Source: Siphonobacter curvatus (GTDB taxonomy: Bacteria > Bacteroidota > Bacteroidia > Cytophagales > Spirosomataceae). From it: DNA of 48,743 nucleotides. Each line of letters starts with the position of its first letter. Position 1 is the first letter of the stretch. The stretch covers positions 1 through 48,743 of the forward strand of contig NZ_PTRA01000012.1 of assembly GCF_002943425.1 (NCBI RefSeq), in the 5' to 3' direction. Below, in pieces: positions 1 through 48,743 of the stretch. The translations under genes were made by a program, and so were the position numbers. Under the pieces are notes generated by a model that was given only the letters and a program-made list of their open reading frames with translations, did no database searches and had not been told where the DNA came from.

Positions 1-123
1 GCGGGTGTTTTCGGTTTTGAGGTCATTGACCTGGGCTTGCAAGGCGGATGCTTTTTTCTTGCTTACGCAGGACTGACTCACAACGGCCACCGACAGGGCC
101 ATCATTACCCATACTTTTCTCAT
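1..123 (-). CDS. N-terminus of a coiled-coil lipoprotein, probably OmpA family (partial)
   Basis: The gene starts with ATG at 121-123 and runs off the left edge after 41 codons. The visible protein opens with a basic MRK, a hydrophobic stretch and a lipobox-like SQSC (Cys at about residue 19), so it should be exported and lipidated. A polar stretch follows (CVSKKKASALQAQVNDLKTE) that looks like the beginning of a coiled coil. This arrangement, lipoprotein signal then coiled coil, is common at the start of Bacteroidota OmpA-like peptidoglycan-binding lipoproteins, but the diagnostic C-terminal domain is outside the window, so the family assignment is inference. A gene ending in that domain lies at the opposite edge on the same strand. 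Confidence 0.6.
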   Translation of the reverse strand, partial: MRKVWVMMALSVAVVSQSCVSKKKASALQAQVNDLKTENTR

Positions 124-616
124 GATTCTACAACTGATAATTTAAAGGGGATGTGTTAAAAGCAATTTCAATTTTGCTGCAAATATATCAGACTGATTTT
201 TAGTATGCTATTACCAGATATACGGGATTTTGCAGGAAGATGGTTCTTTTTAGCCGGGAAAAGTCCATTTTTCTCTAGTAGGTACTCTCGACTCAGCTTT
301 GAAGCTTTACCCTCCGAGCAAACCCCACCGCATACTACCAAGTCGGCATACAAGCAGGACTCTTAAGCATAGAAACGAGTAATTATCGAGCGGTATTGAA
401 ACTACCTTTAACTTTTTATAAAAAGTTCGAGAGCTATTTTATAGCCACCTACTTCTCGAAAAGGAAGACTTTCTTCTCAGAAATCTAACGGAAGGTTGAC
501 CTGTTGAATACGTATTTTTTCCGAATTAGTAAACTCAGTTGATTAACGTTTAGTAACAAATCGAACAATCTATTTTCCCTTGATAAGTTATCTATCAAAT
601 ATTGTTTGATCTAAAA
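124..616. other. Intergenic region without a convincing gene
   Basis: About 490 bases that are AT-rich and broken by stops in all frames. The only sizeable open frame (168-353, minus, 61 codons) has no recognisable motif and odd composition, and I regard it as chance. The promoter of the lipoprotein at the left edge should lie here, but I could not fix a clear TANNTTTG element. Confidence 0.5.
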
Positions 617-654
617 TTAAAAAGCACGGCTGATTATTCAGCCGTGCTTTTTAA
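617..654 (-). terminator. Intrinsic terminator of the 670-1119 gene
   Basis: A near-perfect hairpin with arms AAAAAGCACGGCTGA and TCAGCCGTGCTTTTT around a TTAT loop. It sits 16 bases past the stop codon of the minus-strand gene and has a T-run on both strands, so it could act bidirectionally. Confidence 0.85.
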
Positions 655-669
655 TTCATGCGTATATAG

Positions 670-1119
670 TTACTCTTCTTCACCAGAAGTAGCTGCCGTA
701 CGCGGAGCTTTATCTTTCAATGAAAGCTCATAGCCGCTAATACCCTCTTCTTCGTACGAGAATGGTTTGATTTCAAACGTATAATCATACGTAGAATAAT
801 CAAGACCCACTTTGTCAAAAATAGCTCCTAAAGCAATACCATGACCACGGCCACTTTTAGCCACGGAAAAAGCATCCGTATCGGCATCATCAGCCTTTAC
901 CAGGAAGAAAGAGCCAACGCCTCTTTTCCGTTCTTCCGTACCTACTTTGAATTTCGCAGAGCTAGGATCAGCTTCCAATAATTCAAGTACAGCAGGGGAT
1001 AAAAGTAATTTCCCCTTTTTAGAAATTGAAGTAGTAACTGCTTCTTTTGATTTGGATGATTTCTTCTTTTCTTCTACATTATCAGTGGGAGAAAAGAAAA
1101 GAATTGATTTTTTTTTCAT
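670..1119 (-). CDS. Hypothetical protein, 149 aa, lysine-rich N-terminus and acidic tail
   Basis: I do not recognise this family. The frame is open further upstream, but the ATG at 1117-1119 (MKKKSILFFSPTDN) is the sensible start because the 16 codons before it look like non-coding leader. There is no signal peptide or membrane segment, so a cytoplasmic protein is likely. Residues 10-35 are rich in Lys, Ser and Glu and probably disordered. Residues 40-130 look folded, with alternating beta-like hydrophobic stretches, and the protein ends in an acidic tail EEE. It stands alone with its own terminator. Codon use resembles the neighbouring genes, which supports a real gene. Confidence 0.7.
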   Translation of the reverse strand: MKKKSILFFSPTDNVEEKKKSSKSKEAVTTSISKKGKLLLSPAVLELLEADPSSAKFKVGTEERKRGVGSFFLVKADDADTDAFSVAKSGRGHGIALGAIFDKVGLDYSTYDYTFEIKPFSYEEEGISGYELSLKDKAPRTAATSGEEE

Positions 1120-1492
1120 GAAGGATAAAATAATTAATTGTGCTGCTTGTGTATTGTAACGAAACAAATATCTGTTTTATGATTAAAAAATCAAATTCCT
1201 ACCCGTAGATAAATTAAATTATTTCAGCAAAGGGACTTTAGGCGTTACTCGAAATAGCACTAATCGGCTAGGATTGATTTTGTATCTAACAGAATAGAGA
1301 ACTCAATACAAGGGTTATTTGTTTTTCAATGACACTTTACTTTTCGAGTACCCAAGTTACGAAAAACAAAATTTGAGTAAATAGACGCAAAGACTACGGG
1401 TTCGTTTAATCATTTATTGGGCTTTAATTGAATTTTATAAAGGCAAACCTGCAGCGTAAAATTTTTTACTTTTTGTCATCCTACTCGAATAG
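1120..1492. other. Intergenic, nothing recognised
   Basis: An AT-rich stretch upstream of the 670-1119 gene. It should contain that gene's promoter, but no clean TTTG/TANNTTTG pair was found on the minus strand. No open frame, repeat or hairpin of note. Confidence 0.4.
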
Positions 1493-1765
1493 GGATCTTT
1501 TTGCCTAAGCCTGCTCTTCAGTTATTCAGTGCTGAAAAGAAGCATTAACGTTTTGAAAAAGCCGTGGATACAAGATGATTTTTATTCCTATGAGCGGGCT
1601 GAATACGTTCGTAGAGCTTAGAAATCGGCGAAGGAATGTGATCTAGATCAAGGAAGTTCGCTTAAAATACTACAACTTGCTGACGCTGATAAAAGTAAAC
1701 GGATTCCCCAAGATACGCGTGATACGCACTGGCGAAGTGTTTTTAATAAATACTGTATATCCTAA
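1493..1765 (+). pseudogene. Possible gene remnant with an internal TAG (unrecognised)
   Basis: One plus-strand frame stays open from 1493 to 1765 except for a single TAG at 1619-1621. The translation has protein-like composition: before the stop it contains KKPWIQDDFYSYERAEYVRR, and after it KILQLADADKSKRIPQDTRD and HWRSVFNKYC, ending in a stop at 1763. No family is recognised and no convincing ATG exists (a GTG is at 1529). It could be a decayed gene fragment or a chance open frame. Confidence 0.25.
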
Positions 1766-1800
1766 AATTGAGCTTACCCTCTTTTATTTTTATATCTACC

Positions 1801-3021
1801 ATGAACAAACAACGTTTATTTTTCCGTAGCTGGCTTCCGATGCTGGTAATGGCGTGTTACCTGATGGCTTGCGGGGATGGCAATGATCCTAAACCAACCG
1901 AACCTGATCAGTATCTGGTACAGGCGGAGACCATAAAAACACTAACCAAAGAGGAAGTTGCCAAAGCGGTAGGGTCCAATCCCCTGTATCAGGCCCTGGT
2001 GCGTTATGGCGTGACTACCTATCGAATTACGTACAAAACGAAAGATACGGATGGGAAAGAAATTCAGGCTTCGGGGGCTTTAGTTATTCCAACCTTAGCG
2101 CAGGGGGCCAGTGGTGTACCGATGATTAGTTACCAGCATGGTACCTTATCAAGCGAATCGCAGGCTCCTTCTAACTTTGGTTCGGGGACGGATTCCCAAT
2201 TAACGACCTTAATGGCTTCATTGGGCTACGTTGCTGTCGCACCGGATTATATTGGCTACGGAGCTTCAAAAGATCTGGCTCATACGTACGAACATCGGCA
2301 AGGTCTTTCCCAAGCTAGTCTTGATTTTCTGCGGGCGGCTAAGGAATATTTTGCTAAGAACAATACGACTGCCTGGGACAAACGTCTGTACTTAACCGGC
2401 TATTCCGAAGGAGGCTACGCGACGATGTCTTTGTTGAAAAAAATTGAGGAAGAAGCGAGTGGTGAGTTCACTCTACGGGCGGTTTCGGTAGGTTCAGGAG
2501 CGTATAATAAAACGGCTTTTATGAAGTCGATCATTAACGAAACCACGACTACTAAAACTGCCGGGTATAACCGTTTATACGCCTGGGTTTTATTGACCTA
2601 TAATCGTATTTATGGCCTCAATCGTCCGGCTAGTTACTATTTTAAAGAGCCGTATGCTTCGCAGATTCCAGCGACGGTTAAACACGTAAGTGATTTGGGT
2701 CAATTGACAATCAATACCAATATTACGAATACGTTCACGGATGCCTTTAAGAAGGCGGTGAACGACGGTACAGAAACCGGTTTCCTGAATGCGGTAAAAG
2801 ATAACGACGTTTACGACTGGAAACCCAAAACACCGCTCTGGCTGTATCACGGAACGGCGGATGATCTCGTCCCTTTCTTTAACTCCCAGAGTGCGGCTGA
2901 AGCCATGGCAGCTCGTGGGGCAACGACTGTTCGATTGTTTCCCATTCCCAATGCCAATCACGAGGGAGGCGTTGTTGGATACGCATCGGGAACGATAAGC
3001 TTGCTTAGCACTTTCCCCTAA
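1801..3021 (+). CDS. Secreted alpha/beta-hydrolase lipoprotein (lipase/esterase-like)
   Basis: A 406-residue protein with a lipoprotein signal (basic start, hydrophobic core, lipobox LMAC before GDG, Cys at about residue 22). The body is an alpha/beta hydrolase resembling secretory lipases and related peptidase-like hydrolases. The nucleophile elbow is GYSEGG with Ser202; the acid is in GTADDLVPF (Asp354 or Asp355); the histidine is in ANHEGG (His387). An oxyanion-type YQHGT motif lies before them. The frame is open 11 codons further upstream from a TTG, but the ATG at 1801 directly precedes the signal peptide. Likely anchored on the outer membrane and acting on an ester or acyl substrate that the sequence does not reveal. 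It is monocistronic and convergent with the next gene. Confidence 0.85.
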   Translation: MNKQRLFFRSWLPMLVMACYLMACGDGNDPKPTEPDQYLVQAETIKTLTKEEVAKAVGSNPLYQALVRYGVTTYRITYKTKDTDGKEIQASGALVIPTLAQGASGVPMISYQHGTLSSESQAPSNFGSGTDSQLTTLMASLGYVAVAPDYIGYGASKDLAHTYEHRQGLSQASLDFLRAAKEYFAKNNTTAWDKRLYLTGYSEGGYATMSLLKKIEEEASGEFTLRAVSVGSGAYNKTAFMKSIINETTTTKTAGYNRLYAWVLLTYNRIYGLNRPASYYFKEPYASQIPATVKHVSDLGQLTINTNITNTFTDAFKKAVNDGTETGFLNAVKDNDVYDWKPKTPLWLYHGTADDLVPFFNSQSAAEAMAARGATTVRLFPIPNANHEGGVVGYASGTISLLSTFP

Positions 3022-3042
3022 TTACGGACGAAGTCCATACTG

Positions 3043-3080
3043 AAAAGGCCGCTTTCATTAGGTATGAAAGCGGCCTTTTT
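3043..3080. terminator. Bidirectional terminator between convergent genes
   Basis: Hairpin with arms AAAAGGCCGCTTTCAT and ATGAAAGCGGCCTTTT and a short loop, with a T-run on each strand. It lies between the ends of the hydrolase gene and the convergent glycosidase-like gene. Confidence 0.9.
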
Positions 3081-3092
3081 GATAACCTAACG

Positions 3093-5192
3093 CTAGGGCA
3101 TCTTTTGCAAGCCTTCCCAGCGGACCTTCCAGCCTTTGGGTAATCCCGGATTGATTTTTGTATTCCCATCGAAACCGGCACAGAGTGCGGCAGCGGCGGT
3201 GAGTAATCCGCCATTTCCGGGCAGGTAAATTCGTAAGCGGCCGTCCTGGAAATTATGACCGTTGGGCAAATAAGTATTCTTCTGAACGGGCATCAGCAGG
3301 GCTTCAAGGGCTCGTTCGGGCTGGTACAGACGAATGGCCGTCAGGGCCGTTAAGGGAAAATCCCAGCCCCACGTATGATCCCAGTTCCATTTTTCCCAGA
3401 TGACGTCGAGCGTACGGTGCATGGTTGACGAATCCGTACCTGCCTGCAAAGGCATCATACCCAAGGCCCCCAGTACAGCAGGGTGATCAATCATGCGTTC
3501 GGGATTAGTATACGAATCGGGAGCACTTTCCGTCGCTAAATACACGCCATCTTTCTGAGGTAACGGCGAAAGTTTTTGCAGAACCTCATCCCATTCTTTT
3601 TTACGGGAAAGCTTTTGTCGCTCCCGCCATTGTTGAGCCGTTTCCAGAGCCCAACGCCAGTACGCCAGCTCGAAGGTGGGATTGTAGGTTTCTTCGGGTT
3701 TAAAACATTCCTGAGCCGGAATCAGCCCTTTGCCTAGTACGTAGCGGTCGCCTTCTTTCGTGGCATACGAGGCCATAAACGTTGCCGTTTGATCCACCAG
3801 CTCGGCGTACTTTTTCAATACCGAGGGATTCTTCTGATTTCGGTAACATAATTCAGCCAGATAAATGAAATGCGGCTGTTGCCAAATCAGAAAGGCTCCT
3901 ACCGACGAAGGCGTTTCATTGCCTTCCGGATCGGTCATTTTTTGCCAGCGTACGCCCTGGTACCCCTGCCGCTGAGCAATTGCCCGGGCTTTTTCGACCG
4001 TTTTCTGGTACCAGTCCAAGCTTTTCTCCAGAAGTTCAGTTCGCCCCCATAAAGCAAAATGAACGCCGTGCCACCAGTGCATTTCCAGGTGCGGCTTTCC
4101 GTACCAGCTATTGTACGTAAGACCCGTTTCCTGCGGCGGCATGGCCTGCGTACAGTTGATTTTGGTCAGGTACTGGGAAAGAATAATGCGTCGTTCGAGT
4201 TCTTTGGCACGGGGGTCGGCAGTGCCCGAGAAATCGATGGCTGCTCCGGATGTCCAGAATTTTTTCCAGTCGTTGCTACTGCTGGTTTGCGTTTGAGCAA
4301 AACTCGGAGCCGCACCCCCCTGAGGCGTAAAAAGACAGCTAAGCGTAAGAGTCGGTTCTGTACTACTCAACAGAAATTCGTGGGATTGAGCAGCCTGTAG
4401 CGTAGCTTTTCCCGCCCAATTTAAAACTACTGAGTAATGATCCTGATCCAGCTGATGATCAATCTGAGCCGTAGTGGCCGCTTGTTTGACGATACGCGAG
4501 GTATGCTGATTGGCATGCGTATAATTCGCTCCAGCATCGACAAACTCATTGGTTGGGTACGGAAACCGTAGGCGAACTTTCAATCGATTTTGAGCCAGTA
4601 AAGGTGACTGAATCTGAGTAGCGACGGCATCCTGCGTCTGGTGGCCGTAGGTCAGTACGTCCACGGGTATTCCTTCCAGTTCAAAATGACTTTTTACGGT
4701 CCCGGTCCACATATTCAGCTCCTGACGAATAGTTGTTAGATCGCCAGGTTGGGCTTCCGAACCGTCCTTTTTCAGTAGTACCAGTCCCAGATTTCCCAGT
4801 TGTAACCGATGCGGATTTTGCCGGACGAAATCGACGGCCTGTTTCTCACGAGTGCTTGTCCCTCGTTGAACGGCATAGGTCACCTGACGACCCTGATGCG
4901 GGTACGGTTTTAGCGACTCCTGAAGCGTATAGTTTTCAGTATTAGGGTAACTGTGCCAGCCCCACTCCGACTGCGTACCCAGCGGTACGCCCTGAGCGTA
5001 ATACGAAGGAAAGGTTTGTAATCCCGTAGCATCAACAGTAAAGGCGAAACTGCCATTTCCCACCGAAACGGAAGCTAGCGTATCCATCTTTGTAGTGATA
5101 ACCGAATGACGCTCCACAAGAGCTTTACGGTCAATGCGTTGGGCGAATAAAGAATAAGGTAAGAGTACTAAAGTCCAGAGGTATTTTTTCAT
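3093..5192 (-). CDS. Secreted six-hairpin glycosidase-like protein (GH65-related)
   Basis: 699 residues with a cleavable signal peptide (MKKYLWTLVLLPYSLFAQ). The N-terminal half is beta-rich (VGNGSFAFTVDATGLQTFP, then LGTQSEWGWHSYPN), and the C-terminal half contains helical repeats typical of an (alpha/alpha)6 barrel, including NSWYGKPHLEMHWWHGVHF, ALGMMPLQ and WGWDFPLTALTAIRLY. The layout and the EMHWW motif recall clan GH-L proteins such as family 65, though I cannot name a catalytic acid or a substrate. It is probably periplasmic and acts on a glycoside, with GH29 fucosidase and other secreted enzymes nearby but not co-transcribed. It could be a non-catalytic or new subfamily member. The start is the ATG right before the signal peptide. 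Confidence 0.65.
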   Translation of the reverse strand: MKKYLWTLVLLPYSLFAQRIDRKALVERHSVITTKMDTLASVSVGNGSFAFTVDATGLQTFPSYYAQGVPLGTQSEWGWHSYPNTENYTLQESLKPYPHQGRQVTYAVQRGTSTREKQAVDFVRQNPHRLQLGNLGLVLLKKDGSEAQPGDLTTIRQELNMWTGTVKSHFELEGIPVDVLTYGHQTQDAVATQIQSPLLAQNRLKVRLRFPYPTNEFVDAGANYTHANQHTSRIVKQAATTAQIDHQLDQDHYSVVLNWAGKATLQAAQSHEFLLSSTEPTLTLSCLFTPQGGAAPSFAQTQTSSSNDWKKFWTSGAAIDFSGTADPRAKELERRIILSQYLTKINCTQAMPPQETGLTYNSWYGKPHLEMHWWHGVHFALWGRTELLEKSLDWYQKTVEKARAIAQRQGYQGVRWQKMTDPEGNETPSSVGAFLIWQQPHFIYLAELCYRNQKNPSVLKKYAELVDQTATFMASYATKEGDRYVLGKGLIPAQECFKPEETYNPTFELAYWRWALETAQQWRERQKLSRKKEWDEVLQKLSPLPQKDGVYLATESAPDSYTNPERMIDHPAVLGALGMMPLQAGTDSSTMHRTLDVIWEKWNWDHTWGWDFPLTALTAIRLYQPERALEALLMPVQKNTYLPNGHNFQDGRLRIYLPGNGGLLTAAAALCAGFDGNTKINPGLPKGWKVRWEGLQKMP

Positions 5193-5254
5193 CAGTCCAG
5201 CGAAGTAGGTTATCGGAGAGACGATGAAGGGGCGGGGTTGCCCTGTAGGAAATG

Positions 5255-5285
5255 AAAAAAGGCAGACACTAGCGTCTGCCTTTTT
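5255..5285 (-). terminator. Intrinsic terminator of nrdA
   Basis: GGCAGAC and GTCTGCC arms around ACTAGC, flanked by A6 and T5 runs, 20 bases past the nrdA stop. The same hairpin could stop transcription from the other side. Confidence 0.85.
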
Positions 5286-5305
5286 CTATAGCTTAATTGA
5301 ATCAA

Positions 5306-7777
5306 TTACGATCCACACATCTCACATCCCTCCGGATCGTCCAGCGAGCAGGCAATCGCTGCCTTCGCGTCTTCTTCGGACCATTTCACGGGCTCTACTT
5401 CTTTCGTAGCTAGAGCGGCCTGAGCTTCTGGCGTGGCCAGGTAGTTCATGGCTTTTTCGTGAACGGTTGCCGTGCTGGGCTGAATCGCGACCTGAGCCTG
5501 CGTTTCCACCGTAAACTTAATGGCATCGGCAGCGGCTTTGGTACGCAGGTAGTACATACCCGTTTTCAGTCCCCGTTCCCAGGCATGGAAGTGCATGGAC
5601 GTGATTTTACCGAAGTTGGCATCCGTCATGTGGATGTTCAGCGACTGGCTCTGGCAAATGAATGCTCCCCGGTCGGCTGACATGTCAATGATGGTTTTCT
5701 GCTTGATTTCCCAAACCGTCTTGTAGAGTTCTTTCAGGTTCGCTGGGATTTCAGGAATATTCTGTACGGAACCGTTCGCCGCGATGAGTTTATTTTTCAT
5801 CGTTTCGTTCCACAAGCCCATTTTCACAAGGTCACGCAACAAGTACTTGTTCACGACTACGAATTCGCCGGAAAGTACGCGACGTACGTAGATGTTTGAC
5901 GTAAACGGTTCGAAACATTCGTTATTACCCAGAATCTGGCTGGTCGAAGCCGTAGGCATCGGAGCAACCAGCAGGGAGTTACGAACACCGTGCGTTTTTA
6001 CTTTTTCACGCAGCGATTCCCAGTCCCAACGATTGGATGTAGGCTTCACACCCCACATATCGAACTGGAAGATACCTTGTGAAATGGGGCTACCCGCCCA
6101 AGTTTCGTACGCACCGTATTTCTGAGCCTCTTCCATCGAAGCCTCCATGGCTCCAAAGTAGATGGTCTCGAAAATATCTTTATTAAGCTGACGGGCTTCT
6201 TCGCTTTCAAACGGCATACGCAGTTGTACGAAGGTATCCGCCAGACCCTGTACGCCTAAACCAATCGGACGGTGACGTTTGTTCGAACGCTCGGCTTCGG
6301 GTACGGGATAATAGTTGATGTCGATGATTTTGTTGAGGTTACGCGTAGCAACTTTCGTAATCTCATACAGTTTTTCGTGGTTGAAACGCAGGAATCCATC
6401 CTCACCTTTTTCCACAAATTTGGGCAGGGCCAGCGAAGCCAGGTTACATACCGCTACTTCGTCCGCTGCCGTGTACTCGATGATTTCTGTACAGAGGTTT
6501 GAAGACTTGATCGTACCCAGGTTTTTCTGGTTCGACTTGCGGTTCGCATGATCTTTGAAGAGCATGTAGGGCGTACCCGTCTCAATCTGAGATTCCATGA
6601 TCTCAAACCAAAGATCCTGAGCTTTTACCGTGCGACGGGCTTTGCCTTCGCGTTCGTATTTTTCGTAGAGAGCTTCAAATTCATCACCGTATACATCCGA
6701 CAAACCAGGGCATTCGTGGGGGCACATCAATGACCAGACGTCATTTTCCTTCACCCGCTTCATGAATAAATCAGGTACCCAGAGAGCGAAGAATAAATCG
6801 CGGGCCCGAAGTTCTTCTTTACCGTGATTTTTCTTCAGTTGTAAGAAGTCGAAGATGTCGGCATGCCAGGGCTCAATGTACATGGCGAAAGAACCTTTCC
6901 GTTTTCCACCTCCCTGATCGACGTAACGAGCCGTATCGTTGAATACCCGAAGCATCGGTACGATACCGTTCGAAGTTCCATTCGTACCCTTGATGTAGCT
7001 ACCCGTTGCCCGGATGTTATGAATGCTCAAACCAATGCCACCAGCTGATTGTGAAATCAGGGCACATTGCTTCAGCGTGTCGTAAATTCCATTGATGCTG
7101 TCATCCTGCATGGTCAGCAGGAAGCAGGAAGATAACTGGGGTTTTGGCGTACCAGCGTTGAAAAGCGTGGGCGTCGCGTGCGTAAACCAGCGTTCAGACA
7201 ACAGGTTATACGTTTCGATCGCCGATTCAATGTCATTTCCGTGAATGCCAATAGCTACCCGCATCAGCATATGTTGCGGACGCTCAGCAATTTTACCGTT
7301 GACTTTCAGTAAGTACGACTTCTCAAGTGTCTTGAAACCGAAGTAATCATAACCGAAATCACGATCGTAAATGATGGTAGAATCAAGCAAGGCCGCATGC
7401 TTCTTCACTACATCGTACGTTTCCTTAGAAATCAACGCAGCATTTTCGCTCGTTTTAGGATCGATGTAATGATACAGCTGCTTCATCGTCGCCGAAAACG
7501 ACTTCTGCGTGTTCTTATGCAGGTTAGAAATAGCGATGCGAGCCGCCAGTGTCGCGTAGTCGGGGTGACGCGTAGTAAGGGAGGCGGCTGTCTCAGCGGC
7601 CAGGTTGTCAAGCTCTACCGTATTTACGCCGTCGTAAATACCGGATACGACCTTCATGGCTACCTCGATGGGCTGAACAAAGGCGGGATCTAAGCCGTAA
7701 CACAGGCGTTCGATCCGGGCAGTAATTTTGTCAAACTTCACCGATTCGCGTCGGCCATCTCTTTTGATAACGTGCAT
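5306..7777 (-). CDS. nrdA: Ribonucleoside-diphosphate reductase large subunit (class I)
   Basis: 823 residues. It reduces ribonucleoside diphosphates to deoxyribonucleotides and needs a radical-bearing small subunit, whose gene is not in this window. Residues 1-90 form an ATP-cone (begins [18 protein letters not shown]), which in this family senses ATP/dATP and sets overall activity. In the catalytic barrel the redox pair is Cys218 (in LSSCFLL) and Cys444 (in VAVCNLASL), and the active-site motif NLCTE places Asn427, Cys429 and Glu431. The C-terminal tail ends CEMCGS, giving the CxxC (Cys818, Cys821) that shuttles electrons from thioredoxin or glutaredoxin. All key residues are present, so it should be functional. 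It is monocistronic with its own terminator. Confidence 0.97.
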
Positions 7778-8122
7778 ATTGTCAGCAAATTAGAAGATAG
7801 ATGAAATTACTCTATTTCTTAAATTGGATAGATATATTAAGCTGAAGCCTTACCCACGAAGGGGTATATCCTAAAAACTCGGACCAATAGCTTCAGTGGA
7901 GGATACCAGTAGTTGGCGAAGTATGCTTTCTGAATGTGAAATTAATGTTAAGTCGCCAATAACTTCTACTCGGGAAGGGTAAAAAAAAATATAAAAAATA
8001 AAGTTCATTCAGAGCCAAAAAGTTACCCTTTCGAATGATTGTTCGTATTTGGATTTACGTTTGATAATGCGTATACGAAGAATATTTTTATAGAATAAAA
8101 AAAAGAAAACATCAGGACAACC
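7778..8122. other. Divergent intergenic region between nrdA and rpmE2
   Basis: About 345 AT-rich bases with no open frame. The nrdA promoter should be here; the closest minus-strand -7-like match is weak, near 7787. Two segments share the word CCAATA(A/G)CTTC (around 7884 and 7958), which may be chance. No NrdR-box pair could be identified by eye. Confidence 0.4.
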
Positions 8123-8154
8123 TTTGTTACATTCCCAAAAGATGATTATTTTTG
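8123..8154 (+). promoter_or_regulatory. Bacteroidota-type promoter of rpmE2
   Basis: TTTG at 8123-8126, a 20-base spacer, then TATTTTTG at 8147-8154. This matches the Bacteroidota sigma consensus TTTG/TANNTTTG exactly. It implies a start near 8161 and a leader of about 38 bases. Confidence 0.8.
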
Positions 8155-8198
8155 CGGCCTATTTGTGCAAAGATCGTAACTGACTAACAATCAATATA

Positions 8199-8444
8199 AT
8201 GGCTAAAGCAGATATTCATCCTGAGTACCGCGAGGTGGTATTTTGGGATCTTTCAAGCGACTACAAATTCCTGACCCGCTCTACGTCTACGACGAAAGAC
8301 ACGGTTGAATTCGAAGGCAAAACGTATCCTGTAGTGAAAGTCGAGGTTTCTTCACAATCTCACCCTTTCTACACCGGTAAGAACGTACTGCTCGATACGG
8401 CTGGTCGCGTTGATAAATTCAACAAACGTTACGGTAAGAAATAG
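8199..8444 (+). CDS. rpmE2: 50S ribosomal protein L31, type B
   Basis: 81 residues ([20 protein letters not shown]), the length and pattern of type B L31, a component of the large ribosomal subunit near the subunit interface. It has none of the four zinc-binding cysteines of the type A form, so it does not need zinc; in many bacteria this form replaces the zinc form under zinc shortage. Conserved features include SHPFYTGK and [12 protein letters not shown] at the end. It is a single gene with a strong promoter upstream and a terminator just downstream, as expected for a highly expressed ribosomal gene. Confidence 0.97.
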
Positions 8445-8467
8445 TCTTTGTTCCGTATTGACCTTTC

Positions 8468-8504
8468 AAAAAGAGAATCCTGCCTTAGGCAAGATTCTCT
8501 TTTT
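8468..8504. terminator. Terminator after rpmE2, usable in both directions
   Basis: AAAAAGAGAATC pairs with GATTCTCTTTTT, and the loop holds a second small stem (TGCC-TTA-GGCA). It lies between the convergent rpmE2 and 8524-9441 genes. Confidence 0.9.
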
Positions 8505-8523
8505 GTTTTATATTCCTTCGTTC

Positions 8524-9441
8524 TTATTCCGTTCTGGGCTTAAACTGCCAGATTTTTCCGGGCCCTTTCTTTCCCTCGCTCGAAAGGAAGAGGGTACCAT
8601 CCGGGGCAAAACAAATGCCTTCGGGCTGTTCGAATACTTTGGGGTCCAGTTTTTCGATGGCTACAAAATTGCCGCCTTTCCGGTCGAGTACCAGTAATTT
8701 ATGGCCGACCGAAGCGAGAATGTACACTTCCTTGGTTTGGGGGTGCGTCGCAATGGCCGAAGGCTTAAACTCGGTATCTTTCCCCGTCAAACCAACTTCT
8801 TCAAAACTCTTCTTCCGTAAGACAATTCCTTTCCAGGAAGCATTTTTCTGCTGATCGTAGAAATACACGTATCGCTCATTTTTGGCGTTCTTGGTTTCTT
8901 TGGCCGCCACAAAAAACCACCCCGTTTTGCTATCAAACGTCAGGCCTTCCACTTCGTTCTGACCGGGCAATTGAAGATTAAACGTTTTAATGCTCTTGGA
9001 TTCACCGCTAATGACGCCGCCGGGTAAATACGTTTGATTGAGCGTAAAAATGAAAAGCTGCCCGTCGCTTCGTAGAACGTAGAATTTGCCTTCGTGGTAA
9101 ACAATATCTTCGTAGTCGCCAGCATTGCCCCAAATCCGCTGTTCGGTCATTTTTCCGGTTTGGTAATTAATTAAAAAGAGATCGCCCTGTTCGTCATTAA
9201 TGGCCGCCAGCTGACCTGGTTTCACATACGTAATACCCGAAATCTCCTTTAAAACCGGAGGAAGACTGGAGACTTTGACGGGATGCTGCAAGTCATAGTC
9301 CAGCGGTTTGAGCGTATGGGCCTGTACGGCGACAGTTTCCTTTGTCTTCTTTTCTTTCTTGGGTGACTGGCAGGCGGAGAATAAGCTAAAAGCCAGTAGG
9401 CAGCCCAGCAGAGGTGCCGTTTTGTTCAAAGTTGAATGCAT
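8524..9441 (-). CDS. SdiA-regulated-like (YjiK-type) beta-propeller lipoprotein
   Basis: 305 residues. The signal ends in a lipobox (FSACQ, Cys at residue 24), so it should be an envelope lipoprotein. The body repeats short beta units typical of a six-bladed propeller: LKEISGITYV, DYEDIVYHEGKFYVLRSDG, NEVEGLTFDSKTGWFFVAAK, FKPSAIATHPQTKEVYILAS, FEQPEGICFAPDGTLFLSSE. This series (xxEIsGi, xxEGltf, qPEGi) is the signature I associate with the SdiA-regulated domain family. The biochemical role is unknown; related propellers often bind ligands or have phytase-like folds. The gene lies 33 bases downstream of the selW-like gene on the same strand, so they may be co-transcribed. Confidence 0.75.
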   Translation of the reverse strand: MHSTLNKTAPLLGCLLAFSLFSACQSPKKEKKTKETVAVQAHTLKPLDYDLQHPVKVSSLPPVLKEISGITYVKPGQLAAINDEQGDLFLINYQTGKMTEQRIWGNAGDYEDIVYHEGKFYVLRSDGQLFIFTLNQTYLPGGVISGESKSIKTFNLQLPGQNEVEGLTFDSKTGWFFVAAKETKNAKNERYVYFYDQQKNASWKGIVLRKKSFEEVGLTGKDTEFKPSAIATHPQTKEVYILASVGHKLLVLDRKGGNFVAIEKLDPKVFEQPEGICFAPDGTLFLSSEGKKGPGKIWQFKPRTE

Positions 9442-9466
9442 CAGAGGTAAACTAGTTTGGGTTAAG

Positions 9467-9474
9467 CAAAGCTA
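9467..9474 (-). promoter_or_regulatory. Candidate -7 element for the propeller lipoprotein
   Basis: On the minus strand this reads TAGCTTTG, a match to TANNTTTG, in the 33-base gap before the lipoprotein gene. No TTTG is seen at the expected upstream distance, so it is a weak call. Confidence 0.3.
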
Positions 9475-9759
9475 CTATTCCGTTTTTCGGTCGGAATGAC
9501 CGAGGGATTTTGCCGGAGCAATTAAATCTCGTACCTGTTGTTTCAAGGTTTTGATTTCGGGAAAACCACCGGCTTGTTTCCGGTCAAAAATTTCCTGCCC
9601 GTTCAGGTAGATTTTGAAAGTACCGGAAACTTCAGCTGGACGCAAGCCAACTTCTCCCAGCTCTTCCCAAAACGTCGTCAATAATTCCTGAGCTAGCCAG
9701 GCCGATCGCAGTAACCAGCCACAGCGAGGGCAGTATTCAATTGTAAGAATGGGTTTCAT
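9475..9759 (-). CDS. SelW/Rdx-family thioredoxin-like protein
   Basis: 94 residues from the ATG at 9757-9759 (MKPILTIEYCPRCGW). The longer open frame upstream is unlike protein and overlaps the divergent promoter region. The beta-strand plus CxxC (Cys-Pro-Arg-Cys) followed by a long helix and a later FKIYLNGQEIFDRK beta-hairpin with GGFPE is the SelT/SelW/SelH domain. Bacterial members carry Cys where animal proteins have selenocysteine. They are thought to be thiol redox proteins, but the partner is unknown. No signal peptide, so cytoplasmic. Divergent from yraN. Confidence 0.85.
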   Translation of the reverse strand: MKPILTIEYCPRCGWLLRSAWLAQELLTTFWEELGEVGLRPAEVSGTFKIYLNGQEIFDRKQAGGFPEIKTLKQQVRDLIAPAKSLGHSDRKTE

Positions 9760-9863
9760 GGATTCAAGCTTAATCAGTATGTATAACGAACTATGGAACG
9801 GCATCCGTACTTCAGCAAATCTTAGCATCTTTTCCGTACATTCCATCAGCCTACAGCATTTTT

Positions 9864-10213
9864 GTGCCAACGCATCTACAGACTGGACAACGGGGGGAAG
9901 TTCTGGCCGCTCGCTTCTTGGAGCAGAAAGGGTACGAAATCGTCGCTCGTAATTACCGGGCCGGGCGGGCGGAGGTTGATCTCATGTACGTCGCGAACAG
10001 TGGATGGTCTTTATGGAGGTGAAAACTCGTACCAATCTGAAGTTTGGTTTTCCGGAAGCCTTTGTATCCGCCCGAAAAGAAACGTTGCTACGCCAGGCCG
10101 CCGATCAGTATGTCTATGAAACCAATTGGCGGGGGGCCATCCGCTTTGATGTAGTCGCGGTAGTCGTGACGTGGAAATCAGAAGAGCTGGTACATTTTGA
10201 AGACGTCTGGTAA
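9864..10213 (+). pseudogene. yraN: YraN/UPF0102 nuclease-fold protein, frameshifted
   Basis: The protein is readable only across two frames. Frame one starts at GTG 9864 (MPTHLQTGQRGEVLAARFLE) and runs through the YraN signature GYEIVARNYR-AGRAEVDLM. Near 9996-10006 the reading must slip by one base to continue as QWMVFMEVKTRT, then FGFPEAFVSARK, to the stop at 10211. Both halves match the family (about 116 residues in total, the usual length), and the metal-binding PD-(D/E)xK-type residues sit on both sides (Glu/Asp in AEVDL, Glu-x-Lys in MEVKT). It is either a real pseudogene or a one-base assembly error. Frame one otherwise ends at a TGA at 10019. Family function is not settled; a role in DNA processing is proposed. 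Confidence 0.8.
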
Positions 10214-10278
10214 TCATCCAGAAAAAGGGTAGCAAAGGTTTCTTTTCTTCTTTTGTAAAAAACCTCTGTTCTTACTCT

Positions 10279-11670
10279 ATGAAAAAAGTACTGCTTTCCG
10301 CTTTGCTGAGCGTTTGTTCCTGTTTTGCTATGGCTCAGAAGACCTACGAAGCTAACTGGGCCTCCATCGATTCACGGCCCGTTCCGAATTGGTTTGAAGA
10401 CGCCAAGTTTGGCATTTTTATTCACTGGGGACTATTTTCCGTACCCTCCTACGCTCCTACCGCCCGCGATGGCATGGGCGTCTACGATCAATATTCAGAA
10501 TGGTACTGGCAAAAGTGGCAGGATGCCAAAAGCAAAACTTCACCGCTATTTCAGAAATTTCATAACCGTGTCTATGGAACAGACACCAAGTATCAGGATT
10601 TTGTCAAAGACTTTAAAGCCGAATTTTTCAAGCCGGACGAATGGGCAAAGGTTTTTGAACAGGCTGGTGCGAAATATGTCGTACTGACGTCGAAACACCA
10701 CGAAGGTTTTACGCTCTGGCCCAGTGCTCAGGCCTGGAACTGGAACGCCGTAGACGTAGGTCCACACCGCGACTTACTGGGAGATCTGACGTCTGCCGTC
10801 AAGGAGAAAGGCTTGCACATGGGCTATTATTACTCTCTATACGAGTGGTACAATCCGCTGTACAAACAAAGCGTGAACCGTTACGTAGACGAGCACATGA
10901 TACCCCAGCTGAAAGACTTGGTAACCCGGTACAAACCCGACGTCGTATGGACGGATGGCGAATGGGACCATTCCTCGGAAGTATGGAAGAGTACAGAGTT
11001 TCTGGCCTGGCTGTACAACGAGTCACCGGTGAAAGAAACTGTGGTGGTCAATGATCGCTGGGGTAAGGAAACCCGTTCGAAGCACGGCGGCATTTACACA
11101 ACCGAATACGATTTAGTACACTCGGGGAACGCCGATAATACGAAATTTACGCATCCCTGGGAAGAATGCCGGGGAATTGGCGGTTCGTTTGGCTACAATC
11201 GGGCCGAGATTCTGGAAGATTACGCTACATCAGCGGCGTTGGTACACATTCTGATCGAGAAAGTGGCTCGCGGCGGCAATCTGTTACTGAATGTCGGACC
11301 CACCGCGGATGGCCGTATTCCCGTCATTATGCAGCAACGGCTGAAAGACATGGGCGATTGGCTTAAGGTCAATAAAGATGCCATCTACGGTACGCGGGCC
11401 TGGGAAAAAGCTCCCGCTTTCAAGAAAGGTACCAAACTGTTTTTCACGCAGAAAGGAAAAGACCTGTACGTATTAACGACGGAATGGATGGATAACCTTT
11501 CGGTCGATGGCATCACTAAACCACAAAGCGTTTCCCTGCTGGGCTTTAAAGGAGCGGTGAAAACGAGTATGAAGGGAAACCAACTGACAATAGCGGCTCC
11601 GAACGTTACGCCCGCCACAATACCCTGCCAGCACGCCTGGGTATACAAGCTCGAAGGAGCGGGTCGATAG
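10279..11670 (+). CDS. Alpha-L-fucosidase, GH29, secreted
   Basis: 463 residues with a signal peptide (ends FAMAQ). It hydrolyses terminal alpha-L-fucose by a retaining mechanism. Family motifs appear in order: NWFEDAKFGIFIHWGLFSVP near residue 37, KYVVLTSKHHEGFTLWPS near 132, and YKPDVVWTDGEW with Asp226 in the position of the catalytic nucleophile. Later GGNLLLNVGPTADGRIP marks the end of the barrel, followed by a small beta-sandwich tail. The acid/base residue of GH29 is poorly conserved and I do not assign it. Probably periplasmic, releasing fucose from plant, algal or animal glycans. It is a single gene, not part of a SusC/SusD locus here. Confidence 0.93.
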   Translation: MKKVLLSALLSVCSCFAMAQKTYEANWASIDSRPVPNWFEDAKFGIFIHWGLFSVPSYAPTARDGMGVYDQYSEWYWQKWQDAKSKTSPLFQKFHNRVYGTDTKYQDFVKDFKAEFFKPDEWAKVFEQAGAKYVVLTSKHHEGFTLWPSAQAWNWNAVDVGPHRDLLGDLTSAVKEKGLHMGYYYSLYEWYNPLYKQSVNRYVDEHMIPQLKDLVTRYKPDVVWTDGEWDHSSEVWKSTEFLAWLYNESPVKETVVVNDRWGKETRSKHGGIYTTEYDLVHSGNADNTKFTHPWEECRGIGGSFGYNRAEILEDYATSAALVHILIEKVARGGNLLLNVGPTADGRIPVIMQQRLKDMGDWLKVNKDAIYGTRAWEKAPAFKKGTKLFFTQKGKDLYVLTTEWMDNLSVDGITKPQSVSLLGFKGAVKTSMKGNQLTIAAPNVTPATIPCQHAWVYKLEGAGR

Positions 11671-11684
11671 CTTGCGGGTTTCAG

Positions 11685-11724
11685 AAAAAAAGGCTGGACG
11701 GGAGATCTCCGTCCAGCCTTTTTT
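11685..11724. terminator. Bidirectional terminator between fucosidase and PAP2 genes
   Basis: AGGCTGGACGG and CCGTCCAGCCT arms with A- and T-runs outside, between two convergent stop codons. Confidence 0.9.
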
Positions 11725-11733
11725 CGTGAATAG

Positions 11734-12402
11734 TTAGGCGACCCTTCGTCTCAATTCCAGACGTTTATCCAACCACTTTTTGGGATGCTGCTGCCAGTAG
11801 GTTTCTAGTCCTGTAAATACCAGCAGTGTAGATACCGTACCAATAATCGAACCTACGTAAATATCCGCGACGAAATGCTGGAATAGATACACGCGGGAAT
11901 AAGCCCCCAGAACGGCCAGAAACAGAAATAGCCAGCCCCAGTGTTTGTTGCTTACCAGTAACGTAAGCAGACAAAACAAGGCAAAAACGGACGTTGAGTG
12001 GCCGGATGGAAAGCTATTAACGCTGTGTAAGTTGAGTCCGTCGACGGTATGAAAAACCCAGCCTGAATTTTTGTAAAAGGCACTGGGCCGTAATTCTCCC
12101 TCGAAAAAACTGTGTTTCAACAGCTGCGTAAACAGGCCAGCAATGAGTAAGGATAGTACACCAGCCAGAGCCCAGCGGTACCGAACAAATACTAGTCCAA
12201 TGACAATGCCAAAACCCACGGCTCCGTCCGCGAGATCGGTCAGGTAATAAAAGAACACATCCCAGAAGGGATGATTGACGCCATTAATCCACCGCATCAG
12301 TACCGTCCGATCCAGCTGAGAAAGCATACTGCCGACAACGATAAGTAATAAAACATACGGCAGGAAGAAAGAATAATTCTGTCGGATCAATCGAAAAAGC
12401 AT
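11734..12402 (-). CDS. PAP2-family membrane phosphatase
   Basis: 222 residues with about six hydrophobic segments. The three phosphatase motifs are present: K96 through RP (105-106), PSGH at 132-135, and SR (169-170) followed by H176 and D180. The histidines are the phospho-acceptor and general base, facing the outer side of the inner membrane. Such enzymes dephosphorylate lipid phosphates such as undecaprenyl pyrophosphate or phosphatidylglycerol phosphate; the substrate cannot be read from the sequence. It precedes no partner, but a peptidoglycan amidase lies just upstream on the same strand (143 bases apart), which fits a role in envelope lipid recycling. Confidence 0.9.
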   Translation of the reverse strand: MLFRLIRQNYSFFLPYVLLLIVVGSMLSQLDRTVLMRWINGVNHPFWDVFFYYLTDLADGAVGFGIVIGLVFVRYRWALAGVLSLLIAGLFTQLLKHSFFEGELRPSAFYKNSGWVFHTVDGLNLHSVNSFPSGHSTSVFALFCLLTLLVSNKHWGWLFLFLAVLGAYSRVYLFQHFVADIYVGSIIGTVSTLLVFTGLETYWQQHPKKWLDKRLELRRRVA

Positions 12403-12545
12403 GCGAAGGGGTCGTGAAGAGTTGTTGGTTAGCAGTTGATCGTTTTATGGTTAGTAATGCCCTGGAAAGGTTGGGATACCTGATACATGGCAAAGTAACC
12501 GAACCTCTTAACCAATAACCCTTACCACTAACGAACAACTTAAAC

Positions 12546-13373
12546 CTAATTATCCATTTCATTTTTATACTGCTCGAAGGCCCGGAAAATGGCTTCGGCG
12601 AGTTTATCCTGTCCGGCGTCACTGGCTAGGAAAGCCTCTTCGGTCGGATTAGATAGGTAACCCGTTTCAATCAGTACAGAAGGCGTGGCGGTAGTCCAGA
12701 GTACCAGCAGTCCGGCTTGTTTTACGCCACGACTGATGCGGTCCGCTCGCTTAAAGGCTCGTTCTACTTTCGAAGCAAAATTCACGCTGTTCGCCAGATA
12801 CGCATTCTGGTAATTTTCCAGCATGATTTGCCCTAGTGGTGAATTGGGATCGAACCCTTCGTACTTCTTCTCGTAGTTCTTTTCCTGGAAAATTACGGCG
12901 TTTTCACGTTTCGCTACTGCCAGGTTTGCCTCCGATTTGTGTAACCCCATCACGTACGTTTCCGTACCATAGAAATCCCGGCGAGTCGCAGGCAGAGCAT
13001 TGGCGTGAATCGACATAAACAGGTCCGCTTTATTCCGATTGGAAACGGCTCCACGTTCGTGTAATTCGACAAATACGTCCGTTTTACGGGTAAAAACGAC
13101 CTTGACGTTGGGATAATGTTCTTTGATTTTTTCTCCAACGGCCAAAGCAATCGGCAGAACTACATTTTTTTCTCGGGTACCATTTTTACCAATTGCTCCG
13201 GGGTCTTTTCCACCGTGGCCAGCATCAATGACAACAGTACGAATCGCCTCTGCGTTGGGGTTCGCAACGGGAGGCCTTTCGGACACTGTATTCTCCTGAA
13301 AACTGAATAAAATCAAAACCAGCCCTAGTACGGGCCATACATTAACACACTTTAACGGGCTTTTTTCACGCAT
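12546..13373 (-). CDS. N-acetylmuramoyl-L-alanine amidase (Amidase_3, AmiC type)
   Basis: 275 residues with an N-terminal signal or anchor segment (residues 10-26) and a short linker. The zinc amidase domain starts at TVVIDAGHGGKDPG. Zinc ligands are His53, Glu68 (in TREKN) and His123 (in SIHANA), with catalytic Glu236 (in VLIETGYLSN). It cleaves the bond between MurNAc and the stem peptide, acting in cell separation. An insertion at about 135-190 (GTETYVMGLHKSEANLAVAK, and a long charged stretch) is typical of Bacteroidota members. It is divergent from the lptD gene, an arrangement seen often in this phylum. Confidence 0.95.
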   Translation of the reverse strand: MREKSPLKCVNVWPVLGLVLILFSFQENTVSERPPVANPNAEAIRTVVIDAGHGGKDPGAIGKNGTREKNVVLPIALAVGEKIKEHYPNVKVVFTRKTDVFVELHERGAVSNRNKADLFMSIHANALPATRRDFYGTETYVMGLHKSEANLAVAKRENAVIFQEKNYEKKYEGFDPNSPLGQIMLENYQNAYLANSVNFASKVERAFKRADRISRGVKQAGLLVLWTTATPSVLIETGYLSNPTEEAFLASDAGQDKLAEAIFRAFEQYKNEMDN

Positions 13374-13401
13374 GCTTCTGAAGGTTGGTACAGTTACTAT
13401 G

Positions 13402-13409
13402 TATTTTTG
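13402..13409 (+). promoter_or_regulatory. Candidate -7 element for lptD
   Basis: TATTTTTG matches TANNTTTG exactly, but the expected TTTG 20 bases upstream reads only CTGA/TCTG. It would give a long leader of about 190 bases before the TTG start. Confidence 0.4.
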
Positions 13410-13414
13410 CCCGA

Positions 13415-13422
13415 CAAATTTA
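13415..13422 (-). promoter_or_regulatory. Candidate -7 element for the amidase gene
   Basis: The minus strand reads TAAATTTG, an exact TANNTTTG match, lying 5 bases from the opposing lptD -7 candidate, so the two promoters would be back to back. The -33 part is not evident. Confidence 0.4.
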
Positions 13423-13600
13423 AAGGAAAATGCGAGTCACTTACCGATGAAGCATGATTCAGTCGCCGTATCTTCGCTTCTTAAATTCGGAACCGGGAAT
13501 TTTTAGTTTGTTCGTTAGCAATCAACTCATACCAACGCCAAAAGTTTCCCCGATAGTCTACTGAAAGGCCAGAAACATTGAACATTAAATTCCAGGACCG

Positions 13601-16426
13601 TTGAAGAACTGTTTTCTTTTGATCTTTTTTGTGATGCTTGGTGTTGTGCAGGCCTGGGGACAGCGTCCGGGATCAAAACGCATGGCTCTTCCCTTTGGCC
13701 GGGTCCAACGCCCCGTACAACCCGATTCACTAAAGCCGCTCGCTCCGGCTGATTCCATCCGTCTTTCCAAAGCCGATTCCCTACAAAATGAGAGTGATTT
13801 GAAATCTCAGGTGGAGTATTTCGCCAGGGATTCAACGATTATGACTACCGACGAGAAAGTGGTAGAATTGTACGGAGATGCCAAGGTGGATTACGAAGAT
13901 ATTCACCTGAAAGCCGATTACATCAAGCTGAATTGGGAAACCAACGAGGTATACGCCATTGGTCGGAAAGATTCGACCGGTAAAGTCATTGGTGAACCCG
14001 TTTTCGAGCAGGGGGCTGATGTGTACAATACTAGCGAAATCCGCTATAACTTCAAGACACGGCGGGCGGCCATTAAAACCATCGTCACCAAGCAGGGCGA
14101 GGGCAACGTACGGGGAAAAATCGTGAAGAAAGACAGTTCGAATAACTTCTTTTTACGCGGAGCCTTCTATACGACTTGCGACTTACTACACCCGCACTAC
14201 GGCATTCAGGCCCCGAAAATCAAACTCGTACAGGGCAAAGGCGATAATAGGCAGGTCATTGCCGGACCTTTTAATCTGGTCATTGCCGGTATCCAATTGC
14301 CGCTGGGACTTCCATTTGGGTTCTTCCCTTTTTCGGAGAAGCGAAAATCCGGATTTATCCTAGGTAACTACGGTGAGGAACCACAAAACCGGGGTTTTTA
14401 TCTGCGGGATTTTGGCTATTACTGGGCTGTAAACGATTACCTGGGCTTACGATTTACGGGACAGCTTTACTCCAGAGGGGGTTGGGGAGCTGGTTCGCAG
14501 GGGAATTACATTAAAAAATACCGGTACAGTGGCAGTTTTAGTCTGATCTATAACCACAATAGATCCGGGGATGAAATTGGGCCGAACCGTACCATTTCGA
14601 ATGACTTCAGTGTGCAGTGGTCGCATACGCCCCAGACGCTGGGTCGTCCGTACAGTTTCTCAGCTTCGGTAAACGTTGCCAGTAGTAACTACCTCAACAA
14701 CAACGAGCAAAACCTGACGAGTCCGACGGGTGGTCTGGGCCGGTACCAACAGAACGTGTTTGGTTCGTCGGTACAGTATTCGCATAACTTCGGTCAGTAC
14801 ATTCAAACCAGTGCCAACGTACGTATTAACCAGAACGTAACGACCAAGGCCTTGACCATTGGGGGGGGAGTAACGGCAGCCGTAACGCAGTTTCAGCCGC
14901 TGCGTCGGAAGAAAGCCGTAACGCCCGCCTGGTATGAGTCCTTCCGTTTGGGAGCTAACCTGTCGAGTACGGTAGATATTAGCAACAACATTCAGCCTCA
15001 GGTAGTTAGTAACAGTGGTTTTGCCGGTGAATTTCGGATTGCCAACTATATCCCTGACACGTTGAATATCCGTACGACTTCAACGCCTGAGAACGCTCAG
15101 ACGCGGGTACTCTCCGGAAATATTCCGTTTAACCTCGAGAACCTACCGACCATTTTAAAGAATAGTCAGGTTACTACTACCTTTTCGATTCCCATTTCCT
15201 TACCTAACTTTAAAATTGCCCGTAACATCAACGTAACCCCGGGCGTAAGTTTACAGGGAAACCTCTATACGAAACAATATTCTTATCGTTACATAAAACC
15301 CGGATCACTCTTGGAGTCTGTACGTCCCGGTTTTGTATCGGATAGTGGTGGAGTTGTGGTTGATACCATCAGCCGTCTGTCTCCGGCCTACGCCTACTCT
15401 ACTTCTTTAGGCATTAATACGCGGGTATACGGAACGTATTACTTTAAAAAACTGGGTCGTCTGGAAGCGATTCGGCATACGTTTGCTCCCTCGATCAGCT
15501 TAAGTTACACACCGGATTTATCGAGTAAGTTTTACCAGCGAGTACAGATTAACGAACGAGGTGATCAACGCCTGCTTTCTAAATTTTCGGGTTACAGTGG
15601 AAGCATTGGGGCGGCGGCTTCGGCCAGTTTCAGTTTAACCAACCAGCTGGAAATGAAAGTCAGGGCCAAGTCCGATACGGCAAAGGAGGCCTTTCAGAAG
15701 ATTAATATCTTCGACAACTTCGGACTTTCGGGCAGTTACAACTTCCTAGCCGACTCCTTCAATCTGTCGAACTTATCGTTGGTAGCCAATACGGTCATTT
15801 TGAAGAAGTATAACATCAACTTTGCCTCTACCTTTGACCCCTATGATGTCGTTCAGGATGATTATTTGCTCAGTGGCCGAAGAGTAAACCGTCTGAAAGT
15901 AGCTTCCGGTAAAGGCTTAGCCAGTCTGCAAAGCATGACGATTGGGTTTAGTACGGGCTTTAAGGGCGGTCAGAAGAAAAAGCAGGGACAGCAGCAACAG
16001 CCCAAGGAAAAACCCGAAGGCGTAAGTGATGCCGAAATGCGGTTTATTCAATCGAATCCGCAGTTGTACATCGACTGGGATGTCCCCTGGAATGTGAACT
16101 TGAGCTATAACTTCAGCTATACGAAGTACGGCCTGGGCCGGGCCCAAACGTTCCAGACGTTAAGTATGAACGGCGATATCAAGCTAACGGAGAAATGGGC
16201 CATGACCTTTACTACGGGCTGGGACTTTGTACTGAATGCTCCTTCGCTGACGAACATTGGTCTGACGCGTAACCTTCACTGCTGGGAGGCTTCGTTCAAC
16301 TGGACGCCGATTGCTCAAAATCTCCGGGGCGGGAACTACAATTTTGAATTACGCGTTCGATCTGCTATGTTGAAAGACCTGAAACTCTCCCGCCGTCGTA
16401 GCTTCTACGATCAGGGTGGTTTCTAG
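13601..16426 (+). CDS. LPS-assembly outer-membrane protein LptD-like
   Basis: 941 residues. It opens with a signal peptide (LKNCFLLIFFVMLGVVQAWGQ) that can only be included by starting at TTG 13601; an in-frame stop lies just upstream at 13586 and the next ATG would cut the signal. A proline-rich spacer follows, then an OstA/LptA-like beta-jellyroll domain at about residues 80-230 (VVELYGDAKVDYEDIHLKAD, with FYTTCDLLHPHYGI), then a long beta-barrel to the C-terminal Phe. These parts define the LptD of Bacteroidota, which inserts lipopolysaccharide into the outer leaflet. A Lys/Gln-rich loop near residues 790-805 (KKKQGQQQQPKEK) is probably exposed and variable. Confidence 0.88.
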   Translation: MKNCFLLIFFVMLGVVQAWGQRPGSKRMALPFGRVQRPVQPDSLKPLAPADSIRLSKADSLQNESDLKSQVEYFARDSTIMTTDEKVVELYGDAKVDYEDIHLKADYIKLNWETNEVYAIGRKDSTGKVIGEPVFEQGADVYNTSEIRYNFKTRRAAIKTIVTKQGEGNVRGKIVKKDSSNNFFLRGAFYTTCDLLHPHYGIQAPKIKLVQGKGDNRQVIAGPFNLVIAGIQLPLGLPFGFFPFSEKRKSGFILGNYGEEPQNRGFYLRDFGYYWAVNDYLGLRFTGQLYSRGGWGAGSQGNYIKKYRYSGSFSLIYNHNRSGDEIGPNRTISNDFSVQWSHTPQTLGRPYSFSASVNVASSNYLNNNEQNLTSPTGGLGRYQQNVFGSSVQYSHNFGQYIQTSANVRINQNVTTKALTIGGGVTAAVTQFQPLRRKKAVTPAWYESFRLGANLSSTVDISNNIQPQVVSNSGFAGEFRIANYIPDTLNIRTTSTPENAQTRVLSGNIPFNLENLPTILKNSQVTTTFSIPISLPNFKIARNINVTPGVSLQGNLYTKQYSYRYIKPGSLLESVRPGFVSDSGGVVVDTISRLSPAYAYSTSLGINTRVYGTYYFKKLGRLEAIRHTFAPSISLSYTPDLSSKFYQRVQINERGDQRLLSKFSGYSGSIGAAASASFSLTNQLEMKVRAKSDTAKEAFQKINIFDNFGLSGSYNFLADSFNLSNLSLVANTVILKKYNINFASTFDPYDVVQDDYLLSGRRVNRLKVASGKGLASLQSMTIGFSTGFKGGQKKKQGQQQQPKEKPEGVSDAEMRFIQSNPQLYIDWDVPWNVNLSYNFSYTKYGLGRAQTFQTLSMNGDIKLTEKWAMTFTTGWDFVLNAPSLTNIGLTRNLHCWEASFNWTPIAQNLRGGNYNFELRVRSAMLKDLKLSRRRSFYDQGGF

Positions 16427-16439
16427 ATCAACAGCAATA

Positions 16440-16512
16440 GTCTCCGTAGCTCAGTTGGTAGAGCAATTGACTCTTAATCAATGGGTCGCAGGTTCGAACC
16501 CTGCCGGGGACA
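16440..16512 (+). tRNA. tRNA-Lys (anticodon CTT)
   Basis: A full cloverleaf: acceptor GTCTCCG with CGGGGAC, D-stem GCTC/GAGC, anticodon stem ATTGA/TCAAT around loop CTCTTAA (anticodon CTT), five-base variable loop, T-arm GCAGG-TTCGAAC-CCTGC. Discriminator A at 16512; CCA is not encoded. Confidence 0.97.
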
Positions 16513-16518
16513 CTTCCT

Positions 16519-16556
16519 AAAAAAGCCGATTTACGTAAGTAAAATCGGCTTTTTTA
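16519..16556 (+). terminator. Terminator after tRNA-Lys
   Basis: AAAAAAGCCGATTTA pairs with TAAAATCGGCTTTTTT (one small bulge), six bases past the tRNA. Confidence 0.9.
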
Positions 16557-16566
16557 TTTTCCTCTC

Positions 16567-16610
16567 TTAGCAGTTTTGGAACTTCCTCCTTAGCCGTTTT
16601 GAAATCCCTC
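16567..16610. repeat. Imperfect 23-bp direct repeat next to the tRNA
   Basis: TTAGCAGTTTTGGAACTTCC and, 23 bases on, TTAGCCGTTTTGAAATCCC. Two half-conserved copies just before an integrase remnant could be arm-type recombinase sites, which is a guess from position. Confidence 0.35.
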
Positions 16611-16703
16611 AAAGCAGTGTGTTTTGCATAGTTTTTGTTGAACTTCAGGTAAAACCGTCATAAAAGTTATGAACATCATAAAAAAGCCCATGGAACCCAC
16701 AAT

Positions 16704-16959
16704 GTAAAAATTAGGGTCTATCACAAAGGAGAGAAAAGATTTATTGATACTCGTCATTTCCTCTCTCTAAAAGAACTCACCCAAGTGGAAGGAAAAAGAA
16801 TTTAGTAGTAAAGGTCCCTTTGTCCTAGGCATAATTGGCAAGAAGCTAAAGGACTATTGTAAAACGATTAGTGAGCTTGAAGATAAGCTAGATTTTCTCA
16901 AGCGGAGTAGTGTTTCAGTTAATGAAATTCATTACAATAGGTACTTTACAAATATTTAA
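16704..16959 (+). pseudogene. Decayed tyrosine recombinase, N-terminal fragment
   Basis: Two frames together give a plausible start of a Bacteroidota phage-type integrase. The first reads VKIRVYHKGEKRFIDTRHFL (an arm-binding beta-sheet pattern) and ends at a run of stops near 16802. The second, shifted by one, reads KGPFVLGIIGKKLKDYC then a helix ISELEDKLDFLK and ends at 16957. This matches the arm domain and linker helix of such enzymes, but no catalytic R, H or Y portion remains. It lies 190 bases from the tRNA-Lys 3' end, a classic integration target. The identification is by pattern only. Confidence 0.5.
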
Positions 16960-17040
16960 GTTATAGGTATCCGTTTCTGCTTCGAATTACCCTCAATTTT
17001 TACAGAGAGCAGTTGCATTTCTCTCTTGACTCTCATTAGG

Positions 17041-17211
17041 CTAAGAAAAAAACAGGATCAATTCCGCCTGTGCACTCGAAAAATTTTCAATAACGATATC
17101 AGCAAAAGGCATTGCTTGGTTCCTACTTTTATTTGTCAATGCTACGACTTTCATTTACCCATTCCTGACCGCAATTTGAGTCCTCAATAACAATGACTAT
17201 AATTACTGCAC
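17041..17211 (-). pseudogene. Decayed HAD-superfamily phosphatase, C-terminal fragment
   Basis: On the minus strand an open stretch reads VIVIEDSNCGQEWV, the HAD motif with the acidic ED pair, and after a frame change an ORF from ATG 17154 reads MKVVALTNKSRNQAMPFADI-VIENFSS to a stop at 17041. This is the usual end of beta-phosphoglucomutase-like HAD hydrolases (EDS..G...AGMKVVAL....ADxVIxxF). Everything upstream, including the nucleophile DxD, is missing. It supports gene decay in this stretch. Confidence 0.5.
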
Positions 17212-17238
17212 TTCTATCGAATATCTTACTACTTATTA

Positions 17239-17263
17239 TAATAAAACCCTAGTTTTCGTGGAT
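17239..17263 (+). promoter_or_regulatory. Operator copy A of a paired regulatory element
   Basis: TAATAAAA, five variable bases, then GTTTTCGTGGAT. The same element occurs in inverted orientation at 21877-21901 in front of the other lipoprotein of the module. It contains a dyad AAAAC-N4-GTTTT. The 3' end lies 22 bases before the TAAATTTG -7 box and touches the -33 region, an activator-like position. Likely regulator: the LuxR-type protein at 20401. Confidence 0.65.
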
Positions 17264-17293
17264 TGATTTGCAGGATCCAGGCTAGTAAATTTG
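17262..17293 (+). promoter_or_regulatory. Promoter of the 17319 lipoprotein gene
   Basis: ATTG at 17262-17265, 20-base spacer, TAAATTTG at 17286-17293 (exact TANNTTTG). The -33 box deviates by one base and overlaps the end of the operator, fitting a promoter that needs activation. Confidence 0.65.
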
Positions 17294-17318
17294 AATTCGA
17301 TATATAAGCAAGAACGCC

Positions 17319-18281
17319 ATGAAAAAGTTATTTAGCACTGCCGTGCAGATTTTTACATTGTTAGTGTTCACCTGTTGTTCAAAAGATAACGCCGGAGGAT
17401 CCAGTCCTTATCCTTCTTTATTGAAAGGTACCATTTATTATGACTGGGCTACTGAAGGTATTCTTAAGATGAGCCTGCCAGATGGTACGGGTGGATCTTT
17501 CATACCCGACGATTCCAAACTTAATAATTTTGATATTTCTCGCGATGGAAAATGGAAGCTGACAGCCGTGAATGCAAGTACATACGGACAATATGATGTC
17601 AGGTTTACGATCAGCGATATGAACAGTGGAAAAATAGTAGAGGAATTTATATACAATAGCCCTGCAGGTAATAGCTATTGTAAAGGTTATTTATCGCCTG
17701 ACAATAGTTTGATCTTGGTCACATCAAACGACTTTCAAGACGGTATCACAATCTTAAAACGAAACGGTGAATTTGTAGCACGTATCGTGGACATCAATGG
17801 TGAAAGACTTGGTATCAATGAATCTCGCTTCTGGCTACCGGGAAATAACGTCATCTTTACACATGGTAAATATATTATTAAGATGGCACCTCCTTTTAGT
17901 TCTGGAACATTAATTAAGGAAATGAGCTATCAGGATTGGGGCAAGCTAACGGTTAACCAGACAGGTACACAGTTTGCCTTAAGTATTGGCAATCATATTT
18001 ACACGATGGATGCAAATGGGAATGACCTTAAGCAGGTGACTTCAAGCAATTTTAAAGAATCTGTACCGGAGTTTTCTCCGGATGGAAAACATTTGTTGAT
18101 TGGTACCAATTATCGATCTACCGGAACGCTCGGTTATTCATGGGACTTGAAAATCATTCCCAATGATGGAAAGCAATATAATGTTGATTCAGATGCAACT
18201 AATTCTCGTGAAGTTATTCCTGTAATCTGGAGAGGAAAAGACAAAATTGAAAGTGCTGGTGGACAAATGATCTGGAGGTGA
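17319..18281 (+). CDS. Lipoprotein with TolB/WD40-like beta-propeller repeats
   Basis: 320 residues with a signal peptide and a lipobox-like end (FTCCSKD). The body shows repeating beta units with the PD40-type signature, best seen in FDISRDGKWKLTAV, YLSPDNSLILVTS, LTVNQTGTQFALSIGNHIYT and PEFSPDGKHLLIGTN. These are TolB-like propellers, generally ligand- or protein-binding scaffolds in the envelope. It is the first gene of a module with a histidine kinase and response regulator on the same strand (105-base gap) and a second lipoprotein that shares its operator. A sensory or target role in that circuit is inference. Base composition is clearly more AT-rich than the flanking housekeeping genes. 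Confidence 0.75.
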   Translation: MKKLFSTAVQIFTLLVFTCCSKDNAGGSSPYPSLLKGTIYYDWATEGILKMSLPDGTGGSFIPDDSKLNNFDISRDGKWKLTAVNASTYGQYDVRFTISDMNSGKIVEEFIYNSPAGNSYCKGYLSPDNSLILVTSNDFQDGITILKRNGEFVARIVDINGERLGINESRFWLPGNNVIFTHGKYIIKMAPPFSSGTLIKEMSYQDWGKLTVNQTGTQFALSIGNHIYTMDANGNDLKQVTSSNFKESVPEFSPDGKHLLIGTNYRSTGTLGYSWDLKIIPNDGKQYNVDSDATNSREVIPVIWRGKDKIESAGGQMIWR

Positions 18282-18386
18282 TATGAGGTGCTGTTAGATA
18301 CGATGGATTTGGTATTTTATGCCGCAGCTCTCAATGGTTAGTTAAAATTATTTTTTGTTCGAGAATCAATATAGTGCGTCAGGTGC

Positions 18387-20408
18387 ATGAATAAAATAGC
18401 AGTATGTATTGCAGTACTTTATGGACTTACGATAATCAATAGTTTCGCTCAGACTAAGAATGAGCTTCAACAGCATAGTGATAGCTTATATCAGCAATTG
18501 CTGCAACTCAAAGATCAGGAGCACAAGGCTAAAGCACTTTATAACTTAAGTTTTTTTTGGTCTGATTTCGATACTGTAAAGGCCCTAAGGTATATAGGCG
18601 AAGCGGAACAACTACTGGGGGCAAAAAGCAAATCCAGCTACTACAGAGGATTGTCTAGTTTTTACCGTGCTGCAGTCTATTTTGACACAGCCCCATTAAA
18701 GGCGAAGCAGCTTTATTTACAGGCGGAAGTTCAGCTTAAGCAAACTGATAAAAATAATGAACCGGATGCTCAAAGACATCTTGCAAGGCTCTGGGGAAGT
18801 TATGGAGCATTGCTTCAACGCGATGGGAAATCGGATGAATATGTAAATATATTACTGAATAAAGTAATCCCCCTAGCCAAACATCTCAAAGATTCTACCC
18901 TGCTGGGCAATAATTACCAAAATGTTGCCATGGCCTTAATGAACCTGAAAGCATTTAATAAGGCTCAACAGCATTATGAAAATGCTTGGAATTTATTAAA
19001 GGGAAGGAAAGATGCGGATGAGCAGCTTTTTACGCTATCTGTAAACGCTGCCCGAAATGCCCTGTTTCGTAAAGATGATTTAAAATCCAAAATATTCTTG
19101 GACAAAGCGGATGTATTAGCCCAGCGTATTCCCAACTCAGCTTATATTCCTATCTACCATAGTGTGGCAGGAAGCTATTGGGCAGTGCAAAAAAATATGT
19201 CCAAAGCCAATAGGCATTTTGAACAAGGGCTTCATACGGCGAAAAAACAGCATAACGACGATATGGCAGCCACCATAATTTATGACCAGTTCAGTGCCTT
19301 GCAGTCCGCCAGGCAATATCAGGCTGCCATGAACAAATTGTTAACGGTACTGCCTTATGTACAAACCAACAAGTCCCTAAGAAATAAACAGATGGTATAT
19401 TATAACCTAGCAAATACAGCTGTTAAGTTGGGACAATATCAAAAAGCTATCAACTGGTACGAAGCCCATAAAAAACTGTCAGACACTCTCTTTTTGGACA
19501 AAGGCGAAGAGCGAATCATAGAATTGGAAAAAATCTATCAAACTACGGAAAAAGAGAAAGAACTTTTGCGGATAAAGACAGAGAACCAGCAACATCAACT
19601 CTCCCTACACAAGACCCGCCTGTGGGTCGGTATTCTTGTCTTAGCTATTCTTGTCTTATCCTCCTTATCCTTTACCTGGTACTCCGCACTCAATAACAAG
19701 AAAAAATTGGCGAAGCAGGAAGAAATGTTCCTAAAGGAGGAAATGAAAAATCGTAGACAACAGGAAAAATTGAATCTTTATAATGCCATGTTACAGGGCC
19801 AGGAAAGAGAGCGTAATCGCATCGCACGGGACTTGCACGATGGATTGGGTGGCATGCTGGCAAGTACTAAATTAAAACTTTCTGCGGTTGCCGCGAATAT
19901 TAACCCTAAAAGAGAAACAACTATAGATTTGAATATAATCATTAGTCAGTTGGACCATTCGGTTGACGAGCTTCGGCGGATAGCACGCAATATGATGCCA
20001 GAATCTTTATTATATATGGGGCTCGAAGCCGCCCTAAGGGATTTATGCAATGCCATGTCACAGACGGATTTGCAAATTGATTTTCAAGCATCAAATCTAC
20101 GTGAGGACTATCCGCAGGCTTTTCTGATTGCAGTATACAGGATTTTACAGGAGTTACTGACCAATGCCGTAAAGCATAGCGGAGCTTCGCAGGTGTGGGT
20201 ACAGTGTACCGAAGTTGAGGATAAATTTCATATCAATGTTGAGGATAACGGCAAGGGATTTGATCCAAAAAATGAGCTACTGTCTAAAGAAGGAATTGGC
20301 ATTTCCAACATCCGCAACCGGGTAGATATATTGAATGGACAATTGGAGATCGATGCCGCCATAGGTAACGGAGCATCATTCCATATTCAACTTAATGTAA
20401 ATGGATAA
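18387..20408 (+). CDS. TPR sensor histidine kinase (HisKA_3 type)
   Basis: 673 residues. A signal peptide (ends SFAQ) is followed by about 380 residues of TPR-like helices (for example ALYNLSFFWSDFDTVKALRY, NYQNVAMALMNLKAFNKAQQ, YYNLANTAVKLGQYQKAINW), probably periplasmic. A coiled coil leads to a single membrane segment (VGILVLAILVLSSLSFTWY). The cytoplasmic part has the dimerisation/phosphoacceptor motif RIARDLHDGLGG with His484, then a HATPase domain with the N box ELLTNAVKHSG, DNGKGFD, and GIGISNIRNRV. All catalytic motifs are intact. The gene overlaps the response regulator gene by 8 bases, so they are translationally linked partners. Confidence 0.93.
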   Translation: MNKIAVCIAVLYGLTIINSFAQTKNELQQHSDSLYQQLLQLKDQEHKAKALYNLSFFWSDFDTVKALRYIGEAEQLLGAKSKSSYYRGLSSFYRAAVYFDTAPLKAKQLYLQAEVQLKQTDKNNEPDAQRHLARLWGSYGALLQRDGKSDEYVNILLNKVIPLAKHLKDSTLLGNNYQNVAMALMNLKAFNKAQQHYENAWNLLKGRKDADEQLFTLSVNAARNALFRKDDLKSKIFLDKADVLAQRIPNSAYIPIYHSVAGSYWAVQKNMSKANRHFEQGLHTAKKQHNDDMAATIIYDQFSALQSARQYQAAMNKLLTVLPYVQTNKSLRNKQMVYYNLANTAVKLGQYQKAINWYEAHKKLSDTLFLDKGEERIIELEKIYQTTEKEKELLRIKTENQQHQLSLHKTRLWVGILVLAILVLSSLSFTWYSALNNKKKLAKQEEMFLKEEMKNRRQQEKLNLYNAMLQGQERERNRIARDLHDGLGGMLASTKLKLSAVAANINPKRETTIDLNIIISQLDHSVDELRRIARNMMPESLLYMGLEAALRDLCNAMSQTDLQIDFQASNLREDYPQAFLIAVYRILQELLTNAVKHSGASQVWVQCTEVEDKFHINVEDNGKGFDPKNELLSKEGIGISNIRNRVDILNGQLEIDAAIGNGASFHIQLNVNG

Positions 20409-21024
20409 AATTATTTCAGTAATTATCATAGACGATCATCCTCTGGTGTTGAATGGGTTTGAATTTATCTTGAAAAATACGACCGAAATTGTATTGAAAG
20501 GTACATTTACTCGTGCCGAAGATGCTTTGGAATTTTTAAATAAGCAGCCGATAGATGTTGTCTTGGTCGACATTAACATGCCGGGAATGAACGGTATTGA
20601 CACTACCGCGGTGATAAAGAAGGATTATCCAAACACGCAGGTTATCGCAATTAGTAACCTGAACGAAGGAAGCATTGCACTCCGTATGCTCCAAACTGGG
20701 GCTTTGGGTTATCTACTTAAAAATACATCAGCTGAAGACCTGATTACGAGTATTCATGCCGTCCATAAGGGGGAACAGGTCTTAAGTCGGGAAATGAAAT
20801 TTATAAAAATGGCTAATCAACAGGACACTATTCCAAAAATCACCGAAAGGGAACGGGAAGTACTTAAATGGATGGCCCAGGGGTTTACGACCCCTAAGAT
20901 AGGAGAATTGATGTTTATTAGCCCACTAACTGTTGAGAGCCATAGAAGAAATCTATTACAAAAATTTGACGTAAGCAATACAGCCTCACTGATTCACAAA
21001 GCAACTGCAATGAAGTATATCTAG
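20401..21024 (+). CDS. LuxR/NarL-family response regulator
   Basis: 207 residues: receiver domain 1-125 and a C-terminal LuxR helix-turn-helix at about 145-205. The receiver has the acidic pair Asp11/Asp12, phospho-acceptor Asp57 (VVLVDINMPGMNG), the conserved Ser in AISNL and the Lys in YLLKNTS. The output domain reads ITEREREVLKWMAQGFTTPK, then ISPLTVESHRRNLLQKFDV, the standard GerE pattern. Its ATG lies inside the end of the kinase gene. The paired elements at 17239-17263 and 21877-21901 are the obvious candidates for its binding sites, with an AAAAC-N4-GTTTT dyad of the size NarL-like domains bind. Confidence 0.94.
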   Translation: MDKIISVIIIDDHPLVLNGFEFILKNTTEIVLKGTFTRAEDALEFLNKQPIDVVLVDINMPGMNGIDTTAVIKKDYPNTQVIAISNLNEGSIALRMLQTGALGYLLKNTSAEDLITSIHAVHKGEQVLSREMKFIKMANQQDTIPKITEREREVLKWMAQGFTTPKIGELMFISPLTVESHRRNLLQKFDVSNTASLIHKATAMKYI

Positions 21025-21153
21025 AGATGTTACAATACCATAACACATATATACCGATCTGCATAATCTAACTTAAAAATATAGTCTATCTCAAACTTAT
21101 TAAATTTAAAAAGTTCAGGATACGAATTGAGTCTTAGTTTAGGCAATTGAACA

Positions 21154-21786
21154 CTAGTGGCATACGGGTACATAGATAAGATCAATGCCCCCAGAATAGA
21201 GGTTGAAAGTCGGTCGGCTTTCCCAAACGATTGTGCAGCCTTGTTGCCCACCACCAGCTTGTTGACTACCAGATCTTACGAGTTCAAAATGCGTATCTAA
21301 GATGGATTCCTCTGGTATCCCACCTTCTTCGCTGAGGTATTTAGTCTTTACATCTAGCATAAGCTTGTCGTCAAAAAGACGACCCTTCCACGTTATCTTC
21401 TTAGCACTGGTTGTAACAGACCCGTTTATTTCACCATTGTCTTTGATAGATACCTCGCTGGGATCAGCACTAAACTTCCAGGATTGGCCATTTTGCTTCC
21501 CAGGAATGGATAAGGAAAATCCCTCTTGTCCAGAAAGTTCCATCCGCAGCACAAGCCTTGAACTATCCCCTTTGATTTTATCTATGCTGAATGATCCTGT
21601 ACCATCAATAGATGGTAAGCGGTCGTAACCGCGTAAGTACATCGTGGACCGTGCCGTGCCCATATATGCCTGTCTATTCATGCGTTCATTGAATGAATGC
21701 AACTCTGAGTCAGGATTTTGCGACTTTCCACATCCTAAAGTTGTGAGTAAAAACAGTAGAATTAAAAAATTGATAGTGCAATTCAT
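21154..21786 (-). CDS. Hypothetical lipoprotein, 210 aa, of the two-component module
   Basis: Lipoprotein signal with lipobox (TTLGCGK, Cys19). The mature part is predicted to be mostly beta-strand (SSRLVLRMELSGQEGFSLSI, NGEINGSVTTSAKKITWKGR, DDKLMLDVKTKYL), with a glycine/glutamine-rich stretch near residues 173-182 and cysteines at Cys183 and Cys209 that might form a disulfide. No family is recognised. It converges on the response regulator gene (129 bases apart) and is preceded by the same operator as the 17319 lipoprotein gene, so it is probably co-regulated with it. AT-rich like the rest of the module. Confidence 0.75.
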   Translation of the reverse strand: MNCTINFLILLFLLTTLGCGKSQNPDSELHSFNERMNRQAYMGTARSTMYLRGYDRLPSIDGTGSFSIDKIKGDSSRLVLRMELSGQEGFSLSIPGKQNGQSWKFSADPSEVSIKDNGEINGSVTTSAKKITWKGRLFDDKLMLDVKTKYLSEEGGIPEESILDTHFELVRSGSQQAGGGQQGCTIVWESRPTFNLYSGGIDLIYVPVCH

Positions 21787-21846
21787 AGCTATATGTTTAG
21801 TATTACCTGATTCGTAAGTTGTGTTACCTACGGCTAATAATTAGTG

Positions 21847-21854
21847 TAAAATTA
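21847..21854 (-). promoter_or_regulatory. Candidate -7 box of the 21154-21786 lipoprotein gene
   Basis: The minus strand reads TAATTTTA (seven of eight positions of TANNTTTG), exactly 22 bases after the operator, the same spacing as at the 17286-17293 promoter. It implies a leader of about 55 bases. Confidence 0.55.
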
Positions 21855-21876
21855 AGTGTTATGCTTTTTTCTTACT

Positions 21877-21901
21877 ATCCACGAAAACCGTGATTTTATT
21901 A
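21877..21901 (-). promoter_or_regulatory. Operator copy B of the paired regulatory element
   Basis: Read toward the lipoprotein gene: TAATAAAA, TCACG, GTTTTCGTGGAT. Twenty of 25 positions are identical to copy A, with the five differences confined to the central spacer. Both copies point to a lipoprotein gene and have identical distance to the -7 box. Confidence 0.65.
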
Positions 21902-22183
21902 CTTAAGCTATTTATAAGAATTATGTTATATGAAGTTAAAATATATTATAGTAGGTGACAATTTCAATTCTTCTACACAATTAAATCCTCACAAATACTT
22001 CGAAGACATAAATTTTGAATAGTACTAAATTGTTTATGAATACCCTTACCAACCGTTTGAAATTTATCTCTATACTAGCTTGCCAAGGTGCTTACCTAAT
22101 TCCGATAAAATACTTCTCGGTCACTCTTTCTATTTACATCTTATTTGCTTTTTCTAGTATTAATGTCTTACAAAAGACATAAA
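21902..22183. other. AT-rich junction, no gene seen
   Basis: About 280 bases with stops in all frames, marking the right boundary of the AT-rich segment. I looked for a copy of the tRNA-Lys 3' end (an attachment-site repeat) here and did not find one. Confidence 0.4.
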
Positions 22184-22215
22184 AAAAGCACTTATCTCTA
22201 CAGATAAGTGCTTTT
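22184..22215 (-). terminator. Terminator of the AraC-type gene
   Basis: AAAAGCACTTATCT and AGATAAGTGCTTTT arms around CTAC; the minus-strand transcript runs into seven or more T residues. Confidence 0.88.
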
Positions 22216-22232
22216 CTATCAAATTGTGATAC

Positions 22233-23159
22233 TTACAAATTCATTAGCGATTCACGACGACGCATTTTGCCGGCAGGAATGCCAAACATCATTTTAAAGC
22301 GACGACAGAAATAAGCCGTATCCTTGTAGCCTACTTCGGCACCAATAGCACGAATACTCTTTTTGGACGTACGCAGCAAATTAACCGCCGCTTCCATTCG
22401 CTGGTATTCAATGTAATCCTGAGGGTTGATACCCGTCAACATCTTAAAATACTGACCGACGTAATCTTCGGAAACGTTGGCTACGTTGGCGAGTACTTTA
22501 TTGGACAGATCACCGCCAATATTATCCTTGATATAGGTGAAGATGTCGATCAGACGAGGATCTTTGAAATACGTACTGTTGGTAGCTAATTGCTCCACAA
22601 ACAGACGGTGTTTCAAAATATACCGAATGATATTGATGACGATCTCTTCCGTCTTGATTTTGATAATACGACCTCGACCCGCTTCGTCCCGGAAATCTTC
22701 CGCCAGAATTTCTTTCAAGGCGTGAGCCAGCGATTCTTCCCCTTTGATCAGGAAAGGCGGTACATCCAGAGATGTGAAGAAGTTAACGGAATCGAAAACC
22801 TTGGCTTCAAATGCTACCAGACCGAACGAATGGGGCAATTTTCCAATCTCAGCCGGGTCCCGACGCGAATCGAAATAACGTTCGCGGAAGGTAAGAAATT
22901 CTTCGTTTGAGATAGCCTTTGGGCTTTCACTGCTACCGTAGGTAATATTCAACGACTTCCCGCCGGGGATAAATAGCATATCGCCGGGTTCAGCTAAGGT
23001 TCCGTCTTCGCCAAATGACACCTCTCCGTCGTATAGAATCAACAGCGAGTTTTCGATGTCATAAAAATTCTTGATTCGGATGGCTTGTTGCATCCGAATA
23101 TGCCGGGCCTTGATGAATCGGACGCCCAGCGACTCAATGATTTTGTTGTAATCTTCCAT
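22233..23159 (-). CDS. AraC-family transcriptional regulator
   Basis: 308 residues. The N-terminal part (about 30-100) has a cupin-like pattern (DIENSLLILYDGEVSFGEDG, then PGDMLFIPGGKSLN), suggesting a small-molecule or cyclic-ligand sensing fold. The C-terminal 100 residues form two helix-turn-helix units: LSNKVLANVANVSEDYVGQY, FKMLTGINPQDYI, then IRAIGAEVGYKDTAYFCRRF and KMMFGIPAGKMRR, the AraC/XylS signature. No target operon is adjacent, as both neighbours are spaced away. Codon use is typical of the core genome, so it lies outside the AT-rich segment. A strong promoter precedes it. Confidence 0.93.
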   Translation of the reverse strand: MEDYNKIIESLGVRFIKARHIRMQQAIRIKNFYDIENSLLILYDGEVSFGEDGTLAEPGDMLFIPGGKSLNITYGSSESPKAISNEEFLTFRERYFDSRRDPAEIGKLPHSFGLVAFEAKVFDSVNFFTSLDVPPFLIKGEESLAHALKEILAEDFRDEAGRGRIIKIKTEEIVINIIRYILKHRLFVEQLATNSTYFKDPRLIDIFTYIKDNIGGDLSNKVLANVANVSEDYVGQYFKMLTGINPQDYIEYQRMEAAVNLLRTSKKSIRAIGAEVGYKDTAYFCRRFKMMFGIPAGKMRRRESLMNL

Positions 23160-23213
23160 TGCGATGGGGTAAGGCCGGTGTTTTTCGAAAGTCTGGCCTT
23201 TCTAAAATTAGGA

Positions 23214-23244
23214 CAAAACTAATAATTGTATTTTTAAAAGCAAA
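23214..23244 (-). promoter_or_regulatory. Promoter of the AraC-type gene
   Basis: On the minus strand TTTG (23244-23241), a 19-base spacer and TAGTTTTG (23221-23214): both boxes match the Bacteroidota consensus. The leader would be about 48 bases. Confidence 0.75.
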
Positions 23245-23880
23245 TTGGACAAAAAAAATAAATGCGATTCGAAAACCGCGTTTCTTTAAAAAGAATGCCC
23301 GTTTGTACTAACGAAAATTTCACACCAGGGGATGTAGAACCTGCCCATTTTTTGTATTTAGCAGGTTAGAGGGTCTTTTCTTTACTTTATAAACAAGCCT
23401 AATGCTACCCTCAGGAAAGCACCCTGAGGCGTTGAGACGTAGATCAACGAAGGATTCTCAGAGACGAAAATCCAGCATTATATATTAAATCAACTCTCCC
23501 CCTATACGTACCTGTTTGCCTGCGAAAGAAATGTTTAGGCAGGGAAAAGCCTATAGAAGGAGGTTTTTAGCTGAACGCTGGTGGATTCGTTAACAACGAA
23601 GTAATGATTTAATACTTGCGAAGGCTTGATCCAAGGAGGAAGAAGAAAAAAACGTAAAATTGGTATGCTTGCATACCAATTTTAGGACGGAAGTAGCTAT
23701 AAAGCAATGCTTTAGCAAACGATACCTTAGAAAGTAATAATGAATCTATGTTTAAATCAGCGTAAAGATTTTGTAAAGAAAAAGTACAAATTCCTCTCAA
23801 AGCTTAGACTTTTCTTGAAAGAACATCCTACCGGTAAAGGCGTTTATAGACTAAGGCATTAGATTGAACCCTTCACAAGT
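23245..23880. other. Long intergenic region with hairpins but no gene
   Basis: About 640 bases. A short inverted repeat CCTCAGG/CCTGAGG lies at 23409-23429 and a long palindrome at 23655-23684. A 63-codon minus-strand frame over 23609-23800 crosses the palindrome and has no coding character. The promoter of the 23881 gene should be in the right part. Confidence 0.4.
23655..23684. repeat. Perfect 14-bp-arm palindrome
   Basis: TAAAATTGGTATGC, spacer TT, GCATACCAATTTTA, with no mismatch. There is no T-run on either side suited to a terminator of a nearby gene, and it lies about 200 bases from the next start codon, so an operator or structural site is more likely. Confidence 0.6.
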
Positions 23881-24285
23881 ATGACTCAATATACCCCATC
23901 TGAAAGTTTAGTACAGTTGTTGATAGAAAATGGATTCCGAGAAGTAACCGAACAGTATTTCCCTCATAGCCACGTTCGGTTAGAGCTGAAAGGTGAACCC
24001 TACCACCCAGCTTACTTTCAACGAGCCTTTCGTTTTAGTACCGGCACCGCTCTGCTCATTCTGAATTACCTCACCATTCGAATGATTTATAAGTCGTACG
24101 TTCTCGTAGAAAGTCGTCGACTGACGGAAGAAGAAGCTCAGGCAATTATGGCTTTTTGCAAGCTTCCTGCCAAGCAACAAGGCATTTTATCCCGCAAAAT
24201 TTCCAATCTTACGGATCTTCAGTCCGCTTTGCAGCAACACCTGACGATGCCTGAACCCCGGCTCAGACCTTATCTGGTACGCTAA
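23881..24285 (+). CDS. Hypothetical protein, 134 aa
   Basis: No family recognised. The start MTQYTPSESLVQLLIENGFR gives a helical N-terminus, followed by basic, beta-rich residues 25-80 with a moderately hydrophobic strand (GTALLILNYLTIRMIYKSY), a charged helix (RLTEEEAQAIMAFCKLPAKQ) and a short tail. There is no signal peptide. Codon use is typical of the window, supporting a true gene. It is monocistronic and converges on the esterase gene. Confidence 0.7.
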   Translation: MTQYTPSESLVQLLIENGFREVTEQYFPHSHVRLELKGEPYHPAYFQRAFRFSTGTALLILNYLTIRMIYKSYVLVESRRLTEEEAQAIMAFCKLPAKQQGILSRKISNLTDLQSALQQHLTMPEPRLRPYLVR

Positions 24286-24294
24286 AGAAGGGAA

Positions 24295-24328
24295 AGCTCC
24301 CTACCCTACTGATTAAGGGTTGGGAGCT
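24295..24328. terminator. Hairpin between convergent genes overlapping a stop codon
   Basis: AGCTCCCTACCC and GGGTTGGGAGCT form a stem that includes the stop codon of the minus-strand esterase gene. No long T-run follows, so terminator activity is uncertain. Confidence 0.45.
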
Positions 24329-26220
24329 GTCGTATTTTGAGTGGCTTTGATAACGACCCGATGGGTAGGACGTAGATCTACGTTGGTTTTCGACGTAGGA
24401 ATACAGCCGGGGCAGTTGGCCGTCCAGGTAGCGGGATCATCCCAGTTACCCGACTGTGCCGAGGTATAAGACGTAATCACTTGTACAGGTTTGCTCGTTG
24501 TAGCCGTACAGCCGTAAATGTTCGTCGTCATTAAGTTGTAAGTACCCGTTTGACTAGCTGAAACATCGGCTAGTTGAATGGATTTCTGAGCAGACGTGTA
24601 GCCATTTGGGCCACTCCAGCTATAGTACGGAGCATCAGCAGCCGTCAGTCCGAGCGTGTGGCCCGCCGAAAGCGGCGTATTCCCATTAATGGTTGCAGTA
24701 ACCGTACCCAGTGAAGCAGGAACGATGATACGCGGCGAAACAATTACATTGCCCTTACTGTCGCTTACTTTCAACTGATACGTACCGGCCGTAAAATCGG
24801 CTGAGTTACCAGATGCTACGGAGTTCACGCCATTATTGTTTAGCGGATTTACCCACGTATACGAAGCCCATCCATCCTGACCTTTCACTCGCATCTGCGT
24901 ACTGCTCAAACACGAAGGGTACAGGCGAGCCGGAGCCAAAGCCGCGTACGGAGTAGCCTGCGAACGAATGTTAGCCGCATCCAGAGCATCCGCCCAAGCT
25001 TTAGCTAAAAGCAGAAGCCCCTGACCTTTGAAGTGAACATCTACGGCATCACGGTACTCGGGACCGTGAATATCATCCGTAGCTGGTCCAGCAAAGATTT
25101 GCTTGGTAGGATTAATCAGGGCGTTCTGAGCACTAATAATCGTTGGACTGTTAATACTGGGGCCGGATAAGTTCGTACGGTCGAAGTATCGACTGGCTCG
25201 GGAAATGACCCAAGGAAGATTTTCTTTCCCCGAATTTGACCGACTGGCAGTAATAACCGCATTCCAGTTCGATACATAGGTTTCTTGAGAAGTATTGGCA
25301 AAATTATCCGTTTCACCCTGGTGGAGCAGTACGGCCCGAACGCCATATTGCGAGGCGTAATTATTCAGACTGACCCGCAAATTGCCGTAAGGCTGTCCTT
25401 TGGGATAAGGGTAGCTAAACACAGGATTTAAGGCGGGGTCTTGCGAAGGATCGATACTTGTGAACCAGTTTACACTGCCCGTACCCGACCAGCCGCCCTG
25501 GAAAAAGGCGACAGGCACTCGCCAACGTTGCACCAACAGATCACCTAAAGCTCCCCAGCACCAAGCCGAGAGTCCGAAAGGAGCTAAGGTAGTGGTAGCG
25601 TCCAGGTGAACAAACTCGGGGGTAGCTACTTTGTCCTTAATGTTTGAATAACTCCAGGGGCCCCATTGATCAGGTTGGTTAGGATCTGGATTCTCGGTGA
25701 TTTTGTAGCCAATGCCTACTGCACTTACCTGATCATACGTTGCTGAAGGACCCGTATTGTCAGGGTCCGCAATTCCAGTGGCATTCGACTGACCGGCAAT
25801 TACGAACACTTCACCAACGCCAACTTTTGATAACGTAGTTTCTTGTCCCAGTAAGGAACCATTCTGGTAAGCCCGTACTTTGAGGTCATACCAGCCACCT
25901 TTGGCCGTAACTGAACCCTGAAAATAGCCATTGGAGGGAGTACTGGTGGTGTTGCCAGGGTACGTCCACAAGGTTTGCCATTGCGTATCGACGGCATCGT
26001 TAGGCCCAATCGAACCGCCCGCCGGAATCGGTACTAAGCGTACTTCAATCCGCTCTACTTTTTCCGTATAAACACCCGCTACATGTACAGAAGCTTGGTT
26101 GGATAAATCACGCTGAAAAACCGCTCGCGTGGTGGGAAAAGTAATGCTTAACTGGGCTAAACTTTGGTGATACGTAAGGATGAAAAAGAGCAGACTAGCT
26201 AATTTGTAAAGATGTTTCAT
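24313..26220 (-). CDS. Secreted SGNH/sialate O-acetylesterase-like protein with Ig-like C-terminus
   Basis: 635 residues from ATG 26218-26220, which starts the signal peptide (ends QSLAQ); the open frame reaches 14 codons higher, but that adds nothing plausible. Residues 25-135 look like a beta-sandwich. The esterase core has the block GQSN (nucleophile Ser145), HQGE at 300-303, and an acid/His region DDIHGPEYRDAVDVHF near 382-397, as in sialate O-acetylesterase-type hydrolases. Residues about 420-590 appear to be two Ig/PKD-like domains. The last 40 residues begin another repeat of the GNWDDPATW type but stop early. Probably removes acyl groups from a polysaccharide outside the cell. Confidence 0.8.
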   Translation of the reverse strand: MKHLYKLASLLFFILTYHQSLAQLSITFPTTRAVFQRDLSNQASVHVAGVYTEKVERIEVRLVPIPAGGSIGPNDAVDTQWQTLWTYPGNTTSTPSNGYFQGSVTAKGGWYDLKVRAYQNGSLLGQETTLSKVGVGEVFVIAGQSNATGIADPDNTGPSATYDQVSAVGIGYKITENPDPNQPDQWGPWSYSNIKDKVATPEFVHLDATTTLAPFGLSAWCWGALGDLLVQRWRVPVAFFQGGWSGTGSVNWFTSIDPSQDPALNPVFSYPYPKGQPYGNLRVSLNNYASQYGVRAVLLHQGETDNFANTSQETYVSNWNAVITASRSNSGKENLPWVISRASRYFDRTNLSGPSINSPTIISAQNALINPTKQIFAGPATDDIHGPEYRDAVDVHFKGQGLLLLAKAWADALDAANIRSQATPYAALAPARLYPSCLSSTQMRVKGQDGWASYTWVNPLNNNGVNSVASGNSADFTAGTYQLKVSDSKGNVIVSPRIIVPASLGTVTATINGNTPLSAGHTLGLTAADAPYYSWSGPNGYTSAQKSIQLADVSASQTGTYNLMTTNIYGCTATTSKPVQVITSYTSAQSGNWDDPATWTANCPGCIPTSKTNVDLRPTHRVVIKATQNTTAPNP

Positions 26221-26277
26221 AAAGGACAAACCAATTCGATGGGTGGGTAAAAATACAGACAAACGCCTGAATAAAAG

Positions 26278-27012
26278 CTATAAATCTAAACGAATAATTT
26301 GCTTTTCCTGTAATAAATTCATTTGGTGATAACGCAAGTATAATTGAGCTAATACAACAACATCTTCCCGGCAATACTGTGCAATAGAAAGTAGTCCATC
26401 GTGATGATAGTACGAGGTATTAACTTCACTCCCCGACAGGGTATCCTTACTGGACGGAATGCCGAACAAAGCCGCCAATAATTCGAGGCTGGTGTAGTTT
26501 TTAAAATCGCCAAATTTCCAGTAATCCATGGTATCCAGATGAGGGGAGTTATAGCGTTTCCAATGCGTATTCCAGAGCGATCGAGGAATGGATATGCCGT
26601 GAATCATCATCCGCCGGCAAAGGTAAGGGTAATCAAATTCGCGGCCATTATGGGCACAAAGAATCAAATTACGGGGATATCGCTTTTCGATCAGCGTGCA
26701 AAATTGGCGAAGTACGCTGGCTTCATCATGACCATGAATGGTACGAACCCGGAAGGTAGGCTCATCCGCTTCCTCCCAGTGGGAAAAGCCTAATCCGATG
26801 ACGATAATTTTACCGAATTCTGCGTAAACGGCGGGCCGGTCAAAGTATAACTCTGCGTCTGTACAACCTTCCGTTGTGCGAATTCGGCTCGCTTTTCGTA
26901 GCCATTCTTTCTGTAATCGTTCAGATACTAACTCCAGCGAGGATTCGCCCGAAACGGTTTCTATATCAATGAATGAAAGAGGTTTGACCGAAGATTGAAA
27001 GGTAGCATTCAT
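26278..27012 (-). CDS. DEDDy 3'-5' exonuclease, PolB-exonuclease-like
   Basis: 244 residues from ATG 27010-27012; the extra 35 codons upstream lack exonuclease character. The first acidic motif is FIDIETV (Asp16, Glu18), the second is LCAHNGREFDYPYL, and the third is YCREDVVVL, the Tyr-x3-Asp form that defines the DEDDy group. A conserved middle section (HLDTMDYWKFGDFKNYTSLE) fits the stand-alone family resembling the exonuclease domain of B-family DNA polymerases. It should degrade single-stranded DNA or RNA ends with two metal ions. It lacks a polymerase domain. It is followed 57 bases later by the secreted esterase gene; a functional link is unlikely. Confidence 0.85.
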   Translation of the reverse strand: MNATFQSSVKPLSFIDIETVSGESSLELVSERLQKEWLRKASRIRTTEGCTDAELYFDRPAVYAEFGKIIVIGLGFSHWEEADEPTFRVRTIHGHDEASVLRQFCTLIEKRYPRNLILCAHNGREFDYPYLCRRMMIHGISIPRSLWNTHWKRYNSPHLDTMDYWKFGDFKNYTSLELLAALFGIPSSKDTLSGSEVNTSYYHHDGLLSIAQYCREDVVVLAQLYLRYHQMNLLQEKQIIRLDL

Positions 27013-27115
27013 AAGCGAGCATCGAGGGATGGCTTCTAAATTACACACCAAGCTCCTACCTTCATTCATCCAATGAGCGAACGGTACAGTGAATAAACTT
27101 CCGGGAAGTGAGTAC

Positions 27116-27153
27116 AAAAAAACGCGGACCTTACCATCGTAAAATCCGCGTTT
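27116..27153 (-). terminator. Terminator of the lipB-27173 unit
   Basis: AAACGCGGA and TCCGCGTTT arms with a 16-base loop; the minus-strand transcript continues into T7. It lies 20 bases past the 27173 stop. Confidence 0.8.
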
Positions 27154-27172
27154 CTTAAAACCTGAAAAAACT

Positions 27173-27586
27173 TTATTCGTGCAGAATACCTTCCTGTGCT
27201 AATTGGTTGATTTGAATCAAATTAGCTTCGTCCAGACTACCCGGTACGAAAATAAACCGCTTGTCGTAAACCTGATTGTCGATGAAATAACTCACCCAAT
27301 ATTCATTGGTTAAATGAAATACCGACGAATCAATGGGCTCAATCGGCTGATGACTATGGGCGGGAACTTCCTGGAAAAAATGGCGTAATGTTGACGTTTC
27401 CTGGGCTTCTTCACCCTGATGCTGGGGTTTACTATAGCCACGAGAAGTTACAAAAACGTTTTGAATAGCTTTGTCATTTCGGTTGAGTAAGTACACCCGC
27501 CAGGCAACTTCATTGAATTCGTTCACTTCACGGGCTATGGCTACTTTTACCCCTTCTACGGGTAAAAATGGAATGTCTTTTTTCAT
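27173..27586 (-). CDS. Conserved hypothetical protein, 137 aa
   Basis: Begins MKKDIPFLPVEGVKVAIARE and looks beta-rich throughout (VAWRVYLLNRNDKAIQNVFV, STLRHFFQEVPAHSHQPIEP, EYWVSYFIDNQVYDKRFIFV). The pattern resembles small single-domain Bacteroidota proteins of unknown function; I cannot name the family. No signal peptide or membrane segment. It lies 25 bases after lipB on the same strand and precedes a strong terminator, so the two are likely co-transcribed. Confidence 0.75.
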   Translation of the reverse strand: MKKDIPFLPVEGVKVAIAREVNEFNEVAWRVYLLNRNDKAIQNVFVTSRGYSKPQHQGEEAQETSTLRHFFQEVPAHSHQPIEPIDSSVFHLTNEYWVSYFIDNQVYDKRFIFVPGSLDEANLIQINQLAQEGILHE

Positions 27587-27611
27587 GGGAATGAATGGTT
27601 TTATTGGTTAC

Positions 27612-28343
27612 TCAAACGGTCGGTGTGGTGAGCGATTCTTCGACAAAAACCATTTCGAACAAATCGGCCAGATGAGCTTTTAATCGCTGCGAAACTTCCT
27701 GGAAATCGAGGGAATGTCCCAGCTCTTTCGCTAGGGAGGTTACTTCTTTTCCCTCCAAACCACAAGGTACAATATACTCGAAAAAAGCCAGGTCATTATT
27801 TACATTCAGAGCAAAACCGTGCATGGTTACCCAGCGGCTGGCTTTTACGCCCATCGCACAGATTTTCCGGGGATTTTTCTGTTCGATATAATCCAGCCAC
27901 ACGCCCGTCATACCCGGAATGCGGCCCGCCTCCAGGCCATAATCCGCACAGGTACGAATGATGGCCTCTTCCAGCGTTCGCATGTACCAGTGAATATCGG
28001 GCTTGAAATTATCCAGATCCAGAATGGGGTAACCTACTAATTGACCCGGACCGTGATACGTAATATCACCGCCCCGATTGATTTTGTAGTACTGAATGCC
28101 GAGCTGTTCCAGCTTCTGTTCATCCTCCAGCAGATGTTCGGGTTTGCCACTTTTACCGAGCGTAAATACAGGAGGATGCTGCACAAAAAGAAGGTAATTA
28201 TTCGTGGGCAGTTGCTCCTCTACTGCAGCTTGCCGATTCTGAACCTTACGGGCTACGGTAGCGGCTAGCAGCTCTTCCTGGGCGTCCCAAGCCGACTGAT
28301 AGTCCCGAAGGCCCCAGTCCTGAAAAATCACTTGCTTATTCAT
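27612..28343 (-). CDS. lipB: Octanoyl-[acyl carrier protein]:protein N-octanoyltransferase
   Basis: 243 residues. It moves octanoate from acyl carrier protein to lipoyl domains, the first step of lipoic acid synthesis. The signature RGGDITYHGPGQLVGYPI is complete. The catalytic pair is Cys194 (in IVPCGLEGKEVTSL) and Lys160 (in RKICAMGVKASRW), and the TMHGFALNV strand follows. The length is typical. Residues 35-50 carry a short extra stretch common in this phylum. lipA is not adjacent. Confidence 0.96.
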   Translation of the reverse strand: MNKQVIFQDWGLRDYQSAWDAQEELLAATVARKVQNRQAAVEEQLPTNNYLLFVQHPPVFTLGKSGKPEHLLEDEQKLEQLGIQYYKINRGGDITYHGPGQLVGYPILDLDNFKPDIHWYMRTLEEAIIRTCADYGLEAGRIPGMTGVWLDYIEQKNPRKICAMGVKASRWVTMHGFALNVNNDLAFFEYIVPCGLEGKEVTSLAKELGHSLDFQEVSQRLKAHLADLFEMVFVEESLTTPTV

Positions 28344-28424
28344 GAATACGCTTAAAATTCATTCTAAAGGTAACAAGAAGCCCGTAGATATAATTCCCTA
28401 CTTGAGCCTAAGCTCCTTATCGTT

Positions 28425-28469
28425 AAAAAAGTGATGCGATGCACCCAAAGAAGCTTTGAATGCATCGCA
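28425..28469 (-). terminator. Terminator of the sulfite reductase-cobA operon
   Basis: Minus-strand hairpin TGCGATGCA/TGCATCGCA with an inner stem CAAAG/CTTTG, followed by TCAC and then T6. It lies about 125 bases after cobA and before lipB. Confidence 0.7.
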
Positions 28470-28594
28470 CGTATAGTAACTAACTGTAAAGTTTGATTAG
28501 GTTTAAGATTCAAGCCTATGAAAGGGAGCCGGTAAAATCCCTAAGGGTACCATACTCCAAGGCTTGGGGTTTCAACCTCGTGTAGCTTACCAAA

Positions 28595-29383
28595 TCAACC
28601 CCGCGTATCAAAAAATTGACCGTTTTGCAGAAATTCCTGCCAGTCGGTAGACGGCGTTGCCGAGCCGTACCGAACGACTTCGCCCAATACAATAACCGCC
28701 GGATTGGACAATTTCTGCTCCAAAGCCAGTCGAGGCAATTCCTGAGCGGTACCGATGGCAGTTCGTTGTTCGGCTGTTGTACCATTTTGCAAAATGGCTG
28801 CGGGTACATCCGCCCGGCCCATCTGTACGCAAAGGTCCGCAATTTCCTGAAGTTTGTTCATGCCCATCAGGACGACAATCGTAGCCGTTGAGCACAGAGC
28901 CAGACAGAGGTCGCGGGAGAGCGATCCATCCGTCTTGGTACCCGTAATGACCCAGAAGCTTTCACTCACGCCACGAGCCGTCATGGGAATACCGGCGTTG
29001 CCGGGCACGGCCAGGGCCGAAGACAAACCCGGTACGTAATCCGTTTCGATACCAAACGGGCGGGCATAGGCCAGCTCTTCCTGACCCCGTCCAAACACGT
29101 ACGGATCGCCCCCTTTCAGGCGGACCACATGCCCCGCCGCAAACGCTTTTTCCACGATCAGTTCATTGATCCAGTCCTGCGAATGGCTCTGGCCGGGGCG
29201 TTTGCCGACGTAGATTTTCTCCGTTTCAGCCGGACAATGTTCCAGTAAGACGGGATCAATCAGGGCGTCATACAAAACCACGTTGGCATTCTGTAGAGCC
29301 TTGACTGCTTTCAGCGTAATTAAATCGGGGTCACCCGGTCCTGCTCCGACAACGGTCAGTTTAGGGTTCGTTTTTCTGCTCAT
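28595..29383 (-). CDS. cobA: Uroporphyrinogen-III C-methyltransferase
   Basis: 262 residues from ATG 29381-29383 (MSRKTNPKLTVVGAGPGDPD); the open frame continues upstream into the sulfite reductase gene only by overlap. It uses S-adenosylmethionine to methylate uroporphyrinogen III at C2 and C7, making precorrin-2 for siroheme. The family motifs are present: VVGAGPGDPDLITLKA, VRLKGGDPYVFGRG, the GVSESF segment and MGMNKL. Only the methyltransferase is encoded; the dehydrogenase/ferrochelatase part is not fused. It starts 16 bases after the sulfite reductase stop, so it makes the cofactor for that enzyme from the same transcript. Confidence 0.95.
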   Translation of the reverse strand: MSRKTNPKLTVVGAGPGDPDLITLKAVKALQNANVVLYDALIDPVLLEHCPAETEKIYVGKRPGQSHSQDWINELIVEKAFAAGHVVRLKGGDPYVFGRGQEELAYARPFGIETDYVPGLSSALAVPGNAGIPMTARGVSESFWVITGTKTDGSLSRDLCLALCSTATIVVLMGMNKLQEIADLCVQMGRADVPAAILQNGTTAEQRTAIGTAQELPRLALEQKLSNPAVIVLGEVVRYGSATPSTDWQEFLQNGQFFDTRG

Positions 29384-29399
29384 TCGTAGTAATCGCGTC

Positions 29400-31490
29400 T
29401 CAGGCTTTAGCCGCAACCGCTTCTTCGCGGAACGCCTTCGCCCGTTGAAGAAAATCCAGAGCCTCTCCCAGAAAACGCTCGGCGAACTCCGGCGAGGGTT
29501 CCTGTTGATTAATCTGTAGTACTCGTTCCGTAAAGGTTTGACCGGCGAACGAGAATTCGCCGCTTTCCACAAATTGCTTGTCAAATTCTTTAATGACCGC
29601 ATGTTGCGTACTTACGCTAACGCTCTTGTCCAGTAACAGAGCTTTCGCTCCCGAGACAAAAACGCTGTAGCTATAGTAGATCGAATCGGCGTAGCGACCT
29701 TCTTTCAAGGCTTGCTCGGCCCAATCGAATTTCTCTTCGGTTTCGAAAAGCAGCGTAGCCACCAGATCGATAATCACGCTGGCACATTCACCTACGCCAA
29801 TTTCCGTAGCAAAAGATTCGGTTTGACCCCAGTCTACAAAATCGCTGTCAACCACTGTGGAGAGATCCGTCAGCGGTTTCAGAATGCCGTAGAAGTATTT
29901 TTCACCCTGACGATCGTAGTAATCATTGAAATACTCGCCGTCATTAGCGTTTTGTTCGTAATCATTCAGAATCCAACGCAGGGCTTGCGGACCACGTTTC
30001 GACGGAATCTTAATGACTTTATCAGCTACCCGACCCGAGCCATCGCCCAGCGTTCCACCACCCAGCAGAACCTGTAAAGCGGGCAATACACGTTTATCCG
30101 GAGCTTTCATCGAGCTGCCATGTAAACCAATCTGGGCCATGCTGTGCTGACCGCAGGCGTTCATACAGCCCGAGATTTTAATGAGAATGTCATTGTTGAA
30201 AATTAGGTCAGGAAATTCCTGCCCAATGACTTTTTCCAGTTCCAGTGAAATGGACGTCGAATCGGAAATGGCCAGGTTGCAGGTATCCGTACCGGGGCAG
30301 GCCGTGATGTTGGCCGTACTGTTCGCACCAGGTTGAGCCAACTCGTGAGCCGCCAGAATTTCGTAGACGCGGGGTAAATCTTCCGCTTTTACAAAACGGA
30401 ACAACAGGCCCTGGTTGATTGATACCCGAACATCGTTGGCAACGTAAGGCTCGATCTGTCCGATCAGGCTACGGCTGGTTTCGGAATGAATATTGCCCAG
30501 CGGTACGCGTACGAATACGCCGTAGTAGCCGCTCTGTTTTTGCGGGAATACGTTGGATTTCAACCATTGGTTGTAGACCTCGTCCGTTGCATACGCCAGT
30601 GACCCTGTCGGTACTTCCAGTGCAGCTTCTACTGGAGCTTCAATCGTATACGTTTTGGATTTCAGGGCGGTCCATTCTTCCGTAACCAGTCGCTTGAACT
30701 CATCGAAACCGATTTTAGCAATCAGGAATTTCAAACGAGCCTTATGACGGCTGTTGCGTTCGCCGTGACGATCGAAAATGCGTAAAACCGCTTCCACCGT
30801 CGGAATAAGCTGATCGACGGGTAAAAATTCGTGGTACAGGTGAGCCAATGCCGGTTGGGCACCTAGGCCGCCCCCCACCAGTACTTTAAAACCCCGCTGC
30901 CCATCCTTGATTTTAGGAACAAAGCCTAAATCGTGCATATAGGACAGGGCCGTATCGGCGTCGGAGCTGGAGAAGGAAATCTTGAATTTCCGGCCCATCT
31001 CCTGACAAATCGGATTTCGAAGGAAATAACGGAAAGTAGCATCCGCGTAAGGCGTGACGTCGAAGGGCTCCTGCGGATCAATACCCGCCGTTGGTGAGGC
31101 CGTTACGTTCCGTACGGTATTTCCGCAGGCTTCGCGAAGGGTAATGTCATCCTGTTCGAGTTTGGCCCAGAGTTCGGGCGTACGATCCAGGCTAACGAAG
31201 TGAATCTGAATATCTTGACGCGTTGTTAGGTGCAGATTTCCCGTGGAATATTCGTCCGAAATATCCGCAATGCGTTTCCACTGGTTAAACGTCATTTTGC
31301 CGTAGGGCAATTTGATACGAACCATCTGAACGCCCTGTTGCCGCTGACCGTATACTCCCCGGGCCAGACGCAGGCTTCTAAACTTTTCCTCGTGAATTTT
31401 TCCCTCCCGGAAAAGGCGGATTTTTCGCTCTAAATCGACGATATCTTTTTCTACGAGGGGATTCTCCAGTTCGGTACGGAAACTTTGCAT
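29400..31490 (-). CDS. Siroheme-dependent nitrite/sulfite reductase with C-terminal helical (HEPN-like) extension
   Basis: 696 residues. Two duplicated ferredoxin-like/siroheme domains bind a coupled 4Fe-4S/siroheme centre. The four cluster cysteines are Cys398 and Cys404 (ACPGTDTCNLA) and Cys442 and Cys446 (SGCMNACGQH). Substrate arginines are probably in TGNLHLTTRQD and in REACGNTVRNV. Pairing with cobA suggests assimilatory sulfite reduction, though nitrite reduction cannot be excluded. Residues about 560-690, beyond the usual end, form a helical domain (DWAEQALKEGRYADSIYYSY, SGAKALLLDK) that resembles HEPN proteins. The start ATG 31488 is preceded by a clear promoter. No sulfate-activation genes are in the window. 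Confidence 0.92.
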   Translation of the reverse strand: MQSFRTELENPLVEKDIVDLERKIRLFREGKIHEEKFRSLRLARGVYGQRQQGVQMVRIKLPYGKMTFNQWKRIADISDEYSTGNLHLTTRQDIQIHFVSLDRTPELWAKLEQDDITLREACGNTVRNVTASPTAGIDPQEPFDVTPYADATFRYFLRNPICQEMGRKFKISFSSSDADTALSYMHDLGFVPKIKDGQRGFKVLVGGGLGAQPALAHLYHEFLPVDQLIPTVEAVLRIFDRHGERNSRHKARLKFLIAKIGFDEFKRLVTEEWTALKSKTYTIEAPVEAALEVPTGSLAYATDEVYNQWLKSNVFPQKQSGYYGVFVRVPLGNIHSETSRSLIGQIEPYVANDVRVSINQGLLFRFVKAEDLPRVYEILAAHELAQPGANSTANITACPGTDTCNLAISDSTSISLELEKVIGQEFPDLIFNNDILIKISGCMNACGQHSMAQIGLHGSSMKAPDKRVLPALQVLLGGGTLGDGSGRVADKVIKIPSKRGPQALRWILNDYEQNANDGEYFNDYYDRQGEKYFYGILKPLTDLSTVVDSDFVDWGQTESFATEIGVGECASVIIDLVATLLFETEEKFDWAEQALKEGRYADSIYYSYSVFVSGAKALLLDKSVSVSTQHAVIKEFDKQFVESGEFSFAGQTFTERVLQINQQEPSPEFAERFLGEALDFLQRAKAFREEAVAAKA

Positions 31491-31536
31491 GGCTCTGAGA
31501 AGTCTTTTATTCTATCGAATAACTAGAATTAGCCTA

Positions 31537-31568
31537 CAAACGTAGGACTCTTATGCGTAACGGCCAAA
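31537..31568 (-). promoter_or_regulatory. Promoter of the sulfite reductase-cobA operon
   Basis: Minus strand: TTTG (31568-31565), 20-base spacer, TACGTTTG (31544-31537), both consensus. Leader about 40 bases. Confidence 0.78.
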
Positions 31569-31791
31569 CCCGCGTACGAAAATTTTAGTGCCTTTTACGC
31601 CCGATTTATTCTGAAAAACAATTGCTTATCCGCCGCCCGTTCAGCGGTGCTTGGGGCGTAAGTAGTCCTTAAAGATAAACTAGCCATAAACGCTTGGCAT
31701 ATCTACTTAATACCCCCGTTCATCGATGAATTTATGAAAAGAGTCCTACTGCCCCCGTTCACCACTAAACTTCCACCACTCCAGGCAATCT
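31569..31791. other. Divergent intergenic region, no further gene
   Basis: Between the sulfite reductase promoter and the leader ORF. CCCCCGTTCA occurs twice (31713-31722 and 31752-31761), 39 bases apart. No promoter for the rightward gene could be fixed. Confidence 0.35.
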
Positions 31792-31848
31792 ATGAGACAA
31801 TTCTTTACGAGCCTTCTAGCCAGCACCGCCGCGTGCGATAGACAATGA
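31792..31848 (+). CDS. 18-codon leader ORF overlapping the barrel-protein gene
   Basis: ATG at 31792 gives MRQFFTSLLASTAACDRQ and a TGA at 31846-31848. The stop overlaps the next gene's ATG (31845) as ATGA, the classic arrangement for translational coupling. The peptide resembles a short signal-like sequence with one Cys near the end. It may regulate translation of the downstream gene, or be a chance short ORF. Nothing else of this kind is seen in the window. Confidence 0.4.
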   Translation: MRQFFTSLLASTAACDRQ

Positions 31849-34800
31849 AAACGAACCATTACCTCTCTTTACTGATCGCTACGCTATCATTTTCCCAGGC
31901 TTGGGCCCAGGAAGGTGCCATTAGCGGCCGCGTGACGCAACCCACCCAAAAGCCAGTTTCTGAAGCTAAAGTAGTTTTACTCCAGCCCGCCGATAGTACG
32001 AAACGACTCACCAGCCAAACTGACACCGCAGGTCGATTTCTGTTTCGTGGACTCGAACAGGGCCCCGCGTATCGCATACGCGTAGCTAAAGCGAATTTTC
32101 AGGCTCGTGAAGTTGAAGTAGCTCCTTTACGGGCTCAGGTAGATGTCGGTGCCGTAACCTTGTCGCCGGTTCGTACTATAGCGGTTGCGGACACGATTCG
32201 CCCAGCTACGACTCAGCCCAATTCGACGCTTCCTTCCAACACGCCCGTACTGCCCGCTGATACGAGTCGCCAAGCAGTGGCAGCACCGCCCGCTGTTCGG
32301 GATACCTTACCCCCCACGACACGTCCTGCCACACAACCCGTGCCTACGACGACTCCACCCACGCAGGCAACGACAGAACCCGGCGTGAATGGAACTGAAC
32401 TACGGGGACGAGTTACGGATAAAAATGACGGCTCGGTACTTTTCGGCGTAACAGTTCTATTGATCAATGCCAGCGATAGTACCAAACGCAGTGGAACTAC
32501 TACTGATGCCGAGGGACGTTTTGCCTTCCCGAATCTGAGTCGGGGCAGTTATCGCTTACGTCTTTCAAATATCGGGTACAATACCGAACAGATTCAGGTA
32601 CGGCCCTTCAACAACGTACTTGATTTGGGTACCTTACCGTTGTCTTCTAATTCCAGAAACCTGAAAGAAGTGACGGTGAAAGGCATGCAGGAACGCGTGG
32701 AGCAGAAAGCCGATACGCTGATTTACAACGCCGATGCGTATAAAGTAACGAAAGACGCTAACGTGGAGGATCTGGTTACAAAAATGCCGGGGATCACGGT
32801 GGAAAACGGAACCATTAAAGCCCAGGGACAGGATGTCAAACGCGTACTGGTGGATGGACGCGAGTTTTTTGGGGATGATGCTTCGCTGGCTTTGAAAAAC
32901 CTGCCTTCTGAAGTAGTGGATAAAATTCAGGTATTTGACCGGCTGAGCGATCAGTCCCAGTTTACAGGTTTTGACGACGGTAATGCCGAACGTACCATCA
33001 ACATTACGACGCGAAGTGGGAAGAATAATGGTCAGTTCGGAAAAGTATACGCCGGTTATGGTACCGACAATCGGTATTCGGCCGGGGGAAATATCAACTT
33101 CTTTAACGGAGCTCGCCGGATTTCACTCATTGGCCTGAGTAACAACATAAACCAGCAAAACTTCGCCATGCAGGATTTGCTCGGAGCCCTGGGCTCAGGT
33201 GGCGGTGGCAACCGGGGTGGTGGTAACTTTGGTGGCAACCGGGGCGGCGGTGGTGGCGGTGGAAACCGTGGCGGCGGCGGTGGATTTGGCGGAAACTCCG
33301 CCGGAAACTTCCTGGTAGGTCAGCAGGGCGGTATTACCTCTACAAATGCCATCGGCTTAAACTACACCGATAACTGGAGCAGTAAGGTGAAAGTAACGGG
33401 TAGTTACTTTTTCAACAATGCCCGGAACCGGTCCGAAACGACCTTGAGCCGTACGTCCTTTGCTACAGGTGGCAACGGTCAGATTTATGATCAGAACAGC
33501 CAGTCTACCAACAATAACAATAACCACCGGGCCAACCTGCGACTGGAGTATCAGATCAGCAAACGAAGTTCGTTGATCTGGACGCCGCGGATTAGCGTTC
33601 AAAACAATAACAGTAGCAGTACGGTCGAAGGGGCGACCCGCGAGAGCGAAACCGGAGCCCAGATCAGCCAAACCAGTACCCGCAATACGGCCCAGAGTAA
33701 CGGCTACAACTTTGGCCAGAACCTGTTGTTCCGCCATCAATTTGCCAAGCCCGGGCGAACCATTTCCGTGGGACTGGGAACGACGTTGAATGCCAATAAC
33801 CGGAATGGCTTACTAAACTCCGAGAACCGCTATGCCCGCAGAAACGGGGTGGATTCGCTGGCCTTGATCCGACAACAATCGGAAACGGAAACCAACAGTA
33901 ATACCTGGAATGCGAACGTAAACTATACCGAGCCGCTGTCGAAGATGAGTCAGTTGCAACTGAGCTACAACGGTTCGATCACCAACAGCAAAAGCAACAA
34001 GGAAACGTACGATTACAACGAAGCTACGCAGGGATACACATCGCTGAATTCGATTCTGAGCAACCGTTTCGACAATCAGTACTCGACCAACCGGGCTGGA
34101 CTTTCATACCGCTTACGTAGCCAAAAAGGTTTTCTTTCGGCGGGTGTCGATTATCAGTTAGCGGATTTATCGGGGAATCAATTATTTCCCCGGACGTTCT
34201 CGGTGGATAAAACTTTCCAGAACTGGATGCCAAATATGGACGTGAACTACAAATTCACGCAAACGAAAAACCTGCGGTTCAATTACCGTACTTCTACGAA
34301 TGCTCCTTCCATCACGCAGCTGCAGAATGTGTTTGATAATACCAACCCGCTGTTTATTTCCAGCGGTAACCCGAACCTGAAACAGGAGTATTCGCATACG
34401 CTTTCTTTACGGTACAACAGCACGAATGTAGCCAAGTCGGTAAATTTCTTCGGGGGGATGTTTGCCACCTTTACAGCTAATAACATCACCAACGCTACCG
34501 TGATCGCCAATCGGGACACGACGTTGACCGAAGGCGTGTTACTGACGCGTGGCTCGCAATACAGCCGTCCGGTTAACTTACAGGGCTACCGGAATTTGCG
34601 GGCATTTATGAACCTGGGCTTGCCGATTCAGTCGATTAAGAGTAACCTGAACTTGAACGGGGGCGTGAATTACTCCCGTACGCCCGGGTTGATCAACGAA
34701 GTTGAAAGCTTCTCGAACAATTACGCCATCAACGGTGGAGCTGTCCTGAGCAGTAACATCAGCGAGAACCTGGATTTTTCTGTTTCGTATTCAGGGGCGT

Positions 34801-35183
34801 ACAACATCATTCGGTATACCATTCAGCCTCAGCAGAACAGTAACTATTTCTCGCATACGGCCCGTTTTCGGTTGAACTGGATTTCAGCTAAGGGCTTCAC
34901 CATTAACCCTGACGTAACCAATACGCTATATACGGGTCTGGGGGCCGGCTATGATCGGAGTTTTACGCTGTTCAATCTGGGCGTAGGGCAGAAGATCCTG
35001 AAAGATCAACGCGGTGAAATTCGTCTAACAATTTTCGATTTACTCAATCAAAACAACAGCATCAGCCGGAATACGACGGAAACGTACGTGGAAGATACCC
35101 GTACGCTGGTGCTGAGCCGGTATTTTATGCTAACGTTCACGTATAACCTCCGAAACTTCAGAGGAGCCGTGGCGAAAAAGTAG
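31845..35183 (+). CDS. Outer-membrane beta-barrel protein (TonB-receptor-like, OMP_b-brl_3 type)
   Basis: 1112 residues with a signal peptide (ends QAWAQ). Two carboxypeptidase-regulatory-like domains occur, at about 24-95 (GAISGRVTQPTQKPVSEAKV) and 185-270 (ELRGRVTDKNDGSVLFGVTV), each containing DSTKR; they are joined by a Thr/Pro-rich linker at 115-180. A plug-like region (VEDLVTKMPGITVENG, VLVDGREFFGDD) precedes a large barrel. A glycine-rich insertion (GGGNRGGG repeats, residues about 449-485) sits at the start of the barrel and is probably a surface loop. No TonB box or SusD partner is seen, so the transported ligand, if any, is unknown. The end forms YNLRNF as in barrel C-termini. Confidence 0.88.
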   Translation: MKTNHYLSLLIATLSFSQAWAQEGAISGRVTQPTQKPVSEAKVVLLQPADSTKRLTSQTDTAGRFLFRGLEQGPAYRIRVAKANFQAREVEVAPLRAQVDVGAVTLSPVRTIAVADTIRPATTQPNSTLPSNTPVLPADTSRQAVAAPPAVRDTLPPTTRPATQPVPTTTPPTQATTEPGVNGTELRGRVTDKNDGSVLFGVTVLLINASDSTKRSGTTTDAEGRFAFPNLSRGSYRLRLSNIGYNTEQIQVRPFNNVLDLGTLPLSSNSRNLKEVTVKGMQERVEQKADTLIYNADAYKVTKDANVEDLVTKMPGITVENGTIKAQGQDVKRVLVDGREFFGDDASLALKNLPSEVVDKIQVFDRLSDQSQFTGFDDGNAERTINITTRSGKNNGQFGKVYAGYGTDNRYSAGGNINFFNGARRISLIGLSNNINQQNFAMQDLLGALGSGGGGNRGGGNFGGNRGGGGGGGNRGGGGGFGGNSAGNFLVGQQGGITSTNAIGLNYTDNWSSKVKVTGSYFFNNARNRSETTLSRTSFATGGNGQIYDQNSQSTNNNNNHRANLRLEYQISKRSSLIWTPRISVQNNNSSSTVEGATRESETGAQISQTSTRNTAQSNGYNFGQNLLFRHQFAKPGRTISVGLGTTLNANNRNGLLNSENRYARRNGVDSLALIRQQSETETNSNTWNANVNYTEPLSKMSQLQLSYNGSITNSKSNKETYDYNEATQGYTSLNSILSNRFDNQYSTNRAGLSYRLRSQKGFLSAGVDYQLADLSGNQLFPRTFSVDKTFQNWMPNMDVNYKFTQTKNLRFNYRTSTNAPSITQLQNVFDNTNPLFISSGNPNLKQEYSHTLSLRYNSTNVAKSVNFFGGMFATFTANNITNATVIANRDTTLTEGVLLTRGSQYSRPVNLQGYRNLRAFMNLGLPIQSIKSNLNLNGGVNYSRTPGLINEVESFSNNYAINGGAVLSSNISENLDFSVSYSGAYNIIRYTIQPQQNSNYFSHTARFRLNWISAKGFTINPDVTNTLYTGLGAGYDRSFTLFNLGVGQKILKDQRGEIRLTIFDLLNQNNSISRNTTETYVEDTRTLVLSRYFMLTFTYNLRNFRGAVAKK

Positions 35184-35208
35184 GTGCTTGAACGAATAGT
35201 GAATGGCG

Positions 35209-35242
35209 AAGGCTTTCCCTGAGAGGGGAAAGCCTTTCTTTT
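35209..35242 (+). terminator. Terminator of the barrel-protein gene
   Basis: AAGGCTTTCCC and GGGAAAGCCTT arms around a six-base loop, followed by TCTTTT. Confidence 0.8.
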
Positions 35243-35631
35243 AGAAAGGAATGAATGAATTAGTATAAGAACCAGAAGAGTCCTATTCCGCACCGCCGGT
35301 CCCAAATGGTTGTCAGAGGAAGGAGGGGAAGTAATAGCTTGCGGGAAATCAAGAGCGTTGCCCGATGTCCGAGATTCTGACGTTACTAGCAGAATGTATC
35401 TTAAGAATGATAGTCAGGGAATTGCTATGCAATGTGCCCGTAGGTACCTTGCGATGGCTTTTTTTTCGTGTAAGTCTGCGAAGAAATCGGGCGTGGATGG
35501 ATTTTATAGCGGATGACTTTACAAATGCTATTTTGGCAATAATCTTCTTCGTAGCCTGGATGATTTATATCCTTACGTATCAAAATGGAGTCGTTCCTTG
35601 AACATCTTTGTAGGAATAATGTCACCGTATC
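35243..35631. other. Intergenic region with a doubtful small ORF
   Basis: Besides the 35365-35601 frame, nothing is recognised. A T8 run lies at 35459-35466. No clean promoter. Confidence 0.35.
35365..35601 (+). CDS. Doubtful 78-codon ORF with one hydrophobic segment
   Basis: The C-terminal half (DDFTNAILAIIFFVAWMIYI) would make one membrane helix, so it could be a small membrane protein. The N-terminal half is arginine-rich with poor codon use, and the frame has no recognisable family. I report it only because it precedes another small membrane-protein gene. Confidence 0.25.
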   Translation: MSEILTLLAECILRMIVRELLCNVPVGTLRWLFFRVSLRRNRAWMDFIADDFTNAILAIIFFVAWMIYILTYQNGVVP

Positions 35632-35937
35632 ATGTGGAAAACCCTGCCTTCGTATCTGCTTCTGGCGAGTGTATCGCTACTTTTTGTGTTTGGACTGTTA
35701 ACGGGTTATGACTTGTACCAATCCTATCAGGACGAAGCGACCTACACCCGTCTGTATGCGAATCTCGCCGATTATCGTAACCGAAGTGTATTGATTATTG
35801 GGTTGGTTGGAAGTGGATTACTGATTTTCAAATATTGGACTTACGCTCCCAAACGCGTCACGCTACTCGTGTATCTAGCTTTACTGGTGGCTACGATGAT
35901 CGTAGTTCTGATGGGTCCGGAACGCCAGCCGATCTAA
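35632..35937 (+). CDS. Small membrane protein, 101 aa
   Basis: Three hydrophobic segments: residues about 8-27 (LLLASVSLLFVFGLLTGYDL), 52-66 (SVLIIGLVGSGLLIF) and 75-94 (VTLLVYLALLVATMIVVLMG). A charged loop of about 20 residues follows the first segment. No family recognised. It converges on the RDD gene with a 15-base gap. The coding composition is typical of the window. Confidence 0.65.
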   Translation: MWKTLPSYLLLASVSLLFVFGLLTGYDLYQSYQDEATYTRLYANLADYRNRSVLIIGLVGSGLLIFKYWTYAPKRVTLLVYLALLVATMIVVLMGPERQPI

Positions 35938-35952
35938 TCTGATTCCGGCTTT

Positions 35953-36687
35953 CTATACACTTTCCCGTACCGCTAATACGGTATGATCCTGTAAAAGCGT
36001 AGTGAGAAACACCCAGTCGTCGAGGTCGGTTTGAATACCCGTAACGTCTTTTACCCGTTGGGCAGTCATCGCCAGTAAATCGAACGTATGGTGTTGCTGC
36101 GTTTTGCGAAGTACCCGGCGAATGGTATTTAGATCCCGGTCGGAAAGCAGTAAAGCCTGCGGAAATAGCACCTGGTACTCAGGATGGTCATCTTGGGTGA
36201 GTTCATCCAGTCGTACGGGTGGCCGTAATTTCACCACGGCCGTTTTAGCGGCCCGGTCACCCAGCCGTTGACCCTGGTAGATCGCCATGGTAATCAAGCC
36301 CACCAGTCCCGAAAAAATCCAGATGTCAAGCATTCTAAGTAGCCATCGCAGAAAATAATCCCCCACACTGGCGGATGTACCGTTGAGGCGTACGACCCGA
36401 AGTCCCAGTACCCGTTTACCCACCGACTGGCCGTTCATAAAGATTTCCGACAGTAAACTATAGCCCATGACGGGCAGAGCAATCACCAGCATATAGATAG
36501 CGAACAGAACACTCGTATTCTCTACAACATTGGTCAGGTAAGTACTGAAGAGTAGGGACCCCAGAATCAACCACGCTCCCATAATTACGAGATCAATAAG
36601 AAAAGCCAGAATTCGGTCGCCAATACTAGCGGGCAGAAATTCCAGCGTAACATTCTGGGTCGTTTGGATGGATAAATGCGTAGACAT
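35953..36687 (-). CDS. RDD-family membrane protein
   Basis: 244 residues from ATG 36685-36687; an upstream in-frame ATG adds 13 residues with no coding character. The RDD signature is present: IGDRILAFLIDLVIMGAWLI with the Arg-Asp pair, followed by further membrane segments (FAIYMLVIALPVMGYSLL, WLLRMLDIWIFSGLVGLITM) and GKRVLGLRVVRLNG between them. The C-terminal 90 residues are soluble. Function of RDD proteins is not firmly known; some are linked to ion transport. In Bacteroidota it regularly sits next to SpoIIM-like and DUF4129/DUF4350 genes, as here, although it is divergent from them. Confidence 0.85.
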   Translation of the reverse strand: MSTHLSIQTTQNVTLEFLPASIGDRILAFLIDLVIMGAWLILGSLLFSTYLTNVVENTSVLFAIYMLVIALPVMGYSLLSEIFMNGQSVGKRVLGLRVVRLNGTSASVGDYFLRWLLRMLDIWIFSGLVGLITMAIYQGQRLGDRAAKTAVVKLRPPVRLDELTQDDHPEYQVLFPQALLLSDRDLNTIRRVLRKTQQHHTFDLLAMTAQRVKDVTGIQTDLDDWVFLTTLLQDHTVLAVRESV

Positions 36688-36859
36688 GGCTGAGTTAGGC
36701 AACGGATGGTTCTCGTGAATCGACAAACAGAAAATTCGTTCTGGGGAAAGGATCCAATGAATCCTTTGGGATTCGCAGCGAATTACGAAAAAGTTTTTGC
36801 TATTTTGGCCGATAGCCCGATAGTTTAGTCGCAGTTATCTGGTTTAAGCGGAGAAGCCC

Positions 36860-37819
36860 ATGCGAGAAGCGGTATTTATTAAGAAAAACAAGGAAAAGTG
36901 GAAGTATTACGAAGACCATCGGACCAAGAATCCCGATGAATTATCGGAACAGTTTATTGAACTGACCGACGATCTTTCGTACGCCCGTACGTTCTATCCC
37001 GATTCGCCCGTTACCCGCTACCTGAATACGCTGGCAACGCGGTTTCACCAGAAAATCTACGCCAACCACAAGGAAAAAAGCAATCGTTTCGTCCAATTCT
37101 GGGCGTACGAGTTACCCTTTCTGTTTTACCAGTCGCATCGAACGTTGCTGTATGCCTTTCTGTTCTTTTTCGCCGCTACGGTGCTGGGCGTGATTTCTAC
37201 GCTGTACGACGAAAGTTTCGTTCGTCTCATTCTGGGGGATCAGTATGTCAACATGACGCTCGAAAATATCCAACGCGGTGATCCGATGGCGGTGTATAAA
37301 TCCCAGCAAATGACCGTCTCTTTCCTTACCATTACACTTAACAACGTACGCGTAGCTTTTGCGGCTTTTGTGTATGGCATTGCTTTGTCAGTAGGAACGG
37401 TATATGTACTGTTTCAAAACGGCGTCATGCTCGGAGCGTTTTTTACGTTTCTGTACCAGCAGGGCGTCATTCGGGCGGCTCTGCTGACGGTCTGGATTCA
37501 CGGCACGCTCGAAATTTCAGCCATCATTATTGCCGGTTGTGCGGGGCTGACGATCGGGAATAGTATTCTGTTTCCTAAAACTTACTCCCGGCTTGAGTCT
37601 TTCCAGCGGGGAGCTCGTCAGGGGATGAAAATTGCAATTGGCCTGGTCCCCATTTTCATTACGGCAGGTTTTCTGGAAGGCTTCGTAACCCGACAGCCGC
37701 TGTACCCGGCCGTTAGTATACTCATCATCGCGGCTTCGGCCTTTTTTATTGGCTGGTATTTCGTCTGGTATCCGATCCAGCTGAACCGGAGAGCCACCTT
37801 GCGACTTCCCCAATCCTAG
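36860..37819 (+). CDS. Stage II sporulation protein M-like membrane protein
   Basis: 319 residues. A soluble helical N-terminus (residues 1-95, charged) is followed by about five membrane helices: LYAFLFFFAATVLGVISTLY, VRVAFAAFVYGIALSVGTVY, GVMLGAFFTFLYQQG, the conserved WIHGTLEISAIIIAGCAGL, and a terminal pair. The motif HGTLEISAIII matches the SpoIIM/DUF95 family. The organism is not expected to sporulate, and the family in this phylum belongs to a conserved membrane-protein cluster of unknown function. The next gene begins 15 bases on, so it leads an operon. Confidence 0.88.
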   Translation: MREAVFIKKNKEKWKYYEDHRTKNPDELSEQFIELTDDLSYARTFYPDSPVTRYLNTLATRFHQKIYANHKEKSNRFVQFWAYELPFLFYQSHRTLLYAFLFFFAATVLGVISTLYDESFVRLILGDQYVNMTLENIQRGDPMAVYKSQQMTVSFLTITLNNVRVAFAAFVYGIALSVGTVYVLFQNGVMLGAFFTFLYQQGVIRAALLTVWIHGTLEISAIIIAGCAGLTIGNSILFPKTYSRLESFQRGARQGMKIAIGLVPIFITAGFLEGFVTRQPLYPAVSILIIAASAFFIGWYFVWYPIQLNRRATLRLPQS

Positions 37820-37834
37820 CCTAAAAACGTACTT

Positions 37835-38695
37835 ATGCGTACCATTCAACTTCGCGAAGAGCGAAATTTTAGCGAAATCATTAACGTTACCTTTCAGTTT
37901 ACCTTTCAAAACCTGCGTACACTGGGGCCTATTTTGCTGTATTTCGCGGCTCCTTTCTCGCTGATTTCTGGAATCGCTACGGGCTTATACCAATCGCAGC
38001 TTTTCAGTTCGGGATTGGGACTGGCGGGTGCCTCTCGCTTCAGCAATTTCTTCGGGCCTTCGTATTTGATGAGTATTCTGTTTAGTCTCCTGGCGAGTAT
38101 TACCATTTCCCTGGTCGTGAGCAGTTATCTGGTACGGTACATGGACAGTGACGAGCCTATTGAGCCCGCCGAGGTCTGGCGAATCGTACTGCGAAATTTA
38201 TTACCTACGTTACTTCTGTACGTGATATACGGGTTCTCTTTACTACTGGGCTTTGTCCTGTGTTTTCTACCGGTAGCATACCCGTATACCACGTTTAGTT
38301 TAGGTACGATCAGTCTAGTTCGCGAAGAGCGGCGACCTTCGCAGGCTCTACAACGTTCGCATGAACTGGTAACGATGAGCTGGGGCGACGCCCTGACTAC
38401 CTTCGGTATCCGGATACTGGTCACGTTGGCAGCCAGCTTTTTAGGAGGAATTCTGTCCATTCCCATGTATCTGGTCATGTTTCTGCAAACCTTGAAAGTG
38501 GTAGGAGATGACCTGCAGTGGGTAACGATGCTTAGTTCGGTAATAGCCGTAACAGGTACGACCATTCTTTCGGCCCTGGTCGATGTAGCTCTCGGATTTC
38601 AGTATTTTTCGCTCGTGGAAAAGAAAGAAGGTATTGGCCTTATGCAGGAAATTGAAGCCATTGGTCAGCAAAATCGCCGTGACGATGCGTATTAA
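37835..38695 (+). CDS. Polytopic membrane protein of the SpoIIM-DUF4129 cluster
   Basis: 286 residues with about six membrane segments (ILLYFAAPFSLISGIATGLY, LMSILFSLLASITISLVVSS, LLLYVIYGFSLLLGFVLCFL, IRILVTLAASFLGGILSIPM, VTMLSSVIAVTGTTIL and the final helix). A conserved-looking loop RRPSQALQRSHELVTMSWGD recalls the membrane domain of glycerophosphodiester-phosphodiesterase-type and DUF975 proteins. No catalytic domain is visible. It overlaps the next gene by 11 bases, so expression is coupled. Confidence 0.8.
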   Translation: MRTIQLREERNFSEIINVTFQFTFQNLRTLGPILLYFAAPFSLISGIATGLYQSQLFSSGLGLAGASRFSNFFGPSYLMSILFSLLASITISLVVSSYLVRYMDSDEPIEPAEVWRIVLRNLLPTLLLYVIYGFSLLLGFVLCFLPVAYPYTTFSLGTISLVREERRPSQALQRSHELVTMSWGDALTTFGIRILVTLAASFLGGILSIPMYLVMFLQTLKVVGDDLQWVTMLSSVIAVTGTTILSALVDVALGFQYFSLVEKKEGIGLMQEIEAIGQQNRRDDAY

Positions 38696-39413
38696 GGGAC
38701 TTTACTACTGGCTGATTGCTTGTCTGCTCTGGTTTCCGCTTTCGGGAGCATACGCTCAGAAGGAGGCTACGGGTGTAGGTAAAAAGGTTCTTCCTGCCGA
38801 ACCTGCCAGACCAACGTTACGGCAACCCCTGTCCGAACGCTGGAATGAGATTAAAGAGGCCCGCGAATACCAGTATGGTCACGATGTGGAACCACCCTCG
38901 GGTTTGATCGATGAGCTTTGGCAACGATTTCTAGCCTGGCTTTTCGAGTTTCTCTACAGTACCGATACCCGAAAAAGCCGTGAATGGGTACAAATTCTGT
39001 TTATTACGGCCGTGGTCGTATTTGTGCTGTATAAGTTCATGGGCATGGACAAAATGGGTCTGTTCCAGCGGAAATCGAAACGATCCACGCTTCCTTATTC
39101 GCTGATGCAGGAAGACATTCACGCGATTGATTTTCGGGAAGCGATTGATCAGGCGGTTCATCAGCACAATTACCGACTGGCCGTACGACTGTTGTACCTG
39201 CAAACCCTCAAGACCATGGCCGACCGGCAGCTGATTTCCTGGCAAATCAATAAAACCAACCGTACGTATGTCTACGAGGTGAACCAGCCCGGGTTACGGC
39301 CTACATTCGAACATTTGACTTCGTTGTTTGAATACGTCTGGTACGGCGACTTTCCGGTAACGGAAGAACGATACCGTGAAATTCAACAGGAGTTTAATGA
39401 GTTTAGGGTTTAG
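38685..39413 (+). CDS. DUF4129 protein
   Basis: 242 residues from ATG 38685, inside the end of the preceding gene; this is the start that gives a signal peptide (ends GAYAQ). A periplasmic segment (residues 25-95) with EYQYGHDVEPPSGL precedes one membrane helix (WVQILFITAVVVFVLYKFMG). The cytoplasmic domain has the DUF4129 pattern: AIDQAVHQHNYRLAVRLLYL, then INKTNRTYVYEV and a C-terminal FEYVWYGDFPVTEERY. The family has no settled function, and in many genomes it accompanies transglutaminase, MoxR and DUF58 genes. Confidence 0.88.
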   Translation: MRIKGLYYWLIACLLWFPLSGAYAQKEATGVGKKVLPAEPARPTLRQPLSERWNEIKEAREYQYGHDVEPPSGLIDELWQRFLAWLFEFLYSTDTRKSREWVQILFITAVVVFVLYKFMGMDKMGLFQRKSKRSTLPYSLMQEDIHAIDFREAIDQAVHQHNYRLAVRLLYLQTLKTMADRQLISWQINKTNRTYVYEVNQPGLRPTFEHLTSLFEYVWYGDFPVTEERYREIQQEFNEFRV

Positions 39414-39520
39414 AGTTTTCAGTTAGATAGTTGTACTAACTCCGTAGGAGTTCCATAATCACTAGCCTAGGGTACAAACCCAACTCCCTTCCAATTTATA
39501 TTTATAACGTTTTCCCGTTC

Positions 39521-40774
39521 GTGAAGCATTCGAAATTTCTGTTCTTTCTGCTCAGTATCATCGTCCTGTTTGTGGCCGTGGAGTACTTCCGTCCGCGACC
39601 TATCGACTGGACGCGGACGTATCGGAATGACCAGCAAATGCCTTTCGCTACCCAAGCCCTTTATGACCTGCTGCCGGGACTGTTTCCGAAACAACCCATT
39701 CACTCGGTACGTCTGCCTTTTTATAACCTCTGGAAGGAACAGCAACTCGCTCCCCGCAGTACTTACTTATACATCAGCGAAAACTGTACGCTCGAAGACG
39801 CCGACGTAAAGGCTTTGTTTGCGTACCTGAAACGCGGAAATGTCGTTTTTCTTTCGGCCAACGGTTTTCCAAAGCTCCTCCTGGATTCACTGCACCTGAA
39901 AATAGGTACCAATCATCTCATTGATTTCAATCGGGCCTATCAGGAGCAGGCTCAGCCGGACGAAGATCAACAGGCTTTTTACAACCGCTTTCGGCTCGAT
40001 ACGATGGCTCTGAACCTGACAAATCCGGCCTTCAAACGACCGGGTAAGGGCTTTGTTCTGGAAAGAGAAACCGCGGAAAATCATCTTCTGACCACTGAGT
40101 CTACACAAAACGCTACGGTTTTGGGTGTAAACCAGCACGGGCAGTATAATTTCCTGAAATTCAACCTCGGAGCGGGTACGTTGTACCTGCATTCGGCTCC
40201 GGAAGTCTTTACCAATTATTACCTCCTGCAACAGGGTGACGCCAATTATGCCTTTCGGGCCCTTTCGTACTTACCCAATCTACCCATTCTTTGGGATGAG
40301 TATACGGAACAGGGTCGCGAAGGTGAAAAAAGCTTGTTCCGCTTTCTCTTTACCAGTCCGAGCTTAACCTGGGCGTATTACCTGACGCTGGCGGCTTTAT
40401 TTTTGTTTGTACTCTTTGAAAGTAAACGACGACAACGCGTCATTCCGGTACTGGAGCCGCTACGGAACAGCTCCCTGGAATTCGTCGAAACGGTAGGCCA
40501 GTTATACTACCATCAGGCCGATCATAGCGTGATTGCCGAAAAGAAAATTCAGCATTGGCTGACGTACGTACGCCAGCGGTTTGGTCTGAAAACGACGGAG
40601 CTGGACGAAGAATTTAAAGAACTACTGACGGCAAAAAGCGGACTCGAGCGTTCCGAAATTGATCGATTACTGGGCCGAATCGGGCAGGTACAATACTTTT
40701 CAGGAAATTTGCCCGAGAACCAGCTGGTTGATCTGAGTAACCAGATTGAACAATTTTACCAGCGTACCCAGTAA
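39521..40774 (+). CDS. DUF4350 protein
   Basis: 417 residues starting at GTG 39521, just before the only N-terminal hydrophobic segment (FLFFLLSIIVLFVAVEYF). The extracytoplasmic domain (about 25-290) looks like a glutamine-amidotransferase-like/flavodoxin-type alpha/beta fold (FATQALYDLL, YLYISENCTLEDADVKALFA, KRGNVVFLSANGF). A second membrane helix (AYYLTLAALFLFVLFE) precedes a cytoplasmic tail that contains a Zn-independent helical domain. The DUF4350 assignment rests on this architecture and neighbours. It ends 3 bases before the AAA+ gene. Confidence 0.8.
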   Translation: MKHSKFLFFLLSIIVLFVAVEYFRPRPIDWTRTYRNDQQMPFATQALYDLLPGLFPKQPIHSVRLPFYNLWKEQQLAPRSTYLYISENCTLEDADVKALFAYLKRGNVVFLSANGFPKLLLDSLHLKIGTNHLIDFNRAYQEQAQPDEDQQAFYNRFRLDTMALNLTNPAFKRPGKGFVLERETAENHLLTTESTQNATVLGVNQHGQYNFLKFNLGAGTLYLHSAPEVFTNYYLLQQGDANYAFRALSYLPNLPILWDEYTEQGREGEKSLFRFLFTSPSLTWAYYLTLAALFLFVLFESKRRQRVIPVLEPLRNSSLEFVETVGQLYYHQADHSVIAEKKIQHWLTYVRQRFGLKTTELDEEFKELLTAKSGLERSEIDRLLGRIGQVQYFSGNLPENQLVDLSNQIEQFYQRTQ

Positions 40775-40777
40775 CCC

Positions 40778-42472
40778 ATGACCCAGATTCAGGAAACCAT
40801 TCGGCGTATTCAGGAGATTGCCCGCTATCTGCAAAGGCTGGAATCGGATGATGATGCTCTGTTTGCTGAACTGAATGCCATCGACAAAGCCGTGATTGCT
40901 CAGTTGCTGGAAGAGTACAAAGTCGTTGAAAAACAGTTCAAGCCTATTAAACTGCTCCGCTACGAAGTGCTGAATCAGTTGCAGGAAGAACGCCCGCCCC
41001 TGCGTGCAGAAGACGTGGATTTTTACCGCGAACGCATCGAACGCAGAGATACCGAATACTTTCAGAAGTACGGATTAAAAGTGGTTGAAGGGCTGGCAAA
41101 CTCCGAGCCGCGAGATTCGTTCAGTGTGTATCGCCGTCAGGGTAAAAGTCTGTACTTCCGGTTGTTGTACCCGATTTTTTACCGAAAACTGCAATCCAAT
41201 CTTATCAAGCCAGCCCTGCAGGAAATTACTACTGCTATTGCCGAAACGCTGGGCCTGAGTGAATACCGTACGCATACTGTCGATTTCCGGGGAAGCACCA
41301 ATTTTGGTTCGCTCGTATGCTGGCTAGCCTTATACCCGGCCCGCTTTCGCTCGCATCAGGAATGCCATCACCTGTTTCTGACCATCACGGCCGATGGATT
41401 AAAAGCTGGTTTATGGTCTGGGCTTACTAATAAGGCTTCTTTTGAAGGTTCCGTCCAGAACGTTCAATCCTACGAAACGGCGGTAGAGTTCTTGAAACGA
41501 TTGCGTAGCGATTACTACGTATTCAATCAGGAAGGAAAAACGCCTAAGAAATCCACAAAAAAAGCGGTTGTATCGACACCGGCCCCGGTCGTTGCCGAAC
41601 CCACACCAGCGTATCAGCCCCGACCTTATACCGCAGCGGACGCTTTGCAGGAATTATTTCTTTCGGAGGAACGCTTTCAGGAAATTCAGGATGCATTGGC
41701 GTACAAGCAAAATTTGATTTTGCAGGGGCCTCCCGGGGTGGGGAAAACCTTTGTCGCCAAACGGCTTGCCTATACATTACTGGGTGCTCGGGACGAAAGC
41801 CGTATTGAAACGATTCAGTTTCACCAGTCGTACGCTTACGAAGATTTCATGCAGGGACTACGACCCGATGGAGCGGGTAATTTTTATTTGCGAAACGGCG
41901 TATTTTACGAATTCTGTAAGCGAGCTGGGCAGTCTGACCAACCCTTCGTATTCATTATCGACGAAATCAACCGAGGCAACTTAAGCCGAATTTTTGGGGA
42001 ATTGTTTCAATTGATGGAAAGCGATAAACGAGGCCCTGCTCACGCCATTACGCTGACCTATTCGGAAGAACGCTTTTTCGTACCCGCCAATGTCTATCTG
42101 ATTGGGACCATGAATACCGCCGACCGCTCATTGGCTCTGGTAGATTACGCCCTGCGGAGACGTTTTGCCTTCATCGAGTTAGCTCCAGCCTTTGGTGTCA
42201 AGTTTCAAGCGTTACTAGAAAAGGAAGGTCTATCCACGGAGTTTATCCACATTTTAGTGAATAAATTGGAGTTTATCAACAAAGTTATCCACAATGATCG
42301 CAATCTAGGCAGTGGATATCTCATTGGTCATAGTTACTTCACCCATCCGCAAATGCCCGAAAAAGAATGGTTCCTACGCATCATTCGACTGGAGATTGCT
42401 CCGCTATTGCGAGAATACTGGTTTGACGAACCGGATCAGGCGGAAGAACAAATTCAGCGGCTATTGGCATAA
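40778..42472 (+). CDS. McrB-type AAA+ ATPase
   Basis: 564 residues. The N-terminal 60 residues are a predicted coiled coil; residues 90-250 form an unassigned domain (LYPARFRSHQECHHLFLTIT, GLKAGLWSGLTNK) that vaguely resembles the MrcB N-terminal domain. A Pro/Lys-rich linker follows at 255-285. The AAA+ module has Walker A GPPGVGKT (317-324), Walker B FIIDEINRGNLSRIFGELFQ with Asp395/Glu396, sensor Asn446 in GTMNTADRS, and Arg460-462 in ALRRRFAFIEL. These are the signatures of McrB-like GTPases/ATPases of the AAA_5 class. No McrC endonuclease is adjacent. It takes the place a MoxR ATPase usually has in this cluster. Confidence 0.85.
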   Translation: MTQIQETIRRIQEIARYLQRLESDDDALFAELNAIDKAVIAQLLEEYKVVEKQFKPIKLLRYEVLNQLQEERPPLRAEDVDFYRERIERRDTEYFQKYGLKVVEGLANSEPRDSFSVYRRQGKSLYFRLLYPIFYRKLQSNLIKPALQEITTAIAETLGLSEYRTHTVDFRGSTNFGSLVCWLALYPARFRSHQECHHLFLTITADGLKAGLWSGLTNKASFEGSVQNVQSYETAVEFLKRLRSDYYVFNQEGKTPKKSTKKAVVSTPAPVVAEPTPAYQPRPYTAADALQELFLSEERFQEIQDALAYKQNLILQGPPGVGKTFVAKRLAYTLLGARDESRIETIQFHQSYAYEDFMQGLRPDGAGNFYLRNGVFYEFCKRAGQSDQPFVFIIDEINRGNLSRIFGELFQLMESDKRGPAHAITLTYSEERFFVPANVYLIGTMNTADRSLALVDYALRRRFAFIELAPAFGVKFQALLEKEGLSTEFIHILVNKLEFINKVIHNDRNLGSGYLIGHSYFTHPQMPEKEWFLRIIRLEIAPLLREYWFDEPDQAEEQIQRLLA

Positions 42473-42617
42473 TTTCACAAAATTCTATTTGGCAGGCCGG
42501 GGGGAAACCCCGAATTTTGTCCTCGTTTTATTAAAAACGATTTACTGTTACGCAGGCGGTGGTTTTCAGGCAAGAGGCTGCTGGAAAGACGGAACGGTAA
42601 ATTGAAAACTTATTCGG

Positions 42618-43916
42618 ATGAAACTATATTCCACCAAGCACCAGAGTCCTGACGTTAGCTTAGAAGAGGCTGTTTTTCGTGGGTTGCCCCCCGATAATGG
42701 GTTGTACATGCCCGAATATATTCCGACCCTTCCGCTTTCATTTTTTGAAACGATTCAGGATTTATCACTATCCGAGATTGCGTTGGAAGTATCCAAGGCT
42801 TTAATTGGCGATGACATTCCCGAAGCCGACCTCAAACGCATCATCGATCAGGCCATTACGTTCGATGCTCCGGTAGTAGCGGTGGAACCTGATACGTACG
42901 TGCTCGAATTATTCCATGGGCCTTCCATGGCCTTCAAGGATTTTGGGGCTCGTTTCATGGCGGCATTGATGTCCTATTTTCTGGAAAAATCGGCCAAGGA
43001 AATTCATATTCTCGTAGCTACCTCTGGTGATACGGGCGGAGCCGTTGCTCAAGGGTTTTACCAAACTCCGGGCGTTAAGGTAACGATCTTGTACCCCCGT
43101 GGAAAGGTCTCTGACATTCAGGAGAAACAATTGACCACCCTCGGAGCCAACGTTACGGCGTTGGAAGTAGAAGGTACTTTTGACGATTGCCAGCGATTGG
43201 TGAAAGAAGCATTTTTGGATGCTGATTTACGGGCGAAATTTAACTTAGCTTCAGCTAACTCAATTAATATCAGTCGTTTAATTCCCCAGGCGTTCTATTA
43301 TTTTAATGCATACGCTCGGCTGAAGCACTTAGGGAAGCCCCTCGTATTCAGTGTGCCGAGTGGAAACTTTGGCAACCTGTCGGCGGGAATCATTGCCTAC
43401 CGCATGGGTCTGCCCGTACGTAAGTTTATCGCGGCGACAAATAGTAATCACGTGGTCCCCGACTATTTGTCAACGGGCGTATTTGAGCCCAAACCTTCAC
43501 AGGAAACTATTTCGAACGCGATGGATGTGGGTAATCCCAGTAACTTCCCGCGTTTACTGCTCCTAAGCGGCGGTGAATGGGAAACCGCTAAGGATTTGAT
43601 AACGGGCATCTGGTACGACGACGCACAAACGCAGGATGCCATTCGCCACGCCTACGATTCGACGGCTTATTTGCTCTGTCCGCATACGGCCATTGCATAT
43701 CAAGGACTAAAAGACACGGTAGCCGGGATGGAGGAAGAGGTAACGGGCGTATTCTTATCTACGGCTCATTACGCGAAGTTTCTGCCTACCATGGAGGCGA
43801 CGCTTGGTACTACACTACCCGTTCCTGAACGATTGGCTGAATTACTCGACAAGACTAAGGAAGCTATTCCCATGAGCAGCAATTTTGCTGACTTTAAAGC
43901 TTACTTACTAAGTTAA
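42618..43916 (+). CDS. thrC: Threonine synthase
   Basis: 432 residues. Converts O-phosphohomoserine to threonine with pyridoxal phosphate. The cofactor Lys is Lys107 in SMAFKDFGARF, and the phosphate-binding loop is ATSGDTGGAV. Other family blocks are ILYPRGKVSDIQEKQLTT, SANSINISRLIPQ and VPSGNFGNLSAG. The N-terminal MKLYSTKHQSPDVSLEEAV domain marks the longer form of threonine synthase. Only thrC is here; thrA/thrB are outside the window. It has its own terminator, and a 145-base gap from the AAA+ gene suggests a separate transcript. Confidence 0.97.
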   Translation: MKLYSTKHQSPDVSLEEAVFRGLPPDNGLYMPEYIPTLPLSFFETIQDLSLSEIALEVSKALIGDDIPEADLKRIIDQAITFDAPVVAVEPDTYVLELFHGPSMAFKDFGARFMAALMSYFLEKSAKEIHILVATSGDTGGAVAQGFYQTPGVKVTILYPRGKVSDIQEKQLTTLGANVTALEVEGTFDDCQRLVKEAFLDADLRAKFNLASANSINISRLIPQAFYYFNAYARLKHLGKPLVFSVPSGNFGNLSAGIIAYRMGLPVRKFIAATNSNHVVPDYLSTGVFEPKPSQETISNAMDVGNPSNFPRLLLLSGGEWETAKDLITGIWYDDAQTQDAIRHAYDSTAYLLCPHTAIAYQGLKDTVAGMEEEVTGVFLSTAHYAKFLPTMEATLGTTLPVPERLAELLDKTKEAIPMSSNFADFKAYLLS

Positions 43917-43935
43917 TCTTTTACTTGCTTTCTAT

Positions 43936-43970
43936 AAAAAGGGCCAAACGGAAGACGTTTGGCCCTTTTT
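43936..43970 (+). terminator. Terminator of thrC
   Basis: AAAAAGGGCCAAACG and CGTTTGGCCCTTTTT arms around GAAGA. Confidence 0.92.
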
Positions 43971-44148
43971 AGTTTAATGGTTTTTAGAAAGATCGTGTAT
44001 AGTAGTCAACGTAACGGTGTTATATACGGAGGAATATTGGGATTTTATTTCCCCTGTTTTTAGGTTGATATCCGTTTGGTATCGGTTTTTAACCGGTATA
44101 GTCATCTAAAATGCCTTCAACGCATTTAAACATATCCACAACCGTCAA

Positions 44149-44269
44149 CCAACCTTTAAAGACAAAGTACTTCAACCTGAATAATTGAATTTATAACCAA
44201 CCTGCGTTACCATCAACTTATTATTACCGAGTGTCAACCTATCACTTAAAATTATTCCAACCTGCGTTA
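44149..44269 (+). repeat. Five spaced (C/T)CAACCT elements upstream of a lipoprotein gene
   Basis: Copies start at 44149, 44172, 44197, 44234 and 44257, with spacings of 23, 25, 37 and 23 bases. Two of them are extended to the identical 13-mer CCAACCTGCGTTA (44197 and 44257). A sixth, CCAACCTGA, lies at 45168, after the next gene. Together they look like repeated binding sites. The region between thrC and 44149 holds an imperfect hairpin (TATCGGTT/AACCGGTA) near 44081 but no gene. Confidence 0.4.
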
Positions 44270-44274
44270 TTGCC

Positions 44275-44751
44275 ATGAAAAAAAGTTTGATTGCCCTTAG
44301 TACCGCTTTAGCATTAGGAATGTTCACGCTGACCTCCTGCGAAGAAAAACCGAAGAGTGCCGAAGAGAGCTTAGCTGATGCTAAACAAGAAGCACGCGAA
44401 GAGAAAGCGGAAATTAATGAAGACTTACAGGAAGCAAAAAATGACGCGTCTGAGAAACGGGCGGAAGTAAACGCCGAGCTGAAAGAAGAAGAACGTGAGT
44501 TTCTTGCTAAAATGGAAGCCCAACGCGACAATATCGATGCTGAATTGAAGCAAATCGACGCGAAGCTGGACAACGCTAAAGGCGAAGAGAAAGCCCGCTG
44601 GGAAGCTCGGAAAGATCGGCTCGAAAAGCGAAAAGATAAAATCGACGAAAACATGACCGAACTGAAAGGTGGTCTGAAACGCGATTGGAAATCCTTCAAA
44701 GCAGACGTTGACAAAACGTTTGATGACATCAAAAGAGATTTGAAGAACTAA
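44275..44751 (+). CDS. Coiled-coil lipoprotein, 158 aa
   Basis: Lipoprotein signal with lipobox (LTSCEE, Cys22). The rest is almost wholly helical and highly charged, with heptad-like Ala/Glu/Lys repeats (ESLADAKQEAREEKAEINED, EKRAEVNAELKEEEREFLAK, KQIDAKLDNAKGEEKARWEA). The ending DWKSFKADVDKTFDDIKRDL is a typical amphipathic finish. Such proteins are often stress-related envelope proteins. The next gene codes a similarly helical YtxH-like protein 45 bases on. Specific function unknown. Confidence 0.8.
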   Translation: MKKSLIALSTALALGMFTLTSCEEKPKSAEESLADAKQEAREEKAEINEDLQEAKNDASEKRAEVNAELKEEEREFLAKMEAQRDNIDAELKQIDAKLDNAKGEEKARWEARKDRLEKRKDKIDENMTELKGGLKRDWKSFKADVDKTFDDIKRDLKN

Positions 44752-44796
44752 CGAATAGACCTCCTAACGGGGTTATATCATCCAAAATATTCAACA

Positions 44797-45159
44797 ATGG
44801 CTAATAAAAGTCTTTTAGGATTTGCCGCTGCCGGAGCTGTAGGGGTACTAATCGGAATCATCGTTGCTCCTGAAAGTGGCAACAAAAACGTTAAAAAAAT
44901 CAAACGTTTCGTTAACGATTGGGCTAGCAAAATGCTCGACGAAATCGAAGCAGGCAAGAGCTCCCTGGGTGAATTCGCTGATGAAGCCGAAGAGAAAGCT
45001 TATGAGCTGAAAGGCAGAGCCAAAGCAAAAGTAGAGGATTTCAAAGATAGTGCGTATGAACTGAAGGGTGAAGCAGCTGCCAAAGCAGAAGACTTCGCTG
45101 ATGAAGTAAAACAAACGTACTCAGACGTCCAAAGCGAAACCAAACGGTCATTCTCGTAA
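44797..45159 (+). CDS. YtxH-like protein, 120 aa
   Basis: An N-terminal membrane helix (LLGFAAAGAVGVLIGIIVAP) with the characteristic APESG just after it, then a long charged helix containing an approximate repeat (AYELKGRAKAKVEDF, AYELKGEAAAKAEDF). That is the YtxH general-stress-protein pattern. The tail would sit in the cytoplasm. It follows the coiled-coil lipoprotein on the same strand and probably shares its transcript. Confidence 0.85.
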   Translation: MANKSLLGFAAAGAVGVLIGIIVAPESGNKNVKKIKRFVNDWASKMLDEIEAGKSSLGEFADEAEEKAYELKGRAKAKVEDFKDSAYELKGEAAAKAEDFADEVKQTYSDVQSETKRSFS

Positions 45160-45190
45160 GCGTTTATCCAACCTGAACTTTTGCTATAAA

Positions 45191-45240
45191 TGCCCAATAA
45201 AAAATCCGGTAAGGCTACTTACCGGATTTTTTGTTGGGCA
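45191..45240. terminator. Long two-tier bidirectional terminator
   Basis: Inner hairpin AAAAAATCCGGTAAG/CTTACCGGATTTTTT, extended by an outer stem TGCCCAA/TTGGGCA. It separates the convergent YtxH-like and TonB-receptor genes. Confidence 0.9.
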
Positions 45241-45248
45241 GCATTAAA

Positions 45249-47654
45249 CTAGAATTTGATGCCTACACCCAGCAAAACGTTGAAACCAGCTTGAGGGTAG
45301 TAGTAATTTTCAGTAGTCAACTGTCCTTCAGAAACGTAACTGAAGGTATAACCATTGGATTCGTAGAGTCGATTGAAAACGTTATTTAGTAATAGACTCA
45401 CGTTAATTTCCTTGACGAACTTGGGCTTGATGCTGTAAATAGTGCGAATGTCGTTCGTAAAATAGCCGTTGAGTTTTCGACCTTCATCCTGCGTATTATC
45501 CAAATACTGCTTTCCTACGTACTTGGCCAACCATCCCAGCTCCAGGTTTTTGATTGGTTTCCAGAGTAGTTGTCCGCCAAAAATTACGTTCGGTGAGAAA
45601 GAGATGTCCGTATTTCTGGAAATTTGCTCCTGTTGCGTCTCGTCATCATAATTATCGTAGTACGAACGGAATTCTTTGATTTTATTCCGGCTAAAGGTAG
45701 CATTGGCGTTCAAGGTCAAGGTTTTAGCGATCTGATAACCGCCTTCTACTTCCAGACCCATCCGATAACTCTTGCCCGCGTTGGTGCGGGTGGGACTGCC
45801 CACATCGTTAAGTTTACCCGTCAGTACCAGCTGGTTTTTGTAGTTCATGTAATAGCCATTAACCGTGAAAGCCAGTTTGCCTGCCTGTAAACGATAACCT
45901 GCTTCCCAGTCTTGAAGCTGTTCAGCTTTTGGGCGACTTTGGGCCGTTGATTGCGTAAAGTCGTCACGGTTCGGTTCCCGGTTAGCTACGCTGAATGAAG
46001 CGTACGCCGAGTGCTGTTCGCTAATCTGGTAATTCAAACCCAGTTTAGGATTAAAGAAATTCAGATCCGCCTGTTGCTGTACATTTTGCAATTGACTGTT
46101 AATTCCCAGAAAATCGTAGTGAACCCGGCGAATCTGAGCGTCTGCGAAAACGTTCAAGCCTTCCGTCAACTGGTAATACGCTTTAGCGTATAAGTTGAAG
46201 TCGGTTTTAGTCGCATCATCCTCGTAGTACCGCGTACGAATGTTGGAGTTGCTGGCAAAGCGAGCCCAGATGATTTCACCAAAGTGCTTACCCGTATAAC
46301 GATTCCAACCTCCACCAATATTTACCTTGAGCTTCTTAAAGGAATCATAGTCGAGCGAGAATACCGTTCCGTAAAAATCATTGTCAAGCCATTTGCGGCG
46401 GATGAGCGTAGTCGTATCAACGGTAACCCCGCCAATGACGACCGGAGCTAGTCCATACTTATTGAGTTTTTCGCCGGGTTTATATTCTTCATAATAGCCA
46501 CGTCCCTTCGTATAGTGAAGGTTGAAGTTGAAGGTCCAGTTACGGGAAAGCTGATGCGAACTCAGTAACTGGTAATTATCCTGCTGGTAGTTATCGGTCT
46601 GGTTGTCGTACGTAAAACTATTGTAGGTACGATTCGTCTTTAACAAATATTCCGGCACGCCATTCCAGGCCTGATACGTTTTCTCAATGCCGGAAAAAAT
46701 GTTAATCCGTACAAAGGACTTTTTTCCAAAATACGCTCCCGACAAGTAAAACGATTTAAGGTTGGAAGAAGCCCGATCTACGTAACCATCCGAGGTCAGT
46801 CTGGACAGACGGGCATCTACGGTAAATTTTCCGTTAATGAGTCCCGTACCCGCCAGTACGTTATTTTTCAATGTATTAAAAGAACCCACGCTGTGATTGG
46901 TTTCAGCATAGGCATCTTTCCGAAATTCATTCGTCTGGACGTTTACCGTCGCCCCAAAAGCTCCGGCTCCATTGGTCGATGTACCCACGCCGCGTTGGAT
47001 CTGAATGCTGGTTGTACTGCTCGCAAAATCGGGCATGTTAACCCAAAAGAGCCCCTGACTCTCGGCATCATTGTAAGGAATGCCGTTGAGGGTTACATTA
47101 ATCCGAGTTGCGTCGGAGCCACGAATCCGAAAGCCGGTATAACCAATGCCCGCTCCGGCGTCGCTAGTCGTTACTAGTGAGGGTTGAAAATTGAGAAGTA
47201 CGGGTAAATCCTGACCCAAATTCTGTTTCTGAATTTCTTCGCCTCCTACATTCGTATACGCCATTCCGGTACGCTGGTTGGCCCGAGTCGCGGATACTAC
47301 TACTTCATCTGCGGTAAACGAACTACGTACCAGAGCAATACGCAACGGCTGCGTAGCAGTCAGGTCAATACGCTGTTTTTCATAGCCTACGTAGCTGATT
47401 TCAAGCGTCGTCACCTGATCAGGTAGATTGCTTAATGAGAAGCTCCCATCCGTTTTCGTGGTTACGCCTCTTCGCGTTCCAACTGCCTGTACACTAGCTC
47501 CGGGCAGGGGCTGACCGTCCGACGCGTCCGTTACTGTACCCGATGCATTTTTCTGAGCAAACGAATACAGCGAAGAAAGTAATAGGAAAAAAAGTAGAAA
47601 ACCTTTACCCAAAAAATGGGGCAGTTTTACTGCGTGAGTAAAGCTTGTATGCAT
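45249..47654 (-). CDS. TonB-dependent receptor, probable thiamin uptake
   Basis: 801 residues from ATG 47652-47654, the start that gives a signal peptide (ends YSFAQ); the open frame extends 51 codons further, but that part is the riboswitch leader. A carboxypeptidase-regulatory-like domain (about 37-120, ASGTVTDASDGQPLPGASV) is followed by the plug (EIQKQNLGQDLPVLLNFQPS, GFRIRGSDATRINVTLNG, IQIQRGVGTSTNGAGAFGAT) and a 22-strand barrel whose last strand ends in a C-terminal Phe (GVGIKF). A TPP riboswitch upstream points to thiamin, its phosphates or precursors as the substrate. No inner-membrane thiamin transporter is in the window. Confidence 0.93.
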   Translation of the reverse strand: MHTSFTHAVKLPHFLGKGFLLFFLLLSSLYSFAQKNASGTVTDASDGQPLPGASVQAVGTRRGVTTKTDGSFSLSNLPDQVTTLEISYVGYEKQRIDLTATQPLRIALVRSSFTADEVVVSATRANQRTGMAYTNVGGEEIQKQNLGQDLPVLLNFQPSLVTTSDAGAGIGYTGFRIRGSDATRINVTLNGIPYNDAESQGLFWVNMPDFASSTTSIQIQRGVGTSTNGAGAFGATVNVQTNEFRKDAYAETNHSVGSFNTLKNNVLAGTGLINGKFTVDARLSRLTSDGYVDRASSNLKSFYLSGAYFGKKSFVRINIFSGIEKTYQAWNGVPEYLLKTNRTYNSFTYDNQTDNYQQDNYQLLSSHQLSRNWTFNFNLHYTKGRGYYEEYKPGEKLNKYGLAPVVIGGVTVDTTTLIRRKWLDNDFYGTVFSLDYDSFKKLKVNIGGGWNRYTGKHFGEIIWARFASNSNIRTRYYEDDATKTDFNLYAKAYYQLTEGLNVFADAQIRRVHYDFLGINSQLQNVQQQADLNFFNPKLGLNYQISEQHSAYASFSVANREPNRDDFTQSTAQSRPKAEQLQDWEAGYRLQAGKLAFTVNGYYMNYKNQLVLTGKLNDVGSPTRTNAGKSYRMGLEVEGGYQIAKTLTLNANATFSRNKIKEFRSYYDNYDDETQQEQISRNTDISFSPNVIFGGQLLWKPIKNLELGWLAKYVGKQYLDNTQDEGRKLNGYFTNDIRTIYSIKPKFVKEINVSLLLNNVFNRLYESNGYTFSYVSEGQLTTENYYYPQAGFNVLLGVGIKF

Positions 47655-47682
47655 GGTCGTATAGCTACGACAGGCTAAGGGG

Positions 47683-47704
47683 CTGAAGCCCGTCCGGGTT
47701 TCAG
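47683..47704 (-). promoter_or_regulatory. Hairpin between riboswitch and start codon
   Basis: Minus-strand CTGAAACCCG/CGGGCTTCAG with one mismatch, followed by CCCCTT. Another small stem TCGTA/TACGA lies at 47657-47670 next to the ATG. Together they may form the expression platform, acting at translation since no T-run follows. Confidence 0.45.
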
Positions 47705-47759
47705 TACATAAATGGATAAGAGTATTGATGCTGGGATAATCCGAAGAAATACAAGTTTT

Positions 47760-47859
47760 CAGACTATCTACGCTTCCCTTCGACGGCATTATCCGTGGCA
47801 GGTTCAATGGGTATGATCTCAGCCCGTTAGGTAGGGCACCCCTTTATGCGATCAGTCTG
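47760..47859 (-). promoter_or_regulatory. TPP (THI-box) riboswitch
   Basis: Read on the minus strand, it contains the conserved blocks in order: GGGGTGCC, GGCTGAGATCATACCC, GAACCTG, GGATAATGCCGTCG and GGGAAGCG. An outer stem CAGACT/AGTCTG closes it. These are the diagnostic thiamin-pyrophosphate aptamer sequences, located about 105 bases before the TonB receptor start. Confidence 0.95.
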
Positions 47860-47860
47860 A

Positions 47861-47868
47861 CAAAGGTA
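47861..47868 (-). promoter_or_regulatory. Candidate -7 box for the riboswitch transcript
   Basis: Minus strand TACCTTTG (exact TANNTTTG), placed so that transcription begins right at the riboswitch. The TTTG -33 box is not evident. Confidence 0.5.
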
Positions 47869-47994
47869 GGCGTTTGAGAAGGGATTTGATGACACGAGAA
47901 CTTAAAAAACAATTTTTATCGAAAGAATAAAAGCCGTTCCAACCCTTTAAATCGAAATTGGGTCTTTACAAGGTCCTCCATACCTTTATCTATC

Positions 47995-48531
47995 ATGAAA
48001 GTACTCACTATGCTGGGTTTTATGGTGATGGCTGCTTTCCTAGGCATCACGTTAGCATCCACGCAACAGCAACTGCAACCCATCAACACTGTATTGGGCG
48101 ATGAAAGCTTCATTGCCACTTATGGCCGTAAACCTGATTTGAGAACCCCGCAGTCGCTTCGTATTGAAACGCATTTAGCGTACGTAGAAGACAAGTTGCG
48201 ACAAAGCTCTGTAACCCATCTGCCCGCTCATCTCCAACAAAAACGCCAACGGTTATTAGACCTATTACAGCAATACAGGGAGGCTGGCAACTTTCCCCAA
48301 AGTGAGCCGAACGTAGGTCAATACAAACCCTGTTTTATGGATAAAAACGGTACCATTTGTGCGGTAGGCTACCTGATCGAGCAGACGGAAGGGCGAGCGA
48401 TCGCCGAACGTATCAACGCCCGGCATCCGTACGACTATATTCAGGACATGGATATGCCCGAAGTACAGGAATGGATAGAAAGCTCAGGACTAACGGAAGA
48501 AGAATATGAAATGATTCAAACCAGTCATTAG
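47995..48531 (+). CDS. Secreted protein of unknown function with a CAVGYLIE motif
   Basis: 178 residues with an N-terminal hydrophobic segment (VLTMLGFMVMAAFLGITLA), probably a signal peptide. A helical region (LRIETHLAYVEDKLRQSSVT) is followed by the core PCFMDKNGTICAVGYLIEQT with two cysteines seven residues apart, and a charged helical tail. I recall the pattern, in which a Cys precedes AVGYL(I/L), from small secreted proteins of unknown function in Bacteroidota and other phyla. The two Cys may form a disulfide. It is divergent from the TonB receptor and monocistronic. Confidence 0.75.
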   Translation: MKVLTMLGFMVMAAFLGITLASTQQQLQPINTVLGDESFIATYGRKPDLRTPQSLRIETHLAYVEDKLRQSSVTHLPAHLQQKRQRLLDLLQQYREAGNFPQSEPNVGQYKPCFMDKNGTICAVGYLIEQTEGRAIAERINARHPYDYIQDMDMPEVQEWIESSGLTEEEYEMIQTSH

Positions 48532-48552
48532 GATCAGGTTTAGTAACGGAAT

Positions 48553-48586
48553 AAAAAAAGCCCACTTGTTGAAAGTGGGCTTTTTT
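48553..48586. terminator. Bidirectional terminator
   Basis: AAAAAAGCCCACTT pairs with AAGTGGGCTTTTTT; it lies between the convergent 47995 gene and the OmpA-type gene at the right edge. Confidence 0.9.
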
Positions 48587-48606
48587 AGTATAGAAAAATC
48601 CAGTGC

Positions 48607-48743
48607 TTACTTAGCTTGACCTTGTTGAGGGGTCAGGAGTTGGAAGAACTCATCCAGACGAGGCGTGAGAATGATCTCCGTTCTGCGGTTAACCTTCCGT
48701 CCCGCCGAGCTCTTGTTGGAATCCTTGGGCTCGTACTCACCCT
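48607..48743 (-). CDS. C-terminus of an OmpA-family peptidoglycan-binding protein (partial)
   Basis: Only the last 45 codons are present; the gene continues past the right edge. The sequence ends GRKVNRRTEIILTPRLDEFF and QLLTPQQGQAK. NRRTEIIL with the preceding GR is the signature of the end of the OmpA C-terminal domain, which binds meso-diaminopimelate in peptidoglycan. The start is not visible. The same type of gene is suspected at the left edge, and both are minus strand. Confidence 0.85.
   Translation of the reverse strand, partial: GEYEPKDSNKSSAGRKVNRRTEIILTPRLDEFFQLLTPQQGQAK

Follow-up and report, generated by a model that had tools for sequence, protein, structure and literature searches.

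A candidate operator shared by a TPR kinase-response regulator pair and its flanking lipoprotein genes in Siphonobacter curvatus

In Siphonobacter curvatus, two identical copies of a short element, each at the same distance from a promoter box, flank a histidine kinase gene, a response regulator gene and two lipoprotein genes, an arrangement that raises the question of which protein reads the element and to what effect. The initial annotation of the locus proposed that the regulator activates both lipoprotein genes, forming a closed envelope-sensing circuit. Judging from sequence comparison, we consider it highly probable that the response regulator binds both elements and activates lipA, its own operon and lipB, and probable that this regulon was acquired as a unit.

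The two elements and the genes they flank

The window, by which we mean the whole stretch of 48,743 nucleotides of S. curvatus DNA that was analysed, contains the 25-base element TAATAAAA-N5-GTTTTCGTGGAT at 17239-17263 on the forward strand and, inverted, at 21877-21901 on the reverse strand. Both copies match without a mismatch, and shuffled sequence is expected to give only 0.02 matches even when up to three mismatches are allowed. As the initial annotation had noted, each copy is followed after exactly 22 bases by a -7-like box (TAAATTTG and TAATTTTA). Pfam confirms a TPR/HisKA_3/HATPase kinase and a REC plus GerE regulator between the two copies, and both outer genes, lipA and lipB, encode proteins with a lipobox-type N-terminus.

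The order in the window is thus operator 1, lipA, TPR kinase, NarL-type regulator, convergent lipB and operator 2. Candidate operator 1 (17239-17265, forward strand) has its conserved part at about 17243-17265, AAAACCCTA-GTTTTCGTGGATTG, and its terminal TTG sits 20 bases ahead of the lipA -7 box, TAAATTTG (17286-17293, forward strand; consensus TAnnTTTG). Then come lipA (17319-18281, forward), encoding a 320-aa predicted lipoprotein, the gene for the sensor kinase (18387-20408, forward; TPR, HisKA_3 and HATPase_c by Pfam) and that for the NarL/FixJ-type response regulator (20401-21024, forward), which overlaps the kinase open reading frame (ORF) by 8 bases. On the reverse strand, lipB (21154-21786; a 210-aa predicted lipoprotein) is preceded by a -7-like box (21847-21854) whose last base is off consensus and by candidate operator 2 (21875-21901), which reads TAATAAAATCACG-GTTTTCGTGGAT followed by AG in place of TG. 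Site 2 therefore departs from the consensus at two places, having GGATAG without the TTG and TAATTTTA without the final G; the lipB counterparts in two genomes of the genus Sphingobacterium (G873 and G844) have GGATTG together with TAGTTTTG or TAATTTTG. When the 6.39-Mb genome was searched with up to three mismatches, six matches were found, namely, the two exact sites of the window and four with three mismatches, each of which lies within a long ORF, and at that tolerance the genome has no promoter copy beyond the two window sites.

The kinase has a hydrophobic signal-like start, a TPR region and one hydrophobic stretch at about residues 405-436, and because of this arrangement the TPR region is predicted to be periplasmic. 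Residues H484 and N593 of the kinase are invariant in 14 relatives, and D57 and K107 of the regulator are invariant in 18 aligned rows, so that kinase and regulator both look functional. The REC (89.8 bits) and GerE (62.3 bits) matches of the regulator exceed the Pfam cutoffs, and the solved chains nearest its profile are VraR (the closest), NarL and DesR. PADLOC made no defence assignment, although the regulator gave two weak hits against CARF models.

Neither lipA nor lipB matched a Pfam family at 0.001. The lipA product is beta-rich and weakly resembles TolB/PD40/WD40 propellers; its profile aligns with short segments of WD40 and TolB chains, its PD40 match has an E value of 0.077 (3e-4 to 5e-4 for two relatives), and its AF2 model has a pLDDT of 87.7. 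The lipB product is also beta-rich (AF2 model pLDDT, 82.6), and none of its matches to solved chains fell below an E value of 0.19. In an alignment of 22 lipA rows, C20 is invariant and S21 and K22 are nearly so. The signal for export of surface lipoproteins in Bacteroidota that we draw from PMC5080379 is C-X-K-(D/E)2 after the lipid cysteine, and neither CSKDN of the window's lipA nor CGKSQ of its lipB is the full motif in that form. C-x-K-[DE] was found in 21 of 43 lipoproteins by a rough automatic test that missed the lipoboxes in several rows.

Conserved form and distribution of the element

To define the conserved form of the element, we scanned genome_contigs with the pattern GTTTTCGTGGATNGN{19,22}TANNTTTG and obtained 46 matches across 45 stretches. 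Four were dropped as chance matches: three from other phyla by title (L092, L115 and L125, of which L115 also lies inside an ORF) and one intragenic match in a Bacteroidota metagenome-assembled genome (MAG) (L127). The 42 sites kept are all from Bacteroidota, mostly Sphingobacterium, with others from Parapedobacter, Pedobacter, Arcticibacter, Pararcticibacter, Pontibacter, Siphonobacter, Rhabdobacter and one Bacteroidales MAG; two of them are flagged, one lying within an open-ended ORF that is an upstream extension of lipA (L101) and one overlapping a long reverse-strand ORF (L103). A matrix was built from the 41 sites with full flanks, 35 after removal of near-duplicates. The left flank, AAAATCCY, is conserved although it lay outside the search pattern, with T at position -5 in 32 of the 35 sites, C at -4 in 30 and C at -3 in 33. 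The conserved element is therefore about 23 bp long, AAAATCCYN-GTTTTCGTGGATTG, and usually stands 20 bases 5' of TAnnTTTG; where the pattern allowed 19 to 22 bases between GGATTG and the -7 box, the spacer is 20 bases in 39 of the 42 sites, 21 in two and 19 in one.

These sites redraw the element as first described. Its outer TAAT is not conserved among relatives, the five bases called variable are instead partly conserved, with the consensus TCCY, and the right end reaches further, to TTG. Of the two window sites, only site 1 has the proposed AAAAC-N4-GTTTT dyad, and at position -5 three of the 35 sites have C and 32 have T. An alternative dyad, the inverted repeat AATCC-N10-GGATT, is suggestive only, AATCC being present in 20 of the 42 sites. 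TAnnTTTG is a known -7 consensus (PMC9723704, PMC7366714); in these papers, TTTG near -33 is deduced for Bacteroides fragilis (PMC9723704, PMC7366714) and a -33 motif is described as not identified in Flavobacterium johnsoniae (PMC7366714). The closing TTG of the element sits at the expected position of the -33 box.

A check suggested by the initial annotation was to look for the element at orthologous loci, and it is present at most of those seen. Among 93 genomes of the genus Sphingobacterium, it was found in 27, all of which belong to the 30 lipA-bearing genomes; the 63 that lack lipA gave no match (Fisher test, 2e-20, a value that overstates independence because many of the genomes counted are close kin). 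These 93 genomes gave 39 pattern matches and the reversed control gave none; 31 genomes picked for having the element gave 43 and none, respectively. The TG is missing from three of the 39, one of them the sole match to the pattern in G853; the lipA site of that genome combines the 12-mer with a poor -7 box. A protein search for lipA in the same 93 genomes returned 33 matches in 30 genomes, and taking one locus per genome (30 loci), we found the exact 12-mer within 1,400 bases upstream in 26. In five of these 26, the site lies 860 to 1,040 bases from lipA because an element-bearing lipB gene precedes it. All 26 continue with TG, and TAnnTTTG stands at exactly +22 in 24. As for the other four loci, L188 has the 12-mer with one mismatch and L189 with two, and no recognisable element was seen upstream of lipA in L190 and L193.

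The same association was found in the window's own family, in which six of 222 genomes had a match. One match was intragenic (G188); the other five were promoter-placed, and those five genomes are exactly the ones with a kinase at least 43% identical to that of the window (Fisher test with G188 excluded, 2e-10, again made optimistic by kinship). The reversed control gave three matches in these 222 genomes. A stricter pattern found only the window among 390 genomes of the order, a sample that lacks the four other positive family members. A kinase search of 247 genomes of the class returned the window and G756, at 34% identity; neither the G756 locus nor five loci at order level, whose kinases are 30 to 33% identical, yielded an element. 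A related-locus search with the kinase as the query found nothing, viral contigs scanned for the element gave no match, and plasmids searched for the kinase at 1e-40 gave none.

All 42 kept sites precede genes of the lipA type, the lipB type, the kinase or a few other secreted proteins. The gene downstream is of the lipA type at 27 sites (including L131, a short fragment judged by eye and lacking a tblastn match), lipB at four, the related lipB2 at three and the kinase itself at three; at two sites it is VYVE, a secreted 145-aa protein, at two it is a gene for a lipocalin-like lipoprotein, with VYVE next in line, and at one, in L110, another lipoprotein gene. In Rhabdobacter roseus, the element stands directly 5' of the kinase-regulator pair; in the Siphonobacter MAG G002, it is followed by lipA, lipB2, kinase and regulator; and in Pedobacter antarcticus, it stands ahead of lipA just past the regulator. 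Relatives of VYVE occur in 16 of the 222 family genomes, three of which (G002, G005 and G201) have the element at the promoter, and each of these three carries the close kinase; no element was found at the remaining 13 VYVE loci. This set of downstream genes is consistent with an operon that regulates itself and a small number of satellite genes.

Several further features were seen at related loci. The kinase of G002 is split into two ORFs (L029:5446-7438), possibly through a sequencing error or decay of the gene. In G853, a variant site, AAATACTG-GTTTTCGTGGATTTT followed by TAAATTTG, lies ahead of a secreted 209-aa ORF (L203:1501-1541); this could be one more target, its site differing at the right end. 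Beside the lipocalin-VYVE pair of two Siphonobacter MAG loci (L040 and L041) is a gene whose C-terminal domain we take, by eye, to be of the LytTR type. In six genomes of a more distant group of loci, g32 (G142, G143, G156, G157, G174 and G177), VYVE lies divergently about 4 to 4.5 kb from the kinase, a second connection between this secreted family and that of the kinase. Upstream of VYVE in a g32 locus is a perfect 23-base inverted repeat with 11 bases between its arms (L082:1344-1400), possibly another operator or a terminator; ahead of VYVE in L080, where the repeat search listed a different one, a similar repeat can be seen.

The regulator, its likely action and the origin of the module

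We compared the recognition helices of those regulators that fitted a preset helix-turn-helix expression, which three of the six other distant loci did not yield. The helix [PK]LTVE[ST]HRRNLL[QH]KF is present in 23 of 24 regulators from element-bearing genomes or loci, the exception being L110, with PLTVDSHRKNLIIKL. The regulators of g32, whose kinases are 31 to 34% identical to that of the window, have THTVESHRKNL in 12 of 13 cases and SHTVESHRKNL in one, and no element was found in the fetched g32 stretches with up to three mismatches plus a -7 box. The regulators beside other kinases of 30 to 34% identity have ILTVISHRKNL (two) or PLTVDTHRKNL (one), and no element was found at these loci either. 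The g32 operons encode a lipoprotein with a YFWY-type start, which we take by eye to be an S41 peptidase, followed by the kinase and the regulator. No shared promoter motif was noticed in 11 aligned g32 upstream stretches; the aligned region is coding, so the head of the operon lies further upstream. The covariation of helix and element points to the local regulator as the binder.

An unlinked regulator might instead use the element to co-regulate these genes while the local pair acts elsewhere. In favour of this reading, some element sites have no kinase gene within the stretch examined, and a good element in L110 adjoins a distant regulator; we nonetheless think it unlikely, given that the promoter-placed element is confined to module-bearing genomes in the two sets scanned both ways and that genomes with the element share a recognition helix from which that of the g32 clade differs. 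The L110 locus itself (L110:5507-7728), from the Bacteroidales MAG, has its element between divergent genes for a NarL-type regulator only 31 to 32% alike and a 484-aa lipoprotein, and it may be that regulators of different lineages use the operator.

Binding by the local regulator could also mean repression, in a negative circuit, since the TTG end of the element falls at the expected -33 box. Activators typically bind at a fixed spacing, immediately upstream of the core promoter, and here the distance to the -7 box hardly varies from 20 bases. This geometry and the poor core promoter of site 2, which would need help, speak against repression, which we rate as slightly less probable still than an unlinked regulator. 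That the two copies are a coincidence or a mobile repeat with no regulatory meaning is scarcely credible: they are the only exact copies in the genome and adjoin a tRNA-Lys gene and DNA of foreign composition, but shuffling hardly ever yields them and the element is conserved, with its promoter spacing, at orthologous promoters in several genera.

Activation by the local regulator is thus the reading that we favour, because of the spacing and position of the element. Stimulation of the TPR kinase would lead to binding of the phosphorylated regulator to AAAATCCYN-GTTTTCGTGGATTG, adjoining and overlapping the -33 region, and the bound regulator would recruit polymerase with the housekeeping sigma factor to TAnnTTTG 20 bases downstream, in a class II-type activation. 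Expression of lipA would be raised, most likely together with that of the kinase and regulator genes via the same transcript (positive autoregulation), and lipB would be raised from the second, convergent promoter. We infer co-transcription of lipA, kinase and regulator, and the circuit probably includes the latter two genes because lipA heads that gene run. The lipoproteins would probably be the outputs and perhaps also interact, in feedback, with the periplasmic TPR domain. The circuit originally proposed gains from an element that tracks the module across genera, from activator-type geometry and from the lack of another promoter copy in this genome. The word "closed" suits genomes like this one only, some relatives having other secreted-protein targets, and envelope sensing by the module is a guess.

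The relationships of the module point outside its host. G873 and G844 have a layout identical to that of the window, with both elements present, and the nucleotide identity between G873 and the window is 78% over 17240-18286, 76% over 18346-21023 and 71% over 21150-21744, the homology beginning on the left at the element. The proteins of G873 are about 82% (lipA), 74% (kinase), 84% (regulator) and 70% (lipB) identical to those of the window, whereas identities within the genus are lower (lipA of G002, 60%; kinase of G005, 50%). In a tree of kinase plus regulator with 21 rows, the window is sister to G873/G844 (100/100), and the three are nested within a Sphingobacterium group (99/98), outside which the Siphonobacter congener falls on a long branch of unsure place. 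The GC3 of the four module genes is 0.36 to 0.41 versus 0.44 to 0.58 for nine flanking genes. These observations are most simply explained by transfer of the whole regulon; on this sequence evidence, the regulon was probably acquired with both operators from a Sphingobacterium-like source, a direction that we take from the nesting in the tree. A tRNA-Lys (CTT) gene lies at 16440-16513, just left of the foreign-looking module. As an attachment site it was rejected, no shared stretch of at least 11 bases having been found in the window up to position 30000.

A broader and more tentative reading, which we regard as possible though rather doubtful, is of a Sphingobacteriales/Cytophagales module whose secreted lipoproteins are under the control of the regulator and in turn act on the periplasmic TPR domain of the module's kinase; regulon and operators would move between orders as a unit, and some genomes would recruit further secreted proteins (VYVE and the lipocalin-like protein).

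Significance and comparison with known systems

None of the papers listed by a literature search described this kinase-regulator-lipoprotein system, and the one paper returned for the 12-mer concerns yeast and is unrelated. Autoregulated two-component systems with NarL-type regulators are already well known; to our knowledge, which is an impression and not an exhaustive survey, few operators of such regulators seem to have been defined in Bacteroidota. Here a regulator, its probable site, a promoter geometry and a small list of targets come together and can be tested at once. The module provides a way to approach the signals of TPR kinases, the pairing of recognition helix and site a rule for decoding related regulator pairs, and the locus a likely case of a complete regulon crossing between orders with both its operators.

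Among NCBIfam models, no cutoff is reached by the kinase, by lipA or, among the best 25 of its 106 matches, by the regulator, and no model is matched by lipB, VYVE or the lipocalin-like protein. The best models for the pair are MctS (kinase, 121.8 bits, covering residues 460-667 only) and MctR (regulator, 152.2 bits, again among the best 25 of 106), both far from their cutoffs of 700 and 300. For lipA, a 320-aa predicted lipoprotein, the TolB model scores 21.8 bits against a cutoff of 343.15. The regulator shares REC plus GerE and a whole-length profile match with the NarL/FixJ regulators NarL, VraR and DesR; its candidate operator is AAAATCCYN-GTTTTCGTGGATTG.

We take VraSR/LiaFSR to be the closest known design. 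LiaFSR and VraTSR are envelope stress systems of Firmicutes that respond to cell wall antibiotics, and in both a membrane protein of the LiaF/VraT type is encoded with the kinase-regulator pair. The module resembles them in pairing a HisKA_3/HATPase_c kinase with a NarL-type regulator, in having a gene for an envelope protein ahead of the kinase and in the positive autoregulation proposed here; of the solved chains, that of VraR lies nearest to the profile of the regulator, and the kinase aligns with the LiaS model, but at 83.4 bits against a cutoff of 450. Unlike LiaFSR and VraTSR, the module has a TPR sensor region, belongs to another phylum with another type of promoter, and has extra genes that encode predicted lipoproteins rather than a LiaF/VraT membrane protein.
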